Below, piece after piece: positions 1 to 34,448 of a stretch of 34,448 nt of DNA. Both the position numbers and the translations under genes were made by a program. The DNA is from Phenylobacterium sp. (lineage in GTDB: Bacteria > Pseudomonadota > Alphaproteobacteria > Caulobacterales > Caulobacteraceae). The notes below the pieces were generated by a model that did not search any database, was not told the origin of the DNA, and worked only from the letters and a program-made list of their open reading frames with translations. Numbering within the stretch: position 1 is the first letter of the stretch; each line of letters begins with the position of its first letter. The stretch is taken from contig NZ_SSMZ01000244.1 of the NCBI RefSeq assembly GCF_004799395.1, positions 1 through 34,448 on the forward strand, in the 5' to 3' direction.

Positions 1-414
1 GAGGCCCGATCGGTGGGTCATCAGGTCCTCGACCGTGATGTCGCGCGGCGCCGGGTTGGTGTCGCCCACCGGGCCAGCGGCGTCCTTCAGCACCTTCATG
101 TCCGCGAACTCGGGCAGCCACTTGGTGATCGGGTCGTCGAGCTTGAGCTTGCCTTCCTCCCACAGGATCAGGGCGGCGACCGAGGTTATCGGCTTGGTCA
201 TCGAGGCGATGCGGAACAGCGTGTCGCGGGTCATCGGCAGGCCGGCCTCAACGTCGCGATGGCCGACGGTGTCGATCTGGACCACCTCGCCCTTGCGCCA
301 GACCAGGGTGACGAAGCCGGAGAGGTCGCCGGCGTCGGCCACCGCCTGCAGGGCGGGCGCGATCTGAGCCAGGCGCGCCTGGATAAATCCGCCGTCCGTC
401 GGATCGCCGTCCAT
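1..414 (-). CDS. Class C beta-lactamase-family serine hydrolase, N-terminal part (runs off left edge)
   Basis: The 138 codons visible read leftward without a stop to the window edge, so the C-terminal two thirds are missing. The family (Pfam Beta-lactamase, PF00144) includes penicillin-binding-protein-like esterases and carboxypeptidases that use a Ser-x-x-Lys nucleophile. Here the motif is SMTK, in the context FRIASMTKPITSVAALILWE, near residue 70, followed by a typical KLDDPITKWLPEF segment and the THRSGL sequence that precedes the Tyr-x-Asn loop. No signal peptide is visible, suggesting a cytoplasmic esterase-type member. I chose the ATG at 414 over the one at 420 because AAGGGAG lies about 7 bases upstream of 414 but only one base from 420. 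Substrate cannot be told from the sequence. Confidence 0.88.
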   Translation of the reverse strand, partial: MDGDPTDGGFIQARLAQIAPALQAVADAGDLSGFVTLVWRKGEVVQIDTVGHRDVEAGLPMTRDTLFRIASMTKPITSVAALILWEEGKLKLDDPITKWLPEFADMKVLKDAAGPVGDTNPAPRDITVEDLMTHRSGL

Positions 415-507
415 GGTCATGCTCCCTTGCCTCGCCTGTGATCGGCGTTCAGTTGAGCATGTTCAGGCGGCGGGGCGGCCCGTCAAGCCGCCCGGCTCGC
501 GCGCGCC

Positions 508-1062
508 CTATTGCGGGGTCGGCGCCTCATAGGTGGCGACCATTTCGCCGCTGGCCAGCGTGCGGGCCTTCAGGGCGTTGAGCAGGTCGGCCAGCGGCGT
601 CTCCGGCCCCATGTCGATCGCGCCGTCCAGGGCGAACACCTGGAAGTAGTAGTGGTGCAGGCCGTGGCCGGCGGGCGGACGGGGGCCAAAATACCCGAGG
701 CCGTGCTGGCCGTTGCGCCCCTGGACCGTGCCCTTCGGCGTCACCAGGGCGGCGGTGTTGGGCAAGCCCTCCGGGAGGCCGAGGGTTTCGCCGGGGAGGT
801 TCCAGATCATCCAGTGGATGAACGGATGCTCCTGCGGCGCGTCGGGGTCCTCGACGATGACCGCCCAGGCCTTGGCGTCGGGCACGGCGGTCCAGCGCAG
901 CGGCGGGGAGATGTTGTCGTGATAGGCGGAATAGCGGTCCTCCAGCCCGCCGTCGGCCCGCTGGGCTGTCGAAGTCACCACCACGCCGGTGTCGAGGATC
1001 GGCTCGACCTTCAGGATGGAGATGGCTTCGCCCGAATGTTCGGGGTGGGGCGTCTGGCTCAT
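508..1062 (-). CDS. YbhB/YbcL family (PEBP, Raf-kinase-inhibitor-like) protein
   Basis: A 184-residue protein of the phosphatidylethanolamine-binding protein fold. The family signatures are present: DPDAP at residues 72-76, HWMIWNLPG at about 83-91 and a GPRPPAGHGLHHYYF segment near 126, which together form the anion-binding pocket. Length is typical for bacterial members. Their biochemical role is not established; a small-ligand or phosphate-binding role is usual speculation. The open frame extends further upstream, but ATG 1062 is favoured because GGAGA sits 6 bases ahead of it and the conserved fold begins shortly after. It is transcribed divergently from the alpha/beta hydrolase, with 88 bases between the two starts that must hold both promoters. 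No signal peptide, so cytoplasmic. Confidence 0.9.
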   Translation of the reverse strand: MSQTPHPEHSGEAISILKVEPILDTGVVVTSTAQRADGGLEDRYSAYHDNISPPLRWTAVPDAKAWAVIVEDPDAPQEHPFIHWMIWNLPGETLGLPEGLPNTAALVTPKGTVQGRNGQHGLGYFGPRPPAGHGLHHYYFQVFALDGAIDMGPETPLADLLNALKARTLASGEMVATYEAPTPQ

Positions 1063-1150
1063 GGCGCGTCTCCGTTCAGGGTTCGCCCGTACAACCGAAT
1101 GCGGCACAGATAGTTGCGGCCGGGCCCGCCGTGACCTAGCTGGGGATACG

Positions 1151-2029
1151 ATGAGCGAGACGGGACAATTTACGCGCAGGTTCGGCCTGGCGGCGGCGGC
1201 CGCGGCCCTGACCGCGGCGTGCGCGCCGCTCAGTATGTTCGCGACCTTCACGCCCAAGGATCCGGCGCAGCGCAGCGCGCGCAATGTCGCCTACGGCCTC
1301 GAGCCCCATCAGCGGCTGGACGTCTACGCTCCGCGCCGCCTCGCGGGCCAGGCGGCCGCACCCGTGGCGGTTTTCTTCTACGGCGGGTCTTGGGACACCG
1401 GCCGACGGCAGGACTATAGCTGGGTCGGCCAGGCGCTGGCCTCGCGCGGCTTCGTGACCGTGCTCCCCGACTACGGCCTCTATCCCACGGTGCGCTATCC
1501 CGGCTTCCTCGAGGACGGAGCCAAGGCCGTGCGCTGGGCGCAGGACCATGCCGCCGAGTTCGGCGGAGATCCCAGCCGGATCGTGCTGGTGGGCCATTCG
1601 GCCGGCGCCTACAACGCCGCGATGATCGCGCTTGACCGCCGCTACCTGACGGGGGCCGGCGTCGATCCGAAGCATATCAAGGCGCTGGCGGGCCTGTCCG
1701 GCCCCTACGACTTCCTGCCGCTGACCGATCCCATCGCCATCCGCACCTTCGGCGAGGCGAGCGACCTGGCCGCCACCCAGCCGACCAGCTTCGTAACCGC
1801 GGATTCGCCCCCGGCCTTCCTCGCCACCGGTGACCAGGACACCATGGTCTTCCCCAAGAATACGGTGAAGCTCGCCGCCAAGCTGCGCGCCGCAGGCGTG
1901 ACAGTGGAGGAGGAGCACTATTCAGATATCGACCACGTGCGCATGGTGCTGGCCCTCTCGCGCCCGTTCCGCGGCCGCGCGCCGGTGCTGCAGCAGATGA
2001 CCGACTTCTTGCACGCCCACGCGGGCTGA
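1151..2029 (+). CDS. Exported alpha/beta hydrolase (BD-FAE/carboxylesterase-like)
   Basis: A 292-residue serine hydrolase. Visible elements: an oxyanion-hole motif written YGGSW (residues 78-81 region; the usual HGGxW with Tyr for His), the nucleophile elbow GHSAG with Ser150, a probable acid Asp230 in GDQD, and His262 in DIDHVRM. The N-terminus carries two arginines followed by a long alanine-rich hydrophobic segment and Cys24 (RRFGLAAAAAA...AAC), so it is exported, perhaps by Tat and perhaps as a lipoprotein, although the lipobox is not canonical. ATG 1151 was chosen because GGGGA precedes it and the signal peptide starts there; the frame is open further upstream only by chance. Natural substrate unknown; short-chain esters or carbamates are typical for the family. 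Confidence 0.9.
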   Translation: MSETGQFTRRFGLAAAAAALTAACAPLSMFATFTPKDPAQRSARNVAYGLEPHQRLDVYAPRRLAGQAAAPVAVFFYGGSWDTGRRQDYSWVGQALASRGFVTVLPDYGLYPTVRYPGFLEDGAKAVRWAQDHAAEFGGDPSRIVLVGHSAGAYNAAMIALDRRYLTGAGVDPKHIKALAGLSGPYDFLPLTDPIAIRTFGEASDLAATQPTSFVTADSPPAFLATGDQDTMVFPKNTVKLAAKLRAAGVTVEEEHYSDIDHVRMVLALSRPFRGRAPVLQQMTDFLHAHAG

Positions 2030-2039
2030 GGCCCTCAGG

Positions 2040-2058
2040 GCCGGTGCGTTGAACCGGC
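2040..2058. terminator. Hairpin between hydrolase and lipoprotein genes, weak terminator candidate
   Basis: GCCGGT and ACCGGC form a perfect 6-bp stem around a 7-base loop, 10 bases after the hydrolase stop codon. No T-tract follows, so intrinsic termination is doubtful; it may only attenuate or protect the transcript end. Confidence 0.3.
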
Positions 2059-2083
2059 GCCGCTTCCTGCGTATTGGGGAGGC

Positions 2084-2560
2084 ATGAGGGTTCCCCGTCT
2101 CGCCGCTGCGATCGCCAGCCTGTCTCTCCTGGCGCTCGTGGCTTGCTCTCCCGGCGCCCCAAGGGGGGTCGACAAGGACACCCTCGACGCCGCGGTCTCG
2201 CGCGCCATCGGCGATCCGGCCTCTTGCCTGCTGATCGCCGAGCAGGGCAGCGGCAAGCTGGTCTACCGCTACAACACCCACACCGCCTGCGCGCGTCCGC
2301 TGCCGGCCTGCGCCGCGCCGGGCGCCGGCCAGCAGCAGCAGACCATCGATCAACTGCTGAAGGCGACCCTCAAGGACGGCCAGGCCCGGACCCTGAGCTG
2401 CAGCTCCACTTCCGACGCCTCGCGCGGCGTCGGATGGGCGTCGGGCCCGATCCCCGGCAAGGGTTTGGTCTATGCGGCGATGATGGAGGGCGACCGCGCC
2501 TTCCCGGGCCGGATGATGGCCGACCGCCTGACCCAGGCGTTCAAGGACGCCGGCCTCTAG
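2084..2560 (+). CDS. Small lipoprotein of unknown function
   Basis: A 158-residue protein with a clear lipoprotein signal peptide: MRVPRLAAAIASLSLLALVAC, with lipobox L-V-A-C and Cys21 as the lipidated residue. The mature part has four further cysteines (around residues 48, 69, 76 and 105) that could form two disulfides in the periplasm, and a QQQQ run. I do not recognise a domain. GGGGAGG lies immediately upstream of ATG 2084, with rather short spacing. It sits 54 bases after the hydrolase gene on the same strand, so co-transcription is possible but a hairpin intervenes. The next element downstream is the tRNA gene. Confidence 0.75.
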   Translation: MRVPRLAAAIASLSLLALVACSPGAPRGVDKDTLDAAVSRAIGDPASCLLIAEQGSGKLVYRYNTHTACARPLPACAAPGAGQQQQTIDQLLKATLKDGQARTLSCSSTSDASRGVGWASGPIPGKGLVYAAMMEGDRAFPGRMMADRLTQAFKDAGL

Positions 2561-2584
2561 GACCGGCCGGGACGGCCCCGGACT

Positions 2585-2612
2585 TTGAGCCCCTCGCCGC
2601 GCGTGCTAACCG
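2585..2612 (+). promoter_or_regulatory. Candidate housekeeping promoter of the tRNA gene
   Basis: TTGAGCC (2585-2591), 13 bases, then GCTAACCG (2605-2612). This resembles the Caulobacter crescentus sigma-73 consensus as I recall it (TTGaCgS, 10-14 bases, GCtANAWC), at the right distance (about 20 bases) from the tRNA 5' end. Two -35 positions and two -10 positions deviate. Confidence 0.5.
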
Positions 2613-2632
2613 CGACGCACGCATCGCTGCTG

Positions 2633-2708
2633 GGGCCTGTAGCTCAATGGTTAGAGCCGGCCGCTCATAACGGTCTGGTTGCAGGTTCGAGTCCTGCCGG
2701 GCCCACCA
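2633..2708 (+). tRNA. tRNA-Ile(CAU), lysidine type
   Basis: A complete 76-base cloverleaf with encoded CCA. The acceptor stem GGGCCTG pairs with CGGGCCC, the D arm is GCTC/GAGC with an 8-base loop, the anticodon stem is GGCCG/CGGTC with loop CTCATAA (anticodon CAT at 2666-2668), and the T arm is GCAGG-TTCGAGT-CCTGC. CAU could mean Met or Ile2. Ile2 is favoured: base pairs C4-G69 and C5-G68, which TilS uses to recognise its substrate in E. coli, are present, the discriminator is A, and the D arm matches E. coli Ile2 rather than elongator Met tRNA. In that case C34 is converted to lysidine and the tRNA reads AUA, a rare codon here. Confidence 0.9.
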
Positions 2709-3039
2709 GCGAGGCTTTTTGGGACGTCCAGGAAAATCCAGGGACGTCTTAAAAACTTCGGTAATTCAATATATTATCGTCTGATCTCGTCGAGGGGTGT
2801 CTCGGGGCGTCGACGAAATTTGTTGGTATCGTTTGTGGTACGTTCTCGATCAAGCTCCTCAGTCAGCGCCAGGACGACACGCCGATCTCGCCCGGACCTC
2901 GCGCCGGATCGACATACGCCAACATTGGTGACCCGGCAGAACAGTTCGGCGTGGTCGGCCGAGACTCCGCGTCTGTCGGGAACCTACGCCGAGGCGAGCC
3001 GCTAAGTTCGTTCCACCTACATCACAGCGGCAGGATCGC
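2709..3039. other. Intergenic region after the tRNA: probable old integration (att) scar
   Basis: 331 bases without a convincing gene. The first 150 are clearly richer in A/T than their surroundings. GGGACGTC occurs twice exactly 20 bases apart (2721 and 2741), as arm-type sites of tyrosine integrases often do, and AT-rich sequence with TTGGTATCGTTTGTGGTAC follows near 2824. The remaining part is GC-rich but its open frames show no recognisable protein. There is no integrase gene left. The simplest reading is a residual attachment region of an element that used the tRNA 3' end. Confidence 0.45.
2721..2748 (+). repeat. Direct repeat GGGACGTC, 20-bp spacing
   Basis: Two identical 8-bp copies at 2721-2728 and 2741-2748, starting 13 bases after the tRNA CCA end. 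The second copy is preceded by the same CCA that follows the first, consistent with repeated integrase arm sites. Confidence 0.6.
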
Positions 3040-5232
3040 ATGGCTCTCGAAATTGCGGTCGGGCCGCAGAAGTTGGTCATCAATCAAGGCTCGGGCTTCG
3101 CTGTCACGGAGCAGGATGGCCAGATCAACTGGCCTACCGACAAGGGGGTCTACTACTCCGACACCCGGATGATCTCGAGCTGGCGGATTTATGCGGACGG
3201 CGAGGAGTGGGACCTGCTCAACTCCGGCAACATCGCCTTCTTCGCCGCGCGCATCTTCCTGGCCAATCGCAAGCTGATCACCGAGGCCGGCGAGGTCGCC
3301 GCGGGAACCCTGGGGCTTGCCGTCAGCCGATCGCTTCAAGGCGGCATTCACGAGGACTTCGATCTCGTGAACCACGGCTCGTCGACCGCCCAATTCAACC
3401 TCGAAATCGCCCTGCGCAGCGACTTCGCGGATCTGTTCGAGGTAAAGTCCGGGGCCATCGTGCGGCGCGGTCATGTCGCCACGAGTTGGTCCAGAGCTCG
3501 CCAGACGCTCACGACCAGCTACGCCAACAAGGACTTCCATCGCCGCGTGACGGTCCAGGTGCGCAACGCCGAGTCTGCGGCGGTCTACGCCAACGGCCGC
3601 CTCAGCTTCGACATCGAGCTGGCGCCCGGCGCCACCTGGCATGCCTGCCTGCTCTACGCCTTCTCCAACGGCAAGACGAAGGCAGCCGCACCCAAGGAGT
3701 GCATCGACCATGCCCTGCAGGCTAAGTCCGCCAGACATCTCGTGGAATGGCAGGCGAAGTGTCTGGGGCTGAAGACCAGCAACCAGGAGTTCTATCGCTT
3801 CTACCACCAGTCGCTGGAGGACATGGGGGCTCTGCGCCTGCCGCTTGAGGGCACGGACCACCTGGGCTTCGTGCCGGCTGCGGGGATTCCCTGGTTCGTC
3901 GGCCTGTTCGGGCGCGACAGCCTGATAGTCTCGTTGCAGAACGCAATGGTCTACCCGGACTTCCCGCGCGGCTCCCTGGAGGTCCTGGGCCGCCTGCAGG
4001 CCCGCAAGCGCGACGACTACCGCGACGCCGAGCCCGGCAAGATCATGCATGAGCTGCGCACCGGCGAGCTCGCCCACTTCAAGATGATTCCGCACACGCC
4101 CTACTACGGCACGGCCGACGCAACGCCGCTTTACCTGATCGTGCTGCACAACACCTGGCGGTCCATCGGCGACGCTGGCCTGCTGGAGCGGCACATGGCC
4201 ACGGCCGAGCGCTGCCTGGAATGGATCGACACTTACGGCGACCGTGACGGCGACGGCTTCCAAGAATACCAGACCCGCTCGACGGCCGGCTACGAGAACC
4301 AGGGCTGGAAGGATTCGGGCGAGGCGCTGGTCTATCCGGACGGGACCCTCGTGAAGGGCCCCAAGGCGCTCTGCGAGCTGCAGGGCTATGTCTACGACGC
4401 CTGGCGGCGGATGGCCGAAATATATGATGCGCTCGGCAAGCGTCAGCGCGCCGCGGGACTGCGCACCAAGGCCGCCAACCTCTATCGACGGTTCAACGAC
4501 ACGTTCTGGAACGAGGAAGAGGGTTTCTACGCCTTCTGTCTCGATGGCGACAAGACGCCCGTATGGAGCGTCGCCTCTAACCCGGGGCACTGCCTGTGGT
4601 CCGGCATCGTCCCGCGCGACCGCGCGGCCCGCGTCGTCAAGCGGCTGATGGCCGAGGACATGTGGAGCGGCTGGGGCATCCGAACGCTCTCGGCCAAGCA
4701 CGCCGCGTTCAATCCGCACTCCTATCAGAACGGATCGGTCTGGCCGCACGACAATGGGCTGATCGCCCTGGGTTTCCGACGCTACGGTTTCGCCGACGAG
4801 GCCGCGATGATCGCGCGCGACCTGAGCCGCGCGGCCAGCTATTTCGAGCAGCACCGCATGCCGGAGCTCTACGCGGGTCTGCAACGCGACCCGACCAACT
4901 TTCCGGTGCAATACCTCGGGGCCAACGTACCTCAGGCTTGGGCGGCGGGGTCCTGCTTCTGGCTCCTCCAGGCCATGCTGGGGTTCCAGGCCGACGCGCC
5001 TGACGACAGGCTCTACCTTGACCCGGCGCTTCCCGAATGGATGCCAGATGTGGAGCTGAAGAACGTGCAGGTTGGCCGCCGAGGCTTCGACATCGGCTTC
5101 CATCGACAGAGCGACGGCAAGACGACGTGGGAAGTTCTGCGCGGCGACCAACGCGCGGTCTCTCAGCGCAGCATCGCCACCTTTGGGGGCGGGGATTCCG
5201 CGGCGCCGGACATAGCCGTCACGGCGGCATGA
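3040..5232 (+). CDS. Amylo-alpha-1,6-glucosidase-type glycoside hydrolase (glycogen debranching N-domain family)
   Basis: A 730-residue protein. The first ~200 residues match the glycogen-debranching-enzyme N-terminal beta domain (opening VINQGSGFAVTEQDGQI, then YYSDTRMIS), followed by an (alpha/alpha)6 barrel with the signatures FGRDS (290-294), HTPYYGTADATPL, HSYQNGSVWPHDN and MPELYAG. Such proteins hydrolyse alpha-1,6 or related alpha-glucosidic bonds, although for most bacterial members the substrate (glycogen, trehalose-like or mannosylated glycans) has not been measured. No signal peptide, so intracellular. AGGA lies 5 bases ahead of ATG 3040. The stop overlaps the gluconokinase start by 4 bases, which argues for translational coupling and a shared role in glucose supply. 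Length is normal for the family. Confidence 0.88.
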   Translation: MALEIAVGPQKLVINQGSGFAVTEQDGQINWPTDKGVYYSDTRMISSWRIYADGEEWDLLNSGNIAFFAARIFLANRKLITEAGEVAAGTLGLAVSRSLQGGIHEDFDLVNHGSSTAQFNLEIALRSDFADLFEVKSGAIVRRGHVATSWSRARQTLTTSYANKDFHRRVTVQVRNAESAAVYANGRLSFDIELAPGATWHACLLYAFSNGKTKAAAPKECIDHALQAKSARHLVEWQAKCLGLKTSNQEFYRFYHQSLEDMGALRLPLEGTDHLGFVPAAGIPWFVGLFGRDSLIVSLQNAMVYPDFPRGSLEVLGRLQARKRDDYRDAEPGKIMHELRTGELAHFKMIPHTPYYGTADATPLYLIVLHNTWRSIGDAGLLERHMATAERCLEWIDTYGDRDGDGFQEYQTRSTAGYENQGWKDSGEALVYPDGTLVKGPKALCELQGYVYDAWRRMAEIYDALGKRQRAAGLRTKAANLYRRFNDTFWNEEEGFYAFCLDGDKTPVWSVASNPGHCLWSGIVPRDRAARVVKRLMAEDMWSGWGIRTLSAKHAAFNPHSYQNGSVWPHDNGLIALGFRRYGFADEAAMIARDLSRAASYFEQHRMPELYAGLQRDPTNFPVQYLGANVPQAWAAGSCFWLLQAMLGFQADAPDDRLYLDPALPEWMPDVELKNVQVGRRGFDIGFHRQSDGKTTWEVLRGDQRAVSQRSIATFGGGDSAAPDIAVTAA

Positions 5233-5780
5233 CCGCGCCCGGTCCCGTTCCGCGCGGCCCGGCGACGGTGCTCGTGGTGATGGGTGTTTCCGGCGCCGGC
5301 AAGACGACGATCGGCGCGGCCCTGGCCGAACGGCTCGGCTGGACCTTCCAGGAAGGGGACGACTTCCACCCCGCCGCCAACCTCGCAAAGATGAAGGCCG
5401 GCAAGCCGCTCGACGACGCCGATCGCGCGCCCTGGTTGGCCAGGGTGGAGGCCTGGATCTCCGCCCAGCTCGCCGCCGGCCGCTCTGGGGTGATCACCTG
5501 CTCGGCCCTGAAGCAGACCTACCGCAGCGCGATCATCGGAGGCCGCAGCGACGTGATCCTGGTCTATCTGAGCGGCAGCCGGCAGATCATCCAGCAGAGG
5601 CTGGAGAAGCGGCGGGGTCACTTCATGCCATCCAGCCTCCTGGCCAGCCAATTCGCCGCGCTTCAGACGCCGGTGGCGGGCGAGAAACCGATCGTCGTCA
5701 ACATCGACCAACCGGTCGCCGCCCAGGTCGATGAGGTCGTCGCCTCGCTGGCCCGTCGCCTGCCTGGGTCCTCAGCCTAA
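5229..5780 (+). CDS. gntK: Gluconokinase (GntK family)
   Basis: 183 residues, ATP + D-gluconate to 6-phosphogluconate, feeding the Entner-Doudoroff or pentose phosphate route in the cytoplasm. The P-loop GVSGAGKT is at 19-26, followed by the family marks EGDDFHP (42-48), MKAGKPLDD, APWL, CSALKQTYR and the RRGHFMP lid sequence. All catalytic elements appear intact and the length is typical. ATG 5229 overlaps the stop of the upstream glycosidase gene (ATGA), so the two are co-translated. The SDR gene facing it ends 6 bases away, so both transcripts must terminate within or past each other's ends; no hairpin is visible in the gap. Confidence 0.95.
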   Translation: MTAPGPVPRGPATVLVVMGVSGAGKTTIGAALAERLGWTFQEGDDFHPAANLAKMKAGKPLDDADRAPWLARVEAWISAQLAAGRSGVITCSALKQTYRSAIIGGRSDVILVYLSGSRQIIQQRLEKRRGHFMPSSLLASQFAALQTPVAGEKPIVVNIDQPVAAQVDEVVASLARRLPGSSA

Positions 5781-5786
5781 AGCGGC

Positions 5787-6593
5787 TCAACCTGCGTGGG
5801 CGAAGCAGGGATAGAGCGTCATGCCGCCGTCTACGAATAGCGTCGTTCCTACCACATAGTCCGCCGCGTCGGAGGCGAGCCAGATGGCGGCCGCGGCGAT
5901 GTCTTCCGGCTGCCCGATGCGTCCGTAGGGGATCAGCTTCAGCAGGTTCGCCTCGGCCTCGGGCGTGCCCCAGGCCGCCTGGTTGATCGGGGTCTGGATC
6001 GCCCCGGGCGCAATGGCGTTCACCCGGATCTTCTCCGGCGCCAGCTCCTGCGCCATGGTCTCCATAAGCATCTTCACGCCGCCCTTGGCGGCGGCATAGT
6101 TGGCGTGACCGGCCCAGGGGATTACCTGGTGGACCGAGCTGGTGAACAGCACCTTGCCCAGCGCCTTCGATCGGCGCGGATCTAGACCTTGCCGACGGAA
6201 GCGACGCACGGCTTCCTGGGCGCAGAGGAAGGCGCCGGTGAGGTCCACGTCGAGCGCCGCCCGCCAGGCCTGCAGCGTCAGGTCGGTGAAGGCGCCGTCC
6301 TTCTGGATGCCCGCATTTGCGATCAGGATGTCGACTCCGCTGAAATGCTGGTCGGCTACGTCGAACATCGAGGCGACATCGGCCGGGTTCGAGACATCGC
6401 CCGCCGCGGCCACGGCGTGGCCGCCGCCGTCGAGGATCTGGCGCACAACGGCGTCAGCTGCGGCGCCTTGGTCGAAGTGGTTCACCACCACAGCTGCGCC
6501 GGCCTTGGCGAACCCGAGCGCCATACCCGCGCCAATCCCGGAACTGGCCCCGGTGATCAGCACGCGTTGGTTGGAAAGCGGCGCCCCAGTCAT
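5787..6593 (-). CDS. SDR oxidoreductase, glucose 1-dehydrogenase-like
   Basis: A 268-residue classical short-chain dehydrogenase. TGASSGIG at 14-21 binds the NAD(P) cofactor, NAG is at 93-95, the active site is Ser152/153, Tyr166 and Lys170 (YAAAK), and the C-terminus carries the VVGTTLFVDGGMTLYP segment seen in bacterial glucose 1-dehydrogenases. Such enzymes oxidise beta-D-glucose to gluconolactone, though SDR substrate assignment by sequence is unreliable. The convergent neighbour is gluconokinase, which would use the product, and the next gene is a glucosidase; this context supports the glucose assignment. ATG 6593 overlaps the stop of the small upstream ORF by 4 bases, so the two are probably co-translated. 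Confidence 0.87.
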   Translation of the reverse strand: MTGAPLSNQRVLITGASSGIGAGMALGFAKAGAAVVVNHFDQGAAADAVVRQILDGGGHAVAAAGDVSNPADVASMFDVADQHFSGVDILIANAGIQKDGAFTDLTLQAWRAALDVDLTGAFLCAQEAVRRFRRQGLDPRRSKALGKVLFTSSVHQVIPWAGHANYAAAKGGVKMLMETMAQELAPEKIRVNAIAPGAIQTPINQAAWGTPEAEANLLKLIPYGRIGQPEDIAAAAIWLASDAADYVVGTTLFVDGGMTLYPCFAHAG

Positions 6594-6868
6594 GGCTGCG
6601 CAAGCGACTTTGGAAGCCGCCGCCGGTTCGAGCGAACCTTACGCCGATAGTCAGCCAGTGTGCGGCCAGTGGCGCTTTGCGGTGTGCCGCCCAGGCCGCC
6701 GGTCAGGGCCCGGGCCTGAAGCTGCAGCGCCGCATCGACCTTTTCGTTGACCATCGGCTCGATCTCGTGCCGGGCGACGGCGCCGCCCCCTGCGATCCGC
6801 AGGGGGCGCAAACCGATGGCCGAGGACGCCTCGATCCCGAGGCTCCGCGCGTCGAGACCAAGTCGCAT
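6590..6868 (-). CDS. Small conserved-looking protein of unknown function, coupled to the SDR gene
   Basis: 92 residues ending in a basic helix (DYRRKVRSNRRRLPKSLAQP). The arrangement GLDARSLGIEASSAIGLR, then MVNEKVDAALQLQ, then LTGGLGGTP and the terminal YRRKVRANRRRL-like tail is one I have seen in small alphaproteobacterial proteins, but I cannot name a function. It looks amphipathic and helical, without a signal peptide. The stop overlaps the SDR start (ATGA), which supports it being translated. Against this, the ribosome-binding site ahead of ATG 6868 is poor and the flank upstream is degraded, so it could also be the surviving C-terminal part of a longer protein. Confidence 0.55.
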   Translation of the reverse strand: MRLGLDARSLGIEASSAIGLRPLRIAGGGAVARHEIEPMVNEKVDAALQLQARALTGGLGGTPQSATGRTLADYRRKVRSNRRRLPKSLAQP

Positions 6869-7044
6869 CCAGGGATTGCGAATGGGGGCGCTCCAAGGCA
6901 GGTCGCAAACCCAGGCTCACTGGAGCCGAGGCTTTTGGAGTTGGGTCGAGGGAGAAACTGTCTGCCCTCCAACGCCGGCCTATTGAGATGTGTTCCGGGA
7001 CAACCTTTGCAGTGGCGACTGACCTGAATTCAATTGGGAAGGTC

Positions 7045-7240
7045 GCCGTGCTGCTGGTTCCGGAATCGACTTGTTGGCGGCGCGAGACAGGCGCGCGCGG
7101 CCGTGATCGTCGACATGGCGCAGTATTTCGACGCCGCGATAGCCGCGATGCGCCGGGCCAGGCATACAGTCCGCCTGCTCAACTGGGCCTTCGAGCCGCA
7201 GACGCTTCTCCACCCCCAGCCCGGGTGCACCGGACCGGAA
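7045..7240 (+). pseudogene. Phospholipase D/cardiolipin-synthase-like N-terminal remnant, frameshifted
   Basis: In frame 1 the segment reads VLLVPESTCWRRE and then, after a +1 shift between about 7085 and 7097, frame 2 continues RAAVIVDMAQYFDAAIAAMR and RARHTVRLLNWAFEPQT. Joined, this is the standard opening of PLD-superfamily proteins (LL.PG.tCWR..ra.RAaviVDaa.YF.a...A...ArrsI.llgWdFd), where a membrane-related phospholipase or cardiolipin synthase follows. Nothing of either HKD motif remains downstream, so the gene is both frameshifted and truncated after roughly 65 codons. Confidence 0.6.
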
Positions 7241-7274
7241 GCCCGAGTCATTGAACGGTTCACAAAGGGTCTGG

Positions 7275-7466
7275 CCGACCGAAATCCGCTATCGGTTCGA
7301 GGTAAGAGATCCGACCAACTACATCCAAGACTGGGCCGGCGAGATCCCCATGCTGCCCGAACCCTGGCCGTTCCACGAATACGCCTGCCACAAAATCAAC
7401 TGCAGCTCGGCAAACATCCTGGCCGGCGCCCGGCAGGTCGAGGCCGGGATGCTCAAGAAACCCTAG
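7275..7466 (+). pseudogene. C-terminal remnant of an exported protein of the 'EYACHEGNY' type
   Basis: A frame-3 segment of 63 codons reads TEIRYRFEVRDPTNYIQDWAGEIPM, then HEYACHKINCSSANILAGAR and ends at a proper stop. Intact proteins of a large uncharacterised exported family (common in Caulobacterales and Acidobacteria) end just this way: a 'tv.DP..y..pWt.eipM' strand followed by 'yEYACHEGNYg..NILaGAR'. Here the HEGNY core is altered to HKINC, and there is no start or N-terminal domain. It follows the PLD remnant directly in another frame. The family's N-terminal domain is also seen, intact, in the gene starting at 32449. Confidence 0.55.
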
Positions 7467-7663
7467 GTGGCGGGTCACATCCCTTCGCGAAGCTCAACGA
7501 CCGTTTTTGGGTCGGTTTTCCCCGTTGGGCCAGAGCCGAAAATTTGCCATTCGCGGAGCCGGCGACTTGGCGCGCGCGAAGGGCGAGTTTCTGGAGCTGG
7601 CCCAATGGCTGCTGATGGCGCATTTGCGACGCCAAGTTCGACAGGCTTGTGGAGCCTCAGCCT

Positions 7664-9634
7664 CTATTGGCCCGCTTGCGCATTGCCAACCTTTCCGGGT
7701 GTGGCGCCCGCCAGGCGCGCCTCAATCATGGCTCGGTCGGGGGATGAAAGGTCCAGGCTCGCAGCCACCAGGTAGTGGTTTCGGGCTTCGCCGCCGTGTC
7801 CGAGGCGTAGCAGAGCGTCGCCCCAGACAAGGTGGTTGTGTCCCCAGCGCGGACTGCGCTCGGCGGCCTGGGCGAACATGGATGCGGCGCCTGCGTAGTC
7901 GCCTTTCCTCGCCAAGGCCTCTCCCCAGGTTTCGAGCGGATCAGCGAAGCGGGGGGACCTCTTGTGGGCCAGCGTCGCCTTCGCGATGGCGCCGTCGAGA
8001 TCGCCGCGGGAAAGCAGGCTCGCCGCCCATTCGGAGGGGCCCATCGACGCATGCGGGCTTTGCCGGTCGAGGTCGGCGAACCAGTGATCCGCCGCCGGCC
8101 AATCCCGTTCGAGCCCGGCGATGTCGGCGCGAACTTCCAGGCAGCGATAGCAGTCGAGAGGGGCGCCGGCGATCAGCGCCTTCGCCTCCTCGAGCCGGCC
8201 AAGATGGGCGTAGGCCTGGGCGAGCAGAGGCGCCACGATGGTGCGCTGGGAGTCGCCGCCAAGCTCCGGATCGCCGCGGCCTTGCTCCAGCCGGGCGGCG
8301 ACCTGCGCCCAGTCGCCGAGGGTCGTCCCCCGGCCGGGGATTGCCTGATAGCTGTTGGTGTCCATCGGCCCGGCCTCGGCGCGCTCGGCGGCCGTAATCT
8401 CATGCAGCAACGACAGCGCCCGCGCGCGAAGGTGCTGCGGCAGGTAACCGCCCGCACGCCCCTCCAGGTCGAAGGCCGCCATCTGCCCCAACAGCGTCGT
8501 GGTGGTCTGGAAGTCGCTGTCATAGAAGGCTTCGACGGCCTTCAGGAACCGCACCCGGCCGCTGATGTCGCCTGCAGGACGACCGATCCCGCTCCGGTCC
8601 TGTAGCACGGCGAGTTCGCGGCCCGGATTGTCGAAGCCGACCTCCCAACGTCCGACCGCATCGCTCGAAACGCCCAGGATCTGATAGGGCGGATCGAGCT
8701 TTGGATCGAGCGCGATCGCCGCCCTGGCCATCCGGATGGCGTCGTAGTGGCGGCCTTCCCCCTGAAGGATCGACGCCCACCCGGCGTAGGCCCAAGGCCG
8801 GTCCTCGGCGGGCCCGGACTTGGCGAGGCTCGCGAATACGGCGGCGGCCTCCTCATGCCGACCGAGAGAGGCCAGGTAGACGCCGTATCGGTAGGGCTGG
8901 GTCTGCCTATAGAGCGCCTCGGCCGCCTGGCCGATCAGGCCGTCCAGATCGACCTCGGGGCCTTGGATCTCCTGCGCGTCCGCCGCCCCCGAGCGGGCGG
9001 TGATCTGCAGCCCCGCCGGCCCACGGACCACCTCGCCGCTGACGCGGGTCACCTGGCCCAGTCCGTCTCGGAGCCACCCGGTCAGCTCCTCTACCGAGAC
9101 CCCGGTCTCCGGAATCTCGACCTTGATGTCGTTCCCCCAGTCGTTGGCGTAGGTCGAGGCGGGCCGGGTGGAGACGGTCTCGGCCTGTAGTTGCGCCAGA
9201 CGGTCCTCGATGCGGGCGGCGACGACCTGCCCCGTCAGGCCCCGGGCTACGAAGTCCGAGGGGACGGAAAACGGTGCGATCAACAACCCCCGCGCCTCGT
9301 GCGCCTGCCAGGCCATCACCGCCACGGCGCCGGCCACCAGGACGCCGACCAGGGTGGTCATCGCCTGGAGCGCAAGGCTGACGCGATCTTTCCAACGGCC
9401 GAGCCGAAGGCGGGATAGGACAAGCTCCCGCTGTTCGCTCAGATCCTCCTTCTGCAGGCGGATCAGGTCGATCTGCTCATCGAGGAACACGTCGAGCTTC
9501 GGATCGTCGCGCTTGCGGCCGCCCTTGCGAAGACCGAGCGCGATCGCGGTTGCGGGCCTGATCGCCTCCAGACCTGCGTCCAGCTCGGCCTCCGGCCCCG
9601 AGATCTCCTCACCCACGGCCCGCGCCCCCGACAC
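7664..9634 (-). CDS. Single-pass membrane protein with TPR-rich periplasmic domain
   Basis: 656 residues, rightmost start GTG 9634 (a second GTG at 9616 is as plausible; neither has a strong ribosome-binding site). An acidic/basic cytoplasmic N-terminus of ~85 residues contains a helical DEQIDLIRLQKEDLSEQREL segment, followed by one membrane span at about 88-109. The region after it (110-220) resembles a ligand or partner domain with DWGNDIKVEIPETGVSVEEL, and the rest is made of degenerate tetratricopeptide repeats, clearest at ~245-300, ~440-500 and ~540-640 (for example KGDYAGAASMFAQAAERSPR). Similar proteins in Caulobacterales are uncharacterised; a scaffold for periplasmic protein-protein interaction is the safe inference. 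No partner gene lies alongside. Confidence 0.8.
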   Translation of the reverse strand: MSGARAVGEEISGPEAELDAGLEAIRPATAIALGLRKGGRKRDDPKLDVFLDEQIDLIRLQKEDLSEQRELVLSRLRLGRWKDRVSLALQAMTTLVGVLVAGAVAVMAWQAHEARGLLIAPFSVPSDFVARGLTGQVVAARIEDRLAQLQAETVSTRPASTYANDWGNDIKVEIPETGVSVEELTGWLRDGLGQVTRVSGEVVRGPAGLQITARSGAADAQEIQGPEVDLDGLIGQAAEALYRQTQPYRYGVYLASLGRHEEAAAVFASLAKSGPAEDRPWAYAGWASILQGEGRHYDAIRMARAAIALDPKLDPPYQILGVSSDAVGRWEVGFDNPGRELAVLQDRSGIGRPAGDISGRVRFLKAVEAFYDSDFQTTTTLLGQMAAFDLEGRAGGYLPQHLRARALSLLHEITAAERAEAGPMDTNSYQAIPGRGTTLGDWAQVAARLEQGRGDPELGGDSQRTIVAPLLAQAYAHLGRLEEAKALIAGAPLDCYRCLEVRADIAGLERDWPAADHWFADLDRQSPHASMGPSEWAASLLSRGDLDGAIAKATLAHKRSPRFADPLETWGEALARKGDYAGAASMFAQAAERSPRWGHNHLVWGDALLRLGHGGEARNHYLVAASLDLSSPDRAMIEARLAGATPGKVGNAQAGQ

Positions 9635-9853
9635 ACCCCAGGATCAACGCTATGCCGTGGACGAAAAAGCGCAAGTCAGGCGGGTCGAGGCTTCGAGCCG
9701 GACGTCCAGGCGAGAGAAGGCCACTGGTCCGCTTGCCGGCCGATCGTCAATGTCTGTTTCTGGCGCGCCTGAGACTCTGCAGATCGAGCGTGGATGACTC
9801 TTAGCTGACCCTCGGACATTCCGCTTGCGGACGCCTATCCGCGCCGCTCGGCG

Positions 9854-10567
9854 TCACCAGGGGACGGTCCGACCATTGCGATCAAGGAAATGCAGGCCGG
9901 CGGCGCCGTCCTGGGCGATGAGCGCGTCGACGATCTCCGGCATCGCGTCTTCCACGCTGAACGGCGCGTTAGAGCCGCCCATGTCCGTGCGAATCCAACC
10001 CGGCGCCATGAGGACCAGCGCGCAAACTTCGCTCGCGTGCCGGCCCGCGTAGCTCGACATCGCTTGGTTTAGGGCCGCCTTACTGGCGCGGTAGACGTCG
10101 TTGGTTCCATTGGCGTTGTTGGTGATGCTGCCTTGACCGGAGGACATCACCCCGATCACGCCGCCCGGCCGGGCCAAGACCCCGAACGCTTCCACGGCGC
10201 GCATCACGCCCAGGACGTTGGTGACCATGACGTGGACAAAATCGTCCGTCGAAACGCCAGCCATGGTGTCTCCCGGGGACGGATTGACGACGCCGCCGTT
10301 GATGAAGACGATGTCGAATTGACGGCCCAAGAGGCGATCCCGCACGGCCAGGATCTGGTCGTGGTCGGTCATGTCGAGTGTCTCGATCTCGACGAGGTCG
10401 GGCTGCTCCGCGGCGAGGCCGTGAAGCGGTGTGCCGGGCGCCCGAACGGTGCCGAGCACGCGCCACCCCCGTACCGCGAATTCGGCGGCCATTGCATAGC
10501 CCAGGCCGCGCGACGCGCCGACGATGAGGATGGAGCGGTGGGACGGGGCCGAGGTTGGGCTATTCAT
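9854..10567 (-). CDS. SDR-family NAD(P)-dependent oxidoreductase
   Basis: 237 residues from ATG 10567 (the longer frame would need a TTG start five codons earlier; GAGAGATCC lies upstream of the ATG). GASRGLG is at 17-23, NGG at 90-92 in place of the usual NAG, and Ser142/143, Tyr159 and Lys163 (YRASK) complete the active site. The short length, NGG and GHxxGRTVPW ending place it with atypical 'C-factor/sniffer'-like SDRs. It lies 54 bases downstream of the MDR gene on the same strand and is probably co-transcribed with it, under the divergent XRE-type regulator. Substrate unknown. Confidence 0.88.
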   Translation of the reverse strand: MNSPTSAPSHRSILIVGASRGLGYAMAAEFAVRGWRVLGTVRAPGTPLHGLAAEQPDLVEIETLDMTDHDQILAVRDRLLGRQFDIVFINGGVVNPSPGDTMAGVSTDDFVHVMVTNVLGVMRAVEAFGVLARPGGVIGVMSSGQGSITNNANGTNDVYRASKAALNQAMSSYAGRHASEVCALVLMAPGWIRTDMGGSNAPFSVEDAMPEIVDALIAQDGAAGLHFLDRNGRTVPW

Positions 10568-10621
10568 GGCTGGATCTCTCAAAAAAACACGCGGTGGTCG
10601 GCAGTTCGCCAGACCCGCCCG

Positions 10622-11692
10622 CTAACCTTTGTCCGGCCGGATGACCGTGAGTTGGCGTGGCCCGGCGTTGGCCGCGGCGTAGGCGACGGCGGCATTGGCC
10701 TCGTCCAGCGGGAATTCAGCCAGATCGAACTGGCCAAGGTCGATCAAGCCCGAGCGGACCATTTGCACCATACGCGGCACGGCTTGCGGCGGGTACATCC
10801 ACACGCCCCGCATGGTGATCTCACCGTGCATAAGCCAGTTGTAGTCGAGGCCCAGCTCGGCGCGGACGCCGCCCATCAGGATGATGCGGCCACCATGACG
10901 CACAGCCATCAGGTTGGCGTGCACTTGGCCCAGCGAGGCTTCACGCGGTAGGAAATCCAGCACCATGTCGATGGGTCCGCCGGCGGCCTTGGCGATGGCC
11001 CCCCGGTCGGCGGCCTCGTCGCCGGTCATGGGAACCGGCACTACTCGCGGGCCGAAGCGGACGGCGAGGTCGTCCAGCGTCTGAGCGTTGCGCCCCGTCG
11101 CCACGACCTGGCCGGCGCCCATGGCCAGGGCCACCGCCACGCCGGCGCCGCCGAACCCGCCGGTGGCGCCGCTGACCAGCAGGGTCTCGCTTGCCTTCAG
11201 GTCGCCGGCCCAGAGCCCGCCGTAGGGCACCAGCAGGCGACTGAGCCCGCACCAGCGCCCGGCGTCCTTGGGATCTATTTCGCCGATCCGCGTCACGTTC
11301 TCAGTCGGGACCATCATCTGCTCGGCGTAAGAGCCGTTGCGGTAGAGACGGTGAAGCGGCAGCGCCGCATCGGTGCGGTACGTCCAGCCCTGCAGGATTT
11401 GGTTGGACGCCTCGTCCCGCGCCCGGATCGTCGGCTCGCAGAACACCCAGTCTCCGGGCTGCAGCCGCGTCGCGTCCGGGCCTACCGATCGCACCCGTCC
11501 GATCCCGCCCGGACCGGGGACTGCCGGAAGTTCCAGTCGATAGTTGCGGGAGCCGTTGAAGACGTTGGCGGCGTAGGCGGTCACACCCGCCGCGGCGACA
11601 TCGATCGCCACCGACCCCGCGCCGGGTGTCGGATCGGGCAGGGTCTCGATCTTCAGCGTCTCGCCAAAGGCGTTCAGTACAGCAGCTTTCAT
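10622..11692 (-). CDS. MDR-family (quinone oxidoreductase-like) dehydrogenase, zinc-free
   Basis: 356 residues. The N-terminal GroES-like domain has the PVPGPGGIGRVRSVG stretch and the Rossmann domain has GATGGFGGAGVA from residue 175, both typical of medium-chain dehydrogenases/reductases. The catalytic zinc ligands of alcohol dehydrogenases are absent: the position of the usual Cys is GVTAYA (36-41). It should therefore act as an NADPH-dependent quinone/enone reductase or similar rather than a zinc alcohol dehydrogenase. GGAGAAG precedes ATG 11692. First gene of a probable two-gene operon with the SDR, divergent from the regulator gene, a classic arrangement for regulation of detoxification genes by the adjacent regulator. 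Confidence 0.88.
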   Translation of the reverse strand: MKAAVLNAFGETLKIETLPDPTPGAGSVAIDVAAAGVTAYAANVFNGSRNYRLELPAVPGPGGIGRVRSVGPDATRLQPGDWVFCEPTIRARDEASNQILQGWTYRTDAALPLHRLYRNGSYAEQMMVPTENVTRIGEIDPKDAGRWCGLSRLLVPYGGLWAGDLKASETLLVSGATGGFGGAGVAVALAMGAGQVVATGRNAQTLDDLAVRFGPRVVPVPMTGDEAADRGAIAKAAGGPIDMVLDFLPREASLGQVHANLMAVRHGGRIILMGGVRAELGLDYNWLMHGEITMRGVWMYPPQAVPRMVQMVRSGLIDLGQFDLAEFPLDEANAAVAYAAANAGPRQLTVIRPDKG

Positions 11693-11713
11693 GGGGGCTT
11701 CTCCGTCGGCTCA

Positions 11714-11776
11714 GACGCACCCTAGGGGCTGTTTCCAGAGTGCGTCAGGCCTGGTATTATCCTGGGATTGACGCAC
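11714..11776. promoter_or_regulatory. Three GACGCAC half-sites in the divergent promoter region (candidate operators)
   Basis: GACGCAC occurs at 11714-11720 and 11770-11776 and, inverted, at 11740-11746 (GTGCGTC). The last two form a perfect 8-bp inverted repeat (GTGCGTCA/TGACGCAC). They bracket TATTAT at 11755-11760, a possible -10 for the regulator gene, whose complement GATAAT could serve the opposite direction. The spacing and orientation fit binding by the adjacent XRE-type regulator. Confidence 0.55.
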
Positions 11777-11792
11777 CTACCTTGGAGGCCGC

Positions 11793-12599
11793 GTGACAGA
11801 TCCTAAACGGCGAGAACTCGGCGACTTCCTGCGCGCGCGGCGGAGCCGCCTCAGCCCGGAGGCCGTGGGCCTGCCGCGCCGACGGCAGCGGCGCACCCCG
11901 GGCCTGCGCCGCGAGGAGGTGGCCGAGCTCGCGGGCATCGGCGTCGACTGGTATGTCCGCCTGGAGCAGGGCCGCCCGGTGACGCCCTCGGTCAGCACCG
12001 TCGATGCCCTCGCCCGCGCGCTTCGGCTGACCGAGATGGAGCACCAGCATCTGCGTGCGCTGGCTGGCGGCGGCGGGCCGAAGCCCTTCCAGCCCGAGAC
12101 GGCGCCGCCGGCCCTACTGCAAATCCTGCACAGCCTGACGCAGCCAGCCTATGTCACCGGCCGCCGCCGCGACCTGGTGGCCTGGAATGCCGCGGCCGCC
12201 GACATCCTTGGCTTCGACGACCTGCCGGACAATGACCGCAACCTGCTGGTCTCCATGCTGACCAATCCGCGGAGTCGCCAGCTGTTCGGCGCGGGCTGGG
12301 CGGCAGAGAGCGAGCGCATGGTGGCCGCCTTCCGCGCTACCCACGACCTGTCGGCCGGTGACCCAGCGTTCGTCGCCCTTCTGCGACGGTTGCGCGAAGG
12401 ATGCCCGGAATTCGACGCCTGGTGGGAACGCCACGATGTCCGCCGCGGCGGCGCCGGGCGCAAGGTCCTGCATCACCCGACGAGGGGCGTCATCGCCTTC
12501 GACCACGCCAGTTTCCAGTTCAACGACGATCCCAGCCTGAAGCTGGTGATCTACACGCTGGCGCTTACCGATACGGTGAAGGACAGCCGCCGCAGTTAG
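11793..12599 (+). CDS. XRE-type transcriptional regulator with MmyB-like ligand-binding domain
   Basis: 268 residues. The N-terminal DNA-binding helix-turn-helix covers about residues 8-75 (LGDFLRARRSRLSP..., RTPGLRREEVAELAGI, WYVRLEQGRPVTPS), the characteristic opening of the actinobacterial/proteobacterial MmyB-type group. From residue ~105 the C-terminal MLTR/MmyB ligand-binding domain follows (AYVTGRRRDLVAWNAAAADI, then LHHPTRGVIAFDHASFQ), thought to bind fatty-acid or lipid-like ligands. Start is GTG 11793 with GGAGG 5 bases upstream. Divergent from the MDR-SDR operon, 100 bases apart, with candidate operators between; regulation of that operon and of itself is likely. Confidence 0.9.
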   Translation: MTDPKRRELGDFLRARRSRLSPEAVGLPRRRQRRTPGLRREEVAELAGIGVDWYVRLEQGRPVTPSVSTVDALARALRLTEMEHQHLRALAGGGGPKPFQPETAPPALLQILHSLTQPAYVTGRRRDLVAWNAAAADILGFDDLPDNDRNLLVSMLTNPRSRQLFGAGWAAESERMVAAFRATHDLSAGDPAFVALLRRLREGCPEFDAWWERHDVRRGGAGRKVLHHPTRGVIAFDHASFQFNDDPSLKLVIYTLALTDTVKDSRRS

Positions 12600-12721
12600 A
12601 GGTCTGAACGGCGAGTTCGCGGCACGACGCCAATGCCCGCGTCTGGCGCAGTGCTGACTTAACCGGACAGCCCTCGCAGCGCGCCTTGGCCGGCCGGGCG
12701 CTCCTCGCTTGCGCGGCCACA

Positions 12722-14518
12722 TCAAGCTCGACGGGTGAAGCCGTCCTCACTCCAGCCTTCGCTCCCGACGCTGTGGTGTACGAAGAACAAGCCGTCGGGG
12801 TCGTAGCGTCGTTTGATCGCCGCCAGCCGCGAATGGTGCTCGCCCCAGAACGCGCCCTGCCAGTCGGGCTCGAAATAGTCGGTCTCCGAGACATAGGACG
12901 CAGGTTTCAGCGGCAGGGCCAGCAGCGGCGCGAGCGCCTTGCGCATCGCATCGGCATCGGCGCGGCCCTTGGCGATGTTCGGCTCGTGGCCGGCGATCCC
13001 GGGATAGGCGGGCGGCTCCTCCCCGCCCGTGATCGCAAGGGCGAATGCGTCGAGGACCGCGGGATTTGTCGCGGTGTCGCGGCTGCGCGCCAAGGCCTCC
13101 GCCGGCGCGCCGGCCAGGCCCTTGTTGAAGTGCAGGGAGACGCCCCAAGTGGCCGCCGCATGAACGATGGCCTCGACCAGCGCCGGCAGGCGATCGGCCG
13201 CCAGCAGCGATTGCGACAGCCAAGCCGAGCGATAGCCGTGAAGAACCTGGCCCACCTGACCGCCGTCGCCGGCCCAGAAGAAACGCGACGCCGGCGCGCC
13301 CGCGCGGTCGTCGCCGTGCGCCACGCCTGGGATGGTCTTCATGATCGCACCGTTCCAGAACAGCCTGGCCGGCAGGACCGAGATCGAGGGCTTGGTCATA
13401 TCGTAGTCGTCGGGGCGCTGGGCCACCCAGTCGAAGAACGGCTTCCAGATCGCCGTTGCGGCCTTTTGGTCCAGGCCTTGGATCGACATGTTGATCGAGA
13501 TCTGCCTGCGGCCATGGAAGTTGGCCTGTTCGCCCCAGTGCGGGTTCATCAGGCTCGACCGATAGAAGCCGAGAAATTGGGCCGCGAGCGCGCGGTAGGC
13601 CTCGTCGGACTTGGCGGTGATGTTGGCGTTCACGCCCCCGAAGAGGGTAGGTAGATCGTGGGTCATCAGCGTCAGTCGCGTGATCACGCCGAATGTCCCG
13701 CCGCCTCCGCCCTTCAACGCCCAGAAGAGGTCCGGATCGGAAGCTGCGTTGACGATCCGGACTTTCCCGTCGGCGGTGACGACCTCGGCCTCCAGCAACC
13801 CGGCCGCGCCGGTTCCGAAACCTTTGGAATAGCTTCCGAAGCCGCCGCCCTGGACCAGGCCTGCAACCCCCACCGTGGTGCAGCCACCGCCCTGGACATA
13901 CCGGCCGCCTTTGGTGGTGACCGCGTCGTAGGCTTCGAGCCAGATGGCGCCGGCGCCGACGCTGACCGCCGGTTGCGGCGCGACCTTGCCGGCGCAGCCC
14001 GTGGGGACGAAGGCGTCGTGCAAGTCGATCGCGCGCATCGGCTTGGTCCAGATCAGCAGGGAGTCGGGCGCGTTGGAGCCGCCGAGGTAGCTATGGCCCC
14101 CGCCCTTCACCACGAGGCGAAGGTTATGACGACGAGCGAAGGTGACGGCTGCGGCGACGTCGGACGCGCTTTCGGCCGCCACAGCGTAGGCGCTCGGCCG
14201 CGAGGTCCAGGCGTCGGTCCAGCCGAGCGTCTGGGTGAGCGCCGCACTCTCGCCGATGAAGAAGGGGTTGCGCAGATTCCGGAACAGCTCGGCAGTGGCT
14301 GGCGCGTTCGGCGCTTTGGCGGCTTCAGCTAGGGGCGAAACAACCTGGGTCAGCCGCCCACCGACCTGGCGGCCCAGCGCCGCCCATTGGTCCTCGTTCG
14401 GCCAGCCGGCGTCTGCGGGCCGCAGGCGCCGGTGAACAGCGGCGGCCCTTGCAAGCGCAGGCGCGGTGAAGGCCAGCGGAAAGGCCGCGGCGCCCTTCAA
14501 CAGGTCTCGTCTCAGCAT
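12722..14518 (-). CDS. Tat-exported FAD-linked oxidase with BBE domain (probably bicovalent flavin)
   Basis: 598 residues. A twin-arginine signal (RRDLLKG at 3-9, then a hydrophobic stretch ending ALARA) directs folded export. The FAD-binding PCMH domain shows KGGGHSYLGGS, with His142 at the position that carries the 8-alpha-histidyl flavin link, and GGGCTTVGVAG with Cys213 at the position of the 6-S-cysteinyl link, so both covalent bonds of berberine-bridge/gluco-oligosaccharide oxidases are possible. The C-terminal berberine-bridge domain ends RYDPDGLFFVHHSVGSEGW. Such enzymes oxidise sugars, alcohols or aromatic substrates with O2. GGAGGG lies 7 bases before ATG 14518. Convergent with the regulator gene; no obvious operon partner. 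Confidence 0.88.
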   Translation of the reverse strand: MLRRDLLKGAAAFPLAFTAPALARAAAVHRRLRPADAGWPNEDQWAALGRQVGGRLTQVVSPLAEAAKAPNAPATAELFRNLRNPFFIGESAALTQTLGWTDAWTSRPSAYAVAAESASDVAAAVTFARRHNLRLVVKGGGHSYLGGSNAPDSLLIWTKPMRAIDLHDAFVPTGCAGKVAPQPAVSVGAGAIWLEAYDAVTTKGGRYVQGGGCTTVGVAGLVQGGGFGSYSKGFGTGAAGLLEAEVVTADGKVRIVNAASDPDLFWALKGGGGGTFGVITRLTLMTHDLPTLFGGVNANITAKSDEAYRALAAQFLGFYRSSLMNPHWGEQANFHGRRQISINMSIQGLDQKAATAIWKPFFDWVAQRPDDYDMTKPSISVLPARLFWNGAIMKTIPGVAHGDDRAGAPASRFFWAGDGGQVGQVLHGYRSAWLSQSLLAADRLPALVEAIVHAAATWGVSLHFNKGLAGAPAEALARSRDTATNPAVLDAFALAITGGEEPPAYPGIAGHEPNIAKGRADADAMRKALAPLLALPLKPASYVSETDYFEPDWQGAFWGEHHSRLAAIKRRYDPDGLFFVHHSVGSEGWSEDGFTRRA

Positions 14519-14735
14519 GGCCTACCCTCCAACCGGGGCGGCGTCCGATGGGACGATTGCCCTCTCACCCAACACATCGGTGAAACCGACCCGACGAGCA
14601 ATGGCGGTGGGCCGAGCGGCGGGATCACGGGTGCGCGTCGTCAGCCTGCGCATGACGAGCGGTGGGCTGGGCGGGGCGAGCGGTAGCGCAATGCAAAGAC
14701 AGGCCGCTCGTAGGCGAGGGCGATCGCCGCCGCGT

Positions 14736-16175
14736 TCAGGTTTGTCGCTGCCAGCCGCCGCCCAGCGCCTTGAAGACCGCGATCTGATCCTGCACCAGGG
14801 CGGCGTCGGATTGCGCCACCGCGGCGTTGGCCCCGATCAGGGTCTGTTCGGCGACCAGCACATCGAGGGGGCTGACGGAACCGGCCTCCAGGTCGCCGCG
14901 CACCAGGCGGAACGCTTCCTCGGCCCGGACCTGGACGTCGCCCAGCGCCTGCCGGCGGTCCAGTTCGGCGCTGTAGATAGCCAGGGCCTGCTCGGCCTCC
15001 TTGAGCGCCCGCAGCACCACAGAATCGAAGCCGTCGAGGGCTGCTGAGGCGCCGGCCTGCGCCTGGCGCACGCGGGCCCGCGGACCGGCCTGGTTTGGGA
15101 AGGTCCAGCTAATCGACGGGCCCACGCCCCAGATCAGGCCCGCGTTGCGGGTGAGATCGGCGAGCGTGACCGCCGCACCGCCGTAGAAGCCGCGGAGCGC
15201 GACGCGCGGATAGAGGTCGGCGGTGACGACGCCCACCCGCGCCGTGGCGGCCGCCAGCCGCCGCTCGGCCTCGCGGACGTCCGGACGGCGGCGCAGCAGG
15301 TCCGCGCCGTCGCCCACGGGGATCAGGGCGGTAAGCCTGGGCGGAGTTTCGCAGGCCAGCGCCTCCTCCGGCGCCTTGGCCGGCGTGCGGCCCAGCACCG
15401 CAGCGAGTTGGAACAGCGCCGCACGGCGCTGGCCCTCCAGGGGCGGGATGGCGGCGCGCGCCTGGGCCGCCAAGCCTTCGGAGCGGGCCACCTCGAACTG
15501 GGTCCCGGACCCCGCCTCGCGGCGTTGGCGGGTGATCTGCGCCTCCCGGGTCGCAAGATCGAAGGCGCGGCGGGCCACGGCAAGCTGGGCGCCCAAGGCG
15601 CAGACCTCGCCATAGGCGCGCGCCGTCTCGGCGGCCACGGTAGTCTTCACGAGGTCGCGGGCGGCGGCGGTCGCCTGGGCGTCCGCGCGCGACGCCCCGA
15701 CGGCGCGGCGGACGCGCCCGAACAGGTCGAGCTCGTAAGAGACCTCGAAGGTGTCCTCATAGAGCCAGATGCTCTCGGGCTTGTGGCCCCCGAGCTCCAG
15801 GATCTCCTCGGTGGCCGGGTCGCGGCCGTAAACGCTCCCGGAGTTCAGTGTCGTGCTGGGGTAGCGGCCGACTTTGGCGGCCTGGAGCACGGCCCGGGCT
15901 CCGGACAGGTTGGCTTCGGCGGCCTTCAGGTCGGTGTTGGCGGCGAAGGCCTCGGCGACATAGGCGTCCAGGTGAGGATCGGCGTAGAGGCGCCACCACG
16001 CATCCGGCGGGGCCGTGGGTTCGGCGGCGGCGGGCGCGGCGCTCGCCAGCGGCGCGGCGGCGCCGGCTGGCGGCGCGGGGACCGCGTACTTCGGCCCCAC
16101 GACGCATCCGCTGAGCGCCGTCATCACCAGCGCCGTCGCCGCCAGGGCGCACGGTAGGCGACTCCAGGCGTTCAT
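14736..16175 (-). CDS. Outer membrane efflux lipoprotein (NodT/OprM family)
   Basis: 479 residues. Lipobox ALSGC with Cys at residue 24 and the following VVGPKYAVPAPP are typical of NodT-type outer membrane factors. Two OEP repeats are visible, with long alpha-helical hairpins (ARAYGEVCALGAQLAVARRA; EAEQALAIYSAELDRRQALG), giving the trimeric TolC-like tunnel. It is the outer membrane exit of the tripartite pump encoded by the two upstream genes; its ATG overlaps the MFS gene's stop by 4 bases. An alanine/proline-rich stretch (32-60) follows the lipid anchor. Confidence 0.93.
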   Translation of the reverse strand: MNAWSRLPCALAATALVMTALSGCVVGPKYAVPAPPAGAAAPLASAAPAAAEPTAPPDAWWRLYADPHLDAYVAEAFAANTDLKAAEANLSGARAVLQAAKVGRYPSTTLNSGSVYGRDPATEEILELGGHKPESIWLYEDTFEVSYELDLFGRVRRAVGASRADAQATAAARDLVKTTVAAETARAYGEVCALGAQLAVARRAFDLATREAQITRQRREAGSGTQFEVARSEGLAAQARAAIPPLEGQRRAALFQLAAVLGRTPAKAPEEALACETPPRLTALIPVGDGADLLRRRPDVREAERRLAAATARVGVVTADLYPRVALRGFYGGAAVTLADLTRNAGLIWGVGPSISWTFPNQAGPRARVRQAQAGASAALDGFDSVVLRALKEAEQALAIYSAELDRRQALGDVQVRAEEAFRLVRGDLEAGSVSPLDVLVAEQTLIGANAAVAQSDAALVQDQIAVFKALGGGWQRQT

Positions 16176-17782
16176 AGGACGGCCCTCTCTTGCGAGGCGA
16201 AGAGCGGCAGATGCGACGCCGGTCCGATCGGCGCGGGCTTGTGCGCCATCACCAGTATCAGGGCGATGGCGGTCAAGGCACCGACCGCCACGAAGCTGTC
16301 GATCACGCCCTGGGTGGCCGCGGCGCTGCGGACGATGCCGGCGAGCGCGGTCACGGCCTTGCCGGCGGCGGCCGTGGGATCACTGGTGCGCCGGAACACC
16401 GCCGCATAGGCGGCCAGCCGCTCCATCACCCGTCCGTCGCCGGCCTGGATGTGCTGGCCGATCAGGTTGGAGGCGGTCTGGGTGCGGACGCGAGTCAGGG
16501 TGACCACAAAGGCTTGGCCGAGCTGGCCGCCCATCAGCCGAGCGGTCTGGACAGCGCCGCCAAAGGTCAGAGCGTCCTCCGGCCGCAGGTGCAGCACTGC
16601 GAAGAACAGGATGCCGGACAGCGCGAAACTCTGGCCGATCGCCTGGAGGAGCTGGCTCGGCAGGAACTGTTCCGATCCCCAGAGCGGCGTCAGGTTGTGG
16701 GCCACCAAGAGGCAGGCGATGCTCACGAAGATGAAGCCGATCGAAGCCACCAGCCGCGGGTCGGTGCGTCTCAGGAAAAGCGCCGCCAGCGGGCAGAACA
16801 CCAGTTGCGGCGCGGCGATCCAGACCAGGGTCCCCCCCACCTCAAGCGCGCGATAGCCGCGCACCGCCTGCAGGTATTGTGGGATCAGATAAGCGGTGGA
16901 CAGGATCGTCAGCCTCAGGAATGCGATCAAGACCAACAGCCGCGGCAAGGGCGCGGCGAAGAGGACCTTCAGGTCGACCGCCGGATGACGCGCGCGGCTT
17001 TCGTGCAGCAGGAAGCCCGCCACCAGGACCCCACCGGCCGCCAGCAGGGCGACGACCTCGCCAGAATGCAGCCAGTCCAGACGGTTGCCCTGATCGAGAC
17101 CGGCGTAGATCAGCGCCAGGCCAATGCCGCCCGCCGCCAGGCCGTAGAGGTCGGCGCGCGGCGCATTCGGCAGGGGCGGCGTGCGCGCAATCCCGAAGTG
17201 CAGGCAGGCCGCCATGCCCAGCGCCAGCGGCACGTTCTGCCAGAAGATCCACCGCCAACTCATGTGGTCCACGTACCAGCCCTCCAGCGACGCGGAGATG
17301 TTGAGGGAGAGTTCCAGATTGAGCGCATAGATCGCCACGCCATAGGCCCAGTACTTCGGCGGCAGGGCGCGCAGGATGAAGCCGAGGGTGAGCGGCACGA
17401 AGAAGCCCGAGGCCAGCCCGCCCATGAACTGCAGCCCGAGGAACATCGGCAGGTTCGCCGAATAGGGAATGACCGCCGAGATCGCCGCGAACGCCAGGGC
17501 GGCCTCCAGCAGCGTGCGCCGGGGCCCGTAGACGCCGCCGATCCAGATCGCCACGGGGGCGATCAGCATCTGCGCCACGGTCTGGGCGGTGGTGATCCAG
17601 GCCCCGTCGTCAAAGCCGGCGTGAAGGGCTCCGCGGATGTCGGCCAGCCCGAACGTCGACAGCCGGCCGTTCAGGGTCGAGATGAAGGTGCCCAGCAGGA
17701 CGGCGATGAGCCCGAGCCAGGGGATCGGCGCATCCGGCGCGGCTGTCGGCGGCCCGGGAGCAAGGGGCGGTTCCTCGCTCAT
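16172..17782 (-). CDS. MFS drug/proton antiporter, DHA2 family (EmrB-like)
   Basis: 536 residues with about 14 hydrophobic spans, the DHA2 hallmark. Early features: PWLGLIAVLLGTFISTLNGR in span 1, FDDGAWITTAQTVAQMLIAP in span 2 and the loop GGVYGPRR; a conserved FFVPLTLGFILR lies in span 4. It would drive proton-coupled export of hydrophobic compounds across the inner membrane, working with the HlyD-type adaptor upstream and the outer membrane factor downstream. Overlaps of 4 bases on both sides show a tight operon. Substrate unknown. Confidence 0.93.
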   Translation of the reverse strand: MSEEPPLAPGPPTAAPDAPIPWLGLIAVLLGTFISTLNGRLSTFGLADIRGALHAGFDDGAWITTAQTVAQMLIAPVAIWIGGVYGPRRTLLEAALAFAAISAVIPYSANLPMFLGLQFMGGLASGFFVPLTLGFILRALPPKYWAYGVAIYALNLELSLNISASLEGWYVDHMSWRWIFWQNVPLALGMAACLHFGIARTPPLPNAPRADLYGLAAGGIGLALIYAGLDQGNRLDWLHSGEVVALLAAGGVLVAGFLLHESRARHPAVDLKVLFAAPLPRLLVLIAFLRLTILSTAYLIPQYLQAVRGYRALEVGGTLVWIAAPQLVFCPLAALFLRRTDPRLVASIGFIFVSIACLLVAHNLTPLWGSEQFLPSQLLQAIGQSFALSGILFFAVLHLRPEDALTFGGAVQTARLMGGQLGQAFVVTLTRVRTQTASNLIGQHIQAGDGRVMERLAAYAAVFRRTSDPTAAAGKAVTALAGIVRSAAATQGVIDSFVAVGALTAIALILVMAHKPAPIGPASHLPLFASQERAVL

Positions 17783-18849
17783 CGGATGCGATCCTCGGCG
17801 TCGATGCGGGCGACCACCGACAGGCCCGGCCGCAGCCGGTCGCCTAGACCTGCCGTGTCGTCGAGGGCGATCTTCACCGCGACGCGTTGCACGACCTTGG
17901 TGAAGTTGCCCGTGGCGTTGTCCGGCGGCAGGAGCGCGAACTGCGAGCCGGAGGCCGGAGCGAAGGCCTGCACGTGGCCGCGCAGGACGCGACCGGGGAA
18001 GGTGTCCACGCGGACCTCGGCCTTCTGGCCCACCGCCATGTGGGTGAGCTGGGTCTCGCGGTAGTTGGCGATCACCCAGACATGCGGCAGGGGCGTGAGG
18101 GTGTCGACCTGGCCGCCGACGCCTACGAACTGGCCGGGCCGCACCTGGCGCTGGCCGAGCACCCCGTCCACGGGGGCTGTGATGCGGGTGTAGCCGAGGT
18201 TGAGGCGGGCCTGCTGCAGGTTCGCCGTCTGGGCCGCGACGGCGGCCTCGGCCTGCGCGCGCTGGGCGGCGAGCACGTCGCGCTGCTTGCGCGCCGCGTC
18301 GGCCTGAGCGCGGGTCTGGGCGAGCTGGGCGGCGAGCTGCTGGCCGGCGGTGTCCAGCCGCTCGCCGGCCTCCGCCGAGGACGAACCGCCCGCCACCAGC
18401 CGGCGCTGGCGGGCCACGTCGCGGCCGTTCTGGGTCAGGTTCGCCGCAACGCTGGCCACCTGGGCCGCGGCCGCCGCGACGTTGGCCCCTTGCAGGGTCT
18501 CCTGTGCGTGCAGCGCCGCGACCTGGGCCTTGGCCGAGGCCACCCCCGCTTCTGCCTGGGCGAGCGCGGTGCGGTAGTCGTCATCGGTGATTTCGGCGAG
18601 CAGCTGCCCCGCCCGCACCCGCTCGAAGTCGGAGACCGGTACGGCGTGCACATAGCCGGCCACCCTGGCGGCGATCGGCGTGATATCAGCCTGCAGGTAG
18701 GCGTCGTCGGTGTTCTGCCAGCCGGCTCGGCCCTGCCAGCCGTTCCATCGGGTGGTGACGATGATCAGTATGAGCAGGGCCACGATGAAGACGAGGGCGC
18801 GCCACGCGGCCTCCAGCAGGAAGCTCCGGTCGATCTTGAGCCGCTTCAT
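17779..18849 (-). CDS. HlyD-family membrane fusion protein (EmrA-like)
   Basis: 356 residues from ATG 18849, preceded by GGAGGG at 5 bases; the frame extends 26 codons further but that part lacks the family pattern. A single membrane span is at about 17-33, then the biotinyl-lipoyl half motif (NTDDAYLQADITPIAARVAG), a long coiled coil rich in Ala/Gln (residues ~95-205) and the second lipoyl half (LGYTRITAPVDGVLGQRQVR). It is the periplasmic adaptor linking the EmrB-like pump and the outer membrane factor. First gene of the efflux operon; no local regulator gene is visible on either side. Confidence 0.93.
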   Translation of the reverse strand: MKRLKIDRSFLLEAAWRALVFIVALLILIIVTTRWNGWQGRAGWQNTDDAYLQADITPIAARVAGYVHAVPVSDFERVRAGQLLAEITDDDYRTALAQAEAGVASAKAQVAALHAQETLQGANVAAAAAQVASVAANLTQNGRDVARQRRLVAGGSSSAEAGERLDTAGQQLAAQLAQTRAQADAARKQRDVLAAQRAQAEAAVAAQTANLQQARLNLGYTRITAPVDGVLGQRQVRPGQFVGVGGQVDTLTPLPHVWVIANYRETQLTHMAVGQKAEVRVDTFPGRVLRGHVQAFAPASGSQFALLPPDNATGNFTKVVQRVAVKIALDDTAGLGDRLRPGLSVVARIDAEDRIR

Positions 18850-19428
18850 GGAGACCCTCCAATCCCGCTCGCCATAGGCTTCCAGGATGACGTATTCCCG
18901 GCCATCCGGCATGAAATGGATAGACACCCGCTTTACGCCACAAGCGGGCGCTGGATTATGGGCCTGAAGCGGATGGTCGGGTTGTTTTGCACCAAGCTAC
19001 CGGTCCGACAGGCCATCAACGAGCGCATCTTGCACACGGTCTCGCTTCCTCTTCGGGTTCCAGCCGACCAGGGGCCTTGAGGAATCCGTAGCAGCCGCGT
19101 CCGATCATCCCACAAGGCTTTCGTTGCGCCCAATTGGATCGGCTCACCAGCGATCACTTCGAGCCGGTCCTGGAACACGACGCCTGGCGGTTCAGCTCCG
19201 CCGTCGGCCGCTTCCACCAAAGGTTTCGTGGTCGTCATGGGGCAAAGGTTCAAGCACCCGGTAACCCCTCGTCTGAGCTAGCCAGGGCCTTGATTTGATC
19301 CGTCCATTCATGGGCTGATCGCCGCCAAAGCTGAATACTGGGGGCTAGACGCCCCACCAGAGAGGCTTCCATGGGCGTCCATCAGCCCAGGTCCAGTTTC
19401 CCTTCGCGGACACTGTGCTGGCCCCGCT
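18850..19428. other. Long intergenic region upstream of the efflux operon
   Basis: 579 bases that must contain the efflux-operon promoter. A 106-codon open frame on the minus strand (19253-18933) has no good ribosome-binding site or recognisable similarity, and I do not call it a gene. The right half carries a strong hairpin and a wider inverted repeat downstream of the PQQ dehydrogenase gene, listed separately. No TGATCC-type or other clear promoter was found in front of the efflux operon. Confidence 0.5.
19311..19389. repeat. Nested inverted repeats downstream of the PQQ dehydrogenase gene
   Basis: An outer perfect 9-bp pair, TGGGCTGAT (19311-19319) and ATCAGCCCA (19381-19389), encloses an inner hairpin GGGGC-TAGAC-GCCCC (19341-19355). 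It starts 40 bases after the stop of the leftward PQQ dehydrogenase gene. No T-tract follows the stem on either strand, so an intrinsic terminator is possible but not shown; a folded mRNA 3' end or an insertion-sequence remnant are alternatives. Confidence 0.4.
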
Positions 19429-21099
19429 TCATCGCGGGAGGCGCGAGACGTACTTGGGAATGGCGCTGATCTCGGCGTCGGACAGCGCGCTGGCAAAGGA
19501 CGGCATGGCGCCCTCGCCGGTGCGGATGATGTCGGCAACGAACGCCGTGTCCGTGCGGGCCGCTATGCCTGGGCCGATGGCGCCGGCGCCCTGGGCTCCG
19601 TGACAGGCGGCGCAGACACGGCCAAAGGCGGCGCCGCCGAGCGCAAGCTCTTCGGGCGTCGCGGCGGGCAAGGCGCCTGGCGCCGGCGTCGCGGGCGTGG
19701 CCGGGTCTTGGCCGGGACCTGTCGGTGTCGCTGAAGCGACAGGGACGGCGAGAGGAACGCGGGGCGTTGGAATGGTCCGGGCAGGGACCAACCGCAGGAT
19801 CTCGTTCTGGTCCGGCGGCATCTGGTCGGTCAGGATGTAGATGTCGCCGTCGGGGCCCTGATTGATGACCTTGATCCGCTGGCAGCGGTCCATCAGCAGC
19901 TTTTCCTCCGACACCACCTTCTCGCCCTGCATGACGAGGCGCGTCACCTGCATGCCCGACAGGCCGCCGATGAAGAGGTTGTTCTTCCAGCCCGGGAAGG
20001 CGGCGGCGGTGTAGACCATCAGGCCAGAGGGGGCGATCGACGGGTTCCAGTAGTAGAGCGGCTGCTCGATGCCTTCCTGAGCCGTCTTGCCGCCGTTGAT
20101 CATGGCGCCCGAGTTCTGGCGGCCATAGGACACTTGCGCAAAACCATAGTTCTTGCCCTTGCGCATGACGTTGATCTCGTCCCCGCCCTTGGGCTCGTTC
20201 TCGGCGACCCACAGCTCACCCGTCTGGGGGTGGATCACCGCCGAGTGGACGTCGCGGAAGCCCAGCGCCCAGATTGCGGGATTGGCCCCTGGCCTGGACA
20301 GGAAGGGGTTGTCCTTCGGGATCGTGCCGTCGGTGTTGATACGCAGCACCTTGCCGAACTGGCTCTTCATATCCTGCGGCTCGGGGCCCGCGTCCGACAG
20401 GCCGGCCGACAGAACAAGAAGGGTCCCATCGCGGCCCTGGACCATGGCGCGGGGCTGGATGTCCGCGCCCTCACGCAGGGTCTTGAGGTCTTCCAGGCTC
20501 TTCTCGTCGACGGAGAGCTTCGCGCTGACGATCCGGCCCATTGCGACCGCGTCCCCCGGCAAGCGTGTGTGATAGCCGAAGTATATCGTTCGGTTGCGGA
20601 CGAAGTTCTTGTCGAGGATGACGCCGTACATGCCCGAACCGAGCCGCGGCTGGACCATCTGCGGCACATTGGCCAAGGGGTCGGAGACCGCGCCGTTCCT
20701 GTCGACGACGCGCATGCCGCCATTGCGGAAGCTGACCAGCATCTTGCCGTCCGGCAGGAAGGTCATGCCCCAGGGGCGGTCGATCTTGGCGACGGTCTCG
20801 ACGGCGTAGCCCTGCGTGCCGCGCACGATCGGCGCCTTGGTCTGGCCCGGGAAAGCCGGCGCCGGGGCATAACCGTCGTCGGCGTTGCGGTTGGGGCCGC
20901 AGAGGGCGGCGATCCGCACGCGCTCGGCGGCGCTGCCGGCGACACCGGCAAAGTCCGGGCCCGGCGGAAACCGCGGGATCGCCGCCCTGGGCTGCGCCGG
21001 CGGCTGCTGCGACCAACCACTGGTCGACGCCGTCAGGACCAGGACGATAGACAGCGCCACGGTCGATATCGAAGCGCTGAGTTTTCCCGACTTGACCAC
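19429..21099 (-). CDS. PQQ-dependent aldose/sorbosone dehydrogenase-like protein fused to cytochrome c
   Basis: 556 residues. A signal peptide (STVALSIVLVLTASTSGWSQ) sends it to the periplasm. The main part is a GSDH-type beta-propeller (KIDRPWGMTFLPDGKMLVSF, then LGSGMYGVILDKNF, GFRDVHSAVIHPQTGELWVA, NEPKGGDEINVMRKGKNYGF), as in PQQ-dependent sugar dehydrogenases that oxidise aldoses to lactones. After a Pro/Ala/Thr-rich linker (~445-480) comes a class I cytochrome c with CAACH (496-500) and axial Met532 in AMPSF, giving a built-in electron exit. GTG 21099 is preceded by GAGGGGG. The gene has a TGATCC-N16-CGTA promoter like that of the neighbouring sigma factor. Substrate is inferred only from the family. 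Confidence 0.87.
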   Translation of the reverse strand: MVKSGKLSASISTVALSIVLVLTASTSGWSQQPPAQPRAAIPRFPPGPDFAGVAGSAAERVRIAALCGPNRNADDGYAPAPAFPGQTKAPIVRGTQGYAVETVAKIDRPWGMTFLPDGKMLVSFRNGGMRVVDRNGAVSDPLANVPQMVQPRLGSGMYGVILDKNFVRNRTIYFGYHTRLPGDAVAMGRIVSAKLSVDEKSLEDLKTLREGADIQPRAMVQGRDGTLLVLSAGLSDAGPEPQDMKSQFGKVLRINTDGTIPKDNPFLSRPGANPAIWALGFRDVHSAVIHPQTGELWVAENEPKGGDEINVMRKGKNYGFAQVSYGRQNSGAMINGGKTAQEGIEQPLYYWNPSIAPSGLMVYTAAAFPGWKNNLFIGGLSGMQVTRLVMQGEKVVSEEKLLMDRCQRIKVINQGPDGDIYILTDQMPPDQNEILRLVPARTIPTPRVPLAVPVASATPTGPGQDPATPATPAPGALPAATPEELALGGAAFGRVCAACHGAQGAGAIGPGIAARTDTAFVADIIRTGEGAMPSFASALSDAEISAIPKYVSRLPR

Positions 21100-21134
21100 G
21101 ATGTTCCCCCTCGGAATTCAGACCGGTTCCCACT

Positions 21135-21149
21135 CGTGACCAGGTCACG
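21135..21149. promoter_or_regulatory. 15-bp perfect inverted repeat in the dehydrogenase leader
   Basis: CGTGACC-A-GGTCACG lies between the sigma-type -10 (21167-21170) and the GTG start at 21099, at about +10 to +25. Perfect symmetry with 7-bp arms makes an operator for a dimeric repressor, or a leader hairpin, plausible. Confidence 0.4.
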
Positions 21150-21166
21150 GTTCCAGATCGCCCTAC

Positions 21167-21192
21167 TACGTTTGAGGGCGCCGCCAGGATCA
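21167..21192 (-). promoter_or_regulatory. ECF sigma-type promoter of the PQQ dehydrogenase gene
   Basis: On the minus strand: TGATCC (21192-21187), 16 bases, CGTA (21170-21167). The spacer ends CCCTCAAA, one base different from the sigma-gene promoter (CCCTGAAA). Transcription would begin near 21160, giving a leader of about 60 bases. TGATCC is the -35 described for the ChrR-partner sigma of Rhodobacter sphaeroides. Confidence 0.7.
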
Positions 21193-21277
21193 CTCGGCAG
21201 GCTCGCCAGGGATGAGAATCTGCGCCGTCGGATCGGTCGAGGTCATGCGGCATCGAGGCCAACGGCGCGCGCGCGGG

Positions 21278-21883
21278 CTAGATTCCGGTCAAGTCCTGGA
21301 TGCTCCTGCCCAGGGGCGTGTCCATGCGCATCGGCTTCTCGCTGGCGATCACGCAGATGCAATCACGGCCGGAGACCACCTGTGGCTGGTGATCGACCGA
21401 GGAATCCAATTCACAGAAGTCTCCCGCGGCGTAGACCTCATCGCCGTCGCGGTAGGCGCCGGCCAGCACAGTGGTGAATTCCACGCCCTGATGCCCGTGC
21501 AGCAGGAGCTGGCGCCCTGCCGGCAATCTCAAGAGATAAAGCAGCTCGCCGTTGTCTCCGTCCGGCGCGCGCCTGACGCCCATGCCGGGTGCGACCTGTT
21601 CGGGCCCGAACTCGACCCGTTCAGCTGTTGGCGCCTGCGCCTGGGAGGGTGGCGAGGGACCGTCCAACGCCGCCATGGCCTGGGCCAGCCGGCCTACAGC
21701 CATCGCGGTCGGCGGCAGCTCTCCGAGCAGGGTGAAGCCAACAGCCTCCAGCCGCGCCACATCGCCGCGACAGCCGGGGCAATATTCCAGGTGAGCCGCG
21801 ACGACGGTCGCGAACGGCGAACGCAAGGCGCCCGACGCATATTCGGCGAGGACGGCCTGCGAGGGGTGGCGGCTGGGGGTCAT
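21278..21883 (-). CDS. chrR: ChrR-type anti-sigma factor (zinc-binding, cupin)
   Basis: 201 residues from ATG 21883, which overlaps the sigma gene's stop by 4 bases. The zinc anti-sigma domain is at residues 1-75, with His6, His31, Cys35 and Cys38; a cupin-like domain follows, with His129, His131, Glu135 and His165. These are the same residue numbers (first four) and the same spacing (+2, +6, +36 for the cupin set) as the two zinc sites I recall for Rhodobacter sphaeroides ChrR. In that system ChrR holds the sigma factor inactive in the cytoplasm until singlet oxygen or related oxidants release it. The longer frame upstream is the sigma gene read in another frame. Cys175 and Cys177 near the end (DCICV) could add redox sensitivity. 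Confidence 0.9.
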   Translation of the reverse strand: MTPSRHPSQAVLAEYASGALRSPFATVVAAHLEYCPGCRGDVARLEAVGFTLLGELPPTAMAVGRLAQAMAALDGPSPPSQAQAPTAERVEFGPEQVAPGMGVRRAPDGDNGELLYLLRLPAGRQLLLHGHQGVEFTTVLAGAYRDGDEVYAAGDFCELDSSVDHQPQVVSGRDCICVIASEKPMRMDTPLGRSIQDLTGI

Positions 21884-22452
21884 GAGAGGGCTCCAACCCG
21901 GCCGCGCAATTTGGCGACGGCGAGGCGCAGCCGCGACTTGACCGTGCCGAGCGGCAGGCCCAGCTGGGCGGCGATCTCGGCCTGGGGCTTGTCTTCGTAG
22001 AACGACAGCTGGACGATTTCCATCTGCTCCGGTGGAAGCTCCGCCATGGCCTCGCGCAGGCGAGCCTGCGTCTGCGCCGCCTCGCTCGCTGTGTGGGGCG
22101 TCGTCTCCTCGACCCCCGGCTCGTGCACGCTCAAGGCATAGTTGCGGGCAGACTTTTCCCGGCGCAGGGCGTCGATCCTCATGTTGCGCGCGATGGCGAA
22201 CATCCATGCGCCAAGGCTGGCCCGTTCAGGGTCAAAACTGGCGGCCTTGCGCCAGACCAACAGCAAGGTCTCCTGGGCCAGTTCTTCGGACCGGTCGGGA
22301 GAGGCGCCGCGCAGCATGAGATAGGTCTTTATGCGCGGGGCGAAAGCGATGAAGAGCGCCTCGAACGCCGACCGGTCCTGCGACTGCACGATGCGGGCGA
22401 TGAGGGCTTCGGGGTCTATCTCCGCGGCCTCTGGCGAATGCCCACTCGACAT
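21880..22452 (-). CDS. rpoE: ECF RNA polymerase sigma factor, ChrR-associated (RpoE/ECF11 type)
   Basis: 190 residues. Sigma region 2 spans about 25-100 (LAQETLLLVWRKAASFDPER, GAWMFAIARNMRIDALRREK) and region 4 about 130-185 (LPPEQMEIVQLSFYEDKPQ, LGLPLGTVKSRLRLAVAKLR). It directs RNA polymerase to TGATCC-type promoters, two of which are visible here. ATG 22452 was chosen because GGGG lies just upstream and the N-terminus then has family length; the longer frame lacks similarity. The gene is followed by its anti-sigma gene with a 4-base overlap, and is preceded by an autoregulatory-looking promoter about 100 bases upstream. Role in singlet-oxygen or other photo-oxidative stress is inferred from the anti-sigma type. 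Confidence 0.92.
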   Translation of the reverse strand: MSSGHSPEAAEIDPEALIARIVQSQDRSAFEALFIAFAPRIKTYLMLRGASPDRSEELAQETLLLVWRKAASFDPERASLGAWMFAIARNMRIDALRREKSARNYALSVHEPGVEETTPHTASEAAQTQARLREAMAELPPEQMEIVQLSFYEDKPQAEIAAQLGLPLGTVKSRLRLAVAKLRGRVGALS

Positions 22453-22543
22453 GGAAACCCCGCTGGTCCAGGCCCGACACGCCTCGCGGCGACGATCCCA
22501 AGGCTTCAGGGCAGAACCATTTTCGCAGTTTAGAGCCATGCGG

Positions 22544-22555
22544 GTCATGCATGAC
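22544..22555. promoter_or_regulatory. 12-bp palindrome at the sigma-factor transcription start
   Basis: GTCATGCATGAC is perfectly symmetrical and lies 2 bases downstream of the -10 (22558-22561), so it would cover the start site at about 22551. A repressor bound here would block initiation. Confidence 0.45.
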
Positions 22556-22557
22556 AA

Positions 22558-22583
22558 TACGTTTCAGGGACGTCGCGGGATCA
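22558..22583 (-). promoter_or_regulatory. ECF sigma-type promoter of the rpoE-chrR operon
   Basis: On the minus strand: TGATCC (22583-22578), 16 bases, CGTA (22561-22558). The spacer ends CCCTGAAA. The predicted leader is about 100 bases. Sigma factors of this group usually activate their own operon from such a site. Confidence 0.75.
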
Positions 22584-22632
22584 CATGGAGCGCGGATCGA
22601 GCGCCGAACCCTCGGTCGCGGTGAGATCGCGG

Positions 22633-22650
22633 GCCTTGGGACCACAAGGC
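22633..22650. terminator. Hairpin after the amidohydrolase gene
   Basis: GCCTTG and CAAGGC form a perfect 6-bp stem with a 6-base loop, 15 bases past the amidohydrolase stop. There is no T-tract, so termination is uncertain. Confidence 0.3.
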
Positions 22651-22665
22651 TCCCTTGCGGGCATT

Positions 22666-24108
22666 CTAGTCGAGGCCGACCTTGCCGGCATAGGCGGCTG
22701 CGATCGCTCGCGAATTATAGCCGACCCCGGACTTGAAGACCGTGCTGACATGGTCGATGGCGTCGTTCGTCTTCGCCAGATCGCCGTCGAGCAGCACGAG
22801 ATCTGCGCGCTTTCCTGCGGCGACCGTGCCGATCTCCTTGTCTCGATGGAGGAAGACAGCGCCGTTTCGGCTCATGACCCGGATCGCTTCGGGCGCCGAG
22901 AAGCCCTCCTCGATCATCATGTGGAACTGATGCTGGGCCGAGGTCCCGGGGACGACGCCGCCGAAGCCTGTCGGATCGGAGCCGGCCATGAGCAGCCCTC
23001 CGGCCGCAACGAATCGGTGTTCCATCCGCGCCATCTTCGGCATGAAGGCGGCGACCAGCTTGCCCAGGCCGCCCTTCTGGTTCTGCGCCCAGGCCGCCGA
23101 ATAGGCCGCGCGCAGGGCGGGCGACAGCGGCGCGAGCGTCTCCGCGGAGACGGGCGGTTTCCCGGCCATCAAGGTCTCGTCGATGGCGTAGGTCGAGGTC
23201 AGCGCGACCTTGTGATCGACCAGGCTCTTGATGAGCTTGCTCGCCTCAGGACCGTCCGGGTCGAGCGCGATCAGGCTCTGCAGACGAACCGGCCAGGGCG
23301 GACAGGCGTCGGGCTTCTTGCCGGCGACAAAATCACTGGCCTCCTGGAAGCTATGCTCGAGGTTGTCGATGCCCGCGTCGATGGCCTCCTGATATGTGAC
23401 CGAACAGATGTGGCCAGTGACCTTCAGACCGTGGGCGTGGGCTGCGGCGACGGTCGCGCGCAGGTCCGCTCGACTGATGTGTTCGTAAACCTTCCAAGAG
23501 GTCGCCCCTTCGCCGGTCCAGTAGTCGACGAGTTTGGCGACGCTCGCGGGGCCAGTCACGGCAGGCATCCGCGCAACCGACTTGGGCTCGCCCTCGATAT
23601 AGGGACCGCTCACGTCCATGTCCGGTCCCACCTGGCGTCCGGCGCGGATGGCCCGCGCCACGGCCAGGTCCGCGTAGGGGTTGAGCGAGCCGGCGGTGCG
23701 GATGGTGGTCTCCCCGGCCGCCAGATAGAGACGGGTGAACGCCTCTGGATAGTCGCCGTAGCCGCCCTTGCTGTTGGGGTAGAACAGATGCTCGTGCATC
23801 AGCACAAAGCCCGGCAGGACCGTCTTGCCCTCGCCGTCGACGACCGTGGCTCCCGAAGGCGGCGCGGTGGTCGCCGCCGGACCGACGGCCGCGATTCGCC
23901 CGCCCGACACCACGATCGTCATGTCCCGCTGGGCCGGCGCGCCGGTTCCGTCGAAGAGGACGACGTGTGTCAGCGCCAGCACGGGCTGCTCAAATGCGAC
24001 GAACGACGCATCCGACGCCGCCAGCTTGGGCGCCGGCTGGGCCGCCACGAAGCCGCCAGCCGCCAGAGCCGCCGTCACGCCGGCCGTCACGGCCGCGAAG
24101 TTTCGCAT
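22666..24108 (-). CDS. Exported metal-dependent amidohydrolase (imidazolonepropionase-like)
   Basis: 480 residues with a signal peptide (VTAGVTAALAAGGFVAAQPA). The urease/amidohydrolase superfamily fold is shown by the beta-sandwich opening (VVLFDGTGAPAQRD, GGRIAAVGPAA, VLPGFVLMHEHL) and metal ligands His105 and His107 (HEH), Lys206 in SWKVYEH (possible carboxylated bridging lysine), His233 (VTGHIC), His252 (LEHSF) and Asp378 (AGSDPTGFG). Members cleave peptides, lactams or other amides in the periplasm. GGAGG lies 5 bases ahead of ATG 24108. It ends 82 bases before the sigma-gene promoter and is read in the same direction, but no TGATCC promoter was seen in front of it. Substrate unknown. 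Confidence 0.87.
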   Translation of the reverse strand: MRNFAAVTAGVTAALAAGGFVAAQPAPKLAASDASFVAFEQPVLALTHVVLFDGTGAPAQRDMTIVVSGGRIAAVGPAATTAPPSGATVVDGEGKTVLPGFVLMHEHLFYPNSKGGYGDYPEAFTRLYLAAGETTIRTAGSLNPYADLAVARAIRAGRQVGPDMDVSGPYIEGEPKSVARMPAVTGPASVAKLVDYWTGEGATSWKVYEHISRADLRATVAAAHAHGLKVTGHICSVTYQEAIDAGIDNLEHSFQEASDFVAGKKPDACPPWPVRLQSLIALDPDGPEASKLIKSLVDHKVALTSTYAIDETLMAGKPPVSAETLAPLSPALRAAYSAAWAQNQKGGLGKLVAAFMPKMARMEHRFVAAGGLLMAGSDPTGFGGVVPGTSAQHQFHMMIEEGFSAPEAIRVMSRNGAVFLHRDKEIGTVAAGKRADLVLLDGDLAKTNDAIDHVSTVFKSGVGYNSRAIAAAYAGKVGLD

Positions 24109-24345
24109 CTATTCCTCCACGCCCCGCGTCTGACGGCCTCAGAGCGGCCAGGGGTCCCCTCGCGCCTCACGGACGCGCCGCTGAAACTAACCGGTCACAG
24201 GCCGGGAATTCTATTCGATGTCGTCGGACGGCTGCAGATCGGCTGCGGCTATCGCCGTAACAACAGCCCCCAGCGCGCATAGTCTATGCGGCGGCTCGCC
24301 GTGGGCCGAGCGTGCGTCAGCGTCAGGTGGACGCCGCCTGGCGGC
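24109..24345. other. Intergenic region upstream of the amidohydrolase
   Basis: 237 bases between the unknown exported protein's stop and the amidohydrolase start, expected to hold the latter's promoter. I see no gene, repeat or recognisable promoter. Confidence 0.5.
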
Positions 24346-25074
24346 TCAGTGGCTGTGGTCCTGGCCGTGGACAAAGGGCGTCCCGTCCGACCACTTGCCC
24401 GCGGCCACCATGAAGATGGTCTCCCGTTCAGGCATCTGGGTGTGATCCGTGTCCAGCATGACCGGCGACAGCGGCAGGTTCGCCCCCCAGCTCGCGCCGT
24501 CTGTTCGCGGGATATAGAACATCAGGTGCGGGGCCCACGATCCGGCCTCGTCGTTCAGAAACTGCTGATGCGACATCATGTAGGACATGGCGCCGGTCTC
24601 CGGCGTCGGTAGCTCCTTCCGGGCGACGGCGGCCTTGATGGACGCCAGCATGGCGGGCTTGGACCGGCCAGCCAGGGCAAGCGCCGTCCGCTTGACGGTG
24701 TCGGGCAGGATGGATCGGGCGGCCGGCGGGTTGTAGCAGACCGGACCGCGCATCTTCGGGTTCCAGAACTCCGGGAAGTCGAACGGCGACATCCACGAGC
24801 GTTCCACAAGGCAGACGAAGCCATTCTTGCCCTTGGCCGCGACCTGGTACCCGCCGCGTCCAAGCACCATGATCGTCGCGTCGTCCGAAATCGCCGGCGG
24901 CGCGGCGCTGCGGGCCATGGCGATCTCGGCGTTCCGGTCAGCCATCAGATACTGCCCGACCGGCGCCATGGCGGCGTAGGCCGCCGCGCCGCCCTGGGCC
25001 CACGCCGGCGCCGCGCCGATCGCCAGAACCACCGCCAAGACAAGCCGCGCCGTCGCACCCCGAATATTCCTCAT
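24346..25074 (-). CDS. Exported protein of unknown function, His-rich C-terminus
   Basis: 242 residues. The signal peptide ends at AAPAWAQ (about residue 27). The mature protein has the segments SPVMLDTDHTQMPERETIF, GNGFVCLVERSW-like (KGKNGFVCLVERSWMSP) and a tail GQDHSH that could bind metal. Two cysteines (in FVCLV and PVCYN) may pair in the periplasm. I have seen similar exported proteins without assigned function in Alphaproteobacteria and Acidobacteria, so no role is claimed. GGGAGG lies 9 bases before ATG 25074. Next upstream on the same strand, 121 bases away, is the HupE gene; whether the two share a transcript is unclear. Confidence 0.78.
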   Translation of the reverse strand: MRNIRGATARLVLAVVLAIGAAPAWAQGGAAAYAAMAPVGQYLMADRNAEIAMARSAAPPAISDDATIMVLGRGGYQVAAKGKNGFVCLVERSWMSPFDFPEFWNPKMRGPVCYNPPAARSILPDTVKRTALALAGRSKPAMLASIKAAVARKELPTPETGAMSYMMSHQQFLNDEAGSWAPHLMFYIPRTDGASWGANLPLSPVMLDTDHTQMPERETIFMVAAGKWSDGTPFVHGQDHSH

Positions 25075-25195
25075 GATTGCGTCCTCCCACGCTGGATACG
25101 CGCGGCCCGGATGGGCGGCGCAGCGACCCTAGGACGAACGGCGGGCGGCGGCGCCGACATGGCGAGCATACAAGCGGACCGTTCTTCGCTCGCGC

Positions 25196-26419
25196 CTATC
25201 TGTAGCTCCGCGTCACGAACCAGAAGACGCCAAGGCCGACCAGGAAACTGGAGGCTATGTCGACGGTGATCGCCCGTGGCGTCGCCAGCTTCAGCTTGGA
25301 AACCGCAAACACCAGGCCGGTGACGCCAAGCACCAGGGTCAGCTGTCCGATCTCGACTCCGAGGTTGAAGCCGACCAAGAGCTCCGCCAGACGCCCGGTG
25401 GGAAGCTGCATCTCAAGCAGGTTGGAGGCGAAGCCGAAGCCGTGGATGAGGCCGAACACCAAGGTGATCATCATCCGGAACCGGCCAGGATCGGCCAGGC
25501 GGCCGGAGATCATCAGATAGTTGCTGGTGAAGAGGCCGGCGCCCAGCAGCAGCAGGCCTGGCAACTCACCGAAGCCCAGGGCGCTGCCAAGCGCCATCAG
25601 CGCGAGGCTGACGCCGAAGGAAACGGCGATCGTCAGCGGCTTGTGGGTCTGTTCGGCGAGGTTTTCCGCGCCGATCAGCGCGATGGTCAGCGCCACCAGG
25701 GCGTCGATGAACTCCGGGTGCGGGCGGATCACGCCGGTCACGGCCAGCGCCAGGGTGAGGCTGTGGCCGATCGTGAAACCGGAGACCACGAAGACCAGAT
25801 CGCGCAGACGCCGCGAGATCAGCACCAGCCCGAGCAGGAAGGACATGTGATCGACGCCGGTGAAGATGTGCATCACGCCCATCCGGACGAACTCGAAGAA
25901 GCTGGCGCTCTTCAGGCCGCCTGCCGCCTTGCCGGAGATGGCGACGGTCTGGTGTTCGTTGGTGATCAGCTGTTCGGCGAAGGCGCCCGTGGTCGCGTCC
26001 TGGATCTCGGCGAAGTTGGTGTGGCTCGGAACCACGTCGAAGAAGGCGGCCGACCGGATCTGCAGTTCGTCGCGGACCGGGCAGCGGAAGGTGAAGTCAT
26101 ATTTGCGGTAGCCAGGCGCCGCGGAGAGGGTCTCCACCGGCGGGACCAGGGCGCACCGTCGGCCAGCCGCGATCGGATAGACCCGCGCGCTGAGATACGC
26201 CTTCACGGCCTCGTCGGAGGGAGCCGCGCCGCCCGGGCCCAGGCGCAGCAGCTCAGGGACCGGGATCGTCATCGCCAGGTCGACGTCGGCGCCGTTGATC
26301 TCCCAGACCGAGTGGGATTCGCTGCGCGTGTGAGCGGCGGCCGGCCTCGCGACGAGCAGCAGCGCGAGAACCAGCCCCGAGACGAGCCAGACGGCGGCGC
26401 GGACGTTCCGGCGCCTCAT
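25196..26419 (-). CDS. HupE/UreJ-family membrane protein
   Basis: 407 residues. A signal peptide (to about residue 29) is followed by a ~140-residue periplasmic domain and then about seven membrane spans. The signature lies at the start of the membrane part: HIFTGVDH (184-191) and later GFTIGHSLT (His219), FGLIHGFGFA and FNLGVEIGQL. The histidines and Asp suggest divalent-metal binding; HupE and UreJ relatives transport nickel, and CCmH-like relatives have been tied to copper or cobalt, but this two-domain subfamily (HupE_UreJ_2) has no measured substrate that I know of. ATG 26419 overlaps the PpiC-like gene's stop, making it the last gene of a three-gene operon. Confidence 0.88.
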   Translation of the reverse strand: MRRRNVRAAVWLVSGLVLALLLVARPAAAHTRSESHSVWEINGADVDLAMTIPVPELLRLGPGGAAPSDEAVKAYLSARVYPIAAGRRCALVPPVETLSAAPGYRKYDFTFRCPVRDELQIRSAAFFDVVPSHTNFAEIQDATTGAFAEQLITNEHQTVAISGKAAGGLKSASFFEFVRMGVMHIFTGVDHMSFLLGLVLISRRLRDLVFVVSGFTIGHSLTLALAVTGVIRPHPEFIDALVALTIALIGAENLAEQTHKPLTIAVSFGVSLALMALGSALGFGELPGLLLLGAGLFTSNYLMISGRLADPGRFRMMITLVFGLIHGFGFASNLLEMQLPTGRLAELLVGFNLGVEIGQLTLVLGVTGLVFAVSKLKLATPRAITVDIASSFLVGLGVFWFVTRSYR

Positions 26420-27318
26420 CGCTGGTCGTCCGCGATCAGGACGTTCGCCCGTTCGCGCAGGAAGCCCTGATACTGCGCCGTGGTGCGCTTGATCTTGTCG
26501 TTCCGGAAGTCCGACAGCACCTGGGCGCGAGCTTCGGCGAAGACGAACGGCTTGGGCGGGACATTGTGGACCATGACGAGCAGGTGGACGCCGTCCGGCT
26601 GGGTCACCGGCGCTGAAACCCCACCGTCCTGCAGCGCTCGGGCCCTGTCGAACAACGCGCCGCCCAGATGTATCTTCGCGGCGAAGTAGAAGTCCTCACC
26701 CGTTTCGCGGCCGGTGTCGCGGCCCTGGAAAGACCGGAGCGTCACGGCGAGCGGCGCGCCGCGGGTCAAGGCCTGGGCGGCTCCCCCTGCCTGCGGCGCG
26801 TCTGGGAACGCCAGGTCGCGGACCGTCATCACGCCCTCCTGGGCGTAACGGTCCTGGTGCGTCTTGAAATAGGCCTCAAGCACGCTGTCCCCAGGCTCCG
26901 AGGTCACGGCGTCGGCGGCCGCCATCTGCTCGACGGCGCCCACCGTGGCCGTGCGTACATCCGGATCGGTCGCGGCGACGTCGAGCTCCTTGCCCCGCTG
27001 TACGAAGAGCTCCTCGCGGATCATGTCATCGAGCACCTTGCGGCGTTGCGCTGGCGTCGCATGGGCGTTGTCGACCCCCAAGCTCGCCTGGAGCTGGGCA
27101 TAGAAGTCGGCGCGCGCGATCGGCTGCTGGTTGACCAGGGCCACGTCCTGCGCCGGGACGTGGAAGGTGGTGGTGCCACGCGCGGTGAAAAGCGCGTAGC
27201 CGGCCAGCGCCAGACCGACGATCGCCCCGAGCGCCATGAGCGACAGCGACCGACGGGGATTGACCCGCTTCGGGTCCCAGAATGACGGCGCTGCGTCTTG
27301 GGCGGTCGGCGAGGTCAT
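26416..27318 (-). CDS. Membrane-anchored peptidyl-prolyl isomerase-like chaperone (PpiC/SurA type)
   Basis: 300 residues with a membrane span at about 28-46. The periplasmic part begins with a SurA-N-like helical region (VNQQPIARADFYAQLQASLG, RKVLDDMIREELFVQRGKEL) and then a degenerate parvulin domain (GVMTVRDLAFPD ... GGVSAPVTQPDGVHLLVMVH). The domain order is that of periplasmic folding helpers. Here it probably assists the neighbouring HupE protein or cytochrome c. ATG 27318 overlaps the cytochrome stop and its own stop overlaps the HupE start, both by 4 bases, so the three are translated together. The longer open frame to 28179 is the cytochrome gene in another frame. Confidence 0.87.
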   Translation of the reverse strand: MTSPTAQDAAPSFWDPKRVNPRRSLSLMALGAIVGLALAGYALFTARGTTTFHVPAQDVALVNQQPIARADFYAQLQASLGVDNAHATPAQRRKVLDDMIREELFVQRGKELDVAATDPDVRTATVGAVEQMAAADAVTSEPGDSVLEAYFKTHQDRYAQEGVMTVRDLAFPDAPQAGGAAQALTRGAPLAVTLRSFQGRDTGRETGEDFYFAAKIHLGGALFDRARALQDGGVSAPVTQPDGVHLLVMVHNVPPKPFVFAEARAQVLSDFRNDKIKRTTAQYQGFLRERANVLIADDQR

Positions 27319-28136
27319 GGGCGGGACGTATCCGAATGCGGTCGGGATCGATGGGAGAGGGCAAAGACGTAGAGTGAGACCTCTCGCAGGCGTAGGGCCG
27401 ACAGCCGACCGGCCCGCGCGGGGCAAACGCCCTGGCGCCCGTAGGCGATGGAGTCGAAGATCGCCTGCCGGCTGCCGTCTCCGTAGAGCCATATCCCGTC
27501 GACGAGGTTCGGCGCGCCGATCGCGGGGTCGCCCTTGGCGTCGTTGGCGTGGCAGTCGTAGCAGCCCCCCTTGCCGGAGAAGATGGCGCGTCCGGCTTCG
27601 GCCGCGGCGGGGTCGGCGGCGTGGCCGGCGCGGGACTGGAGGTAGGCGATCACCGCCTGGATCTCGCCGGGACTGAGAGGCGCCAGCTTTTCTCCGGCGG
27701 CCGGGACCGGCTGGGCGAAGGCCGGCATGACCGCCAGGCTCCAGCCGCGCGGGTTGTGCGCGCGGACGCCGTAGTAGGCGACCTTCTCGATGTCCCTCAC
27801 CTGGCCGCTGCCGTAGAGCCAATCGGAATCTGTGAGATCGGGGACGCCGCGAGCGGGGCTGCCCTTGCCGTCGGCGCCGTGACAGCCGGCGCATTGCCCC
27901 CTGAAGACGCCCGCACCACGCGCCACGGCGAAATCCATCAGCCTGGCCTGCGCCGGGATGGCGTCGGGGTCGCTGCGAAGGATTTGCGCTTCGCGCCGGC
28001 CGGACGTGATGAGCCAGGACCCCACCAAGACCAGCACAGCCGCCGCGCCAATCCAGAGCAGCCAGCCGACCTGACGGCGCGTTGTGACGCTCGTCCAAAG
28101 GCGCCGCACAAGATTCGTGATCCTGCGGGTCGACAT
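27315..28136 (-). CDS. Membrane-anchored diheme cytochrome c, CcoP-like, with Cys at the second axial position
   Basis: 273 residues from ATG 28136 (AAGGGGA upstream). A membrane anchor at about 24-44 is followed by two class I heme c domains: CAGCH (82-86) with distal Met137 in SLAVMPAF, and CYDCH (192-196). Segments such as WLYGSGQVRDIEKVAYYGVR and DPRGWSLAVMPA are close to CcoP/FixP of cbb3 oxidase. In the second domain the expected GRxGVMPA reads GRQGVCPA: TGC codes Cys238 at 27423-27425 where the axial Met should be. A His/Cys or vacant heme would have an unusual potential. No oxidase subunits are nearby, so it probably passes electrons to a partner in this cluster. First gene of the operon with PpiC and HupE. 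Confidence 0.88.
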   Translation of the reverse strand: MSTRRITNLVRRLWTSVTTRRQVGWLLWIGAAAVLVLVGSWLITSGRREAQILRSDPDAIPAQARLMDFAVARGAGVFRGQCAGCHGADGKGSPARGVPDLTDSDWLYGSGQVRDIEKVAYYGVRAHNPRGWSLAVMPAFAQPVPAAGEKLAPLSPGEIQAVIAYLQSRAGHAADPAAAEAGRAIFSGKGGCYDCHANDAKGDPAIGAPNLVDGIWLYGDGSRQAIFDSIAYGRQGVCPARAGRLSALRLREVSLYVFALSHRSRPHSDTSRP

Positions 28137-28425
28137 GCCTTCCCCTTGTGAAATCGAACTTTCCACCTAAGGAAAACATCCTATACAGTCAAGGATGTTA
28201 GAGCTTGTAATCTCTGTGGAACCTGTACACGCTGAGTTATAGTGTCAGACAAAGCGAATTGACGTCCGATTCACCGGGCGATTTGTGTCATAGTAACTTG
28301 TTTCGATACAAAATGACGCAAAATTCTACTTTAAACATCCTGCAATGGGCCGCTATGTTGCCGCCATGCGCGCCGGCGCCGCGATCGGAAGGTCAAGGAG
28401 TAATGGGGCCACTGACGGGGGAAAA
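28137..28425. promoter_or_regulatory. AT-rich divergent promoter region between the cytochrome operon and the DUF6644-like genes
   Basis: 289 bases, clearly richer in A/T than the neighbours from 28150 to 28345. It holds an inverted repeat and a third copy of AACATCCT, two GTGTCA motifs (28243-28248, 28285-28290) and TTGACGT (28259-28265), a possible -35 for the rightward genes with no convincing -10. A short run-on of the rightward reading frame upstream of 28426 is not considered coding. Confidence 0.5.
28175..28199. repeat. Inverted repeat AACATCCT/AGGATGTT
   Basis: Perfect 8-bp arms (28175-28182 and 28192-28199) with a 9-base centre, 39 bases ahead of the cytochrome start. A third copy, AACATCCT, is at 28334-28341, 85 bases before the rightward gene. 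The symmetry and third copy suggest operator sites for a regulator that controls both directions. Confidence 0.55.
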
Positions 28426-28914
28426 ATGCTCGAATCCTTGTGCGCCTGGATTGAGAAGACACCGCTCAGCGCCGGCATTCAAAATGCCGGCTGGATCATC
28501 CCGGTAAGCCAGATCGTCCATATCCTAGGTCTCGCGGTCATCCTGTTCTCCGCGCTCTCCATCGACTTGCGCATCCTGGGCGTCGCGGGGCGCAGGACCT
28601 CCGTCCCCGGGATGGCGGCGCACTTCCTGCCCTGGATGTGGGGCGCGGTGGTCCTGATGGCGGCGACCGGCACGATCCTCATCATCGGCGAGCCGCGGCG
28701 CGATCTGCTCAACCCCGCCTTCCAGACCAAGATGCTGTTGCTGGTCTGCGCGCTGCTGTCGACGGCCGCCATCCAGCGTGTGGTTCGCAGCACCCCATCG
28801 CTCGGAGGACCGCGCGACAGCCTCGGTTGGCCGGTCCGGACGCTGGCGGTCTTGTCGCTGGCCCTGTGGTTCAGCATCGCCATCTGCGGGCGCCTGATCG
28901 CCTACGTCACATGA
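28426..28914 (+). CDS. Four-span membrane protein, DUF6644-like, copy 1
   Basis: 162 residues from ATG 28426 with GGGGGA upstream. About four hydrophobic spans. Shares with the next gene the pattern VHxL in span 1 (IVHILGLAVILFSAL / TVHVLAIAVVVGSIA), DLRxLGV, LPxxW, FQxKMLLL in span 3 and CGR before the C-terminus. The invariant histidine and Arg/Asp within or near the membrane could bind a cofactor, but no function is known to me. It is the first of a tandem pair, 35 bases from the second, and divergent from the cytochrome operon. The longer open frame (from 28345) is not supported by a ribosome-binding site. Confidence 0.8.
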   Translation: MLESLCAWIEKTPLSAGIQNAGWIIPVSQIVHILGLAVILFSALSIDLRILGVAGRRTSVPGMAAHFLPWMWGAVVLMAATGTILIIGEPRRDLLNPAFQTKMLLLVCALLSTAAIQRVVRSTPSLGGPRDSLGWPVRTLAVLSLALWFSIAICGRLIAYVT

Positions 28915-28949
28915 GCGGACGGATCGCCGAGAACCGAGGAGCCTGAGGA

Positions 28950-29525
28950 ATGTCGATCGTGTCCATCGCCACCTGGATTGAGGCGACAGGTCCGGCGCGG
29001 GCGATCGCCCAGTCGACCTGGATGTTTCCCGCGGCGGAGACCGTCCACGTGCTCGCCATCGCGGTGGTCGTCGGATCGATCGCCGTGCTCGATCTTCGAC
29101 TGCTGGGCGTCTCCTGGAAGAGCCGACCGGTCACCGAAGTCGCCCGCGAAGTGCTGCCCTTCACCTGGACCTGCTTCGGGATCGCCGCGATCGCGGGATC
29201 GCTGATGTTCGTCTCTGCGGCGGTCAAATACGCCACCGACCTGCCGTTTCAGCTGAAGATGCTGCTGCTGCTGTTCGCCGGCGCGAACATGCTGATCTTC
29301 CACCACTTCACCTATTCGGGCGTGGAGAACTGGGATCACAACGCCCCGTCGCCGCGCGCGGCGAAGGTGGCGGCGGGACTCTCGCTGGCCTTCTGGGTCG
29401 CGGTCGTCGTCTGCGGACGCATGGTGAGCTTCACGACCCAGAACGACTTCGGGCCGCCGCCGAGCGCCAGCAATCCGCAGGCGACCATCCTGGCGCAGCT
29501 CGATCCGCAGGCTCTGCCTCCTTAG
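28950..29525 (+). CDS. Four-span membrane protein, DUF6644-like, copy 2
   Basis: 191 residues, paralogous to the preceding gene, with the same motifs (TVHVL, LDLRLLGV, LPFTW, FQLKMLLLL, VCGRMV) plus an extra HHFTYSG between spans 3 and 4 and a C-terminal proline-rich tail of ~30 residues that may face the cytoplasm or periplasm. AGGA lies ahead of the ATG, and GGAG a little further upstream. Tandem duplication followed by divergence suggests a heterodimer, or two proteins handling related ligands. Its stop overlaps the end of the convergent histidine kinase gene by 4 bases. Confidence 0.82.
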   Translation: MSIVSIATWIEATGPARAIAQSTWMFPAAETVHVLAIAVVVGSIAVLDLRLLGVSWKSRPVTEVAREVLPFTWTCFGIAAIAGSLMFVSAAVKYATDLPFQLKMLLLLFAGANMLIFHHFTYSGVENWDHNAPSPRAAKVAAGLSLAFWVAVVVCGRMVSFTTQNDFGPPPSASNPQATILAQLDPQALPP

Positions 29526-30883
29526 GCGGCGGACGCCTGCGACGCCACGGTTTCGCTGGGGATCAGGCCGCGCCGGAGGGTGAGGCAGGCCTCCAGACCG
29601 CCCTTCGGATGATTGACCAGGACAAGCTCGGCCTCGCTCTTCAGCGCCAATGCGCGTGCGATGGTCAGGCCCAGTCCGACGCCTCCCCTTGGCGGCTGGG
29701 CGGTCTCCAGGCGCACGAACGGTTCGAACACGGATTCAAGTTTCTCCGTCGGGATCCCAGGGCCAAAGTCGCGGATCCGGATACAGACGGCGCCGGCTTC
29801 GACGGTCGCCGACACCTCCGCGGCGCCTCCATATTTCAGCGCGTTATCCAGGAGGTTCGCCAGGCACCGCTGCAAGGCCCGGGGCTGGCCCTCGATGTCG
29901 TAGCCCGACCGCCGCACCAGGGTGGCCGTCCGGCCGCCTTCGGCGGCATCCTCGACGACGCTGTCCAGCAAGGAGTCGAGGGCGAGCCGGACAAAGGGTT
30001 CCTCCAGCTCGTTGCCGCGATGGTAGTCGAGGCCCTGGCGAACCAGGGCGAGCATTCCGCCGAGATCGTCGATCAGGCGGCTGCGCAGCGCGGGATCGGA
30101 GACCTTCTCGATCCTCAGGCGCAGGCGCGTGAGCGGTGTCTGCAGGTCATGGGTGATCGAGGCCAGGATGCGGGTGCGCTCCACGACGTGGTCACGGAGT
30201 TTGGCCTGCATCAGGTTGAAGGCGCGGAGCGCGTCGCGCACTTCATAGGGGCCGCGCTCGGGAAGGGGCGAACGGTCGAGATCGCGGCCGAGCTCGCGAG
30301 CCGCGCGGGAGAGGTCCCGCAACGGAGCGGCGGCCATCCGCGAAGCCAGGAACGCCAGCACACTGACCGTAAGGGTCAGGATGGACAGGAAGACCGGGTC
30401 GAGCCGCGGCAGGTCGAAGGTGTCGGTGCGTGGGCTGAGCGCGACCAGGACGATCGATGAGCCGTCCGCGAGCCGGGTCGAGATCACCCAGCAACTGAGC
30501 TGCGCATAGAACGACGTGCGGAACGGCTGGATACAGGTCCTCGGAACCGCCTTCTGCGCGCGGCTGGAGGGATCGAGGCGCGAAGCGAGGACCCGGCTGA
30601 ACTCAGGGTCGGGGCCGACGATGCGCTCGGAGCCCTTCAGGGGCCGCAAGCCCAGGATTCCTTCCGACAGCATCTGGGCGCGCAGCGGCTTGGGGGCGCT
30701 GTTAATCAGGGAGACCAGATCCTGAACCCGGTCGACAAGGCGCACGATGTTGATGTGCTCCAGGTCGGCCTTGCGCCGGATGTCGGCGAGCCCAAGGGCG
30801 AGGCTGGACGATCCGACGACCCCGACCAGGAGGAACAGGAACAGACGCCCTGCCATGGAGTCGAAATAGCGCCGCAGGATCAT
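29522..30883 (-). CDS. Sensor histidine kinase (EnvZ-like)
   Basis: 453 residues. Span 1 at about 12-34, a ~125-residue periplasmic sensor domain with Cys117 and Cys131 that may form a disulfide, span 2 at about 163-185, HAMP-type linker, then the H box SITHDLQTPLTRLRLR with phospho-acceptor His245, N box around 340-350 (LANLLDNALKYG), G1 DFGPGIP (372-378) and G2 GVGLGL (401-406). All catalytic elements look intact. It signals to the response regulator whose stop overlaps this start by 4 bases. The periplasmic sensor and the surrounding exported and membrane proteins suggest it senses an envelope signal. Ligand unknown. Confidence 0.92.
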   Translation of the reverse strand: MILRRYFDSMAGRLFLFLLVGVVGSSSLALGLADIRRKADLEHINIVRLVDRVQDLVSLINSAPKPLRAQMLSEGILGLRPLKGSERIVGPDPEFSRVLASRLDPSSRAQKAVPRTCIQPFRTSFYAQLSCWVISTRLADGSSIVLVALSPRTDTFDLPRLDPVFLSILTLTVSVLAFLASRMAAAPLRDLSRAARELGRDLDRSPLPERGPYEVRDALRAFNLMQAKLRDHVVERTRILASITHDLQTPLTRLRLRIEKVSDPALRSRLIDDLGGMLALVRQGLDYHRGNELEEPFVRLALDSLLDSVVEDAAEGGRTATLVRRSGYDIEGQPRALQRCLANLLDNALKYGGAAEVSATVEAGAVCIRIRDFGPGIPTEKLESVFEPFVRLETAQPPRGGVGLGLTIARALALKSEAELVLVNHPKGGLEACLTLRRGLIPSETVASQASAA

Positions 30884-31653
30884 TCGAAGGTCACCGCGGC
30901 GGCGAGCACATAGCCTTGGCCGCGGACCGTCATGATCAGCTGGGAGGCGCGAGCGTCGTCGTCCAGCTTATGCCGCAGGCGGCTGATCTGCAGATCGGCC
31001 ACCCGCTGCGGCGAGCCGTCGATCATCGTCGGGTGGGAGGTCAGCGTCAGCAACTGGTCGCGGGTCAGCACCTCATTGGCGTGTTCGACGAAGAACTTCA
31101 GGAGGCTGAACTCATTGCCGGACAGGATGACCACGCGCCCCTTCGGGTCGCTCAACCGTCGGTTCTCGAAATCCAGGGTCCAACCCTGGAACGTCGCCCG
31201 TCTCGGCGGCGCCGAGTCCTGCAGGGCCGTCGGCGTATAGGTGCGCCGCAGGACGCTGCGGACGCGCGCCACCAGCTCGCGCGGCTCGAACGGCTTGGTG
31301 ATGTAGTCATCCGCGCCGACTTCCAGACCGATCACCCGGTCGATGGCGTCGCTGCGCGCGGTCAGCATGATGATCGGAATGTCGCGGCGGCTGCGGCTCA
31401 GGCGACAAAGCGAAAGGCCGTCTTCCCCCGGCAGGTTGAGATCGAGCACGATCAGGTCGACGGGCTGGCTGTTGAGCACGGCGAACATGGACGTTCCATC
31501 CGCGGCCATGACCACCTGGAATCCGGCCTGGGTCAGAGGTTCGGCGACCAGCGTGCGGATGTCCTCGTCGTCGTCGACAATCAACAGGGTTCGCTGAAGG
31601 GACTGCGCCGTCGTTTCCAGCGGCCACGCATCCGATGGCACGTTCTTTCCCAT
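30880..31653 (-). CDS. OmpR-family response regulator
   Basis: 257 residues. The receiver domain has the acidic cluster DDDED (27-31), phospho-acceptor Asp71 (VLDLNLPG), Thr98 and Lys120 (TKPFEPREL). The C-terminal winged helix is complete, with LSGNEFSLLKFFVEHANEVL, DLQISRLRHKLDDD and the terminal TVRGQGYVLA. It acts in the cytoplasm as a dimeric transcription regulator after phosphorylation by the adjacent kinase. About 20 extra residues precede the receiver domain. Divergent from the DUF6152-like gene with 351 bases between, so probable targets are that gene, itself and the divergent cytochrome/DUF6644 promoter. Confidence 0.93.
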   Translation of the reverse strand: MGKNVPSDAWPLETTAQSLQRTLLIVDDDEDIRTLVAEPLTQAGFQVVMAADGTSMFAVLNSQPVDLIVLDLNLPGEDGLSLCRLSRSRRDIPIIMLTARSDAIDRVIGLEVGADDYITKPFEPRELVARVRSVLRRTYTPTALQDSAPPRRATFQGWTLDFENRRLSDPKGRVVILSGNEFSLLKFFVEHANEVLTRDQLLTLTSHPTMIDGSPQRVADLQISRLRHKLDDDARASQLIMTVRGQGYVLAAAVTFE

Positions 31654-32004
31654 TCCTGATCCCTCGGTCCCGCCCGGCGGCGATGCCGGACACGACGCGT
31701 TCTTTCCCCGATTTTCAGCGTCGCGGTTGCCTGGGCTCCAGGGTCCGCGCGCCGCTGTAAAACTAGCGCCGTTACCCTTCCGGCAAAAGTGTCAAAGTAT
31801 GTCAGCCTGTATCGGCCTGACGTACAGGGAAATGATTTGTGAATTTAATACAGTGATTGATATGTATCGCCATCCATTCACATGTAAAGTCACAGTAAAA
31901 ACGATGATCATCGTGGTGTTGTTTATTGACCTGACGGTCTCATCGCCGTAGTAGGAGGCAACAATAGTTGATGACGGGCGCTGAGCGCTCAGGGGAGAGA
32001 ATCA
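31654..32004. promoter_or_regulatory. AT-rich divergent region between response regulator and DUF6152-like gene
   Basis: 351 bases, with an A/T-rich core at about 31795-31950. Visible items: AGTGTCAAAG (31788-31797), which repeats the GTGTCA motif of the other intergenic region; a perfect palindrome at 31901-31914; TTGACCT (31926-31932) as a possible -35 for the rightward gene with a poor -10. A small open frame of 74 codons lies here but it has no recognisable sequence. Confidence 0.5.
31901..31914. promoter_or_regulatory. 14-bp perfect palindrome, candidate operator
   Basis: ACGATGATCATCGT is fully symmetrical and lies 90 bases upstream of the DUF6152-like start, just ahead of the candidate -35. 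Suits a dimeric regulator other than an OmpR-type one, which normally uses direct repeats. Confidence 0.5.
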
Positions 32005-32412
32005 ATGGCGCATTCGGGCGCGCGATCTCCAGGCGGCTGGGTTGTGGGTCTCGCCGCATTCGCGGTCGCGGCGGCTGCGGCCTCCGCCGCCTCGGCCCAT
32101 CACTCATTCCAGATGTTCGACAAGGACCATCCGGTGGAGATCCAGGGCACGGTCAAGTCGTGGGAGTTCACCAACCCGCACAGCTGGCTGGTGATGATGG
32201 TCATGAGGAATGGTCACCCGACCGAGATCAAGGTCGAGGGCGCAAGCGTGCTGACCCTGGTGCGACAAGGTTTCGGACTCAACACGTTCGCGCCGGGTGA
32301 GAAGCTCGACCTCGTGATCAGCCCCCTCAAGAACGGCGGGCCGGGCGGCGCCTTCATCAAGGCCACCAAGTCCGACGGGACGGTCCTAACCGAGTCGCCC
32401 ACGCCGAACTGA
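32005..32412 (+). CDS. Exported DUF6152-like protein
   Basis: 135 residues. A signal peptide runs to ASAASA (about residue 30), then the mature protein opens AHHSFQMFDKDHPVEIQG and continues VKSWEFTNPHSWL, the pattern of the DUF6152 family. The closely spaced histidines near the mature N-terminus could bind metal in the periplasm. Length is typical. GGGAGAGA lies 7 bases before the ATG. Followed after 36 bases by the fusion gene on the same strand, so they are probably co-transcribed. Function of the family is unknown. Confidence 0.85.
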   Translation: MAHSGARSPGGWVVGLAAFAVAAAAASAASAHHSFQMFDKDHPVEIQGTVKSWEFTNPHSWLVMMVMRNGHPTEIKVEGASVLTLVRQGFGLNTFAPGEKLDLVISPLKNGGPGGAFIKATKSDGTVLTESPTPN

Positions 32413-32448
32413 CTGCAAGGATCGCGCGCGTCGCGACAGGGGAATGTC

Positions 32449-34448
32449 ATGAAGATCAGAGTTGGGTTCCGCGGCGGGGCGTCTGTCGTTGCGGTCTGCA
32501 TCGCTGCGGCGGGCTTGCTGGGCGTGGGCGCTGCAAGCGCCCAACAGGTGAAGTATCCGGCCAGCGGTCCGAAATTGCCGCAGTGGACGGCGTTGCCGGA
32601 TTGGAACGGCCTTTGGGAACGCGGCGGCGACATCGTCTGGAACGACAAGTTCCCGTTCAAGGCGGGCGAGCCGGAGCTGCCGCCCTACAATGACTCCTAT
32701 CTGAAGGAGTATCTGGCCCGGCGCGCCGAGATGCGCGCCGACGCCTTGGCTGGCCGCCCACGCACCTTCAAGGGCGCCGGGCTCTACGGCAGCATGCCGG
32801 CGATGATGATCATGCTCTTCCCAATGGATATCCAGATCAATCCCCGGGAAGTGGTGATCATGAGCGCCAACGGCGGCGGTCCTCGCGAGATCTACACCGA
32901 CGGACGTGTTCATCCGGACGGTACTCTGCCGAGCTCGAAGGGGCACTCCATCGGCCATTGGGAAGGCAAGACCCTGGTCGTCGACACCTGCTGCTTCCGG
33001 GAGGACACGCGGCTGCCGGGTGGTGGCGCGCACAGCGACCAGATGCATGTGACCGAGCGGCTATGGGCGCCCGACGCGCGCACCCTGAAGGATGCGATCA
33101 CGGTCGAGGACCCGAAAGCCTTCACCAAGCCCTGGACGACCGAAAAGACCTACTACCGCCGGCTCGACTGGGAGCAGGTGGAGTACGATGAGGGCGAAAA
33201 CGCGCGCGACTTCGACAAGCCCTCGCCGGACGGTGAGGCGACGTTCGGGGCGCCGCCGGCGGACGGCGGATCGACGTTCGGGGCGCCCCCGAAGGCGGAC
33301 GGCGCGTCGCCTTCGCCTGCGGCGAGGCCGCTGGGCAAACCCGCGACGACCGAGGGCCTGCAAAAGGCTACCGCCTTGGCGGTCGGCAATCTGGCCTGGG
33401 AGACGGTCGTGGTCGCCGAGGTGAAGCGCGGCGCCGACAAGATCACCTGGAATGGCGTGACTCGCTCGGTGACATGGCATTGCACCGCCGCGTCGGACGG
33501 AACCGGGGCCTTCTGCGAACAGCCGCCTTCGGCGGGCGCCAATGGCCCGCCTGGAGGGCGTCCCGCCATGGCGGCGGCCGCCGAGCCCGCGGCGCCGCGG
33601 GCGAGCGCCGCACCGACGCTCGCCAAGAATACGGTGACGGTCGGCGGCCAGGATCGCGACTACTATTTCTTCGTGCCGCCGAAGGCCGACCGCGCCGGCT
33701 TCAACCAGGTGGTCTATGCCCTGCACGACAACGGCCAGACGGCGCAGCAGTTCGCCGAGACGTCGGGGTGGATGAAGGTCGCCGCCGAGAACGGCTTTGT
33801 CGTCGTCTTCCCGGAGACCGTCCAGAAAGACTGGGGCCCCAGCGCCGGTGGTGAGGACGATTACCTGGCAGCTGTGCTCGCCCACGCCGGCACGCACATG
33901 CTGATCCCGCCGCCTCCGGGCGGAGGCGGCGGCCCGCGCGGTGGCGGTGGCGGTGGCGGCCGGGCCGCAGGCGCCCCTGGCGCAGCTGCTGCGGAAGGCG
34001 ACGCCGGACGACGGCAAGGTCCCCCGCGGGTGCGGACCTGGGCGCCGTTCCAGTACCTGACCGGCGTCGGCGCCGGGGCCACTCTGGCGCAGTCGTTTGC
34101 GATGAACCATCCGGGGCTCTACGCCGCGGTGGCGACGGTCGATGGCGCGGCCAACGACGAGGCCTACATCAAGAGCGAACAGCCGGCGGACGGCGCGTTC
34201 CTCCACATCTGGCCTGACAAGGCGCTGGTCCCGGTCTGGAAGCAGCAGAAGAAGGACGTGCCGGTCGCCGCGTGGCTATTCACCCACGGGGCGCCCACCG
34301 CCGCCGGGACGCGGCAGGCCGACTACTGGAAGCGGGCCGACCATGTGGCGGCTGCGGCCACGACGGAGAGCGCCGGCGGCTATCAGACGGCGGTGTTCAC
34401 CTCGCGGGACAACCCTGCCCAGCAGGTCCGCACCACCACGCTGCCGGC
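32449..34448 (+). CDS. Exported fusion: uncharacterised envelope domain plus esterase-like domain lacking the nucleophile (partial at right edge)
   Basis: 666 codons are open to the window edge. The signal peptide ends at ASA (about residue 31). Residues ~40-250 form a domain of a large uncharacterised exported family, recognised by GHSIGHWEGKTLVVDTCCF, HSDQMHVTER and VEDPKAFTKPWT. A linker with two 33-bp repeats (TFGAPP units at 265 and 276) follows, then from ~396 an alpha/beta-hydrolase half like PHB-depolymerase-type esterases (YYFFVPPKADRAGFNQVVYALHDNG, ETSGWMKVAAENGFVVVFPE). A Gly/Pro/Ala-rich insertion occupies ~485-524. At the nucleophile elbow the sequence is TGVGAGAT, with Gly541 where esterases have Ser (GxSxG); so catalysis is doubtful. 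ATG 32449 has GGGGA 6 bases ahead. Confidence 0.8.
   Translation, partial: MKIRVGFRGGASVVAVCIAAAGLLGVGAASAQQVKYPASGPKLPQWTALPDWNGLWERGGDIVWNDKFPFKAGEPELPPYNDSYLKEYLARRAEMRADALAGRPRTFKGAGLYGSMPAMMIMLFPMDIQINPREVVIMSANGGGPREIYTDGRVHPDGTLPSSKGHSIGHWEGKTLVVDTCCFREDTRLPGGGAHSDQMHVTERLWAPDARTLKDAITVEDPKAFTKPWTTEKTYYRRLDWEQVEYDEGENARDFDKPSPDGEATFGAPPADGGSTFGAPPKADGASPSPAARPLGKPATTEGLQKATALAVGNLAWETVVVAEVKRGADKITWNGVTRSVTWHCTAASDGTGAFCEQPPSAGANGPPGGRPAMAAAAEPAAPRASAAPTLAKNTVTVGGQDRDYYFFVPPKADRAGFNQVVYALHDNGQTAQQFAETSGWMKVAAENGFVVVFPETVQKDWGPSAGGEDDYLAAVLAHAGTHMLIPPPPGGGGGPRGGGGGGGRAAGAPGAAAAEGDAGRRQGPPRVRTWAPFQYLTGVGAGATLAQSFAMNHPGLYAAVATVDGAANDEAYIKSEQPADGAFLHIWPDKALVPVWKQQKKDVPVAAWLFTHGAPTAAGTRQADYWKRADHVAAAATTESAGGYQTAVFTSRDNPAQQVRTTTLP
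33229..33294 (+). repeat. Tandem 33-bp repeat inside the fusion gene
   Basis: Two in-frame 33-bp units (33229-33261 and 33262-33294) encode DGxxTFGAPPx, followed by a partial third (ADGAS). This lies in the flexible linker between the two domains and could expand or contract without frameshift. Confidence 0.7.

Follow-up and report, generated by a model that had tools for sequence, protein, structure and literature searches.

The window analysed here, a stretch of 34,448 nucleotides from Phenylobacterium sp. (contig NZ_SSMZ01000244.1), raises the question of whether an ECF sigma factor that is encoded together with a ChrR-type anti-sigma factor also controls the neighbouring gene for a GSDH-like propeller fused to a cytochrome c, and of what kind of protein this target would be. 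A preliminary description of this DNA had proposed that two matching TGATCC-N16-CGTA promoters place rpoE-chrR and a PQQ sugar dehydrogenase gene in one local regulon, which would tie photo-oxidative stress to electron input at cytochrome c. Our analyses lead us to consider it very probable that the RpoE of this locus recognises both sites as ECF11-class promoters, and that the product of the second is a GSDH propeller carrying a mono-heme cytochrome c. The features are collected in Table 1.

Table 1. Features of the rpoE-chrR and GSDH-cytochrome c locus (positions of the window)
Feature	Positions	Strand	Basis
rpoE, ECF sigma factor, 190 aa from the ATG at 22452	21880..22452	-	Best solved relative RpoE 2q1z, E 1.5e-36
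chrR, zinc anti-sigma factor with cupin-like domain	21278..21883	-	NCBIfam TIGR02451, 150.7 bits (cut-off 124.5)
Predicted ECF11-type promoter of rpoE-chrR (putative autoregulation)	22558..22583	-	TGATCC-N16-CGTA, read 22583-22558 as TGATCCCGCGACGTCCCTGAAACGTA; like site before 26/29 sigma relatives
Predicted ECF11-type promoter of the GSDH-cytochrome c gene	21167..21192	-	TGATCC-N16-CGTA, read 21192-21167 as TGATCCTGGCGGCGCCCTCAAACGTA; in the 178-nt gap after chrR; orthologue sites in G043, G015 and G030 (degenerate)
GSDH-like propeller with C-terminal cytochrome c, 556 residues, GTG start	19429..21099	-	GSDH domain; CAACH at residue 496

Within the locus, chrR overlaps rpoE by 4 nt, and an alternative upstream start of rpoE, a TTG at 22557, is possible. 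Downstream of the GSDH gene and on the same strand there is a run of genes for an HlyD protein, an MFS protein and an outer membrane efflux protein (14736-18927), which we take to be an EmrAB-like pump with its own channel.

Scanning both strands of the window returned the two exact matches exactly where they had first been described, with the same N16 spacing and with no third exact copy, as had been judged by eye. Shuffles of the window led to an expectation of 0.03 such sites, and a count of two was reached in 0 of 100 shuffles. The rpoE site ends 106 nt before the ATG, and the GSDH-gene site 68 nt before the GTG at 21099. The sole one-mismatch match in the window (14785-14810, plus strand) ends in CGGA and lies on the opposite strand to the gene called there. 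Across the whole window genome (G000; 4.44 Mb in 347 contigs, 99.79% complete) the exact motif occurs five times, two of these being the window sites, against two occurrences of a reversed control pattern, and the relaxed TGATCY-N16-CGTA nine times against two; the motif is therefore just slightly enriched genome-wide, and what is conspicuous is the pair in the window. By our own simple codon-score script, which is not a published gene caller, three of the nine relaxed sites are intergenic (the two in the window and one on contig C340) and the remaining six lie inside genes. The C340 site (9600-9625 of locus L129) is found 47 nt ahead of a gene at 9672-11603 whose 643-aa product has an N-terminal Trans_reg_C (winged helix) domain, and which is a possible further target.

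The two window sites also resemble each other in the last eight bases of the spacer, which the preliminary description had set out and in which 7 of 8 positions are equal. This likeness is unusual: in a pairwise comparison of rpoE promoters from relatives, covering 24 of the 26 sites found ahead of sigma genes, it was matched by 1 of 276 pairs. The spacer CCCTSAAA was accordingly considered as a recognition element and rejected: the promoters of three GSDH orthologues equal it at only 1, 2 and 1 of 8 positions, so that this half of the spacer is kept between the two window sites and not ahead of the orthologous genes.

TGATCC-N16-CGTA is the published promoter of ECF11 (RpoE-ChrR) systems: PMC5507510 tabulates the same hexamer, spacing and CGTA for P. 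syringae PSPTO_1043, and PMC4336711 does so for S. oneidensis RpoE2. The window locus shares its operon order with sigma-E (RpoE)-ChrR of R. sphaeroides, the founder of ECF11, and aligning the window ChrR to its nearest solved structure, ChrR 2z2s, revealed that all eight zinc ligands are kept, namely H6, H31, C35 and C38 in the anti-sigma domain and H129, H131, E135 and H165 in the cupin-like domain (Cupin_7, 32 bits, cut-off 27). The ligand list was taken from the account of R. sphaeroides ChrR in PMC6852236, which gives H6/H31/C35/C38 and an H-x-H-x3-E plus H pattern. When the 300 nt ahead of the sigma gene were scanned in 29 relatives from the same family (Caulobacteraceae), the best-scoring ones from 199 genomes searched, 22 had an exact site, 4 a site with one mismatch and 3 neither. 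Two of the three site-less loci have no detectable ChrR and the third has a weaker one, and ChrR is present at the other 26. The earlier view of an ECF promoter ahead of rpoE-chrR is borne out by these data, with the published tables and the 26 of 29 relatives at one mismatch or fewer adding its ECF11 identity.

The site ahead of the GSDH gene could be functional and yet be read by a different ECF sigma factor from the same genome, in which the sigma protein has 12 matches and in which a related pattern, GCATCC-N16-CGTAGCT, precedes an amine oxidase gene on contig C252, as it does a ChrR-less sigma gene in genome G169. We consider this very unlikely, because the runner-up among these matches is just 31% identical and the motif stands before 26 of 29 relatives of the window sigma factor itself. 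The GCATCC-N16-CGTAGCT variant, which lies at 4847-4872 of locus L291 (G169, contig C55) and at 7575-7600 of locus L293 (window genome, contig C252), may mark a different sigma specificity. Near the same ChrR-less G169 sigma gene, L291 also holds exact TGATCC-N16-CGTAGTGG sites at 5633-5658 and 8911-8936, one of them 18 nt ahead of the gene for a 556-aa protein that weakly matches cytochrome c.

Evidence that bears more directly on RpoE reading the second site comes from orthologous genes in other species. The closest rpoE-chrR pairs belong to three species of a genus that we label g15 (G015, G030 and G043; sigma factors 59-66% identical), and the GSDH orthologues of these species are 66-70% identical to the window protein. 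In all three the GSDH gene and rpoE-chrR are on different contigs, apart by at least about 10 kb in G043, 70 kb in G015 and 100 kb in G030. The G043 orthologue nevertheless has an exact TGATCC-N16-CGTA at -64, that of G015 has TGATCT-N16-CGTA at -65 (one mismatch), and that of G030 has TGGTCT-N16-CGTA at -81 (two mismatches, with CGTA intact and the -35 degenerate). When the upstream 120 nt were shuffled 5000 times, the fraction reaching the observed match was 0.0002 for the window gene, 0.0004 for G015, 0 for G043 and 0.03 for G030. A background of 280 genes from other genomes, limited to scores over 30 and to genes with 120 nt of sequence ahead of them and cleared of duplicates, yielded one exact match and one one-mismatch match, which are the G043 and G015 GSDH genes, along with seven two-mismatch matches, and G030 on its own is therefore weak evidence. 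Because relatives keep the site even where the GSDH gene and rpoE-chrR are far apart, promoter control is probably real. The dehydrogenase-like gene is likely a direct RpoE target, and RpoE control of it, as first proposed for the PQQ gene and the ChrR-linked sigma factor, is well supported by this comparative evidence.

These counts also address chance as the source of the second site. Chance matches do occur in the window genome, given the six of nine relaxed sites inside genes and the five exact sites against two for the control, but a chance origin appears highly improbable for a site that lies on the right strand and at the right distance in a window where 0.03 are expected, that is kept ahead of orthologues, and that finds no counterpart at one mismatch or fewer among the 278 other background genes. 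A different reading would make the GSDH gene the third gene of the rpoE-chrR operon, with the second site a relic or local copy that adds little. The shared strand, the short gap and the 7 of 8 agreement of the spacer halves, as a local copy would have it, are all in keeping with this, and no terminator-like site was found in the 178-nt gap between chrR and the GSDH gene, so that read-through from the rpoE promoter could contribute. We nonetheless regard the reading as unlikely, since the genes in G015, G030 (degenerate) and G043 are not beside rpoE-chrR and yet have a site of their own, and since a relic would hardly retain -35, spacing and -10 across genera.

Four species were found with both the sigma branch and the GSDH gene, namely the window genome, G043, G015 and G030. 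Outside these, the only upstream matches in a 27-row comparison were two with two mismatches and without CGTA (G118 and G026); L008, L007 and G103b in this set are near-copies of others, and the genes of L006, L007 and L008 equal those of G030, G229 and G247. Second GSDH copies in the sigma-bearing genomes have no site (G043b) or a two-mismatch match without CGTA (G000b). An order-level search of 30 loci, some of them repeats, returned the window gene at 0 mismatches, four two-mismatch matches, of which L310 has CGTA at -246, and a single one-mismatch match, but with a 15-base spacer (L313, -173). The proposed check for the motif ahead of orthologous genes gave a mixed outcome, with the motif present in G043, G015 and, in degenerate form, G030, all with the sigma branch, and absent before the others examined. 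The sigma search covered seven site-less GSDH-bearing genomes (G212, G220, G227, G228, G230, G249 and G262 lay outside it) and found no close sigma factor in G103, G108, G118, G184, G200 (with L007) or G201 (with L008), and in G169 a ChrR-less relative (49%) alongside a more distantly related GSDH gene that lacks the site.

A tree of GSDH proteins, built without the near-copies L008, L007 and G103b, placed G043a, G043b, G015, the window protein and the pair of G030 and G247 in a nested clade with ultrafast bootstrap of at least 95 at each fork. G247, sister to the G030 gene, has no site. Its length, identity and N-terminus mark it as the gene of L008, and in the genome that carries L008 (G201) the closest sigma match is 32% identical. 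Site presence requires three changes on this tree, a number as low in 72 of 500 shuffles of the labels, and the tree on its own proves little about the history of the site. The simplest history would be one ancestral site that was weakened in G030 and lost in G247 together with the sigma factor.

Turning to the product, the window protein has a signal-like N-terminus, as judged by eye, and is probably exported. It has the GSDH domain and, by prediction, the corresponding fold, and its cytochrome c domain (PF13442, 46.6 bits, cut-off 27) is mono-heme. The AlphaFold model (mean pLDDT 69.9, pTM 0.66; residues 1-54, 321-342 and 443-476 are among those with pLDDT under 50) predicts a propeller that Foldseek and VIA-align group with glucose and aldose sugar dehydrogenases, comparisons that barely probed the cytochrome part. 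G043a and most aligned members of the subfamily are without the cytochrome part. In locus L119 (G043, contig C53), near the contig start, there is a cytochrome c stretch at 11-235 that is like the C-terminal part of the fusion. It stops shortly before the GSDH paralogue G043b (284-1633), and is perhaps the end of another fused copy.

We asked whether this protein has the marks of a PQQ sugar dehydrogenase. Sequence alignment puts Ile214 at the position of His144, the catalytic base of sGDH, and across the subfamily this position is Ile in 9, Leu in 4 and Met in 2 of 15 members and His in none. A Ser aligns with Lys377, a residue that presumably has a role in PQQ binding in sGDH. The PQQ-dehydrogenase model NCBIfam TIGR03606 scores 92 bits, below its cut-off of 434.55. 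PqqE (TIGR02109) exceeded its cut-off in 0 of the 4 genomes, a result that comes with no positive control as the same was true of 0 of 14 control genomes, and PQQ supply from outside the cell is possible. The preliminary name of PQQ sugar dehydrogenase is not supported by these results, and the label should not be taken as established. Compared with the sGDH/aldose sugar dehydrogenase family (PF07995; 7cdy, 2g8s, 1c9u), the window protein differs in the residues at both of these positions, with Ile/Leu/Met for His144 in its subfamily, and in its C-terminally fused cytochrome c. The AA12 PQQ dehydrogenases are fungal, and in the descriptions consulted their fused heme domain, where present, is a cytochrome b as opposed to the cytochrome c here; fungal enzymes of GSDH-like fold may likewise be without the catalytic His. 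The propeller of the Hedgehog-interacting protein, an animal protein, is 18% identical to the window protein over the aligned part and presumably has no cytochrome.

Evaluating the wider regulon revealed a difference between g15 and the window genome. TGATCY-N16-CGTA counts are 19 for G015, 12 for G030 and 19 for G043, against 1, 1 and 2 for the reversed control, and 29 of these 50 sites are intergenic by our own gene calls, with an amine oxidase site in G030 counted as inside a gene owing to an over-long start call. The genes below sites in all three species include rpoE-chrR, a divergent amine oxidase gene, a lipocalin and an AhpC/TSA-type peroxiredoxin with a signal-like start (Pfam names come from one species for the lipocalin and two for the peroxiredoxin, the others being assigned by likeness of the sequence start), and a redoxin, an MsrB-type protein, a fasciclin protein and a Rieske protein follow sites in one species each. 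In G015 a gene for a SOUL-type heme-binding protein (1865-2494 of locus L279) lies directly 3' of the peroxiredoxin gene. As predicted from its promoter sites, the g15 system is an oxidative-stress regulon of the ordinary sort, of which the GSDH gene is a member. The g15 sites are dispersed, and we rejected a purely local regulon, the form in which the system had been described at first, as a general rule.

By comparison, a peroxiredoxin relative in the window genome (52% identical) has no site, and the amine oxidase-DUF1365-cfaS block on C252 has a two-mismatch GCATCC-N16-CGTA ahead of its amine oxidase gene and lies away from the rpoE-chrR locus, unlike in R. sphaeroides. With its three intergenic sites, the site-less peroxiredoxin and the two-mismatch block, the regulon therefore seems narrowed in the window genome, within the limits of a 347-contig assembly, a strict motif and a comparison of the peroxiredoxin and the DUF1365 block. 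The narrowness would be a binning artefact, compatible even then with RpoE control, if the window contig came from another organism than the rest of the assembly. That rpoE, chrR and the GSDH gene group with g15 is consistent with such an origin, as are the distances of the locus half of the window to other G000 stretches in codon usage (0.155, above their own 0.096-0.146) and tetranucleotides (0.089, just above their 0.063-0.087). Contamination of the bin is nevertheless quite unlikely in our view, since by both measures the distance of the two halves of the window to 11 G000 stretches (0.078 and 0.089 for tetranucleotides, 0.132 and 0.155 for codons) is smaller than their distance to g15 (0.117-0.167 for tetranucleotides, 0.185-0.230 for codons). 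On a more tentative reading, to which we give a minor share of belief, a singlet-oxygen sigma factor has here been narrowed to little beyond itself and a newer effector, with the His-less GSDH propeller-cytochrome c being a new exported redox protein of photo-oxidative stress and not a sugar dehydrogenase, and with the sister genus keeping a broad regulon (lipocalin, peroxiredoxin, amine oxidase block) that includes the same effector.

Under direct RpoE control, ChrR would keep RpoE inactive until it was lost under oxidative stress, which in the relatives that have been studied means singlet oxygen or organic peroxides. Freed RpoE would then transcribe its own operon and, from the separate promoter, the GSDH-cytochrome c gene, whose product would act outside the inner membrane and pass electrons to or from the pool of cytochrome c. 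We regard this scheme as the most likely one; for the loss of ChrR and transcription by RpoE it draws on sequence conservation together with published work on relatives, and for the action of the product it is an inference.

Comparison with known ECF11 systems shows which parts of this are new. In the descriptions consulted for P. syringae and S. oneidensis, the targets are photolyase, glyoxalase, glutathione peroxidase and cfa, among others, and, in contrast to the window, no GSDH-type protein is named. In R. sphaeroides, RpoE targets include electron-transport proteins (PMC6852236, section 15), the RpoE regulon as listed in PMC7074977 includes cytochrome c2 (CycA) and a fasciclin protein, the latter also found below a g15 site, and cycA P3 is named in the title of Newman et al. 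1999 (reference list of PMC6852236). The cytochrome target is thus c2 in R. sphaeroides and a GSDH-cytochrome c fusion in the window, and the preliminary claim of novelty applies to the GSDH-type target, which we did not find in print, and not to the tie to cytochrome c. No paper in the open-licence PMC literature pairs "ChrR" with "sorbosone dehydrogenase". Among the best-ranked open-licence PMC matches, which are no proof of absence, none linked ChrR, an ECF sigma factor or singlet oxygen to the GSDH enzyme class; "PQQ" with "ChrR" in PMC7074977 reflects the protease PqqL, and "sorbosone dehydrogenase" with "ECF sigma" in PMC3174227 stand in unconnected places of the text. Lineage-specific members of an "extended regulon" are described as an accepted feature of ECF11 systems (PMC6852236), and the GSDH-cytochrome c gene appears to be a real and new ECF11 target with an unusual effector, the cytochrome link itself being already known.

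Automatic labels of "PQQ-dependent sugar dehydrogenase" cover a subfamily without the catalytic histidine. The GSDH-cytochrome c gene, whose product is a probably exported redox protein, would be a lineage-specific, evolutionarily kept target in an oxidative-stress sigma system that is among the best studied. The promoter together with its target gene offers a concrete handle on the question why a response to singlet oxygen would include a propeller linked to a cytochrome.
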